Positions 1-64,000 of a stretch of DNA of 64,000 nucleotides are shown here, in pieces. This stretch comes from Apophysomyces variabilis (lineage: Eukaryota > Mucoromycota > Mucoromycetes > Mucorales > Mucoraceae): contig MZZL01000409.1 of NCBI GenBank assembly GCA_002749535.1, positions 1,867,608 through 1,931,607 of the forward strand, in the 5' to 3' direction. A program made the position numbers and the translations under genes. The notes below the pieces were generated by a model. It saw nothing but the letters and a program-made list of their open reading frames with translations. It was not told where the DNA came from and did not search any database. Within the stretch, counting starts at the first letter, position 1. Each line of letters starts with the position of its first letter.

Positions 1-907
1 TTGTTAGAATTACTCTTAGTAAGTTAATGTATGGCTTATTGCAGCTATGATGAGTTTGTTACTTCTGAAATCTCTTGGGCAATCCCGCTAATCACGTCGG
101 CTACGGGCGGAGCATAAGGATAAATCGTACAATTCTTGGATAATTGAAGGATGAAAAACAAAAGAAAGGACCTATCCATAGAAGCAAGTAATGGGATATT
201 GACAAATAGCAGGCTAATAACAACCTAAATAATAAGGAATACAACACCTGAGTTTCTAGGTGAACCGCTCACTATGTAATACACATGCACTAGAAAGTCT
301 CCGGGTATAGCTTTCTAGCGAGTCATTTTGGCTTTCGGAAGCATGCAACAAGAATTATAATGCACTCCGTTTCTGCTTTAAGAGAGCTATCAAATTTTGG
401 CAACACCTTGCCAGTAAGTATTGTGGTTGTGCCAGCTAAGACTTGAAATAGGCGGATCTTAGCTTTACTAGATCAGTTGAGCTGGGGCAATTCATAAACA
501 TATGACCTTAAGTGGACCATATGGACCTAATCATAGCCCGAAGCCCAGCAAATCAAAACCGAAGATGGCTTATTCCCAACGCTGATTACTGTATTGTTAT
601 ACTTAACGAGGAATGGCAGGAAATTACTTTTAGGAATAACAAAGCCTCGTGCAGAGCATGCCTCGAGAAATTGAAGATGTTTTGAAACCAAAGAAGAGCA
701 CATGAGAAATTAGCGCCTTAACAAATAGAGACATATATCTAGCTTCGGTGCCTATTTTATGTTTTCTGTGGTTGTTGAAGGCCGTGCTTGCAAAGTTAAC
801 CCAGGAACTTTTGTTCAAGGGAGTACATTTTATTTCAATATCGAACCAATGGAAAACGTTAATACCATCTACGACAATTCGACTAAGCTTGTACACTACA
901 CATCTAC
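1..907. other. Spacer without a recognisable gene
   Basis: Only short overlapping reading frames are present and none resembles a protein family I know. It lies downstream of the 3' end of the LIM-domain gene. I see no tRNA and no long repeat. Confidence 0.5.
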
Positions 908-2559
908 TTATATCTGGCCAAACTGTGTACGCCGTTTTTCAGCTTTTACTTTCCTTTGTTGCTGCAACTGGATAACGTGCGTCTCGCAATATATACGCCT
1001 TTCGAACATGTAATAGACCTCAGTAATTGTACATCGACATATCTACAGTAGTAAAACCTTAGTAAATGTTTACAAACAAGTAACGTACATTGCAGGTAAA
1101 GCATTGCGGATGAAATCTCCATCCCTCAATTGTCTGAGCACATGGTCCCTCGATGGGTTCATCACAAGTTCGACATAAAGAATTATTTAGTTGATGATAA
1201 TGACGTTTGCAGTAAGGCGAATTGTCAAAAACGTAAAAGGTGCTATCCGGAAATGGCTCATGACATGTCTACAAGGCAAATGAGTAATTTATGAGGGGTT
1301 ACTTATAATATATTTACTTGACAACCGAAACACTCGAGGTGCCATTTTCCATGCAATTTTCCATCCATTGCTGATACCGCTTCTCGCTCCACAGGCTGAC
1401 CACATGCCCGGCATTTTGGCAAAAACAAGTTCTTGAAATCGGCACGACAATATACTCGGCCTTGGTATTCCTTATATCCAGTTCGTTCCACATCAATCGG
1501 TTCGAAGCAGTGATAGCATTTCAAATGGCCAGAGTGATAATGGCGACCCAGCGCTTTTATAGGTGTTGTATTGGGTAAAATTGATCGTTCGCTAAACCGA
1601 CAGTTAGTTACCATTTCGCGTCATTCTCTTTGGTTACCATGTTGCACAAATGATTCGTTTTTTTACTACGTTATAGTCTCTCTCGCAGTACAAGTTTCCT
1701 TCATGCTCATGACATCCATGTCTTTGATCTAGCGGTAACCGACAAAGTTTACATGCGAAACAATGCCTATGATATCTCTATTCCTCGTTATATTCCGTAT
1801 ATTTAGTCCATCCTTCTTATACCTTATGTTCATATAGTACAGTTTCGGCTTTGTAACAAAATTCCTCACCGCACACCAAGCAATCTTCTTCTCTATAAGT
1901 ATATCCAACCTTAGAATGATTCCTATTTTGCCCCATGCTGTTAATGAGATCAGCCATCAATGTGTCATGCGCACCGCCAGTAGTTGATTGGCTGAAGTCT
2001 ATGTTGGGTCAGTCTGAATCTAGCAATGCTCAATCTACCTTTATTTCCATATTGCTGATTACACATGTCCCTTGGAGTTTCCTGACGCGGTGATCGATCA
2101 CTTTATCAAACTATAAGAATTGATGAGACAAAACCAAGTTACTTACTACGGAGATGTCGGAGAAGACAGCGATTCTTCTGATCTTGTCGGTGCAGGGGAT
2201 GTACTGTTTTGACGTGGCCTGCTGTAAGGTGCATCGAGAAAATTGTCCACACGGGGCCTAGAGTCGTCCTGAGTCGACAACCCACCCAACTGCGACGGTT
2301 GCTGTTTTTGTCTTTCGTCACCCATACCGCGTCGAGATTTATACATTTCTATTTAGAATTCGGATGAATATTGGACGAACTTGATTGTAGTATTCTAGTC
2401 ACCTTTTTGTCCAGCAAAGATTGGAAGTGAAGGAACTGGTGGTAGGTTTGAACAAGTGTGATCTCCTAACCGGTGGATATGGACATCCTCGCCACAGTCA
2501 GAACATTTAACGGTAGGTAAAACTTGTGATATGCGTTCGTTGCCAATAACTTTGCTCAT
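908..2559 (-). CDS. Four-LIM-domain protein (paxillin/Pxl1-like)
   Basis: Seven exons can be joined by eye: roughly 2559-2403, 2348-2145, 2000-1823, 1777-1638, 1591-1318, 1268-1093 and 1044-908. The start ATG at 2559 opens MSKVIGNERISQ and leads into a small Cys/His cluster (VKCSDCGEDVHIHRLGDHTC), then a Pro/Ser-rich linker. Four consecutive LIM domains follow, each with the CxxC...HxxC...CxxC spacing (starting CLVC, CATC, CRAC and CRTC). The protein ends in a basic tail, KAEKRRTQFGQI. The second Cys of LIM2 (CATC) is split across an intron (1592-1637), which supports the splice choice. Fungal LIM proteins of this layout are cytoskeletal or cell-polarity adaptors; that role is inferred from the family. 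The exact orthologue (Pxl1-like or another LIM adaptor) is not certain. Confidence 0.8.
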
Positions 2560-4800
2560 GCTGATTCAAGGGGCAGATGAGGGAAAAACGGCAGGCGATC
2601 GTATGCATTCCTGTTCGCATTCGAATATAGAGAGTGTATGACACGAACAGGGAAACCTACCATGTGCAAATCGGAGGCTCAAATTGTTCCAAGCAATGAC
2701 AACTACCAAATACATCTTTCGATCATTTTCCTTTTCCAACAACATAAGCGCCGCGCTGATGCCTATATCCAACTACATTACTCGTAACTCGTATGATTTT
2801 CTGGCCATCTCTCACAGAACGGTGTACTTAACGGTATCTCTCTACCTTCTATAACCGATCGTAGCGTCTCCCATGCTCGAGGTAAAGCGGCAGCTCAATT
2901 TCTCTAGCTGGAACCTACTATAGCTCTTTAGAGGTTATATCCTAGCGTCCCGAATGAATTTCACACGAGACTAAAGACTAATGTGTGCTGATTATCCGTA
3001 AACATTAGCCAGTTATGGTTCCCAGATACTGCATAAGACAAGCGGTTTGATACATAGCTCTCCTTGTCCCGATCTCTCAATTCAAGCCAAGCTATTTAAT
3101 ATGGATTCTCCTGGAGCCCTTAAACATCTTCTTATGGCCTAAAAACCTATTAGACAAATAATACTGTTTTGCATAGACGTGTGAAGAAGTGACTATCAGA
3201 ATGCATTGACTATCCTCCTTCTAGAGCGCTAATTTGCAAATGAGAATGGCAAGTACTTATGTATTTGACTACTTGTTTAGATGTTTTTATTTGTTCAGCC
3301 CCACTATAACATGGATCGAACGCTTTCATGGTGAAAAATACTTTTATTAGTAGATGATAATCAATGTACCAAAACAGTGTTATCCCATACATATATTTAA
3401 CCTTGATAAACACTTTGCACATAAACGTCTATGAAACTGCATCATTTACGTCTATTGCAGTATTACTAGTTTACATAGTTTTGCAAAACAAAATGAGTGA
3501 GAGGAAGAGCAGGGGGAATAACCGTATTTCATGTCTTAATGTTAAAGTAATGGTGATCTCAACCTGTGGATGATATCTTTGATTCTTACAGTATGTCTAA
3601 ACCGCTGTGGGGATTCTGCTAATCTAAACCTGCCATCTTAGTCTTAGGCGGGTTACAATAGATAAACCACGGGTAAAGAGTGTGGGTTCTGCAACATTTA
3701 TTAAAAGTTGGCATATTTAGAAGGAAGAAAGATCCTAACTGTTCTTGCCGCAGATGAAAGAGAAGTATTTTCATCCCGGCATTGTTATCCTGTGTTTTTG
3801 TGAAAGAAATGGCGAGCAATTGCCACAGGATTACTGCGGAGCATTTTAAGAAAAAGCAATGGAATTTTCAGATTAGTATGTTATTGGCACTTAGCATCTA
3901 CGTTTCCAACTGAATCAGGCTATGGCATAAGACTATTAAGCTGCTATGAACTCATTTAGTAAAAAGTGCGCGAGGATTGCATAAATGTCCATATTGCCAT
4001 ATGCTACGGACATTACTCTTACAGAGCATTTTTACGTAAATTTTTCCCAGGGTTGTATTGATTTCGTATTTACCGATATAACTTTGTATCCTGATGAAGA
4101 TCGTGTACTCATGAGTATCAACTTTAATTTTGTTACAATATATCCGTGCCACATTGATATTCAGATCGGAAATGCACCAGATCGTTTGTACTACTGAATG
4201 TTACGGAAACAACAACCGCATGTCCAATACCGTTTTGCGATCGATATTCAGGGTCGACCTTCATTCTTTAAGTGGTTTTTTCTTACTATGACCAGACTTC
4301 TTTTGGATCATCGGGAAAGATGGTAAGCAATAAGCCTTATCCATAAGTATTTACTTTGACTGTGATTCCCAAGCACTGAATGCATGTTGATGTTTCCGAT
4401 TGCTCGGGTATAGGACAATATGCGAGTCAAAAGAGTAAATGAGTGAGGCGTGCATTACAGTTGATCCTCAGACCCAAAGCAATAAATTAACCTTTATGGT
4501 GGTAAGCGGACCTTGTACAACACCAACATGGAATCTTTACTTCATAAAGACAATATCTGTAATTACGTTATTACTTAATCACCTTCTTTTTACGAAGGAT
4601 ACACCGTAATGATTTACCGGCGGCGTGCGTTACCCCTTTCACTTAAAGAAACTTTTGCCTTGTGGGGCTTTGGATATTTCAACTTTCCGAAAAGGATCCC
4701 TTGATTTAGTTCTCCGTTCATAATTGACATCTCTATCTTATGGGACACAATATTAGTTTAAATCACCTGTTGAAAACTCGAAGGCTTAGTTAAGCTAGGG
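2560..4800. other. Spacer of 2.2 kb, no supported gene
   Basis: All reading frames are short (at most 70 codons), AT-rich and without recognisable motifs or convincing splice continuity. The right part is presumably promoter sequence for the chitinase gene. Confidence 0.5.
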
Positions 4801-4809
4801 TATATAAAC
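4799..4809 (+). promoter_or_regulatory. TATA box of the chitinase gene
   Basis: A consensus TATATAAA lies about 100 bp upstream of the chitinase ATG at 4905. It is followed by pyrimidine-rich sequence (cttgctcccc ttacctctcc) typical of a fungal transcription start region. It is the clearest core promoter I saw in the window. Confidence 0.6.
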
Positions 4810-4904
4810 CACCCACCTAAGCACTGTTTAGCAAGAACCCCATCCGATATATTTATTCTATAGCTTTGCTTGCTCCCCTTACCTCTCCTTTCACATAAAC
4901 ACAA

Positions 4905-6825
4905 ATGATCTTTTCCAGTACGCAAATTATCAGCATAGCTGTGGCAATTGGTCTATCTTTGAGTGCTCAGGCAGCAAGTTTTCCCGAAGACAACAGCGTG
5001 GTACAATACTGGGGCCAGGTAAGGTGCATTAATCAATACTGACTTTCCTAACCTCACACTTTATTGCAGAATTCTGCAGGCGCCGGCGCCAATGCCCAGA
5101 AACCACTGGCTACTTATTGTGACGATTCGACAGATGCAGTTATTATGTCCTTCGTTTCCGATTTCAACCTTGGTGGTCTACCATCGCTTAACCTTGCCAA
5201 TTCCTGCGATGGTACTTATTTCCCTGGCAGTAATTTACTTACTTGCCCACAAGTCGCGGAAGGTCAGTCCACGATGGCTCGCTTAGCAAATCTGACATCT
5301 CTTTTACAGATATCAAGAAATGCCAGAAAAAGGGTAAAAAGGTACTCTTGTCTCTTGGCGGTGCATCAGGAGCATACGGTTTCCAAAATGATAATCAAGC
5401 TGTCAAATTCGCCGACACCATATGGAATCTGTTTGGCAAAGGCAATAGCAAGACCCGACCTTTTGGCGATGCTGTTGTTGACGGTTTCGACCTGGATATT
5501 GAAGGTGGTGGATCCACAGGCTACGTTGTACGTATCAGATTGCTGATTACTATTAACTGGTTGGAGATAGCAAAGTAACCATCGGATTGCCTAGGCTCTT
5601 GTTAAACAACTCCGCAATCATTTCGCCACGGATTCATCCAAGTCTTATTACATAACTGCTGCACCCCAATGCCCCTTCCCAGATGCCATGCTGGGCTCAG
5701 TTATTAGCTCGGTTGGCTTCGATGCTATCAATGTCCAGTTCTATAACAATTACTGTTCAACCGGAGGCAGTAGCTTTAACATGGACGTCTGGGACAAATG
5801 GGCCAGAGAAACCTCACCGAATAAGAATGTCAAAATCCTTGTTGGTATTCCAGGCTCACCATCTGCTGCTGGCAGTGGATATGTTCCTTTTGAACAACTC
5901 AAGCCAATCATTGAGTCTGTTGCTGCAAAATACAAGAGCTATGGTGGCATTTCCATCTGGGGTGAGTGTGATTAGGTTAAGAGTATGTTACTCGTACTTA
6001 CTTGATCGTTTAGATGCATCCCAATCCTATGGAAACACAGAAATTTCTCCCAACTATGCGGCAGCCGTGGGTAAACTTGTCCATAGTGGATCTTCCTCAG
6101 GAGGCTACAATCCAAGACCTACCAGCACTACTACCAGCACTACTACCAGCACTGCTCCGTCAGCAACCAAATCTTCCCAGTCAAGCCGTCCCACAAAGCC
6201 ATCAAGCAGTAAGGGGTCATTATCCACAAGCTCTGCAGCACCTGCTGCTACCAACAGCCCGTCTTCTACTTGTGCTAAACAAGGTAAAGCATGCACAAAT
6301 GAGGGACAGTACGTCTGCGTCGGCACGAGTTTCGCCATTTGCAATCATGGAAAATGGGTTGTCCAACCCTGCGCTGCCGGGCTTACCTGCTTTTCGACGA
6401 CAGACGCTTCTTCAATCTACTGTGCTCAAGGTACCGGGTCTACCAACAGCTGCGCTATTGCTTCCAACCCTCTATCTGCTGCGGATCCCAACGGTGCCAC
6501 TGCTAAACCATACAGGAGTTCTCGAGTCAATGCAGAACTATCTGTGACGAATTCTGACGCAAATACGTTTGAAGCTGTTATTAATGCCCGCAAACTAGAC
6601 ATCAGACCGTTCAAGAACCAAGTCGTTGTTCAATTCAAGGCTCCTAAAAATATCAAGGTGTCTCATGTGAGCAATGGCAAGGTCAAACAGCAAGGCAGCA
6701 ATGTCAAACTCCAGATCAGAAACCCCCATAAGAAAAGCATGGCTGTTGTATTTACAATCAAGGGTAAAGTGGAATCTGGCGTCTTTGCTGCTCCAGAAGC
6801 CAAGAGCATGAAATTTAGTTATTAA
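4905..6825 (+). CDS. Secreted GH18 class III-type chitinase with Ser/Thr linker and C-terminal binding region
   Basis: Five exons (4905-5018, 5070-5262, 5310-5527, 5595-5961, 6014-6825) join into a 567-aa frame. The protein starts with a hydrophobic signal peptide ([16 protein letters not shown]...) and ends it near AQA. The GH18 barrel follows, with SLGG and the catalytic [10 protein letters not shown]; the acid/base glutamate is about E167. A Thr/Ser-rich linker around residues 330-370 contains short TST repeats. A cysteine-rich module of CBM19 type comes next ([12 protein letters not shown]...), then a C-terminal beta-rich region of about 130 aa. Such enzymes hydrolyse chitin outside the cell or in the wall during growth and autolysis. 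A good TATA box lies 100 bp upstream. Catalytic residues are all present, so it is probably active. Confidence 0.95.
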
Positions 6826-7550
6826 GAGACTATGGATGATATAAAGATGCTAAGTTTATCTATATATATTGCCTGTCGTTGTTAATAAAAGTTAAAGAGA
6901 AAGATTACTCAAACTGCACACTTGTTTCCGAGAAGCAATATACCTCTTTTGCAAAGATGAATGTATAATTGTTCTAACTGCAAATTGTAGGTTAAACATA
7001 CCATGCTTTACTGGTTTTGAAAGTTTACTTGCCTCACTTTGCTATTGTAAACTTCTCACTTGGTGCAGTAACACCACGGTAAACATATCCTCTTTCCATC
7101 AATTAAATCTATACACAATCCAGCACAGTTCAAACAGCTACTGCGAGACTTTAAGAAATACTATGCACCCACGTTTCGCCCGAAACCTCCGTTCCTAGGT
7201 GTATCAATGAATTTCCGACCAATATAGCCCAAGCCTTTAATGCCTGTCTGCCTTTCTTTGCACTAACTGCATGAAATATTCGATTGTGCTCAAATGCAAG
7301 GACGGATAATGAAGATAATTAGATCAATGATTGGTACCGAACAATCACCCAAAGGCTGTTCACTCACTTCCTCTCCCCTGATGCTTGGCAGGCAGCCAAG
7401 AGGATCTCCCTGTTGCCGCTGGTCCCAATTGTTAAACAATGATTCTCCGCTCTCTGGGGAAACAGATAGTCACAGGTCTCGATATTTCCGTACTTATCAG
7501 ACAGTGCAGAAAGCAAGTTCTTTTTTCTGACCGATAAAGCGCACACAACC
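6826..7550. other. Spacer between chitinase and NFU1
   Basis: Shortly after the chitinase stop there is an AT-rich 3' UTR-like stretch with AATAAA (near 6883). The rest is probably the NFU1 promoter. Small frames here (for example 7294-7530) have no motifs. Confidence 0.5.
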
Positions 7551-8403
7551 ATGTCCATGAGAACAATGTTGATGCATTTGACAAGATCAAGCACTATGGG
7601 CTTACGCCTTGCTATGAGATTACCAAATATCCAAAGACGAACTGTGTTATCGAGCGCCATGACTAATCCAACGCTTCGCCAACCGCTTATGAGAACAAAA
7701 GCGCTACTTGGTAGCCAACAAGGTGGAATCCATACATTTGCGTTAGTTGACATCGCTAACCTGACTAGTTCGTACAATGTTTATCCAAACCGAAAGAACG
7801 CCAAACGACGATTCACTCAAATTTATTCCCGGTGTACCCGTCATGGAGTCTGGCTCGGCTGAATTCCTCGACGTACGCAGTTCTATGAAGTCACCGTTGG
7901 CAAAACAGCTATTTCAAATAGATGGAGTTGCTGGAGTCTTTTTTGGACCTGACTTCATTACTATCTCCAAGGATCCTAATAGCGAATGGCAGCTGATGAA
8001 ACCAGATGTTTATGCTGCTATCATGGATTATTTCTCATCAGGCCAGCCCATCATGTATGACGAGGCAGATCTGGCAGCCAGTGATACAGCAATTCATCCG
8101 GACGATTCTGAGGAAGTACAAATGATCAAAGAGCTTTTAGACACACGCATCCGACCTGCTATCCAAGAAGACGGTGGTGACCTTGAGTTTTGCGGATTTG
8201 AGGAAGGCATCGTCAAGATTAAACTCAAAGGCAGTTGTCGCGGATGTGACAGCTCGATTATAACCTTGAAAAATGGTATTGAAAATATGCTGATGCACTA
8301 TATCCCGGAAGTTGAGGGAGTGGAACAAGTCATCGATGAGACCGAAGCTGTGGCGTTGCAGGAATTCGATAAACTAGAGAAAAGGCTAGGAGAAAAGAAT
8401 TGA
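7551..8403 (+). CDS. NFU1: Mitochondrial Fe-S scaffold protein NFU1
   Basis: Two exons, 7551-7722 and 7769-8403, give about 268 aa. The first about 57 residues are Arg/Ser/Met-rich and fit a mitochondrial presequence. The NFU N-terminal domain begins at VRTMFIQTE (intron 7723-7768 joins SQQ to VRTM). The NifU-like C-terminal domain carries the cluster-binding C214-x2-C217 in GSCRGCDSS. The family delivers 4Fe-4S clusters to mitochondrial enzymes such as lipoyl synthase and complex II. An alternative start at 7557 would remove two residues. The splice choice is supported by the 46-nt intron, which is the only one restoring frame with GT/AG ends. Confidence 0.95.
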
Positions 8404-9392
8404 TGTTCTTAATGGCTGTAATTAGGAAAAAAAAACAAGCAAACAAAAAGATTGGAAGCGGACTATATGTTCAGGAAATGGTATAGGACGGCATGTATTT
8501 AAAGATAATAGTTGAAAAAAAATTATGATGGGTTCATGAAATAGGGATAAGTAAACCTATCACAACATGCTGGGTTGAGGTTTATGGATAGGATAAAGCT
8601 ATGTTTGAACTTGACGAAATGCACAAGCCTTGAAAGAAACAACCAATACGGACGCTATCGGAAACCGCAGCCTTGTATCGTGTAATGGAAGCCTGATTGT
8701 CTGCTGCACTACCATCTTGGTGAAACACACGGTGGAAATGCATACAATGAACTACTCGCAGTAGCTTCTCAGTACCATTTTACAGTCGAGCTCTGTCTTG
8801 TACCTGTACGATGGAATGTCGTAGCAGGAAGTCGACACGTTATTCTTAACCTTCCTTGCAATATATCTTCCACCCGAAATATTCATTAACTGCAGTGCTT
8901 GTATCTTGACTGTGTTTATCATCATATAAAACTTGATCATGGATGGCTTTTATGTTTTTCGAAGTAGAATATACAGTTGATGCTTGTTGCTTGCTGACGA
9001 GCTCTGAGATGGGCCAAGTGCAATCTTCTATATTTTACACAAAGAACGGGATAAAACTAACTTAACCTATGCCTTTGATACATCGTAGGTTAGTGCTTTA
9101 ATTTCGTTTCAGTGACCTGGAATAGTAACGACTTTGCGCCTTCCGCATGTAAAGAAGGCTATTCACATGGAAATCTTCAGCCGAAAACTATACATGACGA
9201 ACAGAAACCTTCTGCCTACGCAATCAATGACAGTGAAGTGTATGTCACTCCTGGCTGCTATCCCTTCCCACCGAAAGAGCGCGATAACTATGACTCTCTA
9301 CAGCATGGTAGCGCAATCAATAGTCCTCCAATCGGACGAATACATAGCTACTCCAACTTTTGCTCCATCGAGGTATATGAAAGATGATGTCT
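8404..9392. other. Spacer with a possible small reading frame
   Basis: A frame at 9112-9387 (+) encodes about 90 aa rich in Pro, Tyr and Ser and abuts the 3' end of the prefoldin gene tail to tail. It lacks its own ATG at the 5' end; a spliced start near 8939 is possible but weak. I do not recognise it. The rest shows nothing. Confidence 0.3.
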
Positions 9393-9900
9393 TTAATCTT
9401 TCTCTAAGTTGATCGCATTACCGAATTTTGCGTACAATGACTTCTTCAACTCATCCATCTTGCTATGAACACTATCTATGTTAGACTGGATAGTTTCCAA
9501 GTCAAGACCAATCTTTTCAGATTCTTTGGCGACTCGTTCGAGGGCATCGGATACGGGAACGTGAACAAAGGCATCGCCAATCTTGTGCCTTACTAACTCG
9601 TCCTCATCAGCCAGCTCAAGCTCCATAGACACGTCGTCTAGATATTCTTTTTCTTGCTACAGACGCCTTTAACAAATTTACTTTTACCAGGTTGCGTTAC
9701 CTTCATTTTTTCATATCGCTCTTCGAGATCATCAATGTTGGCATTAAGCTTGCTGAATTCGTTGATCAATTGTTGGTCTTTCCACGTCACTTCGACATCG
9801 GTGTCACTTTCTTCTTTTTGACTTAGCTAAACAGGATCAGCATAAGATCAGATAAGGTCACCTTTTTATTCGTCTTATTTACCATACGGATGCTTGACAT
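9393..9900 (-). CDS. GIM3: Prefoldin subunit 4
   Basis: Three exons (9900-9862, 9826-9701, 9656-9393) join into a protein of about 142 aa. Characteristic features are the N-terminal helix TDVEVTWKDQQLINEFSKLN, the central hairpin region ELADEDELVRHKIGDAFVHV and the C-terminal coiled coil ending in LKKSLYAKFGNAINLEKD. The beta-type prefoldin layout (coiled coil - hairpin - coiled coil) is complete. Prefoldin binds nascent actin and tubulin and hands them to the CCT chaperonin. The start at 9900 is the ATG before MSSIRMVNK; an in-frame extension upstream to 10023 looks non-coding. Gene symbol follows yeast usage. Confidence 0.92.
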
Positions 9901-11230
9901 GATGCACGAACGGATGGAAAAATGAGCAGGAAACAACTGATGGATAACGTTTGACGCGAAGGTTACTGGGTTTTCCGTTGAGATTAAAAAATGCTGAGAG
10001 CAGAGTTGGAGAGCATTTGCCAATCAAATCAAGACATTGATACGTTAAGAATAATGGATACCAAGAACAAGCATATGATTATGTTATTGTCTTTGTCTTT
10101 TTAAATATGGATAGAGGAAGTAGCACGTTGCTAACGTGGAATTACTCCTAACTCTCATAAGGCATGAGAAAACGAACTAGCCACAAGCCAATATTCTCTT
10201 CACAACCAGGACAGCAGCGAGGATTAAGTACAGCCAACATAATTTTTGCTCTTTACCGTAATAACAAGAAAATACACCTCTTTGAGCTCCTTTTTCTAAA
10301 AAGGAAAAAGGAAACTGTCGTTAGTTGGACCAATTAAAAGGAAGGTTCGCACTTACTGTTTGGTGGCGCCACTCTCAATTGGATCTGCCTTTAGGAAAAA
10401 GAAGATCTGCGCTCATGGATAAATGAGATGTGGAGACTATCTTATTATATAGATGCAAAATCCCTTTTAGTGACATTTGTAGTTAGCAAATAAGATGGAT
10501 ACCTTGATATCTTTTATTTGCTGCTGACGGAAAATGCTGCCGCCCGTGCGGACACCAGCATCCTAGCTAATACATCATAGGTATTGGTAAGGGCAATACA
10601 TAGTTCCGGAAATGTTCATTCACCATAAGAAATTCACTGACCCACTGTACGAGATGTTCGCCTGCCTACCATTGTAGACTCTAAAAGAACCGAACATTAG
10701 GAACGATACGGCACTAATCTGCCTAATTGTTTTATGCTTTTTTGGAATTTGACACTTATATCGTTGTAACTGAAGCTAAAAGTAACACTCAGCAACATAA
10801 GCTTATGCTATCCATGAAAGCAGAATACGAATTCTTGAACATTAGTTTGCGCATGTTTCGAATGGTTTGCGTTCATGCATACTTGATCTTTCCATGGACG
10901 CAAAAGCTATTTAGAGTAGCGTAAAACATTATTTAATACACAGCCATACAGATCGTTCCCTAAAAGTATTGACGGTCAAGTAGAGACAGTAACAATAGTA
11001 GGAAACGATAAAGTAGAAGGTAGACAGATGACAATCTTTATTCTCCTTGATATACCCAATATCTAGACGTTTCGGGATTGACTTAAATCTATATACCCTG
11101 TTAAGAAGATAGAATAACAGAAATAAAGCAAGTGAGACCCATCATATCTCGTAGTGCATGGTCTGAATGAACGAGGAGAGCTTGATTGGAAAAAAAAGTT
11201 TGTGTAACGTAAAGAAAAAAATTATAAAAC
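9901..11230. other. Spacer, no supported gene
   Basis: AT-rich, with pyrimidine/purine tracts around 10280-10400. Short frames, including 10727-10924, have no motifs. Probably the prefoldin promoter plus intergenic DNA. Confidence 0.45.
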
Positions 11231-11312
11231 TGAGGACTGCGAGATTCGAACTCGCGCCACCGAAGTGAACAGGGCCTAAACCTGTCGCCTTAGACCGCTC
11301 GGCCAAATCCCC
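11231..11312 (-). tRNA. tRNA-Leu (anticodon UAG)
   Basis: The minus strand folds into a type II tRNA of about 82 nt. The acceptor stem pairs GGGGATT with AGTCCTC, with G-T wobbles. The D-arm carries TGGCCGAGCGGTC, the anticodon stem is ACAGG/CCTGT with loop TTTAGGC, there is a long variable arm (TCACTTCGGTG), and the T-arm is GCGAG-TTCGAAT-CTCGC. The anticodon is TAG, decoding CUN leucine. No intron and no encoded CCA. A box B-type GTTCGAATC is present. Confidence 0.93.
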
Positions 11313-13942
11313 TTAACTGGCATATTAATTTTTTAAATTCTAGATAGATAATTTCAGTATTCAATTTCCGGTCTAATGAAGTAATATACTTTTTATCAGT
11401 TGACTGATAGGTTTTAATTTGCTGTAAGGTCAATGTATTCTGTTTCCATTGCTCTCCAAAGTTTATTCTTCTCTTATTTAGTAAAGGTCTCATTTTATAT
11501 TGGCATAATCTAAAAATTTCCAGTACCTTAATAAATCTCAGAGACTAATTGTTAAACTGGAATTGCATTTGGCAAATTCTAAGAATGAGCAGACAGACCT
11601 AATTCTATTGCAAAAGTAAACATCGTCATTAGTCTAGTAATAGACTATAATTATCTTTAGCATTCCTTTAATTATGAATAACATCTATATTGTCTTTTTT
11701 TCTAGAAGTAAAACATCTTTTAAAGGAATGCGCGCGATAATTTCTCTCCTACGTACACGTCTTTTAATACGGTGCACCTAATTTTTGCCACTTTCGTTTT
11801 CATTTCATATCTATTTCTGATTGTATTTTGCCTCTAACTTTGGCTTTGATTTAACGTTTGACTGCATCTTTTATGCTTTCCACATTTTTAGATTAATGTA
11901 AGCATTGATGTTTTTATTAACAATATCAGAAGTTTGCTCGAAGTTGAAGGTTATCTGAGTATATCTGTATTTTATCTAAGCCTTTATTGATTTTTAAGGT
12001 ACCATCGCCAAATAGGATCCACTCTAAATTATTTCTTTTTATTATTGATTAGTTGAATATCATTTTATGATCTATTGAAAAGATCTTACTGCGTTTTATT
12101 CTCACTGATACGATCCTCACCTTTTCTGCGAAGAAAAACTTTAAGAAATAGGTTCAGCAAGTGGAAAATATACTGAATTAGCCGGTATGATAGTTATCTA
12201 CGTTCTGTGTCTTGACTTCGCCTTGTCTTGCTTTCTGACGCATTCACATATTCTTTGGTCAAACCTTTACATCACCGATTCTAATATATGTAATTTACAT
12301 TTTCGTCTGGCAACTGATTTATTTGATTCAATCTGAACATATGGTTCTTATCCCGAACGTATCATAACTACAGGTCAATTGACTAAGTGATTGTCTACTT
12401 CCATATGTATTTTCTTAACTAATGGATTGTGGTTCACAAGACAGAGTTATCGACAGAAGTAATATGCAAAATGTCTTGGTCATTCCTTTTGCACCGCTGG
12501 TTATTCAACAGCGATGTATTCAGACAATCATTACATTGGAGTAATGCTTTTATACATCTCGGCTGAGTAAACGGCAAGCTTGCATAGCCGCATCCTCTTA
12601 GGTAGCCAAAGGAGATAGATTTCAGATCGACATCGTAGAACGATATCAGTGCAGCTAATATATGTTTCCTTCATTGTAACAATTTGCAAGATAGCGTTAA
12701 AGAAAAAGGCTGTGACCGCAGATGGATATTGTAGAGAGCACAAGTGAAACGCATTTTGCAAGTAAGTTAAATTCAACTGTTCGTACTTGCTAGGTATGCA
12801 TCCTACAAATATTTGCTTCCAAACATGTCGTGCATTTCAATATTGCAGCATGCGATAGTTGCATATGTTGAACCGTCATCGACTTGCCGGTCAAACAAGA
12901 TAGCTAAGCCTATGGATGCATTATGTCAGTAGCTGGCTGAAGTTAAATTTTTTGTGGCTTCCCATGCTTGAGGCTTTGATAGAGACAAATTTTTGGTTTT
13001 AGATATTTGTGTATTTTAGAAGCCATTCGTGCTTTTTTCATTATATAGGTGTAAAAGCCCCTTGTAAGTTTGTCTACGCTGTTGTTAGAATTAACAACTT
13101 AGCACGCTTTCCAGCTGGCGGGCAATATATGTTGCTACCCAGATTAGAAGTGGCTAAGGGCAGTTGTCTTGTTTCAGGACAGCCAATCTATGATTTACAA
13201 CTACACCGCATGTGGGTTTCCCTACACTACAACTTTGCAACACGTACCACTTGCATATCTTCAGATGATTCAGGATTCCCGGAATTCCTCGGTTAACCTA
13301 TGGAACCTCAATCATAAGATGCGTTTTTGGCAAGTGGAGTGCACAATACATACATGGCCTCATTAGTACGGTGCAATATGTCTCGTTCGCCTAATATGTA
13401 CGTACCATAAATCAGGCTCTTGTGAAAGGGTAGAGGTGATTGCTCCAATCCCGGTTCATTCGTCTTTGCGTTTCCAGTCTGGAACGACGTTGCACGTGGG
13501 AAACTTTTTTAAGCCTTTTGCCGTGGATCTGCTTTTCCTCGTGACACAAGTCAACCCAGGCTTTTATCCTTGGTCTATCACGCATGCAGAAAAACAAAGA
13601 GTACATAGCGAAATCCATATTTTCATAGCGATGAAAGTGTATGATAATCAAAGTCTGAAGCTTTTTCCGACCTTCTGGAATCTAGTTTGTAACACATTAG
13701 GTTACATGACAGTACCTCAACTTTGGATCTTTACTTGATCTTTTAACTCCATACAATTTAAAGTTGGTGTTTGTCCTACGTTCGGCTTAGATCTTTTGTG
13801 TCTCTGATACCCTTCCTTCATTTTAGGAAATACCCTCGTACTGCGCCTACTTTTTTTTTTGATTTTATATCTGTCTTTGGCATGTGGCGTATAACTTACC
13901 AACCTCTCTTTTCCTTCTTTTCCGTTTCCTAACAAATGCAAA
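11313..13942. other. Long AT-rich spacer
   Basis: About 2.6 kb with very short frames. The first kilobase is especially T-rich. Frames at 13009-13296 and 13412-13738 overlap on both strands without motifs. I see no tRNA beyond the one at 11231 and no transposon protein. Confidence 0.45.
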
Positions 13943-15436
13943 ATGGCTCCATTATCAAAGAATCCAATATTTAATTCGAAAAGTTCAATAGCCACTCTTG
14001 CCCTTGTCACAGTCGAAGCAGTGATTATGTGCTTTCTGGAGGGGTTCATTATTATGAATCACAAAGCTCTAGTTGGTAATTGTGCATTGGATGAACATGC
14101 CGAAGGTAATGCTCATTGGGGAGGGGGGAAGCGAAGAGCAATGACTCGAACAGTTTCACAGGCGTCAGCGAGTCCGACTTGATATACCATGGACTTTTCA
14201 TTGTGAGCCAAGTCTTCCAGATCGTACTCTGTGCTGATGCGCTTTATCACCGCAACACAGGTAACTGCATACATAGGTCTTGGACGATGAATCTCACATA
14301 AAATCAAGCGCAACTCATCTCATTTATCCTGTTCGGATTGCTTGTTGTTGGTACGTAGTGCACAAAATGTTGTGGATATTTACTAATCGTTGCTTTAGTG
14401 TAAGTCTTTGATATGAAGGCAAATAAAAAGGAAGATTGCATGGTTCTCATATTACTAATACAGATACGGAGGAATCCAGCTTCAACAACACATTATTCTG
14501 GAACAAATTGGATGGTAAGGATCATCCATTTATCGATTGTTTGATTGAACGAAAGGGTAGTGGAAGCTTAGAGTTATGGCGTCCCGTTGAATCCCGGTGG
14601 TCAAGTGATGTAGTTGGCATGAATGCAGCGATTACATATTATGAGAAAGTGATGAGACCAATGGAGTACACTATCATAGCTCTCATTCCATGCTTTTTCT
14701 TTGCCCTTGCCTTTTACGGTTGGAGACTTCGTAAGGAGTTTGCATGGGACAATTATCGAAATTTCTCAGCAGATATGCGGTATGAGGATGACTTGGTTTC
14801 GTTCTTGATGATCTTATTCTTTTCCTACACAGAGTACGAGACGCGTTAATTACCACCAGTATCTTGATCACCTTTCTCAAACTTGATTTCTTCTTTATTT
14901 TCTCGTTCGGAGCACAGCTGATTCCGTCACAAAAACTGGATTACGACGAGACAGTTGTCGAGGCTATTTTGGTATTCGTCCTTGGCGCGTTAGGACTATC
15001 GCTAGCTCTAATCTCCGTGCATCGCGAGAACAAATACGCAATGCTGTTCTTTATTTTATGCGGTATACTAGCAGCTATCTATGTTATCTACCGGTTGGTG
15101 CAAATATGTGTTCCTCGAGCCTCTATGGAACAAGATCCATACCGTTTCACACGAAAGTTTTTGATATTCACCGTGGTCATCGCGCTGGTTTTAATCGTAC
15201 TAACCACTGCTACCGCTATTAAATGCCTACTGAATTGGTACAGAGGCATTTCAATTGCTCAACAAAGAGAATCAGTAAAGAAGTCCGGGGTTGCTCACGG
15301 TCTTCCAATCGATCAAGGTTCGGCAGATGGATTTGAATTAAATCACCGTACAGATGTCGATAAAACGTTATTGGACGACGAAGAATCAAGATACCATTAC
15401 CGCGGCGGTCGGGAAGACGCATTCAACATTGAATAG
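13943..15436 (+). CDS. UPF0658-type Golgi membrane protein
   Basis: Seven exons, including one of a single base, give a 392-aa frame: 13943-14105, 14162-14260, 14309-14350, 14399, 14464-14514, 14561-14779, 14833-15436. Several hydrophobic helices can be seen (for example [78 protein letters not shown]), with a conserved-looking loop [17 protein letters not shown]. The C-terminal tail is acidic and probably cytosolic. The sequence resembles the uncharacterised fungal family UPF0658, reported as Golgi membrane proteins; the function is unknown. The frame only closes across introns 14351-14398 and 14400-14463 if base 14399 is retained, or if an alternative donor at 14355 is used. Confidence 0.82.
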
Positions 15437-15936
15437 CATACCAAACTGTATCTCTCTCTTTCTCTCTTTCTCACACACACACGCACACATATATACATAT
15501 CTAATTTATGCATTTAATCAAGTCAAATAATAAACAACATCATCCAAAAAGTCCATATCATCCGTCCTGATGGCCTGGTATAGATATTCTTCACAGCATT
15601 TTGCCTCAATTTTGTGATAATTAGTATACTGTCAGTGCTTTTCAACTATAAGGAGCTCTAGGAATATTTTGGGATCTACAAAATAGAATATACGGTTAGT
15701 TGAGAGCACGACATACAAAAGAGTAATTTACTTAGACCTACAGTACGTAACCGCAGAGAGACTGCGCTATTCATGACATCCAATCAAGATGTTGCAAGAA
15801 GGATAGAGACAAAACTTGTCATCTTGTTCAACCAATCAAAGAAGAATAGACCCTGTGATCATCTGGCAGTCCCCCAATTGTACATTATTTATGGTTGCAC
15901 TCGTCAACGTTTCCATGGATTGGTATCTTTATCAAT
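15437..15936. repeat. Spacer with TC and CA microsatellites
   Basis: Immediately after the UPF0658 stop there is a (TC)n/(CA)n tract at about 15451-15500, then AT-rich sequence with AATAAA. No convincing gene. Confidence 0.6.
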
Positions 15937-16491
15937 ATGCGTCAAGCCGGAGCCGACAAAAGACGTGATTCTCAACGAAGCATAATGCAACAATGGCTGG
16001 AAAACGTGCTAGATTCGTCCACATTATCGGCGTTATCAACGGGTACCAAAAGCATTGCGTATTCTATTCGACCAATTACTTCCGGTTCATCCCTTGGTCA
16101 ACTACGGAAGCACACCTATACACCTAGTGTCATATTGTCTCCTCGTAGCCCAGCGGTTATTAAGAAAAAGAAGGCCAACATTCATATAAGAAAACACCGT
16201 CAGAATGCCCAAGTCAACAACTTTCAATGGGAAACAAAGTGGCAAAAGTGCATACGGGTAATGTTACAAAGGAAGTCTTTAAAAGTATGTTTAAAGGCGT
16301 TGAAGACAAAGAATGGTCGGTTACGACAACGATTATCTGTTTTGGAAAGCGAGAGGAACGCAGCCAAAGCCAAAGAAAGACGAGATCAGGCACGGGTGAT
16401 TGCTTTGGAAGCTGAGTTAGCTAGACTTACTCAAAGCGTATCAGCGGACGTTCATAGAACGTGCGACGATCAAAGACATGACTTGCCCTGA
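15937..16491 (+). CDS. Hypothetical basic coiled-coil protein
   Basis: A frame of about 184 codons starts with ATG at 15937 (MRQAGADKRRD) and is in phase with a further upstream ATG at 15895. The middle is Lys/Arg-rich. The last 70 residues form a heptad pattern (LRQRLSVLESERNAAKAKERRDQARVIALEAELARL split over several turns) typical of a coiled coil. I do not recognise a family. Its base composition is more coding-like than the flanks, but no intron structure or homologue supports it. It could be the last exon of a longer gene. Confidence 0.4.
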   Translation: MRQAGADKRRDSQRSIMQQWLENVLDSSTLSALSTGTKSIAYSIRPITSGSSLGQLRKHTYTPSVILSPRSPAVIKKKKANIHIRKHRQNAQVNNFQWETKWQKCIRVMLQRKSLKVCLKALKTKNGRLRQRLSVLESERNAAKAKERRDQARVIALEAELARLTQSVSADVHRTCDDQRHDLP

Positions 16492-17060
16492 AGAAAGGGG
16501 TCTGTTGCTGTCATACAAAAGAATCTTAGGAGCTTCCAGTCTGAATTGAAAGGAAATCGATTATCACCATACTCCTCTTATTCTCTGTTTATATACCTCT
16601 TTTCCGCTCCTATTGTACTTAACATGCCCCTTTCTGATAGTTTTTTTGTACCCTTTTCACGTCATATTGTGGATAATAATGAAACAGGTCCCGATCCACT
16701 TATCAACAGGACCTTTAACATTAATGCACATAAGCCCACCGCGTACACAGCAGCTACTTCCGTTGCGGCGCCAGTCACGCCAAAGAATCTTCTAAATGAA
16801 AAGCGCAAAACCCTGCTGGATTTACTGTGTTTTTCCTGTTTGTCTGCGTGTTTCTATTTTTTTTTGCGGAATCCAAAAAATGCTTATTGCATGATTGGAT
16901 GAAAAATATTTGCGGTCAGACTACCCTTCTTTGCGTACAGTCGTGTCCATGTTCACCATTTACTGAGATAGTTTATTTCAAACCACAGCAAGACGAGTTT
17001 ATTTAAAGAAGTGGTTCTCTATTTTTTGCATCTAACGAAAAAGCCTTCAAAGTGTCTGAT
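16492..17060. other. Spacer between the coiled-coil frame and a transposase fragment
   Basis: A frame at 16546-16902 (+) ends in hydrophobic sequence and has no recognisable motif. AT-rich remainder. Confidence 0.35.
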
Positions 17061-17363
17061 TCATCCTTGACGGTCTGAGCGCTTTACTTTTCGCGCTGCT
17101 TGAACAATACGCTCTTGAAGGTTATCGTCTACTCGTAAGGGCTTCTTTCTCATCCCAGCCTTCACTTTGGCCCAAAACTCTTTTATTGGGTTAAGAAAGG
17201 GAGAGTAGAGAGGATAGAGACATTTGTATCCTCTTTCTTCGACCAACTGCTTAACTTTGACTGGTGTATGGATGGGCGCATTATCCATGACAAGATAATA
17301 ACCGTTCATTCCGTGGCAATTCAATCTTTTGTGATTGCCTAATAGACAAAGTTTAAGATACAA
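17061..17363 (-). pseudogene. Fragment of a Tc1/mariner (IS630-type) DDE transposase
   Basis: The translated minus strand contains GYYLVMDNAPIHTP, the signature around the second catalytic aspartate, and YSPFLNPIKEFWAKVK, the region of the third acidic residue (E in place of the usual NPIE context). This is the C-terminal half of the DDE domain of the superfamily that is abundant in Mucorales. No N-terminal HTH and no first catalytic Asp follow upstream in frame; the sequence from 17370 to 17760 has lost recognisable similarity. It is a truncated, inactive copy. Confidence 0.85.
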
Positions 17364-17799
17364 TAGAAGAAAAGGAGAACATAACTACATTCAGGGAAAA
17401 TAAAAGTGGAATGTAAAGCAATACAATTGAGAAGAACCGGAACTGGGGTACATTGCCCTGACAGCTTCTGATGCCATAACTGACAGAAACGGATATGATA
17501 GCATCAACGTCGTATAGAGACGAACAAAGAGGGTTTATTTCCTCTACAGATGTTCCATTATGTTCAAGACCTTCTATCAGACTGAGTCCATTTTTACTCT
17601 TAGGAGAATTGTTGTCATCCATGAGACATCCATCGATTTCTTATCCATGACTGTGATTTTTGGTTTCAGTGACCCGAGCAATATAAAACGCGAAGGGACA
17701 ACATCTTTTCAATTCTTTGGCTCTGTTATCCAAAACATCCCCGGTATGTACTTCACATTGATTATATGTACAGAATGAGGGAGCAGGGGGGAGAAGGGA
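17364..17799. other. Degenerate sequence between two transposon remnants
   Basis: Short frames on both strands and no recognisable protein. Probably decayed transposon sequence, given the transposase fragment on the left and LINE-type ORF1 on the right. Confidence 0.4.
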
Positions 17800-18799
17800 A
17801 GGAAGTTATGGACAACTGTCGGGCTTGAGGATATGTATCATGTCTGTGATTGTTAACCAGCCATGAGACACGAAGAGCTGGGCCACAACGCGTTTCACGT
17901 TGTCTTGTAGGGTGGCAATGGCGCGAAGGTAACGGTTTCTCTGGCAATGGATGGCGATCTTCTGTCGATTTTTGGGAGGGAGCTAGGAGTAGGCGGGATC
18001 TCTGAGGTGCGTAGGATCGATAGGATCAAAGTTTGGTAGGCGAGAAATGTTGGCTTCTTGTAGTCTGCTTGTGAGTTCAGGAAGATAGCGGTCGTGAATG
18101 AGAAGACCGATGACATGGCGAGCAGGGAAAGCAAGGTCAAGTACACGAGCACTGTGGATAACAATCGTGCGTAGGTATTGGCGGATTTGGGGGCGTGGCA
18201 ATCGCTTTTTGCACGGTATATACACGTACTGAAAGTGCGATGAAGTACTTTTCTGGCGCTTGGAAAAACTGGCTGGCAAGAAGGGCAGGCTTAGTGGCAA
18301 ACTTTAGTTCTGGCGGAGTTGATGTCCGCTGAGAGGGAGCAGGTGGCGATAACGAATATTCACTGGGTTGTGGGGCAGAAGCAGCATCTTCTTTGGGAGA
18401 TGTGGGAGGTGTTTGAGCTGGTGGTGTGGGCTTTGGCTTGACTATTGTCTTTGGCCATGAGGAAACGGTCGGGATGGGACGTGGCGCGGGTTTCACTGCT
18501 GCTACTTGTGTAGGCACTGGGCGGGATTGACTAGGCTGTGTGGAGATGGGAGCGATCGACTCTGTAAATATCGAGTGAGTAGAGAGGCGTGGTTTGTATG
18601 GACACGGGGAGGGGCGGCTTTTGAGTTCCTTGACACGGGCTGTAAGGGCTTCGACTTGTTTTTGTTGATGGGCAAATGCTTTTTTATAGAATTCGCGGTC
18701 TACTTGGGCCTTGCGTAGCTGTTCTCGAAGCTTTTCGGCCTCTGTGGGCGGTGGTACTCTGAAGATCCAGGCTGGGACCTTGGGGTCTGGCTCAGGCAT
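17800..18799 (-). pseudogene. ORF1-like (gag-like) gene of a non-LTR retrotransposon, frameshifted
   Basis: The first frame (18799-18137) begins MPEPDPKVPAWIFRVPPPTEAEKLREQ (written here in part), has a short coiled coil, and then a long Pro/Ser/Thr-rich linker. The homologous reading then moves to two other frames (18300-17983 and 18164-17895): FPARHVIGLLIHDRYLPEL, a region about FDPIDPTHLRDP, and finally LFVSHGWLTITDMIHILKPD. The order matches ORF1 proteins I associate with Mucorales LINE-like elements. At least two frameshifts break it. No reverse transcriptase was found downstream on the minus strand. The assignment to LINE ORF1 is from pattern memory and moderately sure. Confidence 0.6.
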
Positions 18800-18899
18800 G
18801 CGAGCATGCTAACGGTTGTTGCTCTTACGACTCATGGCTTGCTTTCTTGCGTAACGACACAAGACGCGGAAGAGGGACGTAGCGTAAAAAATTGTTCAA

Positions 18900-21800
18900 T
18901 AAACAGTATTCGCTGATCGTAAGAGCGACAAGAGTGCGGCATATTCGACAAATGCAAATCAAACCCCGCTCAACGCCATTGAAAGGCTAAAGAGGAAGCA
19001 ACGGGTTGCTGCAGCAAATAACCAAAATAGTGAGATTCTAATAGAGGCAGTGCTAAATGTCAGATACCTGAACTCTGTTTGTTTTCCTTTTTCTCTTTTT
19101 CTTCTTCTTTCGCAGTGTCATTCCTTTCCACGTCCTTCTCCTCATCGTCGTCATCAGTTTCTTCTGTATCTTCTTTCAGCCACTCTGTGTGCCGTGCCTC
19201 ACTCTGGTATGACAAGAATTTTACCAATCTTACAACCCGCAAACCCTGCGGAGTATATCATATTGCGCAAATCTTTGACGAAGTAAGCAAATACCTATAC
19301 GAAAAGAATACAAGAAGACCAGACTCTATTTAACCAAATTTGATTTCTTTTTTTTTGCTTAAAGATTCCAGAACAAGGTTAAACATCGTCATAGCATCCT
19401 CAAGCAACAACTGCTTCCGTGGTTAAGAAACTCACCCCCGATCGTGCCAAAGTTCGATTTCGCTGAGCTACTTTCCGGACATGGTCAGGGTAAAAAGTTT
19501 CAAGCACCAGCGGAACAGTCGCTCTCAGGAAAAGAACAAAAAAATCTTCAGGCTGGCCGGTCCATCCTATTACGATGGTGCGTCATTGTTTGTAGTGCAT
19601 GAAAGTATAAAAAAAACCTAACTGAAGTGCGACTCAGGTGGAGTGTACTACTTGGTAACATGCAGTACATCAATTACACAGAGAAAAACATTTATTACGA
19701 AAGCATCCTGGAAATAATATCGCGGTATTTCTGATATAGCCTTATCAACGTCGTGTACATTAACAATGTTAAACCTTTCTGATAGGCAAGAGTTTATCGA
19801 ATATGGTGAGCAAACCGGCCCTTGAACTCGAACTGAAAGCCATCCTTTTATCTTTCCAAACAACAGATTATGCTGCTCCCTCCAATTTTAATGAATGGGT
19901 ACCAAACACGAAGAATGACTGCTCTCTTCAGGAGGATTACCGCAACTTGTTAATGGCGACACTAAAATATGCAATTGACCAGTTGAACCAAAAGGCGATC
20001 TATTCCAATATGATCTCATTTTGTGCCAAGGTTCTTGGTAGGCAAATGTATCCCCCGGAAACAAAATATCTTATAGGATTGCTTGCAATATAGCTTTGTG
20101 CTTTTTCAAAATACCTGGTTTGGCTTCAGCATTGCTTCAGGTTTTGTCCGTGAAACCAAGTACGCTAAAACGTCTGCGAGCGGAAATGGGTACTTTGGAC
20201 AAGTAAGTCCGTAACGATAACGGAAAAAGAAAACTCCAGCTGTTATATACCTTTTTTAGTTTCAACAACTATAATACTCAGCTGCAGGCAGCCTTTCCAG
20301 CACATTTACATGCCATCATGGCATTGGATGGTCGTGCATATCAAATGTATTTTAGGACTTTGCGTAGGTCTTCAGAATGTCCCGTGGAACTGACAGGAAA
20401 CTGGGTCCGAAGGTCTGGAATAGTGAATACTTAGCGTTTACTGAAAACCTTATCTTAGATGGCAGAGTGATGACAGTGAACTCTTTTACGCATTTTATCG
20501 GCATTATCATACAACATTAAAGTTACATGTCATTATAACTTTTCCGACCATCAATCAACAAAATCTTCATCAGCGCAACTCTGTCCTGGCATCATCACCT
20601 GGTTATACGTACTTTGCTGCATACTTTTTAGGAAAGATCGATTCTCTGCTGAGCAGAGACATCCGTTCAGTGACTACCGTACAACAGTGCAGTCTAGAGT
20701 CTGGTCTGTTGCCTTATAATGGAGAAAAGCAGTATTTGAGATGCAGCAGCTTTTCGGTCGACAACGATAGGCAGCCTCGAAATTCTTCTTTAGTCATTCA
20801 AGGTATCCGGCCATCTCAAAGTACACCAGCGGAACGAATAGCACTTCGCTGCGAAAAATCAGAGGAAGCTAGTCAAACCGTCGTATCCTCAACGCAGAAA
20901 GATAACAGCCCTATTTCATTTAATATGAGGCAGCCATCAATTGACGCCTACCTACTGCAACGCTCCGGTAAACCACGTCCACTTGAAATGGCAACAAAAA
21001 GATTTGCGGAATGCATGACATGGTGCGTTACCATGACTGAACTCTCTGGACTTTATCATGATATGATAAATGTATGGTTACGGGCGGCAATCAAAAGAAC
21101 AAATATGAACGCTGTCGAAAGCGTATTCAGTGAGCATCTTAAGGATTGAGTTGGACATCTACTGATGAAAAACTAGGTCTCCTTGATTTTATTGAAGCTA
21201 CCATATTTGAAATCCAAAGGTTCGGTTGCTGGATGATTAAATGGAGGGGGGAAATTAATCACTAAGTTCTGACCAGGTTACACTGCAATTCAAGCCATCC
21301 ACCAATTGATCTTCCATTTTTATTGCATACTCTTCATATGCTACTTGCACGATCGGACCATACCATCACATTGTTGCGTGCTATTGCATTTATCTATGTT
21401 CACTTTTCATTTCTTACACCCCATGCTGCGTTGCTGGATCATCTGTGCAACCGTATTTTATTAGATCCTTTAGTATTTGAACGTATTTTTCTTCACTGGG
21501 GACGAAGCGTTCGGTCCTTCTTTTTACGATGTCTTATATGGAGGGTCGGTCGTGTTTGGTCTTCAATGAGTGTACGCTGGAGTTGTGAGGCGGAAAACAT
21601 GGTCAAGACGATGACAGGCCATAAGTCCATGTGCGACGGCGCAAAATGTTGGAAGGCTTGGTACAGCAAAGACGAAGAATTGAACGAAACAGGTAGATGC
21701 GTATACACATTCCAACTTACTTAAACCGCTTTAGAAGTAATGTTATATAGAAGATGCACTCTGTAAGTCAGTATACCAATCTTTAACTTGTCTAATGTAA

Positions 21801-22722
21801 GCTGTATTATTGCAGGGAGGTTCATATCGTTTTCGAATCTCTACTTTCCTCGTTTCACCAACAGCATGTACACCTTCAACAGCTGCTAATGGACACTGAC
21901 ATGCGTGAACGTTTTCATATTGTATCAAGTTTGTCTTCAAGCAATGTTGAAAGCCCACAGCTACCACCTTGTGATTCACGCCTAGCCGTTTCTTTGCAAT
22001 CCGATTCTTCAGCCTCAGAGAAGACGAGAACGACCACAGAAGAGTCAAAACCGCAGCTAAATAAAACACGGACGCTGCTGTTTAGAAAAAGACAGCTTTT
22101 TATGCATTCGCGAAGTGGTAAAGAAAAACTTCTGAAACTCTTTTCATCAAGCAGCAGTCAACAAATGCCTGAACAGATTGACAACGTATCTGACTCTGGA
22201 AACACATGCCATGAATTTTACACTGTTCCGAGTGTATATGCATCTTCTACCATGCAACAAACAATGAATGCTAGTGCTGCCCCCAGTACGCAACACGAAG
22301 ATATACGTTACAACTCCGGGAAGCCTACACTGAACGAGGAATTTGAACATGGGTCCAAAAGCTTTGAACGCCAAAGTAGCTGTCCTTCCCCTTGTTCAAT
22401 CTGTACGCCATCATCTTCCGGTGCATCCAGCCTGAGCAGCGCCAGTTCTCTTACCACTTTGGATCATGAACCTGTGGAATGCAAACACCATGTATGGGAC
22501 AAGCATACTCTTCCAGTAACTATGGCGGCAAGAAATTGGCGATATTCTCCAGCAAACCACGTTTATGCTACTAAAGTCCTTTCAGAGATGAAGACGATCA
22601 TGCACGAATACTGCGTGTGGCTCGAAAAGGTCCATAACTTCAAGTCAGAGTCCGCTGCTACACTTGTGCCAAGGTTATCACTTGAATGGCCTAAAACCTG
22701 GACTTGTACTCAGTCGCAATGA
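18900..22722 (+). CDS. DUF1765-like fungal protein
   Basis: About twelve exons can be stitched together. Recognisable pieces in order: RSILLRWWSVLLGNMQYINYTEKNIYYESILEIISRQEFIEYG (split by introns near 19580-19638 and 19728-19793), NLLMATLKYAIDQLNQKAIY, FPAHLHAIMALDGRAYQMYFRTL, GNWVRRWQSDDSELFYAFYRHYH, and RAIAFIYVHFSFL with FERIFLHWGRSVRSFFLRCLIWRV. The C-terminal exon (from about 21815) is Ser/Thr-rich and ends at 22722. The order and motifs match fungal DUF1765 proteins, whose function is unknown. The 5' end is uncertain. An exon reading LNAIERLKRKQRVAAANN lies at 18950-19050, but no ATG in phase was found and a retroelement begins only about 100 bp upstream. Introns at about 21123-21170, 21222-21275 and 21662-21814 were needed to keep frame. 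Confidence 0.7.
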
Positions 22723-22879
22723 TTCAGTGTAATTCTTATAGATATTACTCTCTTCATGTCAACCTGCAATCGTAAAAAAAAATTCGCCATGTGAAACACC
22801 AAATACAAATTTTTTGATTTCTGCTCTTTTTCTCTCGACGTGAATCTCTTATATTGTGAGTGTTTTGAAGCAGCCTGCC

Positions 22880-24105
22880 ATGAATGACTCGGATGAATCA
22901 GATGAAATACCGGACTTCTCTGTTTTGTTAAACAAAACCTGGTAATAAACTACTATTTTGCTTAGCATGAGCCATCTGACATGATGTAGCCGGAAAGGCA
23001 AACTCACGCGTGGTGTGAAAGATTTCGAACCGCATCCTTCACCAACTCAAGATACAGCCGTAGCAAATGCTCGAAATGCTTTGTTTCAAGTGATTGGAGA
23101 GGAAAAAAAGCCAAACAAGAAGAGCACGAGCGCAGGAATTTTCCACTCAAGCACGGGTTTGACCACTATTATACAAAATAAAGGCACACATCTTCACACG
23201 ATGGGCCATACGCAGAACGGCAAAATAATGTTATATCCAGAAGAAGCGGCTTGGCTGTTAAGTCGGTCCGCACTTATCGCTACCGATGTACACAACACTC
23301 CTTGTTCAATGACAGCTTACTATCAATTCATGTTTGCACGAGGTGATGGCTGGATTACATATGAAAAGTATCAAGTAAGATGATTGCCGTCTTCTCATAT
23401 CTATTCATACGCTCACTATTGAAGGTGTATGCGTACCTGAAAAGGTTGGGTTACATTGTCCTGCGATCCAGACCAAGCGATCCAGTCAGAAGTACATACC
23501 TAGAAGAAATAGGCCAAAAATGCTGGCAATTTTGGCTTACATTAACTAGAGTGATTCTTTCTGTTTGGGAATCGATCGGTAGTTGGAAATCTACAAGACC
23601 AGTCGTTTGCAATTACCAGTGTGGTAGTTATAGTAAGTTGAATCATCGGACGGTTTTTTAGACCGAGTGATCATCAGATTCCCTCTATTCTACATTACAG
23701 ATTATTCCATGCGGTCCTGGTTATAAGCCGTTTCAAAGTGTGCAAATGCCACATTCGTTTAGCTGGGACGTCTACAAACCAAATCCTCGATGGAAAAAGC
23801 GCGAGCCGGGTATACCAGATTTTAGAATAACTGTGCATTCGTGAGTCTCGAGATAGAATATCCATCGTGAGAGTTAACATAACTTGGGCAGCATACAGGA
23901 TATGCCACCTTCCTTAACAGAATACAGCCAACTGTCCGATCAGGTAGTTCCAACGTGTTCTGGGAAGCAACCGAGTATCCGACATACAAAATATGGCGGT
24001 CAATGTTCGTTTCTAGTTGCGCTTGTAGACGACGTGGAGGGTGTTACATTCTTGCGCGTCGCTAAAGATGGTTTGGCAGACATTAGCACTGGTGATATAG
24101 TGTAG
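22880..24105 (+). CDS. SEN54: tRNA-splicing endonuclease subunit Sen54
   Basis: Five exons (22880-22941, 22990-23374, 23425-23632, 23678-23840, 23892-24105) give 343 aa. The N-terminal part has RKGKLTRGVKDFEPH and LYPEEAAWLLSRSALIA, followed by the hallmark YEKYQ-VYAYLKRLGYIVLR across an intron. The C-terminal part has SWDVYKPNPRWKKREPGIPDFRITVH. These are typical of Sen54, a structural subunit of the heterotetrameric enzyme that cuts introns out of pre-tRNAs. It belongs beside the catalytic Sen2 and Sen34 subunits, which are not in this window. The third intron acceptor at 23677 was chosen over one at 23700, because only the former keeps the frame (NSLYSTLQIIPCGPGY). Confidence 0.92.
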
Positions 24106-25404
24106 CATCGCCCGTTTTACACATTTATTGCGTTACAAACCAAGTTTATTTCTATTATATCCTTTACTGTTCGATCTAAATCATCCTTTCTACGTGTTGT
24201 GATCCATCAAATACGGAAAAACCTTGTCACATCTCATACATGATGTTGTGTGTTGCACGACAAGCGTTGTTCATCCTGTGCAGCAGACAAATACTACAGT
24301 AGGCATTTGCAGGGTTCCGCCCTTGTAGTAACAATGCTTCATCGAGTTTAGGGCTTTTTGGTTTTATAGGCGTTGAAGTGTGCGCAACTTGAAATAAGAC
24401 TCCAAATGCGAGCTTCTTGGTCATACACTAGGAAGCATGAATTGACTACCAAAACAGGTGTGCAGCATTCTGTGCAATGCAAATCAGCCCTTTCCCACTT
24501 GTGCACAAGAAGTGATCGTTGCATTACACCGTTTAGATTAAGCATTGCTATCAGAAACTAAAGCAACAGTTTGACAATTTATTAAAGACAAGCCGGATCT
24601 CGATAATACCTAAGATACTGAAACCGTTGACGCAACAGCAGTCGAACCTTCTGAAAGCAAATAAGTTTTGACTGTAAAATACGATACTATGTCTGCATCC
24701 AACCATTGAGTTGTGCTTTATCATTGTAAGCAAATAACGACCCATGTCTATATATGCAAGCAGTTTTTTTTTGGCAGGTATGATAACCAACGGATAGACA
24801 GTTCGTGTTACATTGTGATCAAACCTAATTTCACCTGGCGTCCATGCAAAAGCGAGGAATCAAACTCAATATTATTGAATCTATTACAAGATTGCATTCG
24901 ACTATACCGATTTCAAGGGTTATAGAGCTGGCTATAACCCGTGTAACACTGTCACATCCTATCCACAGCGATGCTCTTATTCCATATCATTGTCCATAGC
25001 CAGTGAACGTTTTTTGTCTGTCTCACCACGAATCTCTGAACACATTGGATAGAGTGGATGCTTCTCGTCGTTACTAAGCGAAGCCGACCGATCAATCACC
25101 TAGGGCTATCGCGCAGAGATAGACCAGAAACATTCCCCCTTGAATGTGCTAGACCCGTAGCAGTATGTTACGCAATGACTATAAAGCATATTTATCGTGT
25201 TATCAGCAGCTAATAGCCCCTATTGATCTGGATAAGCAAAGATGTTGGCCATCCTGCCATGATTCCGGAAAGGTGGCGTTATCTTGTACGACGTCATCTA
25301 AGCCAATCATTCTCGGGATTGCGTCACTTTCTGGGGGGCCATTTCATCAAAGAAAAAAAAGTTTGTCCATTGTTTAATATTATCTTCTATCTTTTCGTGT
25401 CAAC
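24106..25404. other. Spacer; weak cysteine-containing frames on the minus strand
   Basis: On the minus strand at 24236-24545, two overlapping frames hold CxxC pairs (LHCTECCTP and YCSICLLHRMNNAC) that could together be a small zinc-binding protein. They are in different frames and no plausible intron joins them, so I do not call a gene. The rest is AT-rich. Confidence 0.35.
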
Positions 25405-25960
25405 ATGTTTGCCCTTCGTCGCGCTGCTATCGCCCGTGTCGCCCGCCCCTCTATGAGACCCCTCTCGACATTCGCTCCCCGCATGTGTATATATCTCCCA
25501 AATGCGCAATGCCTAGATTTTGGCACTCACTTCTTGTTTCCTAGCTGGCGCTGTCGCCCACAGCGATGTTGAAAAGACCTTGGGCCCCGGTGCAAAGCCT
25601 GGTACTGTTCCTACTGATTTGGACCAGGCTACCGGTTTGGAACGTTTGGAATTGCTTGCCAAAATGGAAGGCCGCGAACTCTTTGACATGGAACCTTTGA
25701 AAATGACCCACTTGGGTACTGTCAAGAACCCCATTGTTGTTCAATCGCATGACCACATTCGCTATGTTGGCTGCACTGGTAATATTTTCAATTTTGTTAT
25801 AGTACTATCTCTGATGTTAATGACAGGCTATCCTGCTGAGTCCCACGACACCATTTGGCTTACATTGGATAAGTCTCATGAACATGACCGTTGCCCGGAG
25901 TGTGGATCCGTCTACAAGATGGATTTCATTGGATCCGAGGATGCAGGACACCATCATTAG
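25405..25960 (+). CDS. COX4: Cytochrome c oxidase subunit 4 (Vb type), mitochondrial
   Basis: Three exons (25405-25486, 25545-25778, 25827-25960) give 149 aa. The presequence MFALRRAAIARVARPSMRP is Arg-rich, as expected for mitochondrial import. The mature part has TDLDQATGLERLELLAKMEGR and IRYVGCTGYPAESHDTIWL, and ends with the zinc site DRCPECGSVYKMDFIG. The conserved Cys/His ligands are present. This nuclear-encoded subunit binds zinc and is needed for complex IV assembly. The second intron is a multiple of three, so the frame reads through it, but the inserted hydrophobic stretch is absent from the family. That supports splicing at 25779-25826. Confidence 0.95.
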
Positions 25961-26844
25961 AAAGTTTGAAGATATAAAATATAGATAGAGAAAATATTAT
26001 GGCGATCCTTTTCAGTTTTTATTTTATTTGTGCGAGTGGTTTTCCGAAAAGTAGGATAGTTTATTGACGCAATGTGAAGAATTAAAATCCGGCGATCTAT
26101 TTTCATTTTGCGAAAAGTGATTTATGCTAGTTTATAGAGCATTTTACTCATTTCAATGATTAAAAAAAATAAATGCGTCAAAATTTAGTATACATGTGTT
26201 CTAGATTGTGCGTGTGCTCCAAAAATTGACTTTTTACGGCAATGCTTCCTAAAATTCCTTCGCTGTGTAAGAGCCCAGGTTGCATCGCTGATCATGTTAA
26301 TGTTACACACAATCTCAATAATGCTGGTGTCACTGCTCGCATACAAAGCGTAGTAAATGCTGCTCGGTTGAGAACGTCGTGAAGATGCAAATGGTGTTGT
26401 CTATTTTTGTCTAGGTTTACAATGCTAATACAAGGAATTGGATAACCAAACGTAAATGGTTTTAGGCGAAAGCACACAACCAAGCACTATATGCACTTAA
26501 AATCAATTGCGATACTTGATTAGTTAACTAAATGTCACACAGAATGGTGCTGGCTGCTGTCTTTGCTCAGTGTTTTCAATTTCCATTTTTTCTTCTCTTT
26601 TGTTTTCATTTTCTGTTGTTTTGATGAGATTTGATGATACGGCACTTTATCTTAATTGTTTTCATCGCACAGTTGGCATTTTGTCATAGTAGGTACAATA
26701 AAGCGTGGGAAGGATGAGATGGTTAATGTATGTTCTTATCGACGTTAGAAAATACCACCCATAGCAGCATAGGTACCAAAAAACTCACCCATCTATACGG
26801 TAAAGCCCAACGTCGAATTGAACCATGAAACATCGCTTACATAT
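25961..26844. other. Spacer between Cox4 and the mucin-like gene
   Basis: AT-rich, with no supported gene. It probably contains the 3' UTR of Cox4 and the promoter of the next gene. Confidence 0.45.
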
Positions 26845-28044
26845 ATGCATAATATACCTTGTTCGGTGCATGTAGATGAACGCTTATATCATGAAGAAAA
26901 GAGCTCTCACGGTGTTAGACCTTCACATGCGTCTATGACCACTGCAGCGCGAACATCCACGGGAGATTCACGATCACATAAGCATACCCCACAGCCGGAT
27001 TGGAGCAGTATAGGACATACCGTCACCCAGATATGGTGCGACATATATACAATCACTTATAAGAAGCCGAAACCAACTCCACATACCACGTTGAAAACCT
27101 CTGTAACATGTTCTGAAACGGTAGTTACTATCCCTCCTCGGACAACCACAAAACCAACGACAACAAGAAAATCAAAAAAACACAAACCAACTTCAAAAAC
27201 AAGCGTACATCATGGTGGCACTCATCGTTCTAGTAGAAAACATAGCTTGACGGCCCAGGCAACCACAGAAAAACCTACTAAAGCAACTGCCACTGATCAT
27301 GAACATTCTCCCACCCCAACCGAAACCGGAGTCAACGGTACAGGGAAAATTACACCGACAGGAACTGCCACGAATACGGCAACAAATTCCAATCAATCGA
27401 GCTCCTCTTCTACATCAACCACGGATACCAGTACGGTGTCTAGTAGCCAGACTACAACATCAGCTACGGATTATTCGCCGACAGTCAATCCATCATCCCC
27501 ACCTACGACAGATATTTCCACCGGACCATCTTCTACTGATAACATCTTGCCAAGCGTGTCCTCTGCTTCAAAGGGGAATCCAACAACTAGCACTCCAGGC
27601 GGAGGTAGCGCCACCAACAACGATTCTAATCCTACATCCACTACAGTAACCAATGGAGCTCCTGGCTATAACCCTGAGTTCGTTGCAGGCAGCGTAAGCA
27701 ACAAGTCCGTTGGTATTGGTTTAGGCGTTGGCATAGGTTGTGTTGCTGCTCTAGGACTCGTTGGCCTCCTTATCCACACCAAACGGAAAAATCGCGACAG
27801 TATATTGAGTGGAGAACCCAATGTCCAAACCCGGTGGCGACCGCAGAGTTTTATGGCGGCTGTAGCAGCGGTCGCATCTCGTCTTTCCCGGTCATCGTCT
27901 CAGCGAAGCAAGTTATCAACGCTCCATGAAGCTGCTCCTGGAACAGCTCTTGGCGCAGGATATGGGGCAGTGGAACATCCCATAGCAGGCAACGCCTCGC
28001 CAGCAATCGCGAGAGCAGAAAGTGAACTTCAATATCTTCCATGA
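26845..28044 (+). CDS. Mucin-like single-pass membrane protein
   Basis: A large frame of about 400 codons. After a short N-terminal part there is a stretch of about 200 residues dominated by Thr, Ser, Pro and Lys (repeats such as TTKPTTT and TSTTDTST), fit for O-glycosylation. One transmembrane segment follows (VGIGLGVGIGCVAALGLVGLLI), then a basic stop-transfer KRKNR and a cytosolic tail of about 90 aa. The layout is that of wall-stress sensor or mucin-like surface proteins; no specific family domain (such as WSC) is visible. No signal peptide is encoded in this frame. An ATG at 26825 in another frame opens MKHRLHICIIYL, which could be a signal peptide joined through a short intron. The start is therefore provisional. 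Confidence 0.65.
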   Translation: MHNIPCSVHVDERLYHEEKSSHGVRPSHASMTTAARTSTGDSRSHKHTPQPDWSSIGHTVTQIWCDIYTITYKKPKPTPHTTLKTSVTCSETVVTIPPRTTTKPTTTRKSKKHKPTSKTSVHHGGTHRSSRKHSLTAQATTEKPTKATATDHEHSPTPTETGVNGTGKITPTGTATNTATNSNQSSSSSTSTTDTSTVSSSQTTTSATDYSPTVNPSSPPTTDISTGPSSTDNILPSVSSASKGNPTTSTPGGGSATNNDSNPTSTTVTNGAPGYNPEFVAGSVSNKSVGIGLGVGIGCVAALGLVGLLIHTKRKNRDSILSGEPNVQTRWRPQSFMAAVAAVASRLSRSSSQRSKLSTLHEAAPGTALGAGYGAVEHPIAGNASPAIARAESELQYLP

Positions 28045-28319
28045 TCATGAGCGAACAAAACCCTTGTTTAACTTGTCAGATATGAATTATTAATTTTTTG
28101 CGTTTATAAGTAGAAAAACCTTTTGTTAAAATAAGAAGAACGGAACTTTGCATGCTTATGGCTTTCCCTCTGCTCCGTAGCTTAAAGTTATCTTTTTTGT
28201 TTGCAGATTGTCTTTGCACAAATTGTGAACGCTAGAAACATAAGGATTGGGATGTCAATGTTTCTTCAACGAATTTTAACAAATAAAAACCCCCGTTGGT
28301 GATCGCTCACCCTCAGATG
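28045..28319. other. Short spacer, no gene seen
   Basis: AT-rich 3' flank of the mucin-like gene. AATAAA-like signals occur near 28283. Confidence 0.4.
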
Positions 28320-28860
28320 TGGTTGGCTTCCCCAAAGCCGCGCCTGACTGGCTTGCTTATTCTATAAAAAAAATAAAACGTCTAGAAATCTTCCTTCTAA
28401 CCCGTTTAGCCTTCCTCAAGGCGCGCAGTTGTGGTTTAGTTATGCAAGACGAGTTATCCCGTGAACAAATCCAGGATCTCCTGGAGATCGCTCGCAGTTG
28501 GAAGCTCTAGCAAAAACAAAGAGATACAAATGTGAGTCTAACGGTTTCCAGCCGAGATACGGACTGAACTGGAGGAAATGGGTGAAAAATCCAGCAAAGA
28601 AGTCAAACGGCTCCAAAGAGATTTACTTAAATATGAAGGTGGAGGAAGGACAGAAGCAACAGCAATCAATCCTCCTATCGTCCCAAAACTTAAACGAGCC
28701 TCATTCGACAGCCTGGGTATTGTCCAAGAGAGATATAAGGACGAAGATAGACTCAGAGCAGCCGGACGACCTGCAGCAGAGCTATATGAAGAGTTACAGT
28801 CGATTGCTGAAGATGACTCAGGACAAGACAAACGACCTCCCTTTTCTGCAATCTTGGGAG
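28320..28860 (+). pseudogene. Gag-like retroelement remnant
   Basis: Broken frames on the plus strand read LSREQIQDLLEIARS, then EMGEKSSKEVKRLQRDLLKYEGG, and ERYKDEDRLRAAGRPAAELYEELQSIAEDDSG. The sequence is charged and helix-rich, as in gag or other accessory retroelement proteins. Frames change at least twice. I infer retroelement origin mainly from its position next to integrase remnants and from the decay; the family is not certain. Confidence 0.35.
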
Positions 28861-29200
28861 CCTCTTCGTTAAGTAACATTGTTTCTTGGAGATCTTTCAC
28901 GCCGAGGTTGTGTCGGAATACGATCTTTCCATTCCTAACCGTGTCCCTAACTGTTGCAATGCATCTTGCGCTGGATATCTGGGGCAAGCCGGAACATCAC
29001 TTCAAATGGCGATATCCCGAGGAATTGATGGGCTTTCGTTCGATAGGCGAACATAACGGCTGCAGGATGCTAGTCTCAACGCTTTTGCTCATTCATCGTC
29101 AACTTCATGTTTTTGACCAATACGCCATTGAGATGCTCTAGAATACCGTTCGTCTGTGAATGGTATGGGGCAGCGAACTTGTGCTTGACATTCATTCAAA
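28861..29200 (-). pseudogene. Ty3/gypsy-type integrase fragment
   Basis: Minus strand, from about 29195 down: KHKFAAPYHSQTNGILEHLNG, then after a frameshift FAYRTKAHQFLGISPFEVMF. These match the end of the integrase catalytic core (SPYHPQTNGxxER-like) and the following AYR...SPFxxxxG motif of Ty3/gypsy elements. In-frame stops (for example after NEQKR) and a frame change show it is dead. Confidence 0.7.
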
Positions 29201-29929
29201 CGGTAACATATGACTTATTTCATTAACATCATTGACATGAAATAAACCATAGACGGAAACTGGTTTGTCCATACTTTTCTGTGACAAACGTAACGCTAGT
29301 GGTTTACAATCCAATGTAGATGCCAAATGAAAAGCGCGTCGTTCGGGTCTAGATTCAATTGAAGATAACTGCCTCGACTCAGGCTGAATTGGGTATCATG
29401 CTCTGCCAGTTTTTGACATTTCTAAGGTTCCGTCGGTATCTACATCATTGAGGTTTACTTTTGATTCTTTCACAAGATGATGAATAAATATGCAATGCCC
29501 GGGCAACTCCCAGTGTTCTAAGAAGTACCGTCGATCGAAATGATTGCTGCCGTACGATAGTATACATGTCTCTAAAGAAGATACACTCGTTTCATATAGA
29601 AAAGCTCTTTTGAAAGAGATGATACGTGATGTACCAACACACGGCATTTACTCAACTTTTGGACATTCTGGAAGACACAACCATCCTCCAATTAGAAACA
29701 GTTAAAAAGTGCTCATTTTGCCACCAATCCCTCGATCTCGGAAAACCTCCTTCTTTTTGGACGAGGTTGCTCATTTCAGCAATTTTGCTTAATTTCAGGT
29801 CTCATCGTTCAATTTGGAAACATCGATCAATCAATTTTCAACAATTGGTCATTTTCACCAGTTCCGCGCAAATTCACAAACTTCGCTCGAAAAGACAGGA
29901 TGAACTGTAAAAAAAAGGACTTCCTCTTT
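29201..29929. other. Decayed repeat-like sequence
   Basis: Short frames and no recognisable motif. It sits between an integrase remnant and a DDE transposase, so it may be old transposon DNA. Confidence 0.35.
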
Positions 29930-30858
29930 TCAAGGTTGCTCTCTGTTACGGCATTTGTCCCAACAATTGTGATAATGCCGAACAAAACCTTCAAAGTCGC
30001 TCAGCTTCAAACTATTGGAAGCCTCACTGATTCTTGTCATCAGTGTCTCGGTTTCCAGGAACTTTTTACGGTTTACTTTACTCTTAATCACTAACCAAAG
30101 CTGTTCGATTGAATTGAGCTTAGGAGAATAGGAAGGCAAATTGATGCAACAATAACCACAAGATTCCATATATTTTGCTATATCAACCGATTTATGGATT
30201 AGAGAATTATCCATCACGAGGTAATGTCCTTTCCAATGCGGATAATAGTTCATTTCATCCATCGTGGCTTTTCGAAAACTAACGTAGTGGTCCCGTAACC
30301 GTCCCTTTGCTCACTTGCCCAACATCTTCTCCTAGCTTTCTCTTTTTATTGAGTGGAGGCTGAGGAAGGCTGAGGCTGCGTTTTAATCAGACCTTGGGCA
30401 GAAATCGCACCTAAAAATGGTTGCTGTTTTGACTCATGTTTTGGGAACTGTGCCCATTGCAGCGGAATCTTTCTTTAATCATGCCATACTACGTTTCAAA
30501 TTAATATGAAACGCAGATTCACCAAGAAAGACGCAATTAGTCGTAAAATCCATGTCTGTTTCTTCCCATTTACATAGTCAACCCAGGCAGTCTTGTATTT
30601 TTTCCTCGCTGTTCCAGTCTATTAGTTGAAACCGAGCTTTTTTGAGAGACAAGTTGCAATGTTTTTTTTTCTACTTTTGGAGACCTTTAATTCTGTGAAT
30701 GGCTGTCTTAGGTACTTCATCACCTCGTCCAATTACTACCAAAGGGTTCGCATCAATGCACTCAAGAATAAACTTTTGTGCTCCTCATTAAGAATGTGTA
30801 AAAAACCAGTCTTTCTATGTTTTTAAAGATACTATTAAGATCCCTCTCGTACTGTTCA

Positions 30859-30906
<48 letters not shown>

Positions 30907-31558
30907 CACTCANNNNNNNNNNNNNNNNNNNNNNNNNNNNNNNNNNNNNNNNNNNNNNNNNNNNNNNNNNNNNNNNNNNNNNNNNNNNNNNNNNNNNNNN
31001 NNNNNNNNNNNNNNNNNNNNNNNNNNNNNNNNNNNNNNNNNNNNNNNNNNNNNNNNNNNNNNNNNNNNNNNNNNNNNNNNNNNNNNNNNNNNNNNNNNNN
31101 NNNNNNNNNNNNNNNNNNNNNNNNNNNNNNNNNNNNNNNNNNNNNNNNNNNNNNNNNNNNNNNNNNNNNNNNNNNNNNNNNNNNNNNNNNNNNNNNNNNN
31201 NNNNNNNNNNNNNNNNNNNNNNNNNNNNNNNNNNNNNNNNNNNNNNNNNNNNNNNNNNNNNNNNNNNNNNNNNNNNNNNNNNNNNNNNNNNNNNNNNNNN
31301 NNNNNNNNNNNNNNNNNNNNNNNNNNNNNNNNNNNNNNNNNNNNNNNNNNNNNNNNNNNNNNNNNNNNNNNNNNNNNNNNNNNNNNNNNNNNNNNNNNNN
31401 NNNNNNNNNNNNNNNNNNNNNNNNNNNNNNNNNNNNNNNNNNNNNNNNNNNNNNNNNNNNNNNNNNNNNNNNNNNNNNNNNNNNNNNNNNNNNNNNNNNN
31501 NNNNNNNNNNNNNNNNNNNNNNNNNNNNNNNNNNNNNNNNNNNNNNNNNNNNNNNNNN

Positions 31559-31598
<40 letters not shown>

Positions 31599-31680
31599 GT
31601 ATGAACGTGAATCCCAAGCCATTTTGCGGCAGCAGTCGCGCTCAGACACCTCTCAAACAGCAGCTTAGATAATCTCACTT
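29930..31680 (-). pseudogene. Tc1/mariner (IS630-type) transposase, broken and interrupted by an assembly gap
   Basis: Minus strand. The N-terminal HTH-like piece (RLSKLLFERCLSATAAAKWLGIHVHT) lies right of the gap at about 31600-31678. Left of the gap come HKFILECIDANPL (about 30780), a segment around TDMDFTTNCVFLGESAFHINLKR (about 30480-30560) with the first acidic residue, and HYVSF. The last frame (30262-29930) has HYLVMDNSLIHKS and SYSPKLNSIEQLWLVIKSKV, the second and third parts of the DDE site. Several stops and frameshifts (for example in 30300-30480) inactivate it. It is a different subfamily from the fragment at 17061. Confidence 0.85.
30862..31595. other. Assembly gap flanked by poly-T runs
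   Basis: 646 Ns (30913-31558) are bordered by homopolymer T runs of about 45 nt on the left and about 37 nt on the right. The gap splits the transposase described above. Its true length is unknown, so coordinates to the right may be shifted relative to the real chromosome. Confidence 0.98.
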
Positions 31681-32628
31681 TGTCCTGATCGGATCAGCGT
31701 GTATAATTTTGCTTGACTGATACTTCCCTCATAACGACATCAATACCGGACTTTACCTCTTTCTCCACCTGCATTGCCTCTGTCGCTTTCTTGCTCGCAA
31801 GAGACAGTTGAGCTAAAGATTGCGTATGAGTGCTCAATCATTCAAGACGAAACGGCTCCTTGTCAGCAAGACAATGTATCGGTTCAGGCCTGCCATGCTC
31901 GTCGACGACAGAACCTTTCCCGTTTCCATACAAGAATTGAGTGCTCGTTGTCATGTAGTGTCTGACGTAACTGTGGAAAACAAATAAAAGGATGACAAGC
32001 ACTTGGGTGTGCACTTATACATCAAAGATACCAAGGCTTGTATTGCAAAACATTCTCATCCGGTTTTTTTCACCAGGGCGAACTTATTTTTCGTACAGCA
32101 TGAATTTTGTTCTCGCCATTGGGTGCGTTTATTTTCCACCAAAGGCGAGTTTACTTTCTGGAAAGAGTGTACATCAGGAAACGTTGAATATACCACCGGT
32201 CTCATTTGGTTTATCTTGTTGTTTACTCTCTCGGCGTATGTTCCAAATTTTATCCCATCGTTTTTCTTAACTTTTTTGATGAATTAATACGGTTACAGAC
32301 CGTATTATCTAGTATGTACCGTGAAAATGTGCAATATGCCTCAAGCGCCACCGGCACCCACATCCCCAAGTTGTACGGCAAGGTTAAAGATGTACTAACG
32401 TAAAACGGCATTGCTGTCCTTTCACATGTACAGCTACCATATCAACTTGTAACCGGTAATCATTCTATTCTTAATGACCAGTCATCGCTTATTGCGAGAT
32501 AAACCAGCAAGTTGTATAGGAACACAGGTGGGCTATTGGCACCGAGTAATTTTAGTTAACATTAAATTATGTGTCATGGAGTTGTTAAAGTAAAACTTTT
32601 TATAAGAATGGAAAAAGAAGATATATTG
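31681..32628. other. Spacer with unrecognised frames
   Basis: Overlapping plus-strand frames at 31992-32287 and 32206-32403 include a hydrophobic stretch (GLIWFILLFTLSAY) but no known motif and no clear splice continuity. It may include the terminal part of the transposon left of it. Confidence 0.35.
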
Positions 32629-33847
32629 TTACAATACAAGGGGTAATAGACACATCGACAGTATCCATAAAACATATAAGGGTATCGAAGGTATCAGGAC
32701 ATGTGCTCCAGATTTGGGAACTCCTGTTTCATTCATTAAAACGGAGGCAGTGCCCAGGTAATGCGAAGTCTTTGTTGGGCTAGCGCCAGTGGCAAGTAAT
32801 GGTTGTTCAGCCGATAACACCGTATCGATAAGATGAATAACGCCATTAGTCGTTATTATATCTGCAAGGAAAATGGAGGCTTTATCATTGAGGTTGTTTC
32901 CAATCACTTGTCTTTTGCCATCCGCGGTACTACTGAATGCAACTGTTGATCGATCATAATTGGTTTGCAGCACAGTGGGCTCTTGCGCGAATAGTTTGCT
33001 CGAGAGATAGATGCCATCAATAACTTGATATTTTACATTGTGAACAAGGATACCAAAAGGCATATTCGAACCATTAGCAACGCTCCATGCTTTGTTGATA
33101 GGTGCAAGGATGGTTTTGTTGTTCTGGGAAACCAGTGCCGTCAAGTTGAGTTGCTTGAGCAACCTTTCGTATGTTTCAAGCTCCGGTAACTCCGATATTG
33201 TATCCATGCTGTTGCGTGGCGCCTGCAAAACGTGGTCAATGACATGAATGATGCCTATGGTGGAGATTAAAAAATCATGTGGCGCGGGGATAAGCGGACT
33301 GGTTGATTTTCTATTTTACCATTGCTGCAAACGATGTCTTTGGATACTATCAAGGCTGAAGTCACTCCACCTTTAATTCCAACCATCGTTGGATCTACAT
33401 CTGCAGGACCAGTAACGAGGCCTGAGACATTCAATGTCATGATATATCGTTGTTGTTGCAGTAATGTTGTACTGTTGTAAATGTCGGGCAGGACATGGTA
33501 CATTAGCTTGTGTACGATTTCTGTCGGTTTACTGAAATTAAGCAAATTGGAAGCCACTGCAGTCTGAACAGCGCTGTCTGAAGGGAGCAGGAGTGTAATG
33601 TTTTTCCGATGGGTCAATACGTCAATAATGGCGTTATCATCCCAATTCGACTTTGTCAGGGAGGTGAACAATGTCTGTAACTGGATTGAGTATGCTGGTA
33701 TGCGTTTCAATTGCAATTATTTCCTACATGATTGGGACCACTGGCTATCTGTAGATTTTGCCATATCGTATGAGTGGCGTTTGTTGTTTTATTTGAAATA
33801 GCAGCGCATACAGTGCAAAGAATGACGAGGAGAAACAGACAAACCAT
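32629..33847 (-). CDS. Secreted/GPI-type protein with two fasciclin (FAS1) domains
   Basis: Three exons. The start at 33847 opens a signal peptide (MVCLFLLVILCTVCA). The first intron removes about 33738-33683 and joins GPNH to TLFTSL. FAS1 domain 1 has ITLLLPSDSAVQ, KLMYHVLPD and, across an intron at about 33312-33248, CSNG-IIHVIDHVL. Domain 2 has KTILAPINKAW, VKYQVIDG and NGVIHLIDTVL. The C-terminus is a hydrophobic tail (LYVLWILSMCLLPLVL), compatible with a GPI signal. Fasciclin domains mediate adhesion at the cell surface or wall; here that is inferred. The long upstream in-frame extension to 33967 includes another hydrophobic stretch and is less likely to be the start. Confidence 0.9.
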
Positions 33848-34222
33848 GGAACATAGCCAAAGAAAAGAAAAGGAAGAAAAAATAAAAATCAAATACTTCA
33901 CCTTAAGGATCGTTACACTATGTGACGTGCGAATTACCGTTTTTCCAGTGTATGTGGAATCCCACAATCACACCGCCAATATCTTCTTTTTTTCTTTCTC
34001 CGTGAAAGAAAGAGTAAGAACATTGAGCATATCAGAACACGTTCTGTCCCCCCTAAATAGCACGATGAAACGAGTTGCAGCTAAATATTGGGAGATGATA
34101 TTCAAGAGAGTAGAAAAAACTGTACTGCAACCCTAATCTTCAATGAACTCAATTAAAGAGAAGTTCGTCCTTGATATTATCACTAACAAGTTATGACATA
34201 ATATTCTCTAACTGAATACTAT
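33848..34222. other. Spacer downstream of the Fanzor gene
   Basis: Mostly AT-rich. It is the 3' flank of the Fanzor frame (minus strand) and the 5' flank of the fasciclin gene. In known Fanzor/TnpB loci the guide RNA is produced from the region overlapping or following the 3' end of the nuclease gene, so a guide RNA could lie here. I could not identify a scaffold by eye. Confidence 0.4.
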
Positions 34223-37200
34223 TTATGTGTTTGCCAATCTAATAAAGGGACCTGGTCGTCGATTGGCATAATCTCTCATGTGCAAGAAAACGTGCAAAAT
34301 GTTGGATGCAGCCATAGAGTCTCGATTCCAAAACATGGCCGTACATGATTTGTTAGAGCATGTCAGTACGGCATGAATTTTCGAGCCTTCCTGGCCTCGC
34401 GCATCTTTTCCTTCTTTTGCATTCTGTAAGTTTCGCTTCTGACAGACTGGACATATTTGAGATGTAAGATATTCGTCAATGAGGAACACAAAAGTAGGAG
34501 CCTAACAAAAGCGAGCTTAGTCACTCATGGAATTTTATATAACCGCTTATACCTTTCGTTGTCTGGCTTGTTGTTGCAATTCCTTCAAAATAGCTTTGGT
34601 AGGCGCAGCTTTCCGTCCTTTCATGCTCCCAGAGAATGCTCCATTTCCATAAGCAATAATTATGGGCTTCTCTTTTTCCTCCGGCCGATCATTAGCTGAT
34701 AAAGGGACCCATTTCGAATCACTGGACTTGCATGTGTTTTCCTTGCTATATGACCTATATTTTTTGCTCCCATACAATAGTCTTTTTGCAATTTCGCTCC
34801 GTCCTTTCTGTTTCTTAATATACGACTTGAATCTCAATTTACTGTATCTAGGGGAAGTAATGATATTAGAATTATAACAAAGAAAATCCGCCACACCTTT
34901 GATTTCGGCTAAAAAATTCGGAAATAGTGTCATAGTGTTGTATGCAATATCGAATTGCTATAATCAGCTTTTCCAGATCAGATGTCTTCAACGAAGGTGT
35001 TTTATCAATAAGATCTTTGATGGCTGGTTCTTGCTTGTTATATTTTTCTCGAACTCTTGAGGCATGGTTAAACCCACATAAAGAGTAGTATTCTTCGGTA
35101 CTGGTAGAGCGGACCCGGTGTCGAGAATCATGTGTTCCATCTGCTGCAACAAAAACACTGGCCACTCCAGGATCAACTCCCCAGATCAACGCATCGTCAA
35201 ACTTTCCTTTCATATCTGAAGGTGTAAGTGGCTTCTTTTTCGGGTCGTATGGTGCTTTATATTTTTTAAAAATAAATTCAACGTCGGTGCCATCGGTTCG
35301 TATTTTGTCCCTTCAATGAAAGCGTTAATAGAATCCCACATACGAAATATAAAAATCCTACCAAAATAGCACTTTTTCTGTTTCCAAGTCTTCGATAGTC
35401 CTGTACCCAATTTTTGACATGTCGAACAATTTGAAATACACTTCTCTGGCTTCATCGGGCTTGACAGGTGCCAGAGTATCTCGTAGCCCAGATTTGCACA
35501 TCAGCCGACCAAGCGCTTGGTTATCCATTGTGATATGGCGCATTTGGGTGCTATACACAGGCAACATTGTAAATCTTCTCATGCCCCGTGGGTCTGTATG
35601 TTTTTCAGGTTTAAATATCCCAGCATCAATCGCATCCCCTGTCTCCTTGATAAATTCCTGCAGTTTCGACAGAGCTGTTTCCGATATACGAGCGAATTTC
35701 TTTGCCAGAGAAAGTTTCTCTCGCTTTCTGATGGCTATCCTAACATTCACTTCGAGGCTTTTCACGAGTCGCTTTGGCAGTTTCTCTTTGTCGAGGACCT
35801 AAGATATCGTCAGCTCATGTTAAGTTTGAATACCGTTGTCGACATACCTTATCTACCATTCGATGAATGTACCCTGGGGAGACGTACTTTTGAGCTGTGG
35901 GCTCGGCAATAAATATCTTTTGTTCAAGACGCTTAAGCACTTGAAAGAACCAAGGAAGGAAGAGGTGGGGCTCCGCATTGAGTTTTGTCTCGTCAATTTC
36001 CGTAATACCTATTGACTGCTGTAGAAACTCGACGCAAGACTTGACATAATCACGATTGTGTCTATTGTCTGTAATGCTTTTGGGCCAGGGCGCTTCTGTA
36101 CCACATGCTTTTTTGTATACAAAGTTTGCCAATAATCTTCGCTCCGCCACGGTGGATTTCCATCGGAATGCTTCATCCTTGTCGTCAGACATGCGGACTA
36201 AAAGATATTGAATTGTCTTTGGCTCGAAGTTTGCTGTCAAGTGATTTCGGATTGCTTCCTCGTACTCTTGTGCAGCGGAGGAGATTACGGTCATGTAACC
36301 TCTGGACCGGAATTTTGTTTCTTTATATTCAGGGACAGAGACCTTGAAACGCAGATAAGCTTCTTGAAGACTTTCATTGGCATTTTTCCCCTCGCCGGCA
36401 ACCATAGAAAATATACTGTAGCATAGGTCATGCGTAATGGGTGGAATATTCTGATTTTCGGAGAGTAGTTGAACAAAGAAGAAGTTGGCAAACAGCGAAC
36501 CAACATAAGTCACATCTCGTATGTGTTTGACAACATCTTCGATGGACCTGACAAACTCCGCAGAACGACAGGTGTTTGCCAATGACGTCTTGATGACACT
36601 TGTTCGCTTGAAGTTTTTTGGTGGCTTCCTTTTCTTCGCATGGTCTTGGCAGAGCTTACTTGTCCTCCGTTGATGGTCTGTTCCACCGCAAGTACTGCAC
36701 CGTAAAGTACTGCCTGATGCAATTCTCTTTTCTTGCTTGTCTTCCTGTAATTTAGCTTTTGCATCAAATTTCGCATTCCGCTTAGCATAAGCCTTCTCAG
36801 CCTTGACCAATGCTTTTGACTTTTTGCCCGTGGATGGCCCCGGATCATAGCCTGCGTCCAAAGTAGCTTCTGTCGGTGGCACTATCGCCATGTTAAGGCC
36901 AATGGAAATTCAATGAAACACTGTGAAATAGATACCTATTTTTAACGTCTGCAGTTGTTCGTCTGCCCATGTTCCTTGCTTAGGACTGAAGGTGTCTTGA
37001 AAATCCTCCTCCAACGTGTCATTTGCTTTCTCTTTCCCTTTTCCTTTTGAGATTCCTACTATGGGTAAAATGTGAGTGTAATGGAATATGTTATAGCTTG
37101 TTCTGCTCTTACGGAGTTTGGCCAGATCTTGTGGTACAATGGATGGCCGATTGTTTTCGTCCAAATCTGTAATTTCGTTTTTTGTGCCTTTGTATTGCCA

Positions 37201-37443
37201 GTATTCCTTCATTAACTCAAATAATATAACTCAAGAAAAGTATGACATACCACTTTGCTCTTCTGAGCTTGGATCTTCTGGAGCCTGGATGATATCTTTC
37301 TGATCGATGCAAGAAGTAGACACAGTTTCTGAGGGATCTGGCTCTACTTGTAGCCTGTTTGTTCGGGTAAAGAATGATGTAATCAAGGTCTGGTTTGGAG
37401 GTAATGGTTTGGAATTAATTCTAGGGCGTTTGCGAGGAGGCAT
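34223..37443 (-). CDS. Fanzor (eukaryotic TnpB-like RNA-guided nuclease), intact frame
   Basis: Seven exons join to exactly 968 codons (967 aa plus stop): 37443-37251, 37187-36936, 36881-35848, 35798-35362, 35310-34897, 34847-34553, 34501-34223. N-terminus: basic PPRKRPR (NLS-like) and QTLITSFF at 18-25 (PIP-box-like). A CxxC knuckle lies at about 210-229. Residues 639-657 read WDKIRTDGTDVEFIFKKYK, as expected before RuvC. RuvC-I is IWGVDPGV with D685. At the usual RuvC-II position the sequence is IIAYGNGAFS (about 839-848) without glutamate; instead DEYLTS gives E885, as in Fanzors with a relocated glutamate. The zinc ribbon is C892/C895 and C923/C928. RuvC-III is NRDSMAASNI with D936. All key residues are kept, so it may be active. 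Fanzors use a guide RNA to cut DNA and are carried by eukaryotic transposons. Function here is inferred. Confidence 0.92.
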
Positions 37444-37900
37444 GGTTAAACAACAGGGAAGAAAGGAAGAATGAACAGATGCGAAAAAAAAAGGAAAACC
37501 ATTGCCACCATGATTGTGACGACATAAAAACAGAAGACCTATCAGTTCTGTTTCGAGAATAAAGACACGAAACATCCTTTGACAATAGATAACCTATGCC
37601 TGTTGTATATGAACAGAACCTCAGTAGATTCCCAGAAGACCTATTTCACGACAACAAATGCTGTTGTAGAAATCTGTATCTAAACTATAAGTAAGCATAA
37701 CGATGGTTGATTGAAGTTTGAGACACAGCTTATGAGGCAGGCAACCCATTAACATCAACGATGCATTGCTCTATTATTGCACACGACGCAATCATCCCGA
37801 GAAATCTCAATCGTCTACTCTAGCTCGCCTAAAGAACGCATGTTCATGAATCTCATTGATCCTAATCAACTGCACATGCTTTACAATATACATGATGTCA
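37444..37900. other. Spacer between Fanzor and Helitron remnant
   Basis: AT-rich; it must hold the Fanzor promoter. No TATA box was obvious. An in-frame extension of the Fanzor frame (to 37575) exists, but the ATG at 37443, directly before the basic NLS-like start, is the better choice. Confidence 0.4.
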
Positions 37901-38530
37901 CGTAAATTCTCCTATGCATTGTTTTCATCGCCGGGGATGACTACGGATACATACCTGCATAAAGGCAGGACAATATCCAGTCTGAAAAAGCAAATGGCCT
38001 TATTCAAAAGAATAAATCTGACATGAATGTGAAAGTATAAGAACCTCCTACAGCATTTACGATGGACTCATCAAGCTGAACACCCATGGATGAAAATGCA
38101 AAGACGTTATTGTATGCCCTAATGTTCAGTCTGAACTGCTTTCCTGCCTCAGTATCAGCCGTAAGCAATCTAAGCAAAGGTTCTGGAGGTGGGGATAAGG
38201 GCGGAAGTCTTATCTTTCCCTGACGACAGCACATGTTGAAGACAGGGTGTTCCATACTGGAGCGATGCGCTCTCTCCCCACAGCCACATAGTGGCGCCAC
38301 AATGTTGGCAATTAGCCTGACGTGAAGATAGGATATGTCTGCGATTGATGATCTCACGCCCACGAATGTTAGTTTTGAGAAAAGTACTATAACAGGCTAT
38401 CCTATTACTATCAATAGGTGCATCCTGGACAGAAGCAGTCAAAAAAAACGCCTCAGTTTCCGATTCCTCATGAGGAAGATCATTGCGATCATTGACATGC
38501 TGACTATCTTCAGCTTCTACAAAACTTAAT
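37900..38530 (-). pseudogene. Helitron Rep/helicase-like N-terminal region, frameshifted
   Basis: Minus strand. An acidic linker precedes CQHCGATMWL (frame of 38442-38170). Then ERAHRSSMEHPVFNMCCRQG, RLPPLSPPPEPLLRLLTA and FRLNIRAYNNVFAFSSMGVQLDES continue in another frame (38363-38004). These are the conserved signatures (CxxCGA-x-W...ER, CCxxGK-like, FRxxIRxYN...AFxSxG) that precede the Rep domain of Helitron helicase proteins. The change of frame between TMWL and ER is a small indel. GYCPAFMQ near 37950 may be the continuing PAFMQ-type motif. No Rep HUH motif or helicase was found, so the element is truncated. Confidence 0.75.
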
Positions 38531-39561
38531 CGAATACAACGTCTTAATGAAGAAGAATCTCATAAAATTTGCGCACTATAATTTCCACGTCATGTTGATT
38601 TATCTACCTTCTGGCAGTCCTAATACTGAAAAACTGTCCGTTTGGAGCACTGCGTGCAAGATTTCTGGGATTACAGGGACATAAGCGGCTTGTAATTCGG
38701 GAATGGGTGGTAAGATTGCAGTGACTACAGCGTGTTGGCATCTTTTCGTCAATAAGGTTATTGTTATAAAACGTATATATGGAACAAAGAGGACGTAAAG
38801 TCTTTTGAAAAAGAAGTGTAGAAGTTTTATCGTCCCTCCTTTTTATCAGCAGAGCAGAAAAAGCAATTAAGGTTGAGACAATAGTGACAAACTGCCTTTT
38901 ATGTATTAAAATTTGAGGCTGTACAGCAAGTGAACTGCCTTTTTTGTGAGTTACGATTTTACTTTGCTATTTTATTATGACCAGCTTTGGTTTGCTCGCT
39001 TCGCAGCGCACCAATGCTTCCCCACCCAGCCCCCCAACCCCCCACGCCGCCCACACCGCCCACCACCCACCGCCCACCGCCCGCCCGTTTGGTGTTGGAT
39101 AAGGGCATATTCAATTGGCAATAACAAAATGAAAATACAATCATTCAAGATCCCAGTTTCCCGAAGACTTGACTCCAAAAATTCAGGTTGACATGCTATG
39201 AAGAAGCTACAGGCGATTGCAATGTTGTCGTCAATATCAGTGATAGCATTATCATCATCAGCAACAGCAGTAAGAGGAATACTAAAATGAAACATACATT
39301 AATATTCAGCAAAGTAAAAGCATTCTGGAAAACTATACTATATCTATTCAGTTGAGGAATATTAAGACGCAGAGTCAGCTCCCTTCCCTCAGTATCAATG
39401 TGACATTAGATATGACGACCATCACTGTACTCTTCATCTATTCCACTGAAGCCAACACTATTACTATGTATATAAGTTAATCGAGAATACATATATGATG
39501 AAGCTATTGTAATTTGAAATTGTTTATATCTTTGAAATTACCTATGCATGACAGATGCTTC
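38531..39561. other. Helitron-internal or decayed sequence with a C-rich block
   Basis: No coding sequence could be assigned between the two Helitron coding pieces. It contains the C-rich/G-rich block at about 39010-39090 (listed separately) and AT-rich DNA. It may be intronic sequence of the Helitron gene or an insertion. Confidence 0.35.
39010..39090 (-). repeat. G-rich block with G-quadruplex potential (minus strand)
   Basis: On the plus strand the block is made of CCCACC, CCGCCC and CCCCCC units. The minus strand therefore has many GGG runs separated by 1-4 bases, enough for several overlapping G-quadruplexes. It is strikingly GC-rich compared with its AT-rich flanks. Confidence 0.8.
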
Positions 39562-39909
39562 TTAAGGTTGAGTACTGTTATTTGCCAACAAAGAAGATGG
39601 ACCAACTATAGAAGCCAATACAGGAGATAAATCAGGCGGTCCCTGTAGAAAAGTGTGAGTAACAGTCGTATAATGAAATGGGCAAAGCTCGCTATGAATA
39701 TCAGCATGATCAACTCCATTGCAATGGGAGCAATGAGCAGCCAAAGGCTCATTCATCGGAGCAATGCCACTGCTATGTGGAGTAATTGTGACAAACTGGA
39801 AGAACTGAGGATTGGAATCTTTAGCGTGCAATCTAGCAGGGTTAGCTTGACATAACCTACTGGTTGACCGAGAATGGTCAGTTCCAAAGCATGAAGGGCA
39901 AAATGGCAT
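39562..39909 (-). CDS. N-terminal exon of the Helitron-type ORF with two zinc-knuckle motifs
   Basis: A frame of 115 codons begins MPFCPSCFGTDHSRS at 39909. It carries two related knuckles: C-P-S-C-F-G-T-D-H...LC near the start and C-S-H-C-N-G-V-D-H...LCP about 55 residues later. The first is clearly related to the knuckle at about residue 210 of the Fanzor (C-x2-C-x-G-T-D-H-x-R-x-T-S-x-L-C-Q). The position upstream of the Helitron Rep-type sequence on the same strand suggests it is the 5' exon of that gene. It ends in a Ser/Pro-rich stretch and a stop at 39562. Without the connecting exons it is best regarded as part of a broken gene. Confidence 0.55.
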   Translation of the reverse strand: MPFCPSCFGTDHSRSTSRLCQANPARLHAKDSNPQFFQFVTITPHSSGIAPMNEPLAAHCSHCNGVDHADIHSELCPFHYTTVTHTFLQGPPDLSPVLASIVGPSSLLANNSTQP

Positions 39910-41384
39910 AATAAGAAAGCAAACAATTGATTCTTGTAAAGAGTCTGAAGATGAAGAAGCATAAACAGAGGAAAAATACTATGATGCTTACGCATACCTC
40001 TCTTTTTTTTCAAGGTACCTTCTTAATGCAATTGGAAAGTAGAAAGAGTAGCCTTCCTAATATATTCGCTAATTTTCAAATATGGAAATGAGTTTGAAAA
40101 GGCGACTCAAATGAAACTCTCTGCGAATGAGGCAGCAACGGTATCTGAAAAGTTTGCCTTGAATGGAAGTTTGTGGTCCTCCAACACCTTTTATGTGGGG
40201 CCCAACACCAAAATGACATTTTTTTAGTAAAGGTGAGAGAGAGAGAAGAGAGAGAGATAATGTAGAGAAGAGAGAGAGAAGAGAGTAGAGAGAGAGAGAC
40301 TAATCACTAATCACTAATCACTAATAAATTCAGTCCTGTTAAGGAACATATTTGCTATTGACCATAATCGCCTTCAGAACACTGTCTAACTTACAAATAT
40401 ATTATACTGAAACCTTTCCGATTCATAGTAAATCCCACTAATAGGAAATCTTGAATTGCCAGAAACTCTATGAGTGACCTTTTCGCTCGCCCAATCACAG
40501 GGCCGCGGTAGAAAGGACCCTGATGCAAAAAAACTTTAATGACGGAAAGAAAATTCCGCAATCTTTTGAATCTTTTAAAACCGCATCAAGCCAATCAACA
40601 AACATAGTCCATTCACCGTATGATATAAAATACGTCATACCGTGACCTAGAAGTTGGTTTGGGGAAACAGGCGACAAAACGTAAGCGTTTTGAATAGTTT
40701 GTGTAACATAACCCGTACGTACAAGTATGATATCTCGCCTTGTACCTTAGCACGAGAGTCCGACGTTTTATAGGGAAAAAGGAGAGGCGTTTTTTCCATC
40801 CGCTTGCTGTTATCGCTGCTCTTAGTCACTGCTTCCCTCTTCCTCTTATTTTCACTTCTTTCCAGCAATGAACTGTGCAATATGTAGCTTGTCGTTACAT
40901 AGATGGTCTTATTTTCAAAGTTCAGATGAATCACATGTGCAACGTAAATCAAATTTAACCCTTATAGCACACAAAGCTACGTTCGCTTATATTGCCCGTA
41001 ACCTTTGAAGGAGGGACCAGATAAAGTCTCCCCTTCAATGGTTTCCTTTAGCAGCAGCTAACATTATGCTTTGAGTTCTGCAGATTTATATACAAATGTT
41101 TGTTAAAGCCTGAAGATATAATCTATCACAGATAAAGTCTTTTTGTTCGGCGTGTTGTTTCAGACATTACGGGCTATATATGCAATTAATAAGAAAATGA
41201 CTTAATAGTCTAGCACTAAACAGGGTCGGACTGGAAGAAGAAATACCGGTTGTGTAGGTTGGTATATGCTAGAATTTCTTGCAGATAACTGTTAGGATGC
41301 TCATGAGGCGTGACGTGCAGCAACGCGAATTTAGCTTTGCTTGGAAGCATTGATCCGTCCGTTGCTGTACAACACCACTTCGTC
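39910..41384. other. Spacer with short repeats and an unrecognised minus-strand gene candidate
   Basis: Contains a GA-rich microsatellite (about 40226-40300) followed by four near-copies of ACTAATC (about 40291-40325). A minus-strand candidate at 40495-40952 could be two exons joined across about 40743-40651, reading KTSDSRAK to GHGMTYFISYGEW. I know no matching family, so it is left uncalled. Confidence 0.4.
40226..40326. repeat. GA microsatellite plus ACTAATC minisatellite
   Basis: A purine-only GA/GAA tract (gagagagagagaagagagag-like) is interrupted by short TA-containing breaks. It passes directly into tandem 7-mers ACTAATC (at least three perfect copies, a fourth partial). It lies to the right of the Helitron-type exon and may mark an old element boundary. 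Confidence 0.75.
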
Positions 41385-43472
41385 ATGACAAAAAAAATGA
41401 GATCAAAACTAGAACGGCACTTAATGGAAAACATGTTCGACCGATCGTTGTTTTCCGACTTAACCCTCGTTTTTCTTCATCCTGCATTTCCCGTTGCAAT
41501 GCGATTTGACGTCCATAAGGCCATCGTATGCCAATCTCCCTTCTTTTACCGATTGCTGAAAAACTTAGACAGCATCCCTCACTTGGATAAGGAGGTTACT
41601 ATGGCGTCGGGCGATGCTGTTACCACTTTAACAATAGACTTGGTTCAGGCACTCTTGCACCGGAAGTTTGTACTAGCCCCGTTTCAACACATAGTGCGCC
41701 GTAAATGGCAAAAGCCAGGTAACGCGCCAGGAAGCCAAACCTGCCATCTTTTGGCATCCCATATCCGTTTTACCATCCAGTGGCTGTATCTACACGACAC
41801 ATCGGATATGATCAAGAATATGAAAGACGAAGATACGTTGCGGATTTTACTAGTCGCTATTCTTTTCGACCTCGATGATCTGGCGCAAATGTGTGTGGAG
41901 CGATATATTTCTGACCAGCTATCTATCAAAACAATAACAAGGGATCTTGAATATATATGCCAGTTGCCTCGATCGCACCCAAGCTATCTCCAGCTACGAG
42001 AGGCTGCACTGCTACTACTTTTTCGACATGGGCCGGAAGATGCCGCCTCATTGGCATCACTACCAGTGGATTACATGGCTGATGTATTAAGTGCAGACCT
42101 CCTATTTGTTGAAAGTGAGTACGAGAGGTACTGTCTATTGAGAAAGGTACTCGTTTGCTTCATGCAATCGGTGGGAAAGATTACCTGGACACGTTCAGGA
42201 CCTGTGGATCAAGAAAACAAACGACTGTCTGGATTTGTACGTCCCCTCTCCAAGATACAGTCTGTAAAAGAAAAACCAGAGAGCCTGACAGCTGAAACAG
42301 TGCGATCACGCAAGCGCAAACGGATTCCTTCGCAGGAATTAATCGATGCTGATACCTCGTCTTACGAAAGGTCACGACCCAAATTATCACGCATTAGCTT
42401 CTCGTCATGTGTACCGTTTGAAAAGCTGATAGCAGATGCTTCATCAGGAGGAGTTATTGACAAAGCTACTGTACTCTCATACCTCTTACGTACGACGGTA
42501 AACTATAGCAACATGACATTTGATCAGCTTACTACTGTCCGAAACGACGGAATTGTAGATGAAGGGACGGTTTTCCGTGCGTTATGGCAACGTGAAGCAC
42601 TTGAACGAATTATATTTCCGTTTAATTTTCGACAAAGTCAACTTGTGAAAGATAACGAGGATGAAAAAGCGGAATCGCACCATGAAAGGAGCATAGCCTT
42701 GAACGAATACTTCGATGTTGACAACTCCGAAAGTCAAGAACGGAGACGGCGTATACTGCTTGGCATGCCACGATTCCGATTTCGAGTTTCCTTTGTAGTG
42801 ACGCAGCCATCTATTGAAAACGGATGGTTACCAGACGAAAGCTATTCTATTCACACCGAAGATTCGGAGTTCCTGGATACATCTAGCGAAGTCTCTACAT
42901 GTCCATCGGATGCGACAGGTGAAGAAGCTAGTCAAGTATTGATGAATACATTCTATTCCCGAGCAGAAACCGTCCTTGGCACAGTTTACCGAGTTCAAGC
43001 AAGAGTTCAGGCGATGCCTTCTCATTTATTGTACATACAAGGTAAAGAAGAAAAAATTGAAGATGAGAAACGCGAAAACACGGACACAAAACAAGTTCTG
43101 GTTTGCCGATTTGAACTTCAACGGGAGACAAGTCTTACAACGGAAGAAGATAATGTGTCAAATGAAGCGAATCCGCATCATTCGCCATATGAGGCCGGTG
43201 GAAATGGCAACGGCAAGTCGGAGGTGACGACGAAAATGACAAAAATACGATATTCGATCTTTTGTCTTAACCGACATAAAAGCCTATTGGAAGGGGATAG
43301 AGTGGATCCGGAGGACCGCATTCTGTTGCCGGCGACGGAACAAACGGAGAAGGAACAAAGTGAATCTTCATCGGGGTATGTGGATCAAGTTGTGATGGAT
43401 GCCAGTGATGAGGGGGACATTGTCATTGATGCAATGGTTGCATTGGAAATCTTCAAGTTCGAAAAAGTCTAG
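41385..43472 (+). CDS. BTB/POZ-domain protein
   Basis: A single long exon encodes about 695 aa from the ATG at 41385; the frame stays open upstream to about 41310 but without an ATG. The N-terminal part has a BTB fold: DRSLFSDLTLVFLHP, then FDVHKAIVCQSPFFYRLL and later IRFTIQWLYLHD. A BACK-like helical region follows (DDLAQMCVERYISDQL...). The middle is basic (RSRKRKRIPSQ), the C-terminal half is acidic and of unknown fold. BTB proteins often recruit cullin-3 ubiquitin ligases or form dimers. A germ-cell-less or similar role is possible but not shown. No intron was needed. Confidence 0.75.
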   Translation: MTKKMRSKLERHLMENMFDRSLFSDLTLVFLHPAFPVAMRFDVHKAIVCQSPFFYRLLKNLDSIPHLDKEVTMASGDAVTTLTIDLVQALLHRKFVLAPFQHIVRRKWQKPGNAPGSQTCHLLASHIRFTIQWLYLHDTSDMIKNMKDEDTLRILLVAILFDLDDLAQMCVERYISDQLSIKTITRDLEYICQLPRSHPSYLQLREAALLLLFRHGPEDAASLASLPVDYMADVLSADLLFVESEYERYCLLRKVLVCFMQSVGKITWTRSGPVDQENKRLSGFVRPLSKIQSVKEKPESLTAETVRSRKRKRIPSQELIDADTSSYERSRPKLSRISFSSCVPFEKLIADASSGGVIDKATVLSYLLRTTVNYSNMTFDQLTTVRNDGIVDEGTVFRALWQREALERIIFPFNFRQSQLVKDNEDEKAESHHERSIALNEYFDVDNSESQERRRRILLGMPRFRFRVSFVVTQPSIENGWLPDESYSIHTEDSEFLDTSSEVSTCPSDATGEEASQVLMNTFYSRAETVLGTVYRVQARVQAMPSHLLYIQGKEEKIEDEKRENTDTKQVLVCRFELQRETSLTTEEDNVSNEANPHHSPYEAGGNGNGKSEVTTKMTKIRYSIFCLNRHKSLLEGDRVDPEDRILLPATEQTEKEQSESSSGYVDQVVMDASDEGDIVIDAMVALEIFKFEKV

Positions 43473-43864
43473 TAGTGTTACCTACTGAAAATAAAGAAGT
43501 GATCTGCATTTGTATCCCCGACACCTGTCACACAAATGATGGTAAAATTAAAGGAGTACCGAGAGAGAGAGAGAGAGCGATCTTTAACCATTCTGTCAAT
43601 AAACGAATGGCTTTGCTTTTTCGTAGTATAATGTACCCGGGATATGATTTTCAAAGAAAAAAAAAAAGAGAAAGTAGGATAAACGGCGTTAAATCCGGTG
43701 ACATATAAACTCTGGAAAGCTGATGTTTTTGTACTAGAAAGTCAACTATTCCGATTTTAGCAAGTGGAAAAAAGGTTAAAAAAGGCCTTGAATCCAGAAC
43801 CCATTCTCACGAACTTTTTTTTTTCTTTTCTTTTTTCTTCTTTTGTTCTTATATTTCTTTGTAA
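43473..43864. other. Short spacer with GA repeat and poly-pyrimidine tract
   Basis: A (GA)n run lies at about 43561-43578, and a long T/C-rich tract at 43816-43860 directly precedes the next ATG. The latter is typical of a transcription start region in these fungi. Confidence 0.5.
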
Positions 43865-45435
43865 ATGACCGAGCTTGCAACAAGCTCAACGTCCCGACCG
43901 CGATCACGTTTGATTTGCGTTGTAGCCTTCGGCGTCTTTATTTTATTATGGGTTTCAGCCTGGTCATGGAACGATGGATCGCAGTTGATATTGCCAGGTC
44001 CCAGTAGCGAACCAGAAAAAGACAAGTCCACCGTTCTTCCGTTACCAAGCAATACCACAGCATTATGTACTCCCGATTCTTTTAATATTGGTCGATGGCA
44101 GTACAAACCCATTGAGCTCTCTTCAAAAACGCCAGGCGCGGTCGAGCAAGCTGTGGGTTACCACTGCCCATGGTCATTTGCACATAAATGTTATCAACGT
44201 ACCGAGGAGAAAGGAGAGTTTGAACGTAGTAAAAAAATGTAAAGTGTTTCATGATTTTTTGGTACCGTCCGCCAAGAAAAAGAGGGATTGACGTAAGGTT
44301 CATCTTTCATTAGCATTGAGTATCAATGGAAACCATCCAGCTGTACTCTGGCGCCTATGGACGAACGGGCTATGGCACGTCATTTCAAGACCCATCCATT
44401 ACTACTCGTTGGTGACTCGATCACTCAGCTTCAGTTCGAGAGTCTTTGGTGCTTTCTCGGTCTGGATATGACAAGTCCCAAACGGGATACGAATCTGACC
44501 GGTGGTCGGCCAGACATGTGGGTCAGTCAGCTAGTTCACACTGATCTGGTAGACACCGATGCCGTAAGCCTGGCATATCTTCGATCAGATTATCTTGTGC
44601 GTCTAGACGATTTCAAAATAATGGACCCCTTAGATGATGAAGGCTATTTGATTGGGAAGGGTAGCAACTTCCCTTGGTAAGCCAAAAAAAAAGTCCAAGG
44701 CGCTTAGTTTTCTCCACAAGCTAACTGAATCGTATTTTAAGGGTACATGCTTTACCACGGTTTGACTATATCATGATCAACACAGTACGTAAAGAAGTCA
44801 CGAATGCTTTCTTAATCATTCACTGACTATTTCTCACACACACACACACACACAAAAAAAAAGGGTCCGCACTGGCATCCTGACTTGAAGTGGGGGCCTC
44901 AACGAACACGGCACGAGCTTTTGGAAGCGTATTCCAAGGCCATGGATGTTGTCTTCAAATACCTTAAAGAACATGTGCAACCTCACCAACGCGTATGGGT
45001 ACGAAGCACTCCCTATGGACATGCCAAATGTTCCAAGTACAAGGTACCCTTTAAATACCCACAGCCGCCGACAGGTAAACCAGGGGAATACGAATGGGAC
45101 ATGCTGCAGAAGTTCGACATGGTGTGGAAGGTGAGTATACCGAACCTGTTGACAGCAAGCACCAACAACATTTTTTTTTCTGCAGAATTGGATTGAACAA
45201 GAAAAGGATGAACGGTTCCTTTTCTTTAATGTATCCTTATCTAATTTACGTGGTGATGCTCATTCCCGCCCGGATTCGGATTGTTTACACACGTGTATAC
45301 CTGGTAAACATCGATTGATAGTGAGTAGGCAACCTTGTGCTCATCATTCTTTTTCTAGGTCCGGTGGATGACTGGAACAAGTTACTGTATAGCGAACTAG
45401 CCAAATTGTCTGCCGGTATTGCCCTTACTTCTTAA
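43865..45435 (+). CDS. PC-esterase/TBL-like (SGNH-type) type II membrane protein
   Basis: About six exons. The N-terminus MTELATSSTSRPRSRLICV... has one membrane anchor (VVAFGVFILLWVSAW), so the protein is probably type II in the Golgi or plasma membrane. The second exon continues ...SIEYQWKPSSCTLAPMDERAMA after a GT-AG intron (about 44230-44311). The catalytic GDSI motif follows: PLLLVGDSITQLQFESLWCFLG. Then WVHALPRFDYIMINT, GPHWHPDLKWG, and near the end SDCLHTCIPG-PVDDWNKLL. This matches the PC-esterase family (trichome birefringence-like/Cas1-like acyl-esterases) that modify polysaccharides. The last exon reaches stop codon 45433-45435. A microsatellite (CA)n at 44834-44854 sits in an intron. 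Confidence 0.82.
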
Positions 45436-46056
45436 TCCAACAAAAACAAAAAGAATTACGCGAATAAAAAGTAAACAAAGAGGAAGAGCTGGTTTCTTTT
45501 ATCTTCAAGCATAGTGACTTATGAACCAAGAAGCGATCGCAAGTCTTTGGTTCTAGCTGTTGCTGCCGACTGACTGGTTGTCAGGGGTAAAATCGACTGG
45601 TTACGATGGGTGGGAGTACTACAGATTTATTCCTACGGGATGTTTTAGTTTACACCGTTGACATGCTGAACGTCTTCACTGGTGGATCACTTCGACCTAG
45701 TTCATCAGCTCACATGCCGCCTAGCGTCTTTTGGTTAGCACGTATTGCGGTAGCCACCACAAGTTCCATTGCATCATTCCCACTAGCAATAGCTCTTTTC
45801 TTTCATGGGTCCCGCAATTGACCAAGAAAATATATCGCATTTCAGAGGAACGTTTCGCAGATGATTATTTAGACAGTGAGTTTAGTCAAAAGGTTTAGTT
45901 TAATACGTGGTTTTGAATTCTTATGACTTGATACATCTTTTTTTTTCTATGCACATCTACAGATAACTTTCCTGTTAATTTTAAATGCATCTTTCGGTGC
46001 GTACAATCAAAGTTAGGGATAATCAAGTGAATGGACGGTCTTCTGCGTGTATGCTT
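45436..46056. other. Spacer with a small hydrophobic reading frame
   Basis: A frame at 45606-45821 (+, 71 codons) starts MGGSTTDLFLRDVL and has one hydrophobic stretch (IAVATTSSIASFPLAIALFF). A downstream exon-like piece (LTKKIYRISEERFADDYLD, then NNFPVNFK across an apparent intron at about 45881-45961) is in another frame, and no intron joins them convincingly. There may be a small membrane-protein gene here, of unknown identity. Confidence 0.35.
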
Positions 46057-47895
46057 TCAGTGTACGACGAACATTCCGTGTAAAGTGCTATTATTGGGTG
46101 CTGGTTCGATATTGAGTAGGCGAGTCAGAAAATCGTATATCTCCACGTTAAGAAAAGGAGCAACAACGTTTCCCAAGCCGTACCACTGCTCGATTTTTGG
46201 ACCTTTTGCCATAAAAATCGCATGCATTTCCGGGGCACGGTTGTCATAATTATGGTCTCCTCGTTCTGTTTCGTTGAGATCACGGCGAAGTAACATATAG
46301 CCGATTTCAGGAATGATGATGATGGGGGCGATCCTATCCATATTGCGGTAATGGAATCTTTCTGGAACCTCCTGGCGTAAATAAACTTCGAAGTGTGGAT
46401 TTGCCACTGCCTGTGTGTGGTTACGAAGCTCCTCGTATATCTTTTGGATTGCATTGCCAGGAGTGTCCGGCAACAGTTTCAGTGCAGTTCCTTTCTCGTC
46501 ATCTCGCAGATAAGATAGCGATGTAGGCGACAGAATATCGTCGTAATATATCCATTTACTGGGATCAGTCTCAGTCATGCCGTGGTCACTGACCTAGACA
46601 AAGAAAATAAGAAACAGGTTTTGTTTAAGCTTTCTGGTTGACTCACTATAACCATATGAACATGAGGATCTAGATGTCGTTGTGATAGCCCGTCCAACAA
46701 ATAAGCAACCGAAGCATCCACAGTTGCGAGCGATGAATCCATCTGTCACAAAAGCTTATTTAAACTTAATCCTAAATTCGGTTTGTAACCATACATGTGT
46801 TCCATTCGTGCCTGCACGGTGTCCCTCCATGTCGATTTGGGGTATATAAACCGCAATAAACTGCGGCCTTTCGTCGTCTGGCATATCCAACCATGCTAGC
46901 GTCGTATCCATCTTTTCCATGGGTGTTGTACTGTCATTGTAACTTAGTACGTAGTTTGCCCTGACATGTTCAACAGGAACTGTCGAACCGGGCCACATAT
47001 TAACGGCGGTGCGTATACCTTGTAAAGCCGAAGTCACCCAGATCTACATATTGCCCCCCCCCTTTAATTAAGATTTTCGTGCCAAGTCTGTCACTACGCC
47101 TTGCAATTACCGGTTCTCCCTTCCACCACGCAGTTTGTTCACTGATCGAAGGTTGGTTGTGATAGAACGTCTGGTTCAGCTTTGGATCGTAAAAGCTGTT
47201 AGCGACGATTCCATGTACTTCCGGGTACAATCCAGTGGCTAGTGTCCAATGGTTGGGAAACGTAGTTGGCTAGTAGTTCGTTAAATTTTTTAGATACCAA
47301 CTTTAGCACCTTACGGGGAAAGAAGGATACATGTACTCGGCATGCACGCCGTCAGAAGCTTTTCTTTCCTTTCAACGGTCAGATTTCCAGCCAATACTTC
47401 GTGTACATGTTTTTGCTTTTTCTTTACTGACCTAACTTCAAGAGGTTTGGCGTGACACCCCTTTGAAGGAAATCGGGGCGAAATCCGTCTAGCGATATTA
47501 AGATGACCGTAGTTTGAAAATGATGAGTGCCGTTAGAATAAAGTGGATCCGGCTTGCGATGTTTTTGAAAGGATGAAATGTACCGAGGTACGATAATTTT
47601 AAGCAACACAAGTAGCATAAGGAAGAAAATCCCTAAGATGCTGTAACGCAACAACGGATTATCCTGCATAGATATCATTCAGTTCCGATTTTGTTTGCCT
47701 TTACTACATTTATATATTCACTACCCAAATAGACGGCTCGAGTATTTCTTCGTCATCGACTTCTAACACTTCCCAGTCATGTTCATCCTGCTCAGAATCA
47801 GTGTCTCCATCTTTTGGTAGCAAAAGTGCGTTTGGATCGTCCTCTGACGATTGAGCTGGTTCCAAAGGAATAGATTCGTGTGGTTGAAGTGACAT
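46057..47895 (-). CDS. Ectonucleotide pyrophosphatase/phosphodiesterase (NPP family)
   Basis: At least seven exons. The first (47895 down) is acidic, followed by a membrane anchor (YSILGIFFLMLLVLLKIIV) in the next exon, so the protein is type II. Metal-site motifs follow: TTVILISLDGFRPDFL, then MYPSFP...TTFPNHWTLATGLYPEVHGI containing the nucleophile threonine, then WWKGEPIWVTS (joined across intron 47101-47040), YIPQIDMEGHRAGTN, and VSDHGMTETDPSKWIY. The C-terminal region runs to 46057. The catalytic Thr, Asp and His positions are all present, so it is probably active on nucleotide or phosphodiester substrates outside the cell. Exon joins in the middle (46600-46760) were inferred from VDASVAYLLDGL. 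Confidence 0.9.
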
Positions 47896-47980
47896 GTGGC
47901 GAAGAAAAGAAGAAAAAGCAACACAACAGCACAAACTCCCTATTTTTTTTCTTTCCCGCTAAAACACCAACCATCTATTT

Positions 47981-48196
47981 TCAAATACCAATGCTAAACC
48001 ATTCCGCGAATTTGTAGAAAACATGTCCCAAATTAACAATGCTCATTCCTACTGAAATAATACAGAATGGAGTGCAGTACAGCATTCCGCATTCCAACGC
48101 AAGGTCTCTTCCCAAGAAGCAAGGAGAAAGCTCCTGCAAAAGCGCTTTATATTCAAGTCGCTCAGGTAATTTAGGAAAATATCTTAGTCCCATCAC
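47981..48196 (-). CDS. Hypothetical small membrane protein
   Basis: A frame of 71 codons (MMGLRYFPKLPERLEYK...) ends in a hydrophobic Cys-containing segment (CIISVGMSIVNLGHVFYKFA). It is adjacent to the start of the NPP gene on the same strand. I do not recognise it; it could be noise. Confidence 0.3.
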   Translation of the reverse strand: MMGLRYFPKLPERLEYKALLQELSPCFLGRDLALECGMLYCTPFCIISVGMSIVNLGHVFYKFAEWFSIGI

Positions 48197-48413
48197 GCGA
48201 ACAGATTATGTTTAGTATTTGTTCTTGTTCACCGTGTATATTTTTCTATGTAGAAAAGAGAGAATGATTTGATAATACTTATAGGATCAATGAAAGGAAG
48301 GTCAAAAAGGGTTGGAGATGTACATGCAAAAGAGTATTAGATGCAACAAAAAGAAATGGGTGTGTGAGAGAGTATAATTGAACAAGATGACTAGAGAGAG
48401 GGATGCAAATGGG

Positions 48414-50445
48414 TCATGATAGCTGAGGATCGAACGATGAAACACTCTCACGGCGAGGAAGAAACGACAAATTACCCGGGAAACCAAACGCAGCACCAGT
48501 TGGTGTCGAATGTGTACTAGTGCTACCATTGTTATTCTGGCGCACGCCCTAAGTATCAGGAGTATAGCTCGAAAGGTTAGTTAACTCATTCACTAACCAG
48601 TAATTCCACTTTCCTCTTGCACACTTACCAATGGGTTCTTGCTAAAAGATAACCGAATACCCCCTTTGACGGAATTGCTCAAAGCATTCCCATTGAGCTT
48701 TTGTAGTGCCTGAGTTGCAAATGCAACATCCTCAAACTCGACAAAGCACATCGGACCATTGGATTTATTACGGAAGGACAGCCGCTTGTAGCCTGTAGAT
48801 TTAGAAAATAAGGACTTGAGTTCGTCTTCACTGGCATTGGGAGGTAGGTTGCCAACATAGAGCGTATTACAAGGTGGATTATGATCAGCCGGATTTGTAC
48901 TCCCAACAGCTCCGAAGTTACGAAAGGTAGGTGAAGTCACCTCTGGTGAAAGCAGACCGACATTATTCCCAGATATAGATGTATTAATGGTCATGTCTCC
49001 AAGGCGTTGAGTAAGTGAAAATTCTCCCACATCGTCTTTTCCATGTTCTGCAGCTTCCTCCAGTACGCTACTTAGACCAGCGTTAGGAGGCGGAAATGTG
49101 GTAGGATTGGATGCCATGGAACCAGGCTTCGATGCTGGGTGTAATCCCCGGTCTATATGAAGAGGTGTTGATTTGGAAAGGTAGTTTATAGGCGCATTAT
49201 TATCAAGCTCGAGGATGTTCTTAGCACTAAGTCGATGAGCAAACCCGGGAAGACGTGAAGAAGTTGAGGGCATGATTGACCCTGATATATTGAAAATATC
49301 ACCGACAGAGGCTGCTCTTTCAAATGATTGGGCGCGTGAGGAAAAGGCCGATTCGGCGAACGTGGCCGTGGGTGAAAAGAGATCGGGGTAGAAATCGGGA
49401 TAAGAGAAGTCGTTGTTCGCTGTGGTTGTGTCGTTAGGGATAGCTGGGACGGAATGAAAGGCTTCATATGCTGCATGATTTGTCGTGGATGGAAAGGGAA
49501 ACCTCTTTGATGGATAAATAGGATAGGAGTTGGTAGGTGTTGGAATAACTGGTATTTGAGACGGCACCTGTTGAGATGATGATTGCTGTGTTTGTTGCTG
49601 CTGCTGCTGTTGTTGTACTGGCGGTAGAGACTGCTGTTGCTGTTGCTCACTGGACAATCCGCGTTTCGTATGTAGGTTCTTTTTAGCCATTTCCGCCTTT
49701 AGCATTGAGCCTTTCTCGGCATCTACTTTACGCCCGTTCAAGATGTCTCGTGCTTCTAACGCTTCAAAGCGAGTCCGGAATTTCGCAAATCCAATCTATC
49801 CAGTTCACTATCAGTCACTTTTCATCCACCCCACTCTTTTATAATTCTTACAGTTTGCTTTCTAGAACTGTTCCCGTTGCTGATACCAGGATCCTCTTCC
49901 TGATCCTTACTCGGGACTTTGAGTGTTGCGGCTTCAAACCCAGGTGAGAATATAAACATGTTCTGAAATTCTCGTTCTTGCATATCGTCAGGAAAGCCGA
50001 CCACAAAAATAGTTGAGATTTCTTCGGCCATGTTCGGGTTCGCACCATTTGTGGCGATGCTTTGGTTACCATTGGCATTACCAGGTAGTTGCTGAACATA
50101 TGTTGCTGCTTGACTAAGACTTTGGCTAGTTGCAGAGGATGGAGTAGCGGAAGTGCCAGTAGTCATCATGGAGAACCCATGGGATGCACCCGGCGGCATA
50201 GGCGGTAGTCGGAGGTTACCCAGCGGTGGGGAAGTGGACGAATAAGGTCGGTGAAAGGATGCCACTGTTGATAATTTGTAACCAAAGGACCCTTTTAATA
50301 TTGACGAAAAGAAAGAAGCAAGCCGTTCCTTCGCGGGCTTCTTTGTACTTTCTTTGGTGAAAAAGTGTGTAAAAAATATTTGACTCGAAAAATTTTTCCA
50401 TTGCTCTTGTTTCCTGGGTATCCACTTTCTTTTTTGGCATGCCAT
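48414..50445 (-). CDS. Whi3-like RNA-binding protein with two RRMs and a poly-Q tract
   Basis: Three or more exons. RRM1 is in the exon ending at 49822: [21 protein letters not shown], continuing across an intron to [25 protein letters not shown] glutamine-rich segment (interrupted Q runs at about 49560-49650) and a long Ser/Pro-rich linker follow. RRM2 is [22 protein letters not shown]...[21 protein letters not shown]. An intron (about 48632-48551) joins SFSKNPL to GVRQNNNGS, the typical Whi3/Mei2-type ending. Whi3 binds mRNAs such as that of a G1 cyclin and, through its poly-Q part, condenses into cytoplasmic assemblies; in multinucleate fungi this localises cyclin mRNA. The N-terminal start is uncertain (50445 is the longest plausible ATG; a spliced start is possible). 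Confidence 0.85.
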
Positions 50446-52171
50446 TGTGTAACCTTAGTGACCTTTCGTAGATTGCTTCCATTTGGCACCCTTTCTTTTG
50501 AGGGTTAGGCTTGCAGCCTGAGTCATACGCTAATTGCTCTCTCCACTTTCACTTTGGAATCTCTCAGCTGATACGCATCCCCCAAAATTAATGTTGCTGG
50601 GCATAGAAACGAAAGTGTAAAACTAGAAATCGTACGCTTAGAAAAACAGAAGGCGCAGAGTCAGAAAACATTGTCTCATATCGGTATTTCAACGAAAGCG
50701 TAGGATTTTGTGTAAAAAAAAAGCACAAGGAAGTGGTGCTGTAAGCATGTGAGCAAAATATTCACCAGAGTAATACATTCTCGGTACAGCCGACCATCAT
50801 ACTCAGGACCTTCAAAATAAGCTACGGATGAGAGCCTGTCTACCAAATCCCACAGCAATGAAAAATCTGTTAAGCAATGCTGCTTGTGTGAGGAACGCAT
50901 CGGTGAAGTGGACCCGTATACCACGGATGCAACTTGTGGAGGTACTTTGACCGCCTCGCTTCTTTTATAAACTGTTGAGGACCCACGTTCGCTGAGGAAG
51001 AAGATAATTAATCATTAACAATGAACAGTTGAATCGCAGAAAAGAGGGCGTGTGACTAATCTAGCGGAGGAACGTAAGAAACTCTTATAGATTTACTGAC
51101 AGCGCTTGTTTTACAGTTGCAAAGCGAGTAAGAAACCATACAAGGCATTAATTTGAACAGCTTCCAAATCTCCAAACCACTGTATATATCCTGACAATAC
51201 GATATTAAAAGTCCCCAAAGAAATAGATCACACTTCCATTTGCATAAAATACAATGAGAGCAAATACCAAGTACAAGTGATAATTTGGTTATTTATTGCA
51301 AGGGAAACAAAACATGGACTTCATTGTACGTAACAGACAGAGTCAAAGAAAGTACTTGCCCAATATTTCCATGCTTACCAGGAGAGTGAAAACGACCGTT
51401 ATTTTCACCCGCACTCTCGGCGTTACGCTTTGGTTAAATTTAGCTAGACGATAGCGAAGACTGCTAGCGAGAGCAGAAAGCATCAGTAACGCAAGGGTTT
51501 CCATCCTTCGTAAGTTCATAGTATTCTACACTGATGCCTAGCAAAACTCTACGGCAGCTGATGTTCCATTTTAAGGTCTACCGAAGGGTGTGTTTGTATT
51601 GGCAGGTCGGAGAATTAACACCTACGCATACACCTTGGACCGATCGATCGTTCTGTGTCGAGGACATCTGCTTGACTTTATGTTCATAAGTTTCCGAAAT
51701 AGGACAGGACTAAAGGAGCCCCAAAAATGATACTGCACGCACGGGATGCCATTTCTATTAGACATGGTAAAGTTCATTGATGGTCATCGGGATATATCAT
51801 TGTTGTGTTTGCATGATGTCTATATATGAGACTGTACACTTCTATATTGATTATCGTGTCCTTCGGGTTTCCGTGCGCTTCTTATGCGGACATGTTGCGC
51901 TAGATCTTTTATAATTATTAAGCACTGAGGAAGTTGCATGTTTATATATTGAATTAGATGAAATGGGTCTTAGCTATCGAATTCATAGCATGAATGAATA
52001 GCTTTCCTTTAGTCGTTGATATGGATCCCTTGAACAAGGAAACAGTAAATGATTTGAACAGATTAAGGGTCGCAAGAGGAATTTGTTGTGCCATAACTGC
52101 TTACGGAAACTTTGTTCATTTGTACATGATTGTCCTGAACGTTCAATAAATTGACAGGAGGAAGAGGCAGA

Positions 52172-52205
<34 letters not shown>

Positions 52206-52809
52206 GGTATTGCTTGTTAATCAAAAGGTATTCCCTGCTTAATATATCCCAGAAAGAAAAGAGAATGATAGGGTACGATGAATGCTTACAAAGAATTAAA
52301 AGGAGAAACAGAAAATTTCACCATGTACGTAGCTATTTTCTTTTCTTTTTGAATCACTATCGCGTCCTGTGTGCCTGTTACCCTTGGTGCTCAACATGCT
52401 CAAATCTAGCCAGCGACTTATCTATCCAGCAAACGCCTTCAACGCTGAAAGTGGGTTTTTCGAGATTGATCTGTCCGATATAACACATGATGCACAAAAA
52501 TTCCTTTCCTTTTCCAAGTGTAAGTTTGTTCATTAGCTTTTGGACCAAGCCATTATAATCAGCGGAAAAAATAAGCAATGGTTTATAAAAAGAACTAACC
52601 AAATCTTCTCGTTTACTTTATTATTATTCTGCCCGACTCTTCTTTTTCTGTCCTTTTTACTTTTTTCTTCACTCTTCCGTCACTGCGCACATACGTGTGT
52701 GTGCATCTCTGTGTGGTGTGTGTTTTTATATATCTACGTTTTGTGTGTGCGTACATTTGCCTCTGCTTGTCTATGTGGGTGATTCCATACATGCGTGTAT
52801 GTTTACACT
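50446..52809. other. Spacer of 2.4 kb with one unassigned minus-strand frame
   Basis: A minus-strand frame at 50676-50924 reads SLLWDLVDRLSSVAYFEGPEYDGRLY. It looks like real coding sequence, but I cannot name it; it may be the last exon of a decayed gene. A pure (AG)n microsatellite lies at about 52177-52202, and T-rich and GT-rich tracts precede the ankyrin gene (52600-52780). Confidence 0.4.
52177..52202. repeat. (AG)n microsatellite
   Basis: Uninterrupted AG dinucleotide run of about 13 units. Similar short GA runs occur near 40230 and 43561. Confidence 0.85.
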
Positions 52810-53967
52810 ATGCCATCCCTACTTTTACGTGCTTTTACTCCATTTATTTCACATAAATATCCGACGCCAACAGCACAAGATGCCGATCTTCAGCAAGTAG
52901 TACTTCTACCTATTGCTAAACCAGACATCTCTATCTGGCGTGCTGCCGAAAAGGGAGACGTAAACGCTATTCAGTACTACATCCAACAGTCTTCTGATCC
53001 CGCAAGTCTTCTCAATACGCGAGACCCAAACACAGAATGCACATTATTGCATCTAGTCGTGTCCAATAACCGCGATCCTTTACCTCTCATGCAGCTTCTG
53101 CTCGAACATGGTGCAGATGCAACAGCCCGTAACGTGTATAACGTTCAGGCTATTCACACGGTTTCCCTACACAGCTCAGAACCACTGGCCTGTATTCAAC
53201 TGTTACTGGATTATGATGCTGACCCGAATGCATGCGACGGCGATGGCTGGACACCGTTGCATTACGCTGCCCGGTTTTGTCGTGCGCCCGAGCCCGTGCT
53301 TCAACTGCTCGTTCAAAGCGGCGCAGATATTAATGCCAGGGACACTAACGCCAAAACAGCTATCTTTGGACTTTTGGCGAACGGCGACCATCATACGACA
53401 TTAGACTGGTGTATTCACGTAGTCAAAGCTAATGTAGCTGTGAAAGGCGACTTTCTGGATCAACAGACAAGACGAACACGTCAAGGAACGATTGTTATGC
53501 AGGCTGCCAAGTACGGACGGCTGGAGTGTCTTAAAGTGTTGTCCAAATCTTCGGTTGCCATGGCAGCGCTGCGAACCGTGTTGACACGAGATGAATTGGA
53601 TTACTGTATTACTTTCATCGAGCGGCTACGCCATCAAGAAATTGAAAAGGAAAAAGAAGAAGAACAACCGGTGGACTTGGTGGATATTCCGCAAGAGAAG
53701 CCTAAGCGAACAAAATTAGAAGAAATGTTAGTCATTTTACAGGACATTATCCAACTATTTGAAAAGCAGCCTACACAAACAGAAGGTCAGTTATCACGAC
53801 GACGAACATCGCTCTTACTCCGTGCAAGTATCCGTAAACACAAACAATTGCTGCTACCACCTACGATTTCCGAAGAAACTGACAGCGAAGATGGAAATCT
53901 TGGATTATTAAAACGTATGACTCATTTATTCTCTCGCCATAAGCCGAAAACGCAGGAAATCGTGTAA
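52810..53967 (+). CDS. Ankyrin-repeat protein
   Basis: A single exon of about 385 codons from the ATG at 52810. After a short N-terminal part come five or so ankyrin-type repeats with the TPLHxAA signature: ISIWRAAEKGDVNAIQYYI, CTLLHLVVSNNRDPLPLMQLLLEHGADAT, AIHTVSLHSSEPLACIQLLLDYDADPN, GWTPLHYAARFC...VLQLLVQSGADIN. The C-terminal third is charged and probably coiled-coil (IEKEKEEEQPVDLVDIPQ), ending in a basic tail. Ankyrin repeats bind proteins; the partner cannot be told from sequence. The true N-terminus could lie in an upstream exon. Confidence 0.8.
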   Translation: MPSLLLRAFTPFISHKYPTPTAQDADLQQVVLLPIAKPDISIWRAAEKGDVNAIQYYIQQSSDPASLLNTRDPNTECTLLHLVVSNNRDPLPLMQLLLEHGADATARNVYNVQAIHTVSLHSSEPLACIQLLLDYDADPNACDGDGWTPLHYAARFCRAPEPVLQLLVQSGADINARDTNAKTAIFGLLANGDHHTTLDWCIHVVKANVAVKGDFLDQQTRRTRQGTIVMQAAKYGRLECLKVLSKSSVAMAALRTVLTRDELDYCITFIERLRHQEIEKEKEEEQPVDLVDIPQEKPKRTKLEEMLVILQDIIQLFEKQPTQTEGQLSRRRTSLLLRASIRKHKQLLLPPTISEETDSEDGNLGLLKRMTHLFSRHKPKTQEIV

Positions 53968-54311
53968 AGCAAGCAATACAAATAAAGTTGATCTTCCCTC
54001 TTTTCCTTCCGTGGTTCTCTATTAGTGATTATTGCAATGATTCGAGAGTGCTGTATCAGCGGTAATGTTATGTTACGCTTGACTTGACGGAATATCTTCC
54101 CACGTGCACGTAGGTGCATTTTCACGAGCTTTTTGATCCTGTTCCCACGAGCTAAACACAAATCAAAAAGTCAAAGGTGGGGTAAAGGTTTACAGTAAGT
54201 TACACAATCACAAATCCCAGGGCAACAATTACCCTTTAACCTTTAGATCATGGAAACATAGTGTTAGACAAACAAAGAGAAATTCATTTCATTTATTTCA
54301 GATACTGCATG
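53968..54311. other. Spacer with a possible terminal exon
   Basis: On the minus strand, an exon-like end reads SSWEQDQKARENAPTCTWED...SSQA with a stop near 54076, preceded by an acceptor-like TTTAG. No upstream exon was found. It could be the last exon of an unannotated gene. Confidence 0.3.
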
Positions 54312-56102
54312 TTAGAGCGAGGTGTTTCTGGCAACAGCCTTGTCCTGGACAACCTTTTCTAACCCTAGCTGTTTATCGGTCCACATGGGCGTGGGAACTT
54401 CAGCATTAGTCACGCCAACGCCAGCGCAACCGCCATCAGCAGCCCAGTCATCAACGCGTTTGAAACCGTAACGGGACCAGATAGTTTCAAGCGATTCAAC
54501 AAGTTGATCGATCATCTTGCCGTTATGACCCGGAGTTGGGGTGATACGGAGACGCTCCTCACCGCGTGGCACAGTCGGGTAATTGATGCTCTGGACGTAG
54601 ATTGAATGCTCCGATAACAATTCGTCAGAAGCAAGCTTAGCTGCAGCAGCATCACCAAGCAAAACGGGTACAATGTGCGATGGATTGGGCACAACAGGGA
54701 TACCAAGCTCAGCAAGTCTTGACTTGACCACACGTGTGTTGATCTGCTGCATATGGCGTTCAGCGGTGGATTTCTTGAGGTACTTGACTGATTCCATCGC
54801 GCCGGATACGACGGCGGGGGGTAAGGACGTGGTAAAGATGAAGCCAGGAGCATACGAACGGATCATATCCACCAAAGCGGCAGATCCGGCAATGTAGCCA
54901 CCGACGACACCATAAGCCTTTCCAAGGGTACCGGTGATGATATCAATTTCATCCATAATGCTACCATTGCCCATCATGGGTTGGGCAGCGTTTAAGTCGT
55001 AATCCAGATGCTCGGCAACACCAGCACCGCGTGGACCGTACATACCGACGGCGTGAACTTCGTCTAGGAAAGTGATGGCTCCGTACTTCTTGGCTAAATC
55101 CACGATCTCGCGAATGGGACCAATGGAACCACACATGGAATAGACGGATTCGAAGGCAATAATTTTGGGTACGGAAGGATCGACAGACTGCAAGAGCTCC
55201 TCAAGATGAGCCATATCGTTATGTCTGAAAATCTTCTTTTGAGCGTGCGAGTGACGAATGCCTTGGATCATAGAGGCATGGTTAAGTGCGTCGGAAAAAA
55301 TGACACAGCCGGGGAGTTTGCCGGCCAGGGTTGCCAAGGTTGCATCGTTGGCTACATAGCAAGACGAGAATACAAGAGCACCCTCCTTATGATGCAAATC
55401 AGCCAATTCAGACTCCAATCGAAGATGCAAATCGGCGTTTCCCGCGATATTGCGCGTACCACCAGCTCCTGCACCGTAGCGGTCCAGAGTACGTCTATTA
55501 CAAACAAAGACATCAGAGTTATTTCCTATGTTCCGTTTATATCTGATGCTTACTTCATTGTTTCAGTAAGGACAGGGCTTCTTCCCATGCCTAAATAATC
55601 GTTTGCGCACCAAACAGTAACCTCGTCCTCGACGCGAGCGGTGTGAGCTCGAGGAAACTTCTGAGCCAAACGATTGATGTTATTAAAATAACGATAGCTC
55701 TTGTCTTGATGTTTCTTCTCCAGCTCATGTTGATAGAATGCCTCGTAATCGAAAGGCTTGGATTTCGAGTGATGAGAGATAGGAGACGGGTTGTTCTTGA
55801 TGACTAACGATAACAATGGGAAAGGGCTAAGAGGGTTGTCTAATTTGGGTCTTTCCAAATTTACCTGTATCCTGCATAGGTGCAGCGTTGACAGGGGTCG
55901 ATGGCTTTTGAGCAAGAGCGCGAGTAGTCGAGATGTCGCGAGACTTGGCCAAGATGGCTTTGCTCATGACGGGGCATTGCTTTGCCTTGGTCAAAAGAGG
56001 GTTTCCTTGACTGGAGGCAGTAGATAGTCTACGCAACGAGGCGGCCGATGCTACGTGGATAAAAGGACACGATTTTTTTGCTTGAGCAAGTGCAAACTCC
56101 AT
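54312..56102 (-). CDS. HEM1: 5-aminolevulinate synthase, mitochondrial
   Basis: Three exons (56102-55865, 55803-55554, 55494-54312) give 556 aa. The N-terminal presequence has two Cys-Pro heme regulatory motifs (KSCPFIH with C12 and KQCPVMS with C43), consistent with import or stability control by heme. The core has [62 protein letters not shown] and the PLP-binding GTLGKAYG with Lys about residue 355. The enzyme condenses succinyl-CoA and glycine to 5-aminolevulinate, the first step of heme synthesis, in the mitochondrial matrix. All motifs and the length are normal. Start 56102 is the ATG directly before the first heme motif. Confidence 0.97.
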
Positions 56103-56342
56103 CGCACAAAAGAAGAGAAGGGTGAAGAGAGAAAGTGTTGAGGAACAAGAGTGTAAGAGGAAGGAGTAAAGCGGTGGCTATTTGGGGACAAAAAAATTTT
56201 CATTTTTATTCTCAATGGTCCGGTTAAACCATTCCCGGAGATACCGGATCCAGAGATGGTTAACAATCAAGGTGAATTTACGTGACTAACACTTATTCAC
56301 CGAGCACCTGGGAACAGGACTCCCTTGTCATACGAAATAGCC
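56103..56342. other. Spacer between HEM1 and Sec20 genes
   Basis: Short, AT-rich; holds the HEM1 promoter (minus strand) and the Sec20 3' flank. No gene. Confidence 0.5.
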
Positions 56343-57346
56343 TCAAAGTTCTTCCTTAATTACTTCAGTCTTGCCGATACTTCCTGCAAGCCAAGACACC
56401 CAGGAAATACCGACATCCCATGTCCGCTTTTTCACGATGTAGAGGACAACTAGACAGAAGATGACGACCCCAACTAAAAGTAGAATTCTATCCAGCAAAT
56501 CTGAATTCTCCAATTGGCTGATCAGTCTCCTGGAGATGGTCATCAACGATCCAAAGTTCTGATACTCCGCATACGTTCCCGCTAATGTTTTGGACGAATC
56601 AGCTACAAAAGTCCCATTTTGGTTAATCCTTTTATCTTCGAAAAACCTAACAAAATCTTTACCCAGCATCGTGGCTGAATATGCACTTTTCTCCAGTTCC
56701 TGTTGCATTAATGTGCTTGTCCGTTTCAGTGCTTCCGTAACATCAGATGATGCACGAAGAATAGTCTCATCAGCACTTCTTCAAGTTATCAGTAAAATAG
56801 AGAACTATTTTTTTTTCATTTGTCCTAACAGCACATACCCTCGTAGTCCTCGTTGCTTCAATTCGTACCGTTCTGTGAAACTTTCACCGTTCCTATGAGT
56901 TCCCAGACCAAATAATTCTTCTCTATTTTTCTTTTCTTGCTGATCTACACGTTGTTTGGATTGTACAATAGCCTGCCGTGATGAAATCCGCAATCTTTTG
57001 AATTTACTCCGCTGACTTGATTCGGTACCGGAACACAAGGACTTACGATTGAAGTTGCGTTTCATACTCGCCTAACCTGCCCAAGATTTGCAGTTTTGAA
57101 GATTCGCGTTCTGCTTCATCGGCGAGCTGCTTTATGGCCTATTGTATAGATCAGTCTATCAAAGCTTTTAAACTGTAAAGACACGCTTACTTGCACATCC
57201 GCTTCGAAACGTCGAATGTCGTCTCGTATAAGAGCAGCAACTTCCTGCTGAATCGTAATGGAGTCCACTTTCTCTAATCTATCTATATGTCGTTGACATT
57301 CAGCAGCGAGTTTACTGAGCGTCCGGAATCTGATTTCGAGTGTCAT
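56343..57346 (-). CDS. SEC20: SNARE protein Sec20 (BNIP1 family)
   Basis: About four exons. The N-terminal part (57346 down) reads MTLEIRFRTLSKLAAECQRHIDRLEKVDS with coiled-coil spacing. A linker exon follows (AIKQLADEAERESSKLQILGRLGEYET), then SKFKRLRISSRQAIVQSKQRVDQQ, and the SNARE-like last exon: ADETILRASSDVTEALKRTSTLMQQELEKS. It ends with one membrane anchor (RILLLVGVVIFCLVVLYIV) and KKRTWD. Sec20 acts in retrograde Golgi-to-ER transport with Ufe1 and the Dsl1 complex. A slightly longer start (MSGRSAVLL, about 57470) through a weak donor is possible. The first exon/intron choice is therefore tentative. Confidence 0.85.
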
Positions 57347-59098
57347 AAGTGTAAAAAGCGCTGCCTTCAGCAATAGGCCGAAGTCACGAATTGTTCTTGC
57401 CCATTGATGCGGAGTTGAACACGGAGACGCACCTAAGCAGAACAGCTGAGCGTCCTGACATTTTGCAACGTTCTGAGTGCATTGTCACCTTTTCATATAA
57501 CTTCCTCAGAATCTACGTTTTAACAAATTTTCTGCTCAGAAGGATATTCAGGTGTAGGATATACGATGAGCAAACGCGTCCTACCAGGAAACTAACAACA
57601 TTAGGAATTTTTCCTTTCTCACAAGTGTTGTTTACGTCCTTAAATGCGTAAGAAAGGCCGATAGAAAAACAGCAAGGCTTCATTCTTGAAGCTCAAATAA
57701 ATGCCATGAGCTCAGTATCCGTTCCAAAGTTGTCCTATAACCATCTTCGTACGGCGTTGGCGCTGTCGGAAACGCCGTGTAGTCTTCGCGCTTCATTTCT
57801 CGTATTTCTCATTTAAGTAATGGTGCGTAACTAGATCGAATAGTTGACCCAATTAATGGCTTGACCTGAGTCGGATCGAGACTCTTTGCGTTTATATCGA
57901 GTGATAACTTATGAAGGGAAAAAACAAGGCTTTTTTGTGTGGAGTAACTGGAAAACAAAGATGACTTGAAACGATAACGCATCAGACTGGTAAATTTTTG
58001 CCAGAATATCTCCTTGGCAATGTTTGGAAAATGACAGACCTAGATTATACTCGTTGCTGGGAAAACATTGCATAACAAAGAGAAGAGGGGTCTTAGAAAG
58101 AGTCTCAATTGGCAGGGAACGCTACAAACTGAACTGTTTATGTGGGTTTCGAGATATAGCATCTTGACATCGTTATAAGTTTGAGATGAGCAGTTACGCG
58201 ATTTCCGCTTACTTTAATATATGAACACGGCAATCAATTAGAGATTCAGGCATTTCTATGATCATCCAACTGAGAATATAGGATCTTCATGAAACATGCT
58301 GCAACTTGCGTTAGCAAACTATACGAAGTGCGCAATCCACATACACGCTGGTGAAATAGAACGTTTATTTAAATAGTGCTCAGGCTGTGTTTTAGTACCT
58401 TGGAATTCTCTATTTCAGGGAAAACGTGCAGATGATGGGTAGATCGCGTGCCCTAAGGTTAGATACAAGGTTTTGGGAAACAGTAATCAAAGTTAGCAAA
58501 ATAGGGGTATTGACGTTACTGTAGCTGTCTCGTGGTGGCCTGAGTGCATTTATCCATTTTTATGGGTTGATGACTGCATGAAAGCAACATCAGGACGGGC
58601 TCCCTTTTCTACTGAGCATGATTTCCTTTAGCAAACTGAATTTGCAATCACTCACATGTGTACCAATGCAATATCCATTATCCACGAGTCGACTTACTAT
58701 CTTCGTCAATCTCCTGACCTCGAAATTTCCCGATCGTTTATGAACTTTGGACTTACACTCTCCTTTTATGTACCTTTTTGTTGTAATACCAGGTTATCCC
58801 TATTGAAAGTTGAATAGCGTGTTGTGTTTTTTTGGCGGGACTTTTTCATATCTGGTGTTATTATAGTTTTGATTCTTGTATCCTTTATCTACGGACTCCA
58901 TTAGAACCATATTGAACGACAAACTTTCTGGTTCTTCCAGTGACTTGCACATTTGGATTTTTTGGTAGCACAGGAGCAAGCGCGAAGGAGGGAGGAGGAG
59001 GAGGGAGAGGAGAGTTTTCAAAGACATAGCATTTTTTCTTTCTTTCTCTCTTTTCTCGTTTCCCTCATCATCGCTTTCTGTATTCGATAATTCTCACC
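57347..59098. other. Spacer of 1.7 kb, no supported gene
   Basis: AT-rich; only short frames. The part just before 59099 is T/C-rich (promoter of the RasGAP gene). Confidence 0.5.
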
Positions 59099-62026
59099 AT
59101 GACGGATCGTCGCAGCGGCATGGTTCAGGCTTATGGGTACCCTGCAGGCACAGGCGCAACCCAAATCGTTACCCGGGCGGTTGCTGCTGCTGCTGCAAAT
59201 AGTCATCACTCCAACCGTAAAGCAGGTCGAGGCTCCAAAAGATATTCAGTTTCAGCATTTTATTCTATGGCCGCGGAGCAAGACAATGAAGTGGAAGACG
59301 AACTAGCCCAAGGCATGTTGAGAGTAACGCAAGTGGACTATGCAACAACCGCTCTTTTCAGGCAAAAGCTAATTCTCTTCCAGCACAGCGTCGTTTAAGA
59401 GATCTAAAATCGAAGATATCTGCTCAATCCAAAAGAAATTTTGTATTAGAGCGAGACGTACGTTATCTCGATTCACGTATAGCATTACTTATTCAAAACC
59501 GTATTGCCTTGGATGAGGTAACCATCGGTTTCCATGACATAATTCCTGGATCTAACAAATACAGCAAAATGAAATGGCAACTCATTTGGAAGAGCATGGT
59601 GATGAGGATAGTGAATTCTATCCTGATGACAGAAAGCTACAACAATATGGCAACCTATTCTACCTCCTGCAAAGTGAGCCTCGTCACATAGCAACACTTT
59701 GCAGACTGGTTAATTTATCCGAGATCGATAATTTGCTACAGACGACCATGTTTGTGATTTACGGAAATCAGTATGAGAGCCGAGAAGAGCACCTGCTCTT
59801 GACCATGTTTCAGGTAGTTCAACAATATCTGAAGCTTTTTGTTTGCTTTTGCTTTTTTCCTTTCTTTTTGAGGGTCACTAAGAAAAAACTATTTTTCCAT
59901 TTTGATGCAGAACGTGCTGGCTGCGCAGTTTGAAACATCTACCGAATTTGGGTCTTTGCTTCGAGCAAATACACCTGTTTCACGCATGATGACGACCTAT
60001 ACGCGCCGCGGTCCTGGTCAGTCATATTTAAAGTCTGTATTGGCCGAAAAAATCAATAGTTTAGTGGAACACAAAGATTTAAATCTAGAAATCAATCCGC
60101 TCAAGGTTAGACGGGTCAAAAACCATGACAGAATTGCTCACTTGTGTCGTTTACCCCTCTCAGGTATATGAACAAATGGTTACGCAGATCGAACAAGATA
60201 CGGGCGAACTGCCACCGGAACTACCCCGCAGTGTTACGCCAGAAGTTGCAGCTGCCAACCCAGACGTTCAGGCAATTATACAGCCTCGTTTGAAAATGCT
60301 TATCGAGATTGCGGAAAGTTTCTTGACGACCATCATCTCGGCAACTGCCTCTGTGCCTTATGGTATACGGTGGATATGCAAGCAGATCAGATCCTTGACC
60401 AGACGCAAAACACCAAACGCGTCTGATTTCTCCGTATGCTCCATGATCGGAGGCTTTTTCTTCTTACGCTTTATTAACCCAGCCATTGTAACTCCACGGG
60501 CATACATGCTAGTGGAAAATGCACCGAGCAAGCATCCACGTAGGACATTAACCTTGGTATTGAGTTTCGTAACTAGCAGCGCACATAAGACTCATATCTT
60601 TTACAGATTGCAAAGATGTTACAAAATTTGGCGAATCGACCGTCTTACGCCAAGGAGACTTATATGTTGCCAACAAATCCTTTTGTGGAAGCCAACAAAC
60701 AACGTATCAACAAATTCTTGAACGAGCTGTGTGAAGTAGGGGACTTTTACGAGTCGTTGGAAATGGATCAATATATGGCGCTTTCCAAAAAGGATATCGA
60801 ACTTAGTATTACTTTAAACGAAATCTTCAACACACATGCACTCGTCCAGCAGCATCTAGAAGTCATTGCACCGAAAGAAAAAGATCATATCCGTATTTTG
60901 ATGAACGAGATAGGGCCTGCTCCTCCTCAGGTTTCTCGAAAAGAAAACAAAACAATCGAATTACCGCTATTCAGCCGGTGGGAGATACCTATACAAGGTA
61001 CATTTTTAATCATATTTCATCAAGCTCTAATGGAATCCTTTTTTTTTCTAGATCTGACAACTGCACTTATGTCGGAAAATAACATCACCCAGAACGATAT
61101 TCTATATATGGAGACAAAGGCAATTTATGTCCAGCTAATACGATCACTTCCTCATTTGTCTGTGGGACCAATTGATCTGGATTATATTGCAGAGACCGCC
61201 GCCACAACTAAAGATACCCAGTTAGTTCGCAAAGGAATCAAGGTCAAAGATATGCTACGCGAACTAGAGGACGCAGGCATCATTGACCATAAAGACCGCT
61301 ACAAGCTGCTAGTAGAAGAAATTACACAAGAGCTGGCTCATTTGGGTAACCTGAAAGAAAAGATATTGCGAGAATTAGAGTCATTGGATGCCGTATACAA
61401 GACGATCCTGGAACATAACACTTATCTTCGTGGTCAGTTGGAGAGCTACAAAGCATATCTTCAGAATGTACGTATCCAAAGCGGCGGTGAGAAACAAACA
61501 AAGAATTCGGTCGGCATCGGCGTGGAAGTCGATGGCAAGGTCAAGAAAGCCAAAAGTCCTTTACAAGGTCCTTTCAAATTTTCTCATAACCAACTGGATA
61601 AAGACGGCGTCATTGCTGAAAGCACTGTGCCAGACAGCAGGTATAACTGTGACAAACGTGTTTCGAAACTCTTATTCAATATTCTCTGATCGATACCAGG
61701 CGACCTAATATTTATTTCTCTATCACATCACCTTTACCGGGGACCTTCATTATAGCTATGCACTATAAAGGTACATTATCTAGGTTGTGACACATAATGT
61801 AATTCCACGCATCGGGTAGGACGCGATAAGGCTATTTTGGAAATGGACTTAAAATTAGACGATTTACTTGAGAAGGTGAACCACATAGCACTTGACAATA
61901 GCTTATTTACTATTTCTGATATAGCAACAAGATAATGTTGAACTTTTGGACCTGGAGTATGTACGACTCAACGTTTCCAAGACACTACAGTTGCTTAATA
62001 GGACGTTTGTCACCAGAAGCAAGTAA
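59099..62026 (+). CDS. IQGAP-related Ras GTPase-activating protein (Sar1/Gap1-like)
   Basis: About ten exons. The N-terminus begins [17 protein letters not shown]. An N-terminal helical region holds ...[32 protein letters not shown], then [22 protein letters not shown]. The RasGAP domain includes [40 protein letters not shown], and [13 protein letters not shown]. The RasGAP_C-type tail has [56 protein letters not shown] and stops at 62026. The last exons (about 61698-62026) were joined by eye through introns near 61642-61699, 61772-61822 and 61875-61921. The arginine-finger region lies in the exon around 59930. The family stimulates Ras GTPase; some members act in cytokinesis. No calponin or IQ repeats seen. 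Confidence 0.9.
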
Positions 62027-62680
62027 GTTGCTACTCTAAAAAAAAGAACACAAAACTCTCTTGCCTGGCGAGAGAGCACCGCTCTTACAAACATGAATTC
62101 TTACCAGGGGTTTATTTTCTTGAATCATTCGAGTGTGTCAAGACGATCAATCAGTGGCACGTTGCTTGGCTGTATTTCACTGTGATGATTATGACGCGGC
62201 GCGTTTACTTGACCTTTCATTCGCTTTAATCCTCTACCTTTTATATAATGTTTTTGGCTATAAACATAGTTTTTCTTTTGCAATTTTTTAGTCTCTGAAA
62301 GACCACACAATAGAATCCTGTTGTAGCATGCGAGATTCACTGATATCTCACGATAAATCAGTATCAATGCAGGCAGGCACGGGATAGTAAAAACAATCAA
62401 TATCTTTTCAGCGAATCAATGTGTTTGTGTAACTGCCTCAAGCTTGGAATAACCATTTATCGTGGCTGTCCAAAGAAATCCGGCAACCGTTCATATCCGG
62501 CAGCGTGTTGTTACGAGGCCGGCACACTGTTCATTTTACGCTTGTCCAGTTATCATTGACGGGAATGTTTTCAGCGATTCATGATACAATATTTTAAGCC
62601 CTACTTTTAGATATTGGGAAAATACAATTCATGTCTGAGTAGATCGATACAACAAAATGGAGCAAATCTGATAGTTCAAG
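62027..62680. other. Spacer before the right-edge element
   Basis: AT-rich with no supported gene; 62041-62046 and similar are A-rich. Confidence 0.4.
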
Positions 62681-63900
62681 TGCGATTGACTAACGGCACA
62701 TATTGAAGAAGGAACGGCAAAAAAAAGCCCACAAGCTGCTTTCAGAACGTAAGAAGCTACAGGATCTCCGGCATCAGAAATTCATCGCTATTAATGCAAG
62801 TATCCCTGCCATTGTTGCACTCACTAACTATGTACTAATCTATCATAGAATTACATCCAGGAGCAATTAAGAAAGGAAGAGGGAAAAGTCGCGAAAGGAT
62901 GCAAAAAAACGCAAAAAACCAAAAGAAGAAGCAGGGCATGACGAAGGTCAATTCCAAGCACTACAAGCAAGAAGATAATACTTCAAAGATGGAATTTGAG
63001 CGGCCTAGCTGATGATCAAACAAAGGACATTTTGTTTTCTTAAACTGATTATGGGGTTGTTACCACGTTCGAAACAGTAGCATTGCCTATGGAACGGCTA
63101 AATTGGAACTTGAAGCTTTATAATCGCTTTACTGCTCTGGTCAGTGGCAGGGTTACTTCAAGTGATAATGCAGATGGAAGCTAGGAGAAGAAGAATGATG
63201 ACGACGATGGAACCCAGGATTTCCAAAAGATCGCCAAACTGTTCAAGATCAAAGCAAAATATATTGATGATAGTTTTTTCACTGGACGAATGACGAAACA
63301 ATGGGAGTATTGGAAGCGTGTAAGAAGGACACTCTTTTTTGAAATACATTTTTGATGACACCGAAATATGGTTATACAGACCACAGAACAAGGAAGGAGA
63401 GTGAAAAGAAAATTGAGAATCGTTTGAAGGAGAACAGCGTCAAGTCTGCGACTAGCATGGAGGACCAGCTAATTGTCGCAAGATATTACATTAAAAAACT
63501 GCCAATTTGAATTGGTTTTCATCGCTTTTTAACATACAGGTCGCAATGGGCAGTACATCAGACTTGCGAAGGTTTTATATGCAAAAGAAGTCGGTTAAAA
63601 ATATGGAAAGGGACTCGGCAGATCTACACCTAGAAGGCTTATTCAAAGATTGCGTCCGCCGAGCGGCGTCATCTGAAAAAATCCGGGAACGATAAAGATA
63701 TCTTGATTATGCGTACTGGGAACGCAGGAACAGCTGTAGGGTGGACCATACGTGGACATGCAAGGCGTATAGGTAAAAAGCTAAGATGCCAATGTATGCA
63801 AAATGCATGTATCGCAATCACAGATGAGTTTTGTAGTTCGTAGACATATCCCTACTGCTTCCAGTGCGTTACATATCATAAGAAGGAGCAACTAGAATAG
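62680..63900 (+). pseudogene. Second Fanzor/TnpB-like nuclease remnant
   Basis: Pieces in order on the plus strand: KKERQKKAHKLLSERKKLQDLRHQ; TDYGVVTTFETVALPMERLNWNLK, which resembles a RuvC-I start (G-x-D-x-G style); LRRFYMQKKSVKNMERDSADLH; MRTGNAGTAVGWTIRGHARR; then ITDEFCSS-stop-TYPYCFQCV. The last two are the RuvC-II region and the DE(F/Y)xTSxxCPxC zinc-ribbon start of TnpB/Fanzor-type proteins. A TAG interrupts the latter, an in-frame stop follows NADGS, and the downstream second CxxC and the RuvC-III Asp are lost. It is a pseudogene, and it differs from the intact Fanzor at 34223. It ends close to the poly-A run at the right edge of the window. Confidence 0.5.
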
Positions 63901-63960
63901 TTTGTGTCTAATAGCACACCTTGGTCTTGTTCTTTTAGCAAACAATAGAACGTAATCCTG

Positions 63961-64000
63961 CCAAAAAAAAAAAAAAAAAAAAAAAAAAGATTTTAAAAAA
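63961..64000. repeat. Terminal poly-A run
   Basis: About 26 consecutive A, then TTTTAAAAAA to the window end. It may be a low-complexity element end or an assembly edge. Confidence 0.7.

Follow-up and report, generated by a model that had tools for sequence, protein, structure and literature searches.

Apophysomyces variabilis carries, in the 64,000-nt stretch analyzed here (the window, C95:1867608-1931607 of the 38.7-Mb genome), an intact, spliced Fanzor1 gene that is best explained, at a probability of roughly 0.7, as a passenger of a Helitron-like element whose RepHel gene has been internally deleted. The best protein match comes from Apophysomyces ossiformis (95% over 71%). The first-pass annotation of this locus identified the Fanzor, an identification that stands, and missed the Helitron-like carrier, with its repeat of ~4.8 kb, its RepHel piece and its hairpin end. 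The occurrence of Fanzor1s in Helitrons is itself already published, for Chlamydomonas (PMC3627910).

The gene occupies 34223..37443 on the minus strand. Rebuilding this strand joins seven exons into 2904 nt, or 968 codons with a single, terminal stop (34225-34223), for a protein of 967 aa, as the first-pass annotation had proposed. All six introns are GT-AG, with lengths of 63, 54, 49, 51, 49, and 51 nt. Exon 1 (37251..37443) and exon 2 (36936..37187) stand on the gene model without support from homologs. The model and homologous proteins together define exon 3 (35848..36881), which encodes an N-terminal zinc-knuckle-like motif (CSTCGGTDHQRRTSKLC, 36699-36649), and exon 6 (34553..34847), which encodes AYGNG and no glutamate; exon 4 (35362..35798) is additionally supported by diverged copies. 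Exon 5 (34897..35310), with the RuvC-I motif GVDPG, rests on model, homologs and profile, and exon 7 (34223..34501), with the zinc ribbon C892-C928 (34453-34343) and the RuvC-III aspartate, on the model, PDB and Pfam searches, and the profile. Enumeration of splice sites found other choices that keep the frame at junctions 1, 3, 5, and 6, and homologous proteins were therefore used to choose among them. The accepted intron 5 lies beyond the range of the enumeration and was found by reading the alignment of copies; another candidate for this junction, with its end at 34958, was discarded since several copies lack the AG.

Homologs were sought with residues 500-967 as query, scoring only the 7995 candidates that shared most words. 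Seven proteins, all of them predicted, are 32–45% identical to the window protein over those residues; they come from Apophysomyces sp., Helicostylum pulchrum (944 aa), Mucor flavus, Rhizomucor pusillus, Umbelopsis ramanniana, and Thamnidium elegans, the seventh being P0011. Junctions 3–6 are colinear with these proteins, and in the alignment with P0009 (Apophysomyces sp.) none of the four has a gap. One extra residue is found at junction 3 in P0013 and two at junctions 4 and 6 in P0010–P0012, and some homologs do not have the stretch at one or another of these junctions. Eight diverged copies in the same genome keep GT-AG at 30 of 32 introns 3–6, the two exceptions being alignment gaps, and the four-fold sites of these copies are only 22–36% identical to those of the window. 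Given the homologous proteins and the retention of splice sites in diverged families, exons 3–7 can be regarded as solid.

Judged by its sequence, the protein is a Fanzor1, Fanzors being a eukaryotic class of RNA-guided DNA nucleases. A single-sequence search of the PDB matches nothing with E ≤ 10 except SpuFz1 (7.4e-7) and GtFz1 (1.1e-4); a profile built from the window protein and the seven homologs additionally picks up a TnpB (E 0.001) and three sequences of Cas12g (0.027). In the profile alignment D685 (codon 35174-35172), E885 (34474-34472), and D936 (34321-34319) fall on the catalytic positions D383, E541, and D606 of SpuFz1, numbered with an offset of 394 for the fusion, as derived from the numbering of the chain. 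These three residues, along with N385, are named as Mg ligands (PMC10432273). The DEYLTS and WNRD motifs align with DEYKTS and WNRD of SpuFz1 at 23.8 bits, and GVDPG aligns with a SpuFz1 stretch ending in VIDPN as a separate, weak stretch (11.9 bits, i-Evalue 0.53), on which the placement of D685 depends; the DPG of GtFz1 lies at the same place as GVDPG, at 4.2 bits. The first-pass annotation had called a Fanzor with DPG, a relocated glutamate and a RuvC-III aspartate, and the PDB search and the match to Mg-binding residues agree with it; its numbering of D685, E885, C892, C895, C923, C928, and D936 is correct throughout the rebuilt protein. Two hallmarks given for Fanzors, the DPG motif and a glutamate placed six residues ahead of the zinc finger (PMC10711439), are both present, as D685-P-G and E885-x6-C892, with AYGNG lacking a glutamate at the canonical RuvC-II place. 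The published Fanzor1 motif, D-X(125,275)-[TS][TS]XX-[C4]-X(5,50)-RD (PMC3627910), is likewise found when counted on the protein: D685-x202-TSQI-C892, C895, C923, C928, x6, R935 D936. The Pfam Cas12f1-like_TNB family scores 24.8 bits, slightly below its cut-off of 26.3, and an AlphaFold2 model of the homolog P0011, made with seven sequences, has a mean pLDDT of 50.8, with nearly all of RuvC below 50.

Alignment of copies places the Fanzor1 gene inside a repeated element of ~4.8 kb, termed family A, which occupies 34184..38980 on the minus strand and has sharp ends at 38980 and 34187/34184. The 5' end is TCATAATAAAATAGC at 38980, and the 3' end is CTTG (at 34187), 36 nt past the stop codon and followed by TTA (34186-34184). 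Matched by pattern, TTA follows the 3' end in all 29 copies, of which L040 is doubtful. The terminus itself is CTAG in 9/9 family-B copies, and CTTG in 13/15 family-A and 4/4 family-C copies. Directly after the stop codon is a hairpin with a 9-bp stem (34198..34222, minus strand), for which 93.1% of cells are paired in 21 distinct rows from families A and B, as against 30.2–62.4% when the pairing is slid. Changes in these 21 rows are one-sided only, with no two-sided change and no covariation beyond that of shuffles, which score as well. Family C has, by eye, a hairpin of another sequence at the same place. At the 5' end, TC is found in the window, L021, L023, L025, and L038 and is altered in L039; the scan found no 5' end in L022, L024, L033, and L037. 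The clean 5' flanks of L023, L025, and L038 end in TA, and TTA precedes the altered end of L039, which by eye has a 10-bp direct repeat (TTAAGCTTAT) on both flanks; one-ended Helitrons with target site duplications offer a comparison for these flanks (PMC3627910). In the window and L021 another repeat, and not TA, precedes the 5' end.

Pieces of RepHel tie several families of this element to Helitrons. In family A, a 130-aa frame upstream of the gene (38396-38007, minus strand) is an N-terminal remnant of RepHel, being 34–49% identical to same-strand stretches 5' of Helitron_like_N at 12 places (paired by coordinates), one of them within an open frame of 1534 aa on C1. By itself the stretch 38007-38396 has no Pfam match. 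In families B and C it is a Pif1_2B helicase piece, from the C-terminal part of RepHel, that lies upstream of Fanzor on the same strand, at six places: C94, C89, and C92, and also C95:1144174, C83, and C91, the last three found by coordinates when the genome's 40 Pif1_2B matches were set against the listed Fanzor matches. On C70 Pif1_2B lies beside a 3' end only, and on C108 and C116 it is in the opposite orientation to the Fanzor match. Two RepHel-bearing Helitrons, on C73 and on C95 (near 206 kb), cease to be alike immediately past a hairpin, recognized by eye, and CTAG, with T beyond the end, as in family-B Fanzor elements; this Helitron end comes from a single comparison, because C1 stays alike to C73 past it. 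No copy seen in the genome holds both an intact RepHel and a Fanzor. We interpret these arrangements as a Helitron lineage in which Fanzor follows RepHel on its 3' side, families A, B, and C differing in what was deleted internally or truncated at the 5' end.

The termini speak against the Helitron reading in two respects: families A and C mostly end in CTTG and not CTRR, and the constant TTA is not explained by the simple Helitron rule of insertion between A and T. Both features, together with the TA before clean 5' ends and the 10-bp repeat seen by eye around L039, would suit a carrier that is an unclassified or other type of DNA element and has picked up Helitron fragments, the same idea by which the classification of MCi-2 of Mucor circinelloides is left open (PMC3627910). 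Such an origin is unlikely. RepHel pieces recur in several subfamilies, N-terminal in A and C-terminal in B and C, mostly upstream and on the same strand, no terminal inverted repeats were noticed, and family B has both the hairpin and the CTAG end followed by T. A Helitron-like carrier thus remains the preferred reading. The start of the protein is a separate matter, and exons 1-2 (codons 1-148) are offered as a proposal. That the gene is real and begins elsewhere, either at an in-frame ATG 5' of exon 3 (36891), giving ~820 residues, or with exons 1-2 otherwise spliced, is a serious prospect, somewhat short of even odds. None of the seven homologous proteins convincingly covers exons 1-2, and several GT/AG or GC/AG alternatives keep the frame at junction 1. 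Against the majority of the eight other family-A copies, dN/dS is about 1.0 over codons 1-148 (11 replacement, 3 silent) and 0.23 over codons 150-967 (9 replacement, 11 silent), and private changes of the window in its first 149 codons number 4 in 448 sites, not the lowest among copies and a rate no better than that of noncoding sequence. The point in favor of the proposed exon 1 is QTLITSFF, residues 18-25 (37392-37369), beside a basic stretch PRKRPR, which we take to be of the PIP-box-like class. It is identical in all seven family-A copies, window included, that keep this stretch, read at window columns, and this is weak evidence given that the copies are near-identical; a PIP-box-like motif arises by chance in 79 of 20,000 shuffles of residues 1-148 and in 164 of 5000 shuffles of the whole protein.

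The window frame is open, and every other copy examined in this genome, 19 of 19, is broken, which upholds the first-pass description of an intact copy among decayed ones, the latter as regards the copies examined. A Fanzor search of the genome lists 109 matches, a good many being fragments or parts of a single copy. Nine other family-A copies projected on the model each have 2 to 11 frameshifting indels plus stops in the window register; these counts include missing exons, the N-terminal alignment of L033 and L037 is poor, and L039 is without exons 1-2. Ten copies of other families, compared over exons 3-7, each have a frameshifting indel or a stop, stops being the only damage in L027 and L031 and frameshifts the only damage in L030 and L032. 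Three family-B copies share a terminal two-base difference that is a different stop and not damage, and L029, cut by a contig end, was left out of the count. L033, with a large insert, was left out of the alignment of copies used for intron 5, dN/dS, and private changes. Over codons 150-967 the window has 3 private substitutions in 2456 sites, as compared with 17–75 in the eight other family-A copies, where replacement fractions are near the neutral expectation. In a noncoding control (introns plus 1.46 kb upstream) the window again has the fewest of nine, 7 in 1772 (L021, 14/1770; L022, 14/1769). The window copy is probably young, a recent insertion being the simplest reading, because it has the shortest terminal branch of the nine in both coding (codons 150-967) and noncoding sequence. 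Its three private changes in codons 150-967 are too few for selection on the window copy itself to be detected. Domestication as a host gene was considered and rejected, the gene lying wholly inside the repeated element.

Few private changes everywhere in the window copy mean that it has had little time to break, and its frame might accordingly be open only through recent insertion, encoding a Fanzor protein with no present role; that the sequence tests described below show no sign of a guide RNA is in keeping with this. Such a functionless copy is on the unlikely side. Families A and B are 0.68 identical in amino acids at a four-fold identity of 0.35, and therefore point to long purifying selection, and against three diverged groups 46–68% of residues are kept where four-fold sites are 22–36% identical, so that the ancestral lineage was under purifying selection. 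The window Fanzor1 copy may still be active.

Several features lie near the element. Upstream, 38981-40240 is a mosaic repeat common to the window and L021, and in part to L024, whose end (GCGAAGCGAG...CTGG, with T beyond) resembles the 3' end of RepHel-bearing Helitrons. By eye, motifs like the zinc knuckle, C-x2-C-x4-H...C, occur in the Fanzor N-terminus (36699-36649), in a frame close to the element's 5' end (38604-38966), and in the neighboring repeat (39562-39978). Directly downstream of the Fanzor 3' end, minus-strand frames at 32632-33967 resemble a FAS1 (fasciclin) type protein. Further on, a minus-strand frame at 29930-30310 holds LPSYSPKLNSIEQLW, which we take to resemble the C-terminus of a Tc1/mariner-type DDE transposase, and a tRNA-Leu gene was found at 11231-11312, also on the minus strand.

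No guide RNA was found by the sequence tests applied, synonymous constraint at the 3' end being unconvincing and the hairpin being without covariation. A striking four-fold identity of 0.83–0.85 over codons 910-949 in five family-B copies had pointed to an overlapping guide RNA and was not upheld. When all degenerate codons of 905-950 are counted, 19/29 are identical in L026 (p 0.023) and 20/30 in L034 (p 0.014), the best earlier windows of the gene about match these values (20 and 19, respectively), and against family C the constraint is absent, with 7/26 identical. By analogy with SpuFz1, the window gene would make an RNA-guided nuclease. Its guide scaffold would sit at the element's 3' end, in the last exon plus the hairpin, and would overlap that exon because only 36–39 nt follow the stop, and the guide itself would be read from the DNA immediately beyond that end. 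The enzyme would then recognize a donor or target site that is empty and adjoins a short 5' motif; the TA at clean 5' flanks could be such a target-adjacent motif or a target preference. Recognition would favor retention or spread of the element, as has been proposed for TnpB and Fanzor nucleases, and for movement the element would depend on other Helitrons in the genome providing RepHel in trans. Taken as a whole, a Mucorales rolling-circle, Helitron1-like lineage of RepHel followed by Fanzor, with the scaffold at the 3' hairpin, a guide from the flank, and a nuclease that re-cuts empty sites of a copy-and-paste element, perhaps tied to replication forks by its PIP-box-like motif, is a speculative construction that we rate as improbable in full.

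Among characterized systems, SpuFz1 of Spizellomyces punctatus (PDB 8gkh; PMC10432273) shares with the window protein its RuvC D-E-D positions, relocated glutamate, and zinc ribbon. The SpuFz1 locus is ~2.1 kb, with inverted repeats and a single ORF (PMC10432273), whereas the window gene has introns and sits in a Helitron-like element, and the window protein has a longer N-terminal region with a zinc-knuckle-like motif. GtFz1 of Guillardia theta (PDB 9cer; PMC11423790) is alike in the Fanzor1 C-terminal half and zinc ribbon, and differs in having N at the third catalytic position, where the window protein has D936. A parallel in genomic setting is offered by CRe-1,2,3 of Chlamydomonas, multi-exon Fanzor1s in non-autonomous Helitrons with conserved 3' ends and variable 5' ends (PMC3627910). 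These are Helitron2, with asymmetric inverted repeats and a 5' hairpin (PMC3627910), whereas the elements of this genome, with a TC start and a hairpin with CTAG or CTTG at the 3' end, are nearer Helitron1. Fanzor1 elements from the same fungal order, ROr-4, PBl-3, MCi-2, MCi-4, and MCi-5, are assigned to MuDr or left unclassified, and no Mucorales Fanzor1 family is placed in a Helitron in the portions of that source that bear on them (PMC3627910). It was also the one source found in the open-licence literature on Fanzor, Helitron, and Mucor, and that literature yielded none on Fanzor in Mucoromycota.

A Fanzor1 that has an unbroken frame and all of its catalytic residues, standing beside many dead copies, is directly testable. 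Because the same genome links RepHel pieces to several related families of Fanzor, the part played by Fanzor in a rolling-circle transposon is also open to test.
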